Origin: Actinomycetota bacterium
Lineage (GTDB): Bacteria; Actinomycetota; Actinomycetes; Nanopelagicales; Nanopelagicaceae
Assembly (NCBI GenBank): GCA_009705025.1
Contig: WLDA01000035.1
Span: forward strand, 1-7,758
DNA: 7,758 nt
Reading direction: 5' to 3'
Under the pieces are notes generated by a model. It saw nothing but the letters and a program-made list of their open reading frames with translations. It did not search any database and was not told the origin of the DNA. Positions within the stretch are counted from its first letter, which is position 1; each line of letters begins with the position of its first letter. Both the position numbers and the translations under genes were made by a program. Positions 1-7,758 of the stretch are shown in pieces.

Positions 1-1463
<1,463 letters not shown>

Positions 1464-1472
1464 AAATGTTTG

Positions 1473-1543
1473 GTTGGCCGGATGTGTTAACCGGCAACAC
1501 CAAACTCCGCAGCGAGGAGACCGGTTGTTAGGCCTCGCTACGG
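1473..1543 (-). ncRNA. LEU-element-like leader RNA: pseudoknot with competing hairpin upstream of leuA
   Basis: Seen on the minus strand: CCGTAGCGAGG (1543-1533) pairs with CCTCGCTGCGG (1517-1507) as an 11-bp stem with one G-U pair and a 15-base loop. The loop carries AACCGG (1526-1521), which is complementary to CCGGTT (1494-1489) downstream; pairing them makes an H-type pseudoknot. The same CCGGTT segment overlaps a second hairpin, GTTGCCGG (1498-1491) with CCGGCCAAC (1481-1473), which has 8 bp, one bulge and a 9-base loop, so the two folds exclude each other. A conserved pseudoknot called the LEU element is known upstream of leuA in most Actinobacteria, and this fits that description. No U-run follows the second hairpin, so control of translation is more likely than an intrinsic terminator (inference). 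Confidence 0.82.
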
Positions 1544-1572
1544 CGGATAAGGAGTAGTCCGCGAAGCTTCAT
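1528..1572 (-). CDS. leuA leader peptide (14 aa, Leu-Leu-Leu-Ile run)
   Basis: A small frame reads MKLRGLLLIRRSEA and then TAA. Four of its 14 residues are leucine, with three consecutive Leu codons (CTA CTC CTT, 1557-1549) followed by Ile. Its last codons form the 5' arm of the 11-bp hairpin of the leader RNA, so a ribosome paused on the Leu codons would sit directly before that arm and hinder the stem. This is the arrangement expected for a leucine-sensing attenuator peptide. There is no clear Shine-Dalgarno sequence; the candidate -10 hexamer ends 11 bases before the ATG, so the mRNA may have only a few bases of 5' leader. It is too short for routine gene calling. Translation is inferred from context, not proven. 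Confidence 0.8.
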   Translation of the reverse strand: MKLRGLLLIRRSEA

Positions 1573-1583
1573 AAGGCTCAAAG

Positions 1584-1611
1584 AGTATCGCGTGGGGCGC
1601 TATTGAATCAA
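1584..1611 (-). promoter_or_regulatory. candidate leuA leader promoter
   Basis: On the minus strand TTGATT (1611-1606) and GATACT (1589-1584) are spaced by 16 bases and each match four of six positions of the -35 and -10 consensus. Transcription would start near 1577, just before the leader peptide ATG at 1572. The -35 hexamer lies inside the last codons of the upstream heliorhodopsin gene. No terminator is visible between the heliorhodopsin stop and this site, so read-through from upstream is also possible. Confidence 0.45.
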
Positions 1612-2361
1612 GGTGGAGGCAAAAATCTGCCATGCAAGAGCAGATTTAGCCACAAGCGAGAGTGTTATATATGTCTTCTCTCCCCGCAGATACTGCGCCC
1701 ACTTTCCAACTTTCTTGTATTGAAGGTATTGAACGATTGCAAAAGTATTGAATAGAACGAATAGCGAGATAACGATCCCATAGACAAATGCTGGTGCTTT
1801 TGTATCTCCTGGGCCACCGATTGCAAAAATGTAAAATACGAGTGCAAGCCAAGGAACGATGCCTGCAATGCAACCAAAAATAAATGGCAACCAACCGCCA
1901 TTGCCTGGCTCTTCATATTTCTCTTGCAGCCAGCCAAAGAGGATCATGGATGCGTTGACACCAAAAATGGAAACAATTGCTGCAACATCAGAAATTCCAC
2001 AAATCTGAGCGATAAGAACAATCATCACTGAAGAGCTAATTGAATATTCAACCCAGCGGAAATAATTGCGATTTGATGCAAGGCCTGCGCTATAGCGAGT
2101 GAAAAAAGTTGGACTTACTACTAAAAAATGAAAGAGCGCGGAGAGTCCCAAAAAGATTGCAACTGCCAGACCAATAGGAGTCTCAAGTAACGTGATTGGC
2201 TCTGCAAAAGTACTTCCTGGAGGCCCTGCCATATAACGAGCAACAATAGGAAGTGTGAAATCATTTGCTAGAACAAGAACAACAACCATTTGAGCTAGGT
2301 GGAAAAAACCTGCAATGAGGTTGTAGTTGCGAATACTCGCGGCATTAGTCTCTTTAGTCAT
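1600..2361 (-). CDS. heliorhodopsin
   Basis: A 253-residue seven-helix retinal protein of the heliorhodopsin family, the same length as the founding actinobacterial protein 48C12 as I recall it. Helices lie at about 13-33, 58-82, 100-122, 127-146, 158-182, 190-213 and 229-250. The helix 7 motif LSLVAKSALAWQ gives the retinal Schiff-base lysine Lys239 with Ser235 nearby. Helix 3 WVEYSISSSVM gives the counter-ion Glu105. His21 and His78 match the conserved His pair of the family. Helix 4 to its loop (GVNASMILFGWLQEKY) is also characteristic. Known of the family: the N-terminus faces the cytoplasm, opposite to type 1 rhodopsins, there is no ion pumping, and the photocycle is slow, suggesting a sensory or regulatory role. 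The gene starts 24 bases after the glutamine synthetase stop and is probably co-transcribed with it. No Shine-Dalgarno sequence is evident; TAACCT six bases before the ATG may allow a leaderless transcript. A heliorhodopsin of this group has been reported to bind glutamine synthetase. Confidence 0.97.
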   Translation of the reverse strand: MTKETNAASIRNYNLIAGFFHLAQMVVVLVLANDFTLPIVARYMAGPPGSTFAEPITLLETPIGLAVAIFLGLSALFHFLVVSPTFFTRYSAGLASNRNYFRWVEYSISSSVMIVLIAQICGISDVAAIVSIFGVNASMILFGWLQEKYEEPGNGGWLPFIFGCIAGIVPWLALVFYIFAIGGPGDTKAPAFVYGIVISLFVLFNTFAIVQYLQYKKVGKWAQYLRGEKTYITLSLVAKSALAWQIFASTLIQ

Positions 2362-2367
2362 GTAAAG

Positions 2368-2373
2368 AGGTTA
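2368..2373 (-). promoter_or_regulatory. possible leaderless -10 box for heliorhodopsin
   Basis: TAACCT (TAnnnT type) ends exactly six bases before the heliorhodopsin ATG, the same spacing as at glnA and nadE. No convincing -35 hexamer is seen and the match to TATAAT is weak, so this is only a candidate for a transcript independent of glnA. Confidence 0.25.
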
Positions 2374-2385
2374 CCCCAGGATCGA

Positions 2386-3702
2386 TTACAAAACAGGTAA
2401 GTAACGATCCAATTCATACGCGCTAACTTGGCGGCGATAGTCCTGCCATTCCGCACGCTTATTTCGCAATACATATTCAAATACATGCTCGCCCAGTGTC
2501 TCGCGAACAAGGGCGCTCTTCTCCATAGCAGCAATTGCTTCATCAAGATTAGCTGGCAAAGTTTGCGGTTCACTTGTATCAGTGAGTTCGTATTTTCCTT
2601 CAACTCCCGCAAGACCTGCTGCCAACATCACGGCGTAGGCAAGGTATGGATTACATGCAGAATCAGGTGAGCGAAATTCGATTCGAGTTGAGTTTTCTTT
2701 CTTTGGCTTATACATGGGAACGCGAACAAGTGCGCCGCGATTACTTGGACCCCAATTTACAAATGCAGGTGCTTCTCCCCCGCCATGTAAACGCTTATAT
2801 GAATTCACCCATTGATTTGTGATCGCCGTAATTTCTGGTGCATGCTTCAAGATACCTGCAATAAATGAGCGTCCTGTCGCTGAAAGATTGAATTCTGCAC
2901 TTGGATCATAAAATGCATTTTCTTCACCTTTGAAAAGTGAGACGTGAGTATGCATTCCACTTCCAGGATGTTCGGTAAATGGCTTCGGCATAAAGGATGC
3001 GTAGAAACCTTGCTCTAACGCAACTTCTTTGATGACATGTCTAAAAGTCATGATGTTATCGGCTGTACTTAATGCATCGGCGTAACGCAAATCAATTTCT
3101 TGTTGTCCAGGTGCACCTTCATGATGGCTAAATTCAACGCTAATTCCCATCGCTTCAAGCATCGTGATTGCTTGACGGCGAAAATCGTGGCCAACAACTG
3201 CTGGTGTGTGATCGAAATATCCACCTTGGTCTACAGGTACAGGTGCTTTTCCATTTTCAGGTTTTTCTTTGAATAAGAAAAATTCAATCTCTGGATGGGT
3301 GTAACAGGTGTAACCCATCTCCGCAGCCTTATTGAGAGTACGACGCAAAACATTGCGTGGATCCGATGGTGATGGCGTGCCATCTGGCATGGTGATATCG
3401 CAGAACATTCGCGCCGCCCCTGGTGCCTCTGTGCGCCATGGCAAGATTGAAAAAGAAGTTGGATCTGGTTTTGCCAACATATCCGATTCAGTTACGCGAG
3501 CAAAGCCCTCGATTGCAGAGCCATCAAAACCAATACCTTCGCTAAATGCACTCTGGAGTTCTGCCGGTGCAATCGCTACTGATTTAAGAAAGCCAAGTAC
3601 GTCCGTAAACCACAATCGCACGAATCGAATATTGCGCTCTTCTAATGTGCGCAAGACGAAATCTTCTTGCTTACTCATATGTTCTGAATCATTTGGGGAC
3701 AT
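2386..3702 (-). CDS. glnA: type I glutamine synthetase, GlnA2-like, without adenylylation motif
   Basis: Forms glutamine from glutamate, ammonia and ATP in the cytoplasm, normally as a dodecamer. Motifs in order: DGSAIEG (60-66), HPEIEFF (136-142, metal-binding Glu), GAPGQQEIDLR (196-206), the ATP-binding stretch KPFTEHPGSGMHTHVS (240-255), NRGALVRVP (321-329) and RIEFRSPDSACNPY (340-353). From FVLRTLEER onward it resembles actinobacterial GlnA2 (mycobacterial glnA2 type) rather than GlnA1. The NLYDLPPE loop that carries the adenylylated tyrosine in GlnA1 is absent and the region after residue 370 is short, giving 438 residues against about 470-478 for adenylylated enzymes. GlnE-type control is therefore unlikely. 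Start choice: the ATG at 3702 sits six bases after a -10-like hexamer, which suits a leaderless mRNA. The in-frame ATG at 3678 (MSKQEDF) aligns better with GlnA2 proteins and is the alternative. Neither has a Shine-Dalgarno sequence. Confidence 0.95.
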   Translation of the reverse strand: MSPNDSEHMSKQEDFVLRTLEERNIRFVRLWFTDVLGFLKSVAIAPAELQSAFSEGIGFDGSAIEGFARVTESDMLAKPDPTSFSILPWRTEAPGAARMFCDITMPDGTPSPSDPRNVLRRTLNKAAEMGYTCYTHPEIEFFLFKEKPENGKAPVPVDQGGYFDHTPAVVGHDFRRQAITMLEAMGISVEFSHHEGAPGQQEIDLRYADALSTADNIMTFRHVIKEVALEQGFYASFMPKPFTEHPGSGMHTHVSLFKGEENAFYDPSAEFNLSATGRSFIAGILKHAPEITAITNQWVNSYKRLHGGGEAPAFVNWGPSNRGALVRVPMYKPKKENSTRIEFRSPDSACNPYLAYAVMLAAGLAGVEGKYELTDTSEPQTLPANLDEAIAAMEKSALVRETLGEHVFEYVLRNKRAEWQDYRRQVSAYELDRYLPVL

Positions 3703-3708
3703 GATGGC

Positions 3709-3714
3709 ATTGTG
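3709..3714 (-). promoter_or_regulatory. candidate glnA -10 box (leaderless)
   Basis: CACAAT on the minus strand matches four of six positions of TATAAT and ends six bases before the ATG at 3702, placing the predicted transcription start at or next to the start codon. A GTAAC-n6-GTAAC repeat occupies the -35 area, as expected for an activator-dependent promoter. Confidence 0.4.
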
Positions 3715-3724
3715 CCAATGCCGC

Positions 3725-3740
3725 GTTACGGCTGTGTTAC
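3725..3740 (-). promoter_or_regulatory. GlnR-box-like direct repeat upstream of glnA
   Basis: On the minus strand GTAAC-ACAGCC-GTAAC: two identical pentamers with a six-base spacer, an 11-base period. The actinobacterial nitrogen regulator GlnR binds sites of the form gTnAc-n6-GaAAc, and glnA is among its classic targets. The site lies in the 49-base gap between nadE and glnA, ten bases before the candidate -10 box, a place where an OmpR-type regulator could act. The second half has GTAAC rather than GAAAC. Whether this organism has GlnR cannot be seen here. Confidence 0.5.
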
Positions 3741-3751
3741 GAAAAGAGGGC

Positions 3752-5431
3752 TTACTCTTCGCTCCAGCGTGAAGTCATAGGCAAACGGCGATCTTTTCCA
3801 AATGCTCGAGCTGACACTTTGGCCCCTGGTGGGTACTGACGCCTCTTATATTCTGCCTTATCGACTAATCCAATAACTCGAGTGATAAGGGCGCTATCAA
3901 AGCCCGCTGCAATGAGTGAATCAAATCCTTCGTCTCCATCGACATAGCGCATCAAAACTTTGTCGAGTAATTCGTAATCGGGCAATGAATCAGAATCTTT
4001 TTGATCTGGGCGAAGTTCAGCGCTTGGCTCTTTAGTAATAGAGCGCTCTGGAATAGGTGCTACTTCCCCAGCCGCAATCGCTTGTGCATTTCGCCAACGT
4101 GCAAGTGCCCATACATCTGTTTTATAAATATCTTTGATCGGGGCATAACCTCCGACTGCATCACCATAAAGAGTTGAATATCCGACTGCGAGTTCGCTTT
4201 TATTTCCAGTGGCCAAAACTAGGTGTCCTTCTTGATTTGAAATTCCCATCAAGGTTGTGCCACGAACACGGGCTTGCAGATTTTCCTCCGCTAAACCTTT
4301 GAGTGTCAGATTGGCCATATATGAATCAACCATCGGTGATATTGCAACAGTGCGGAAATGAATACCCGTATTTGCCGCAAACTCTTTGGCATCATCTATG
4401 GAGTGATCGGATGAATATTTACTTGGCATCGCAACACCATTGACACGCTTTGCTCCCAACGCATCTACAGCAATTGCTGCAACAAGTGCTGAATCAATGC
4501 CGCCTGAAAGTCCCAGTACCACAGAGCGGAATCCATTCTTTTCAATGTAGTCGCGCAAACCAAGAACTAGCGCTTTCCACATTTGTTCGACTTCTGAAAT
4601 CTCTGGTGCAATCGAATTAACTACGGGGGAAGTCATAGCTGCTTCATTCTCGCTAATCACAATATCTGGCTTACTAGTAGCGCCCTTTGTCTCAATATCG
4701 AGAACTAATAATTGGTCATCGAATTGAGGAGCTCGTGCAAGTAATTTTCCTTGGGCATCAACAACGATTGTGTCGCCATCGAAGACAAGATCATCTTGCC
4801 CGCCAGTCATATTTACATATGCAAATGGTGCGCCAACTTCTTTAGCCCGTTTTTGTACCAGAGATAATCGGACTCCATCTTTCTTTCGTTCAAATGGTGA
4901 GCCGTTAGGAACTAGAACTAATCCAGGGGTGCGTTTGGCTAAGTCGGCAAGCATTCCCCCGTCTTGCCAAATATCTTCACAGATCGCAAAACCAATATCG
5001 ATGCCATGAACGCGAGCAACTAATGTGCCGTTACCAGATACAAAATTTCGGTACTCATCAAAGACTCCATAGTTGGGCAAGTGGCGCTTTGAATATCGCG
5101 CTTTTATTTGCCCGCCATGTATCAAGGCAATGGCATTTTGAGGCGCGCCATTATTTCGATCCAGATAGCCGACAACAGCTACTAGGTCGCCACATCCATC
5201 GGATTCAATATCTTTGGCAAGTTGTGCAACAGCATCAATGCTGGCACTTTGAAATGATGGTCTCGTAGCTAAATCTTCAACGGGATAACCCGTGAGGATC
5301 ATTTCTGGAAACACTGCGACATGTGCACCCGCACTTTTTGCCTCTTTGAGGTTGGTGCGAACGAGCGCGCTATTGCCAGCAAGATCGCCCACGGTCGGGT
5401 TGATCTGCGCCAGCGCTACACGCAACTTCAT
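3752..5431 (-). CDS. nadE: glutamine-dependent NAD+ synthetase
   Basis: Converts nicotinate adenine dinucleotide to NAD+ using ATP and ammonia released from glutamine; the last step of NAD synthesis, in the cytoplasm. The N-terminal half is a nitrilase-fold glutaminase with the catalytic triad Glu43 (FPEMILTGYP), Lys115 (YSKRHLPNYGVFDE) and Cys151 (FAICEDIWQ). The C-terminal half is the synthetase, with the PP-loop SGGIDS (309-314), followed by ATGNKSELAVGYSTLYGD and SITKEPSAELRPDQKDSDSLPDY. At 559 residues it belongs to the shorter two-domain bacterial form rather than the roughly 680-residue mycobacterial form. The ATG at 5431 opens directly into the glutaminase core (MKLRVALAQINPTVGD), so the start is secure. 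It has no Shine-Dalgarno sequence, but a TACACT hexamer six bases upstream. It is the first of the minus-strand series, 49 bases before glnA, whose product supplies its glutamine. Confidence 0.97.
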   Translation of the reverse strand: MKLRVALAQINPTVGDLAGNSALVRTNLKEAKSAGAHVAVFPEMILTGYPVEDLATRPSFQSASIDAVAQLAKDIESDGCGDLVAVVGYLDRNNGAPQNAIALIHGGQIKARYSKRHLPNYGVFDEYRNFVSGNGTLVARVHGIDIGFAICEDIWQDGGMLADLAKRTPGLVLVPNGSPFERKKDGVRLSLVQKRAKEVGAPFAYVNMTGGQDDLVFDGDTIVVDAQGKLLARAPQFDDQLLVLDIETKGATSKPDIVISENEAAMTSPVVNSIAPEISEVEQMWKALVLGLRDYIEKNGFRSVVLGLSGGIDSALVAAIAVDALGAKRVNGVAMPSKYSSDHSIDDAKEFAANTGIHFRTVAISPMVDSYMANLTLKGLAEENLQARVRGTTLMGISNQEGHLVLATGNKSELAVGYSTLYGDAVGGYAPIKDIYKTDVWALARWRNAQAIAAGEVAPIPERSITKEPSAELRPDQKDSDSLPDYELLDKVLMRYVDGDEGFDSLIAAGFDSALITRVIGLVDKAEYKRRQYPPGAKVSARAFGKDRRLPMTSRWSEE

Positions 5432-5437
5432 ATTTCA

Positions 5438-5443
5438 AGTGTA
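5438..5443 (-). promoter_or_regulatory. candidate nadE -10 box (leaderless)
   Basis: TACACT on the minus strand (four of six matches to TATAAT) ends six bases before the nadE ATG, and no Shine-Dalgarno sequence is present between. No clear -35 hexamer is seen 16-18 bases further upstream. Confidence 0.45.
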
Positions 5444-5492
5444 ACGGGGGTACCCTTGGCGACGTACCTACATAACTCCCGGGGACTTCACT

Positions 5493-5504
5493 TCGAAGCT
5501 TCGA
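5493..5504. promoter_or_regulatory. 12-bp perfect palindrome in the nadE/panB divergent region
   Basis: TCGAAGCTTCGA is a perfect 12-base palindrome that ends six bases before the panB Shine-Dalgarno sequence; with one G-U step it extends to 14 bases. The same 88-base divergent gap holds two shorter palindromes, GGGTACCC (5448-5455) and CCCGGG (5478-5483). It could be an operator or simply chance; no regulator can be named. Confidence 0.3.
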
Positions 5505-5510
5505 GGCCGA

Positions 5511-5515
5511 AAGGA
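5511..5515 (+). promoter_or_regulatory. panB ribosome binding site
   Basis: AAGGA lies four bases before the panB ATG. The spacing is slightly short but the match is good, and it fixes the start at 5520. Confidence 0.65.
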
Positions 5516-5519
5516 CATT

Positions 5520-6332
5520 ATGGAATCCCTCTATGGCGGAGCTACGCATCGCCGTGTCACCATCCTTGATCTTGCTGCGGCAAAAAAACGCGGCGAAAAA
5601 TGGGCAATGCTGACTTCCTATGAATCGATGACAGCGCAAATATTTGATGAGGCAGGGATACCTGTTCTGCTCGTTGGCGATAGTGCAGGAAATAATTTTC
5701 TTGGCGGAGAAAACACAATTGCGGTCACTGTCGATGAATTGATTCCTCTGACTCGCGCCGTTGTACGTGGATCAAAGCGGGCACTTGTTATCGCAGATCT
5801 TCCATTTGGCTCGTATGAATCCTCAGTCGAACAAGCAATTGCAACTTCGACCCGCTTTTTCAAAGAGGCGGGTGCGATGGCAGTAAAACTAGAGGGTGCG
5901 CATATTGCCACTGTTGAAAAATTAGTCGCGAGTGGAATTCCAGTGATGGGCCACCTTGGCCTGACTCCTCAGGCCCTTCATCAATTAGGTGGGTATCGCG
6001 TTCAGGGTCGCACTGATGGAGATTCAATTCTTGAGGCTGCAATAGCCCTTGAAAAAGCAGGGGCATTTGCCATTGTTCTAGAACTTATTCCAGGTGAATT
6101 AGCGCAGAAAATTACTAACGCGCTATCGATTCCAACGGTTGGAATTGGCGCAGGAAATAGTTGCGATGCCCAGGTCTTGGTATGGACAGATTTGATGGGT
6201 ATTACGAAAAATCCCCCTAAACTTGCAAAGGCATATCGAAATTTGCGGGCAGAGATGCTTGCTGCCACCACCGAATATGCAAACGATGTCAGAAGCGGCA
6301 CATTTCCCGGAGAAGAGCAGACTTTTCATTGA
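5520..6332 (+). CDS. panB: 3-methyl-2-oxobutanoate hydroxymethyltransferase (ketopantoate hydroxymethyltransferase)
   Basis: First step of pantothenate (and so CoA) synthesis in the cytoplasm: a hydroxymethyl group from methylene-tetrahydrofolate is added to 2-oxoisovalerate to give ketopantoate. The 270-residue length is normal. Family motifs: MLTSYESMTAQIFDEAGIPVLLVGDSAGN with metal ligand Asp54, the ADLPFGSY motif with Asp93, AVKLEGA with Lys123 and Glu125, the VLELIP motif with probable catalytic Glu188, and GIGAGNSCDAQVLVWTDLMG. Residue roles are assigned by similarity to the E. coli enzyme. The start at 5520 is preceded by AAGGA. The gene is divergent from nadE and overlaps the next gene by four bases. 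A glnA2 gene read away from a nearby panB is also found in Mycobacterium tuberculosis, so part of this neighbourhood is old in actinobacteria. It shares its substrate with LeuA, encoded at the other end of the window. Confidence 0.97.
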   Translation: MESLYGGATHRRVTILDLAAAKKRGEKWAMLTSYESMTAQIFDEAGIPVLLVGDSAGNNFLGGENTIAVTVDELIPLTRAVVRGSKRALVIADLPFGSYESSVEQAIATSTRFFKEAGAMAVKLEGAHIATVEKLVASGIPVMGHLGLTPQALHQLGGYRVQGRTDGDSILEAAIALEKAGAFAIVLELIPGELAQKITNALSIPTVGIGAGNSCDAQVLVWTDLMGITKNPPKLAKAYRNLRAEMLAATTEYANDVRSGTFPGEEQTFH

Positions 6333-7603
6333 AAAAGTTCACCATTGACCTAGCACCACTGCGAAAATCTCGAGATTTCCGCAATCTTTGGTCATCCGGG
6401 TTAATCACCAACATGGGTTCGATGATTACCTACGTTGCGGTTCCATTTCAGATCAAAGAGATGACCAATTCCTATGTTGCCGTCGGCATAAGTGGACTCG
6501 TTGAAATCCTTCCACTCATCATTTTTGGTCTCTACGGTGGTGTATTAGCCGATGCTGTTGATCGAAAGAAAATGGTCTGGGCAACCGAGGCCGCCTCAAT
6601 GATTCTGGTCTCCATTTTGCTCATCAATGCCCTCTCACCCAAACCGCACTTGATGCTGATCTATGTAGTCATCGGCCTCTTTGCCGCAGTCAATGGTTTG
6701 CAGCGACCAAGTGCTGATGCAGCTCTTCCCCAATTGGTGGACTACAAAGATTTACCGGCAGCAAGTGCTCTCATGAGTTTGCGTTGGCAGGTGGGAGTCA
6801 TCATTGGGCCATCAATTGGTGGAATTCTAATTTCGACATATTCAATTCCTGTTGGTTACATGGTTGATCTATTTACATTTGTCGTTTCCTTGGCATTCTT
6901 GAGCCGAGTTCGAAATATCCCACCTTCTCATGAGGCTAAAAAGCCATCTCTGGCAGGCTTATTAGAGGGCGTGCGATATGCATACAATCGAAAAGATATT
7001 TTCGGAAGTTACTTGGTAGACCTCTCCGCAATGTTTTTTGCAATGCCAACCGCACTGATTCCATTCTGGGCAGATCAACTTGGAACACCATGGGCGCTAG
7101 GAATGTTGTATGCCGCCGGAACTGTTGGTTCAGTTCTTGTCACATTGACGAGTGGTTGGACAAAACATTATCGATATTACGGACGGGCAATCGCAATCGC
7201 TGCCCTGGGGTGGGGCGCGGCAATATCTCTTGCCGGGATTTCAAATTCACTTCTCTTAGTTCTGCTCTTTCTGGCATTGGCGGGGGCATCGGACATGGTC
7301 AGTGCTCTATTTCGAAGTGCGATGTGGAACCAATCGATCCCCGATGATTTTCGTGGACGTCTTGCCGGCATCGAATTACTTTCATATTCAATTGGCCCGA
7401 TGGCAGGACAAATTCGCGCCGCTTCAATGGCAGCTGCTACTAGCTTGACCATCTCGGTAACTTTCGGAGGCATTTTTTGTATCGTTGCCGTCCTAATTTT
7501 GATGATTTTGATGCCTAAATTCCGAAAATTCGACGTTGAAACGAACGAATATGCCGTTACAAAACGAAATTTGCGGGAAAAAAATGAAAATTTAGGAAAA
7601 TAA
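6329..7603 (+). CDS. MFS transporter, EntS-like exporter family (MFS_3)
   Basis: A 424-residue integral membrane protein with about 12 hydrophobic segments. It begins with LRKSRDFRNLWSSGLITNMGSMITYVAVPFQI, typical of the DHA3/EntS-like branch of the major facilitator superfamily. The motif A loop is GGVLADAVDRKKM (70-82) between helices 2 and 3. Members export small molecules such as siderophores or drugs by proton antiport; the substrate here is not known. The start is TTG at 6329, overlapping the panB stop as TTGA, which suggests translational coupling. The next in-frame Met (residue 29) would delete most of helix 1, so TTG is preferred. A purine-rich GGAGAAGAG (6309-6317) within panB may serve as ribosome site, though the spacing is long. 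The last 30 residues after MPKFRKFD are a polar, charged tail encoded by AT-rich sequence. Confidence 0.9.
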   Translation: MKKFTIDLAPLRKSRDFRNLWSSGLITNMGSMITYVAVPFQIKEMTNSYVAVGISGLVEILPLIIFGLYGGVLADAVDRKKMVWATEAASMILVSILLINALSPKPHLMLIYVVIGLFAAVNGLQRPSADAALPQLVDYKDLPAASALMSLRWQVGVIIGPSIGGILISTYSIPVGYMVDLFTFVVSLAFLSRVRNIPPSHEAKKPSLAGLLEGVRYAYNRKDIFGSYLVDLSAMFFAMPTALIPFWADQLGTPWALGMLYAAGTVGSVLVTLTSGWTKHYRYYGRAIAIAALGWGAAISLAGISNSLLLVLLFLALAGASDMVSALFRSAMWNQSIPDDFRGRLAGIELLSYSIGPMAGQIRAASMAAATSLTISVTFGGIFCIVAVLILMILMPKFRKFDVETNEYAVTKRNLREKNENLGK

Positions 7604-7758
7604 CCAAATTATTTTTACTAACAAGTAAATATTTTCCGAAAATGCACAAAAAAATATAAAAATAAATATGCGACACGCACTCAATTTATTTGCTCAAAAT
7701 GTTGTCTTTTATTGCACTTTTGTGTCACGCTTATCCACGAACAGGTTTGGGTGACGGA
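7604..7758. other. AT-rich intergenic stretch, no supportable gene
   Basis: The first 70 or so bases after the MFS stop are about four-fifths A+T, with runs such as ACAAAAAAATATAAAAATAA; the remainder is mixed. There is no strong GC hairpin followed by a T-run that would make a terminator, and no tRNA-like folding was seen. A single TTATCCACG (7731-7739) matches eight of nine bases of the DnaA box TTATCCACA. Short open frames run through it on both strands, including ones that reach the right edge, but none has a ribosome site or recognisable sequence. It may be the promoter region of a gene beyond the window. Confidence 0.5.

What the first reader, a model, noticed from the sequence alone, without database searches (positions are those of the whole stretch)
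1600..3702. Heliorhodopsin directly downstream of a GlnA2-type glutamine synthetase: a candidate light-to-nitrogen module
Seen: the two genes are 24 bases apart on the same strand, with full active-site motifs in both (Lys239 and Glu105 in the rhodopsin; all GS motifs in GlnA). Known: a heliorhodopsin from a freshwater actinobacterium has been reported to bind and regulate glutamine synthetase. Inference: this pair is the physical partner set. Since the GS here lacks the adenylylation loop, the membrane photoreceptor could replace GlnE-type control, and the neighbouring NadE, a glutamine consumer, would feel the effect.
Basis: partly seen in the sequence, partly recalled or inferred. Interest (0 to 1): 0.8.

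Follow-up and report, generated by a model that had tools for sequence, protein, structure and literature searches.

The report
Light sensor beside an amine-type ligase
A freshwater bacterium carries a light-sensing membrane protein gene 24 bases after a glutamine-synthetase-like gene, an arrangement already published for its relatives; the enzyme is the GlnA2 type, which is predicted to attach glutamate to amines such as polyamines, so light would likely tune amine salvage rather than the cell's main ammonia assimilation.

Summary
The pair is real: heliorhodopsin (1600-2361, minus strand) starts 24 bases after the stop of a glutamine-synthetase-family gene (2386-3702), behind nadE. It is not new: the operon, with binding and weak light activation, is published for acI strain IMCC26103 (PMC9529153), and a matching transcript class in PMC8612252. 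The finding misreads the enzyme. Two active-site residues of canonical GS, Ser53 and Asn264, are Ala and Pro. It is the actinobacterial GlnA2 orthologue: 66-77% identity in 21 of 23 other families, with glnE downstream in 16 of 16 assessable loci. Streptomyces GlnA2 is a gamma-glutamylpolyamine synthetase without in-vivo GS activity (PMC8998196). A canonical GlnA1 was read in 8 of 11 acI genomes, GlnE in 0 of 11. Heliorhodopsin sits where relatives have glnE, but comes and goes: of 80 close heliorhodopsins 34 are GS-linked, 42 not, 4 undecided, and the loop lysines needed for binding are about equally conserved in both. Most likely: a light-tuned GlnA2-type amine ligase. A new member of a known kind with a testable re-reading.

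The parts
1600..2361 (-). heliorhodopsin, 253 aa; Glu105 at 2047-2049, Lys239 at 1645-1647
   Evidence: (NF038020 equivalog)
1702..1716 (-). third cytoplasmic-loop lysines K216, K217, K220 (needed for GS binding in the IMCC26103 orthologue)
   Evidence: PMC9529153 Table 1
2362..2385 (-). 24-base gap between GS stop and heliorhodopsin start; no terminator-like site called in it
2386..3702 (-). glnA2 (glutamine-synthetase family, 438 aa, or 430 aa if the second Met is the start)
3514..3516 (-). codon for Ala63, at the place of Ser53 of canonical GS
2965..2967 (-). codon for Pro246, at the place of Asn264 of canonical GS
3752..5431 (-). nadE, glutamine-type NAD+ synthase, first gene of the same-strand run
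5520..6332 (+). panB, divergent
1528..1572 (-). small leucine-rich ORF MKLRGLLLIRRSEA before leuA (leader of a LEU element); marks the 3' border of the heliorhodopsin gene against the leuA unit
   Evidence: LEU element described in PMC1262725 (passages)
1..1449 (-). leuA (2-isopropylmalate synthase), runs off the window

Best explanation
The window carries the acI operon nadE-glnA2-heliorhodopsin, a published type, in which the heliorhodopsin likely binds the neighbouring enzyme through its cytoplasmic-loop lysines and would modestly raise its activity in light; that enzyme is the GlnA2 orthologue, predicted to join glutamate to amines such as polyamines rather than to serve as the cell's main glutamine synthetase. 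Shown here: gene order, orthology of the enzyme to the class-wide GlnA2 that has glnE downstream, Ser53->Ala and Asn264->Pro, a separate canonical GlnA1 in 8 of 11 acI genomes and GlnE in none of 11. Shown by others on the IMCC26103 orthologues: binding (Kd 6.06 +/- 5.44 uM in vesicles), a 1.5-fold higher kcat/Km in light than in dark, and near-loss of binding in K216Q. Inferred: that this pair binds likewise, that the three genes form one transcript here, and that the real substrate is an amine.
For: Orthologous pair characterised: 76% / 88% identity, binding lysines conserved. GlnA2 orthology: 21 of 23 families at 66-77% identity, three of them partial; one supported clade (99) apart from GlnA1 (100); glnE downstream on the same strand in 16 of 16 assessable loci, 11 of them within 0.9 kb. 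Residue signature: Pro (17) or Ala (3) at site 264 in 20 of 20 non-acI GlnA2 loci that cover it; Ala at site 53 in 18 of 21 (3 Ser); 11 of 11 acI GlnA2 have Ala/Pro; 8 of 8 acI GlnA1 rows have Ser/Asn. Streptomyces GlnA2 lacks the same two residues, glutamylates polyamines and does not complement a GS mutant (PMC8998196, passages). The published acI enzyme is a very poor GS (kcat/Km 5.4 per M per s; the paper quotes 900-28,000 for other recombinant GSs). A class-I amidotransferase lies directly downstream of glnA2 in 6 of 19 non-acI loci and 1.9 kb downstream in a 7th. acI carry putative polyamine transporters (PMC5574706, passages; PotA above cut-off in 10 of 11 acI genomes). Retinal-forming BCD enzyme in the window's own genome.
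Against: No acI enzyme has been tested with amines in anything I saw. The IMCC26103 enzyme releases Pi with glutamate, ATP and ammonia and partly complements an E. coli glnA knockout. Its published light effect is small, K216Q also gained 1.27-fold in light, and cells co-expressing both proteins grew worse than with the enzyme alone. NCBIfam's type-I GS model passes its cut-off (436.8 against 429.15 bits), the glutamylputrescine model does not (299.4 against 650). A 2005 paper titled as showing that all four M. tuberculosis glnA genes encode GS activities exists (seen only as a reference); one review passage says the GS-like enzymes lack GS activity, another that they were reported active (PMC9397018). 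Five of 11 acI genomes have a third GS-like gene, in an amine-type cluster where read, which could carry that function instead. No strong PuuD homologue in acI. GlnA1 was not seen in the window's own incomplete assembly (1 GS match). GS linkage of heliorhodopsin is not stable, and the binding lysines do not track it. PMC8998196 prints Ser53->Glu55 for GlnA2, whereas a Streptomyces-type GlnA2 (L154) has Ala there in my alignment.
Confidence: 0.5

Rival explanations
1. The heliorhodopsin tunes a genuine, if slow, ammonia-using glutamine synthetase, as the published work concludes; the operon is a light-to-glutamine module.
For: Ammonia-dependent activity and partial glnA complementation of the orthologue; Asp50, Tyr179, Glu327 and the other catalytic sites checked are kept; NCBIfam type-I GS call.
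Against: Asn264 lost in 20 of 20 and Ser53 in 18 of 21 non-acI GlnA2 loci, both lost in 11 of 11 acI GlnA2, while 8 of 8 acI GlnA1 rows keep them; catalytic efficiency about 170- to 5,000-fold below the range quoted for other GSs; S. coelicolor GlnA2 not a GS in vivo.
Confidence: 0.25
2. The heliorhodopsin is a mobile passenger expressed from whichever operon it lands in; its true partner or function is elsewhere and the GlnA2 link is incidental.
For: 34 of 80 close loci linked, 42 not, 4 undecided; 3 changes on the careful tree, one-clade model rejected only marginally (p 0.049); clean border between glnA2 stop and the leuA leader; 12 of 29 assessable acI GlnA2 loci have no heliorhodopsin within the held downstream stretch; binding lysines about equally conserved when unlinked.
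Against: Linkage is clustered on the tree (0 of 500 shuffles as low) with gaps of 24-61 bases in 29 of 34 linked loci; published binding and co-transcript. GlnA2 was found in 30 of 37 acI genomes, so an unlinked heliorhodopsin could bind it in trans.
Confidence: 0.2
3. The heliorhodopsin replaces GlnE, taking both its gene slot and its role as controller of glutamine synthesis.
For: Relatives have glnE downstream of glnA2 on the same strand in 16 of 16 assessable loci (3 bases to 6.7 kb away, 11 within 0.9 kb); 0 of 11 acI genomes have GlnE; heliorhodopsin sits in that slot.
Against: acI without heliorhodopsin at this place (G015, G062, G064) also lack GlnE; in C. glutamicum GlnE modifies GlnA1, not GlnA2 (PMC9397018 passage); acI GlnA1 keeps Tyr397 in 8 of 8 rows.
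Confidence: 0.05

Closest known systems
AbHeR-AbGS operon of Actinobacteria bacterium IMCC26103 (PMC9529153)
   Same: Same gene order panB / nadE-GS-HeR / leuA, same Ala and Pro in the enzyme, same binding lysines
   Different: IMCC26103 has a Gfo/Idh/MocA gene between HeR and leuA (paper) and a 36-base GS-HeR gap; here the gap is 24 and the leuA leader follows directly
Class 1 HeR transcripts of freshwater Planktophila/Nanopelagicus (PMC8612252)
   Same: Transcript carrying HeR with GS and NAD synthetase
   Different: Metatranscriptome contigs, not this genome
Streptomyces coelicolor GlnA2 (SCO2241), gamma-glutamylpolyamine synthetase (PMC8998196)
   Same: Lacks Ser53 and has Asn264->Pro; a Streptomyces-type genome (G054, GlnA2 96% identical to a cluster named Streptomyces) has the orthologue upstream of glnE
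   Different: No heliorhodopsin beside it in G054; 438 against 458 aa and 69-72% identity to the G054 protein; the S. coelicolor sequence itself was not compared
Photolyase- and ABC-transporter-linked heliorhodopsins (PMC11109279, passages)
   Same: Heliorhodopsin as light-dependent binding partner of a neighbour's product
   Different: Other partners and other heliorhodopsins

Membership tests
Heliorhodopsin | Family profile above cut-off, Schiff-base Lys and Glu counterion | tested here: met
HeR-GS operon group of PMC9529153 | HeR directly downstream of GS on one strand, behind nadE | tested here: met
HeR-GS operon group of PMC9529153 | K216/K217/K220 in the third cytoplasmic loop | tested here: met
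   but also met by 45, 43 and 46 of 46 unlinked HeRs
HeR-GS operon group of PMC9529153 | GS-linked HeRs group together on the tree | tested here: inconclusive
   3 changes on the careful tree, AU p 0.049 against one clade; 4 changes on the quick tree
HeR-GS operon group of PMC9529153 | Physical binding and light activation | not testable with these tools
   shown by others only for the orthologue
GlnA2 of Actinomycetes | Clade with class-wide orthologues that have glnE downstream; Ser53 and Asn264 replaced | tested here: met
   (in acI itself glnE is absent; 3 of 21 non-acI members keep Ser53)
Gamma-glutamylpolyamine synthetase | ATP-dependent ligation of glutamate to polyamines | not testable with these tools
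   inferred from the Streptomyces orthologue; NF045547 (glutamylputrescine synthetase) below its cut-off
Canonical type-I glutamine synthetase | Active-site Asp50, Ser53, Tyr179, Asn264, Glu327 | tested here: not met
   Ser53 and Asn264 replaced, the other three kept; profile TIGR00653 narrowly passed

The most novel reading that the evidence does not exclude
Heliorhodopsin in acI is a light-driven activator of a GlnA2 amine ligase: sunlight switches on glutamylation, and so salvage or detoxification, of polyamines released by phytoplankton. The sensor was dropped into the slot after glnA2 where relatives keep glnE, in a lineage that had lost adenylylation control altogether, and the published 'glutamine synthetase' activity is a side reaction of that enzyme.
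Probability: 0.3. Interest if true: 0.75.

Novelty: new member of a known kind. Interest (0 to 1): 0.42.

Why it matters
Heliorhodopsins have few known partners. If the partner here is an amine ligase and not a glutamine synthetase, the published enzymatic role in acI, a highly abundant group of lake bacteria, has been assayed with the wrong substrate, which would explain its tiny activity. The test is a simple substrate swap on proteins already cloned by others.

Tried and rejected
Rejected: 'replaces GlnE' (acI without heliorhodopsin at this locus lack GlnE too). Rejected as evidence: conservation of the binding lysines, since it does not track linkage and position 216 is K or R in 18 of 18 heliorhodopsins examined outside the acI family. 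The columns that differ between linked and unlinked heliorhodopsins (151, 124, 61, 63, 188 tried) were put to independent pairs on the careful tree: only 2 supported pairs exist, so no test is possible. PF07722 as a marker of glutamyl-GABA hydrolase is too broad, all 14 control genomes ring; only the score gap is informative. TIGR01187 also rings in all 14 controls (over its cut-off in 5). Promoter scan: fewer sites than in shuffles (5 against a mean of 12.5), so unusable. Rfam: no match in the window at gathering thresholds. The PDB search gave no chain that I could recognise as GlnA2 (best 440 bits). No structure was predicted. The tree missed several GC-rich GlnA2 loci because of my ORF picker; they were added by tblastn for the residue table, not for the tree; that table also holds one genome (G038) twice and a fragment (L164) that covers site 53 only. 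Recalled, from no call: the glnA/glnII/glnE/glnA2 order of S. coelicolor.

Full report
WHAT IS THERE. The window is one contig of a 0.93 Mb, 63% complete genome; its closest named relatives include Candidatus Planktophila and other acI freshwater actinobacteria. On the minus strand run nadE (3752-5431), a glutamine-synthetase-family gene (2386-3702), heliorhodopsin (1600-2361) and leuA (1-1449); panB and an MFS transporter run divergently on the plus strand. The heliorhodopsin starts 24 bases after the GS stop and has Glu105, Lys239 and the loop lysines K216, K217, K220.

ALREADY PUBLISHED. The pair is not a discovery. For strain IMCC26103 the same operon was described, with binding (Kd 6.06 +/- 5.44 uM in vesicles, 100 uM in detergent), near-loss of binding in K216Q, and kcat/Km of 5.4 for the enzyme alone, 8.0 with heliorhodopsin in the dark and 12.2 in light; K216Q also rose 1.27-fold in light (PMC9529153; I read the abstract, sections 6-9 and part 1 of section 10). 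A transcript class with heliorhodopsin, GS and NAD synthetase was recovered by strand-specific metatranscriptomics (PMC8612252, passages and section 8). GS-containing operons are one of ten heliorhodopsin groups in PMC11109279 (passages). The window's proteins are 76% (HeR) and 88% (GS) identical to the IMCC26103 pair and 86% / 82% to IMCC25003.

THE ENZYME IS GlnA2. A clear orthologue (66-77% identity, three of them partial) is found in 21 of 23 sampled genomes, each from a different family of the same class; 22 of those 23 gave no heliorhodopsin match. I read the surroundings of 19 of these loci. glnE lies downstream on the same strand in 16 of 16 that extend far enough, 3 bases to 6.7 kb away and within 0.9 kb in 11; 3 are cut by contig ends. 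nadE lies within 10 kb in 15 of 19, always divergent from glnA2, unlike in acI where it is co-directional, and panB was found in 13 of 19. A class-I amidotransferase lies directly downstream of glnA2 in 6 of 19 (one of them the query's own locus) and 1.9 kb downstream in a seventh. On a 45-row tree the window enzyme falls in a 22-row clade (support 99) of these proteins, apart from the 14-row clade (100) of GlnA1 and E. coli GlnA (quick method, some class members missing, see Tried and rejected).

RESIDUES. On E. coli/Salmonella numbering, 11 of 11 acI GlnA2 have Ala at 53 and Pro at 264. Of 20 non-acI GlnA2 loci that cover site 264, 17 have Pro, 3 Ala, none Asn; of 21 that cover site 53, 18 have Ala and 3 Ser. 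8 of 8 acI GlnA1 rows keep Ser53, Asn264 and Tyr397. The published acI paper noted the two changes and suggested low activity or another reaction, without the words GlnA2 or polyamine. In S. coelicolor, GlnA2 is reported to lack the same two active-site residues, to glutamylate polyamines, to be induced by them, and not to complement a GS-negative mutant, although it shows activity with high ammonium (PMC8998196, passages). That text prints Ser53->Glu55; a Streptomyces-type GlnA2 in my alignment has Ala there (L154).

NOT IN PRINT, AS FAR AS SEARCHED. In the held library, no paper holds heliorhodopsin with GlnA2 or with GlnE as whole words; the only one with heliorhodopsin and 'glutamyl' is the 2022 paper itself; four hold heliorhodopsin and polyamine, none with GS in its title (listing and abstract openings only). 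Most subscription journals and all preprints are not held.

GlnE AND GlnA1. GlnE is absent from 11 of 11 acI genomes searched, five of them named, and present in 3 of 3 other class members. A full-length canonical GlnA1 was read in 8 of the same 11; G001 and G005 gave fragments that I did not assign, and the window's own incomplete genome gave only GlnA2. So the heliorhodopsin is not standing in for GlnE on GlnA1; it only sits in the gene slot after glnA2 where relatives have glnE. In 10 of the 12 acI GlnA2 loci without heliorhodopsin, leuA starts 145-184 bases after glnA2, and in two loci read in full the leuA leader follows the glnA2 stop directly, so the glnE loss need not be tied to the heliorhodopsin.

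HOW FIRM IS THE LINK. Of 80 named loci with the closest heliorhodopsins, 34 are linked to GS (gap 24-61 bases in 29, 397-973 in 5; the script's gaps count the stop codon), 42 are not (39 of them with at least 1.5 kb of upstream sequence, 3 with 968-1367 bases) and 4 are undecidable. Linked and unlinked interleave: 4 changes on the quick tree, 3 on the careful tree of 99 rows, bootstrap range 3-5, one-clade model 47 log units worse, AU p 0.049. They are nonetheless far more clustered than chance (0 of 500 shuffles as low). From the enzyme's side, 30 of 37 acI genomes gave a GlnA2; of 29 assessable loci 17 have heliorhodopsin downstream and 12 do not. In a class-wide draw 56 of 296 genomes had a heliorhodopsin; of the 27 new loci fetched from it, 9 are from the acI family (5 GS-linked) and 18 from other families, of which 17 are assessable and 0 have GS within about 1.5 kb. 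Loop lysines: K216 48 of 49 linked and 45 of 46 unlinked; K217 49 of 49 and 43 of 46; K220 46 of 49 and 46 of 46. They are therefore no signature of the GS partnership; either they serve something general, or unlinked heliorhodopsins also meet GlnA2.

AMINE METABOLISM IN acI. acI were predicted to take up polyamines, with binding-protein expression in one clade (PMC5574706, passages). The PotA profile passes its cut-off in 10 of 11 acI genomes. A third GS-like gene (5 of 11 acI genomes) lies, in the locus scanned in full (L197), with an amino-acid permease, a short-chain dehydrogenase and an aldehyde dehydrogenase (closest model aminobutyraldehyde dehydrogenase, below cut-off), and near a class-I amidotransferase. 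It could share or own the amine role. No strong PuuD relative was found in acI (best 57 bits against 193-230 as best in the three other class members).

LIGHT SENSING CAPACITY. A retinal-forming BCD dioxygenase is found in 11 of 15 acI handles, the window's own genome included, and a type-1 rhodopsin in 15 of 15 (two pairs of handles are the same genome).

VERDICT. The best-supported mechanism is light-modulated GlnA2; that its work is amine glutamylation is an inference from orthology, residues and the enzyme's poor GS kinetics, and one substrate-swap assay would settle it.

Noticed in passing
window 1450-1572 (minus strand): leuA is preceded by a leader ORF with three consecutive Leu codons (MKLRGLLLIRRSEA) and a conserved downstream hairpin-like stretch, resembling the actinobacterial LEU element described in PMC1262725; conserved with and without heliorhodopsin upstream in the 10 loci aligned. 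The structure was not folded.
   Followed up: partly
L112-L119 (acI GlnA1): acI GlnA1 keeps the adenylylation Tyr397 in 8 of 8 rows although no GlnE was found in 11 of 11 acI genomes.
   Followed up: no
L176, L179, L181, L184, L186, L188: A class-I glutamine amidotransferase directly follows glnA2 in 6 of 19 non-acI loci, suggestive of a glutamyl-amide hydrolase partner.
   Followed up: partly
L197:4996-10078: Third acI GS-like gene in a permease - SDR - GS - aldehyde dehydrogenase run, with an amidotransferase and an Fe-ADH next to it on the other strand.
   Followed up: partly
L193 and L195, about 7.7-9.1 kb: In these two acI loci without heliorhodopsin, two extra ORFs (308 and 170 aa) lie between nadE and glnA2.
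   Followed up: no
L194:8840-9484: In IMCC26077 a 214-aa ORF lies between glnA2 and leuA, the same slot that heliorhodopsin takes elsewhere.
   Followed up: no
G014, G015, G005, G062: Heliorhodopsin-bearing acI genomes with no BCD dioxygenase match; retinal source unclear.
   Followed up: no
L024/L031 (G008): Heliorhodopsin match split over two frames with a TAA inside one piece, a possibly broken copy or a sequencing error.
   Followed up: no
L038, L053, L057, L058, L084, L108: Public contigs titled Bifidobacterium breve carry acI-type heliorhodopsins, three of them (L038, L057, L108) with the acI glnA2 operon; the record titles look mislabelled.
   Followed up: no
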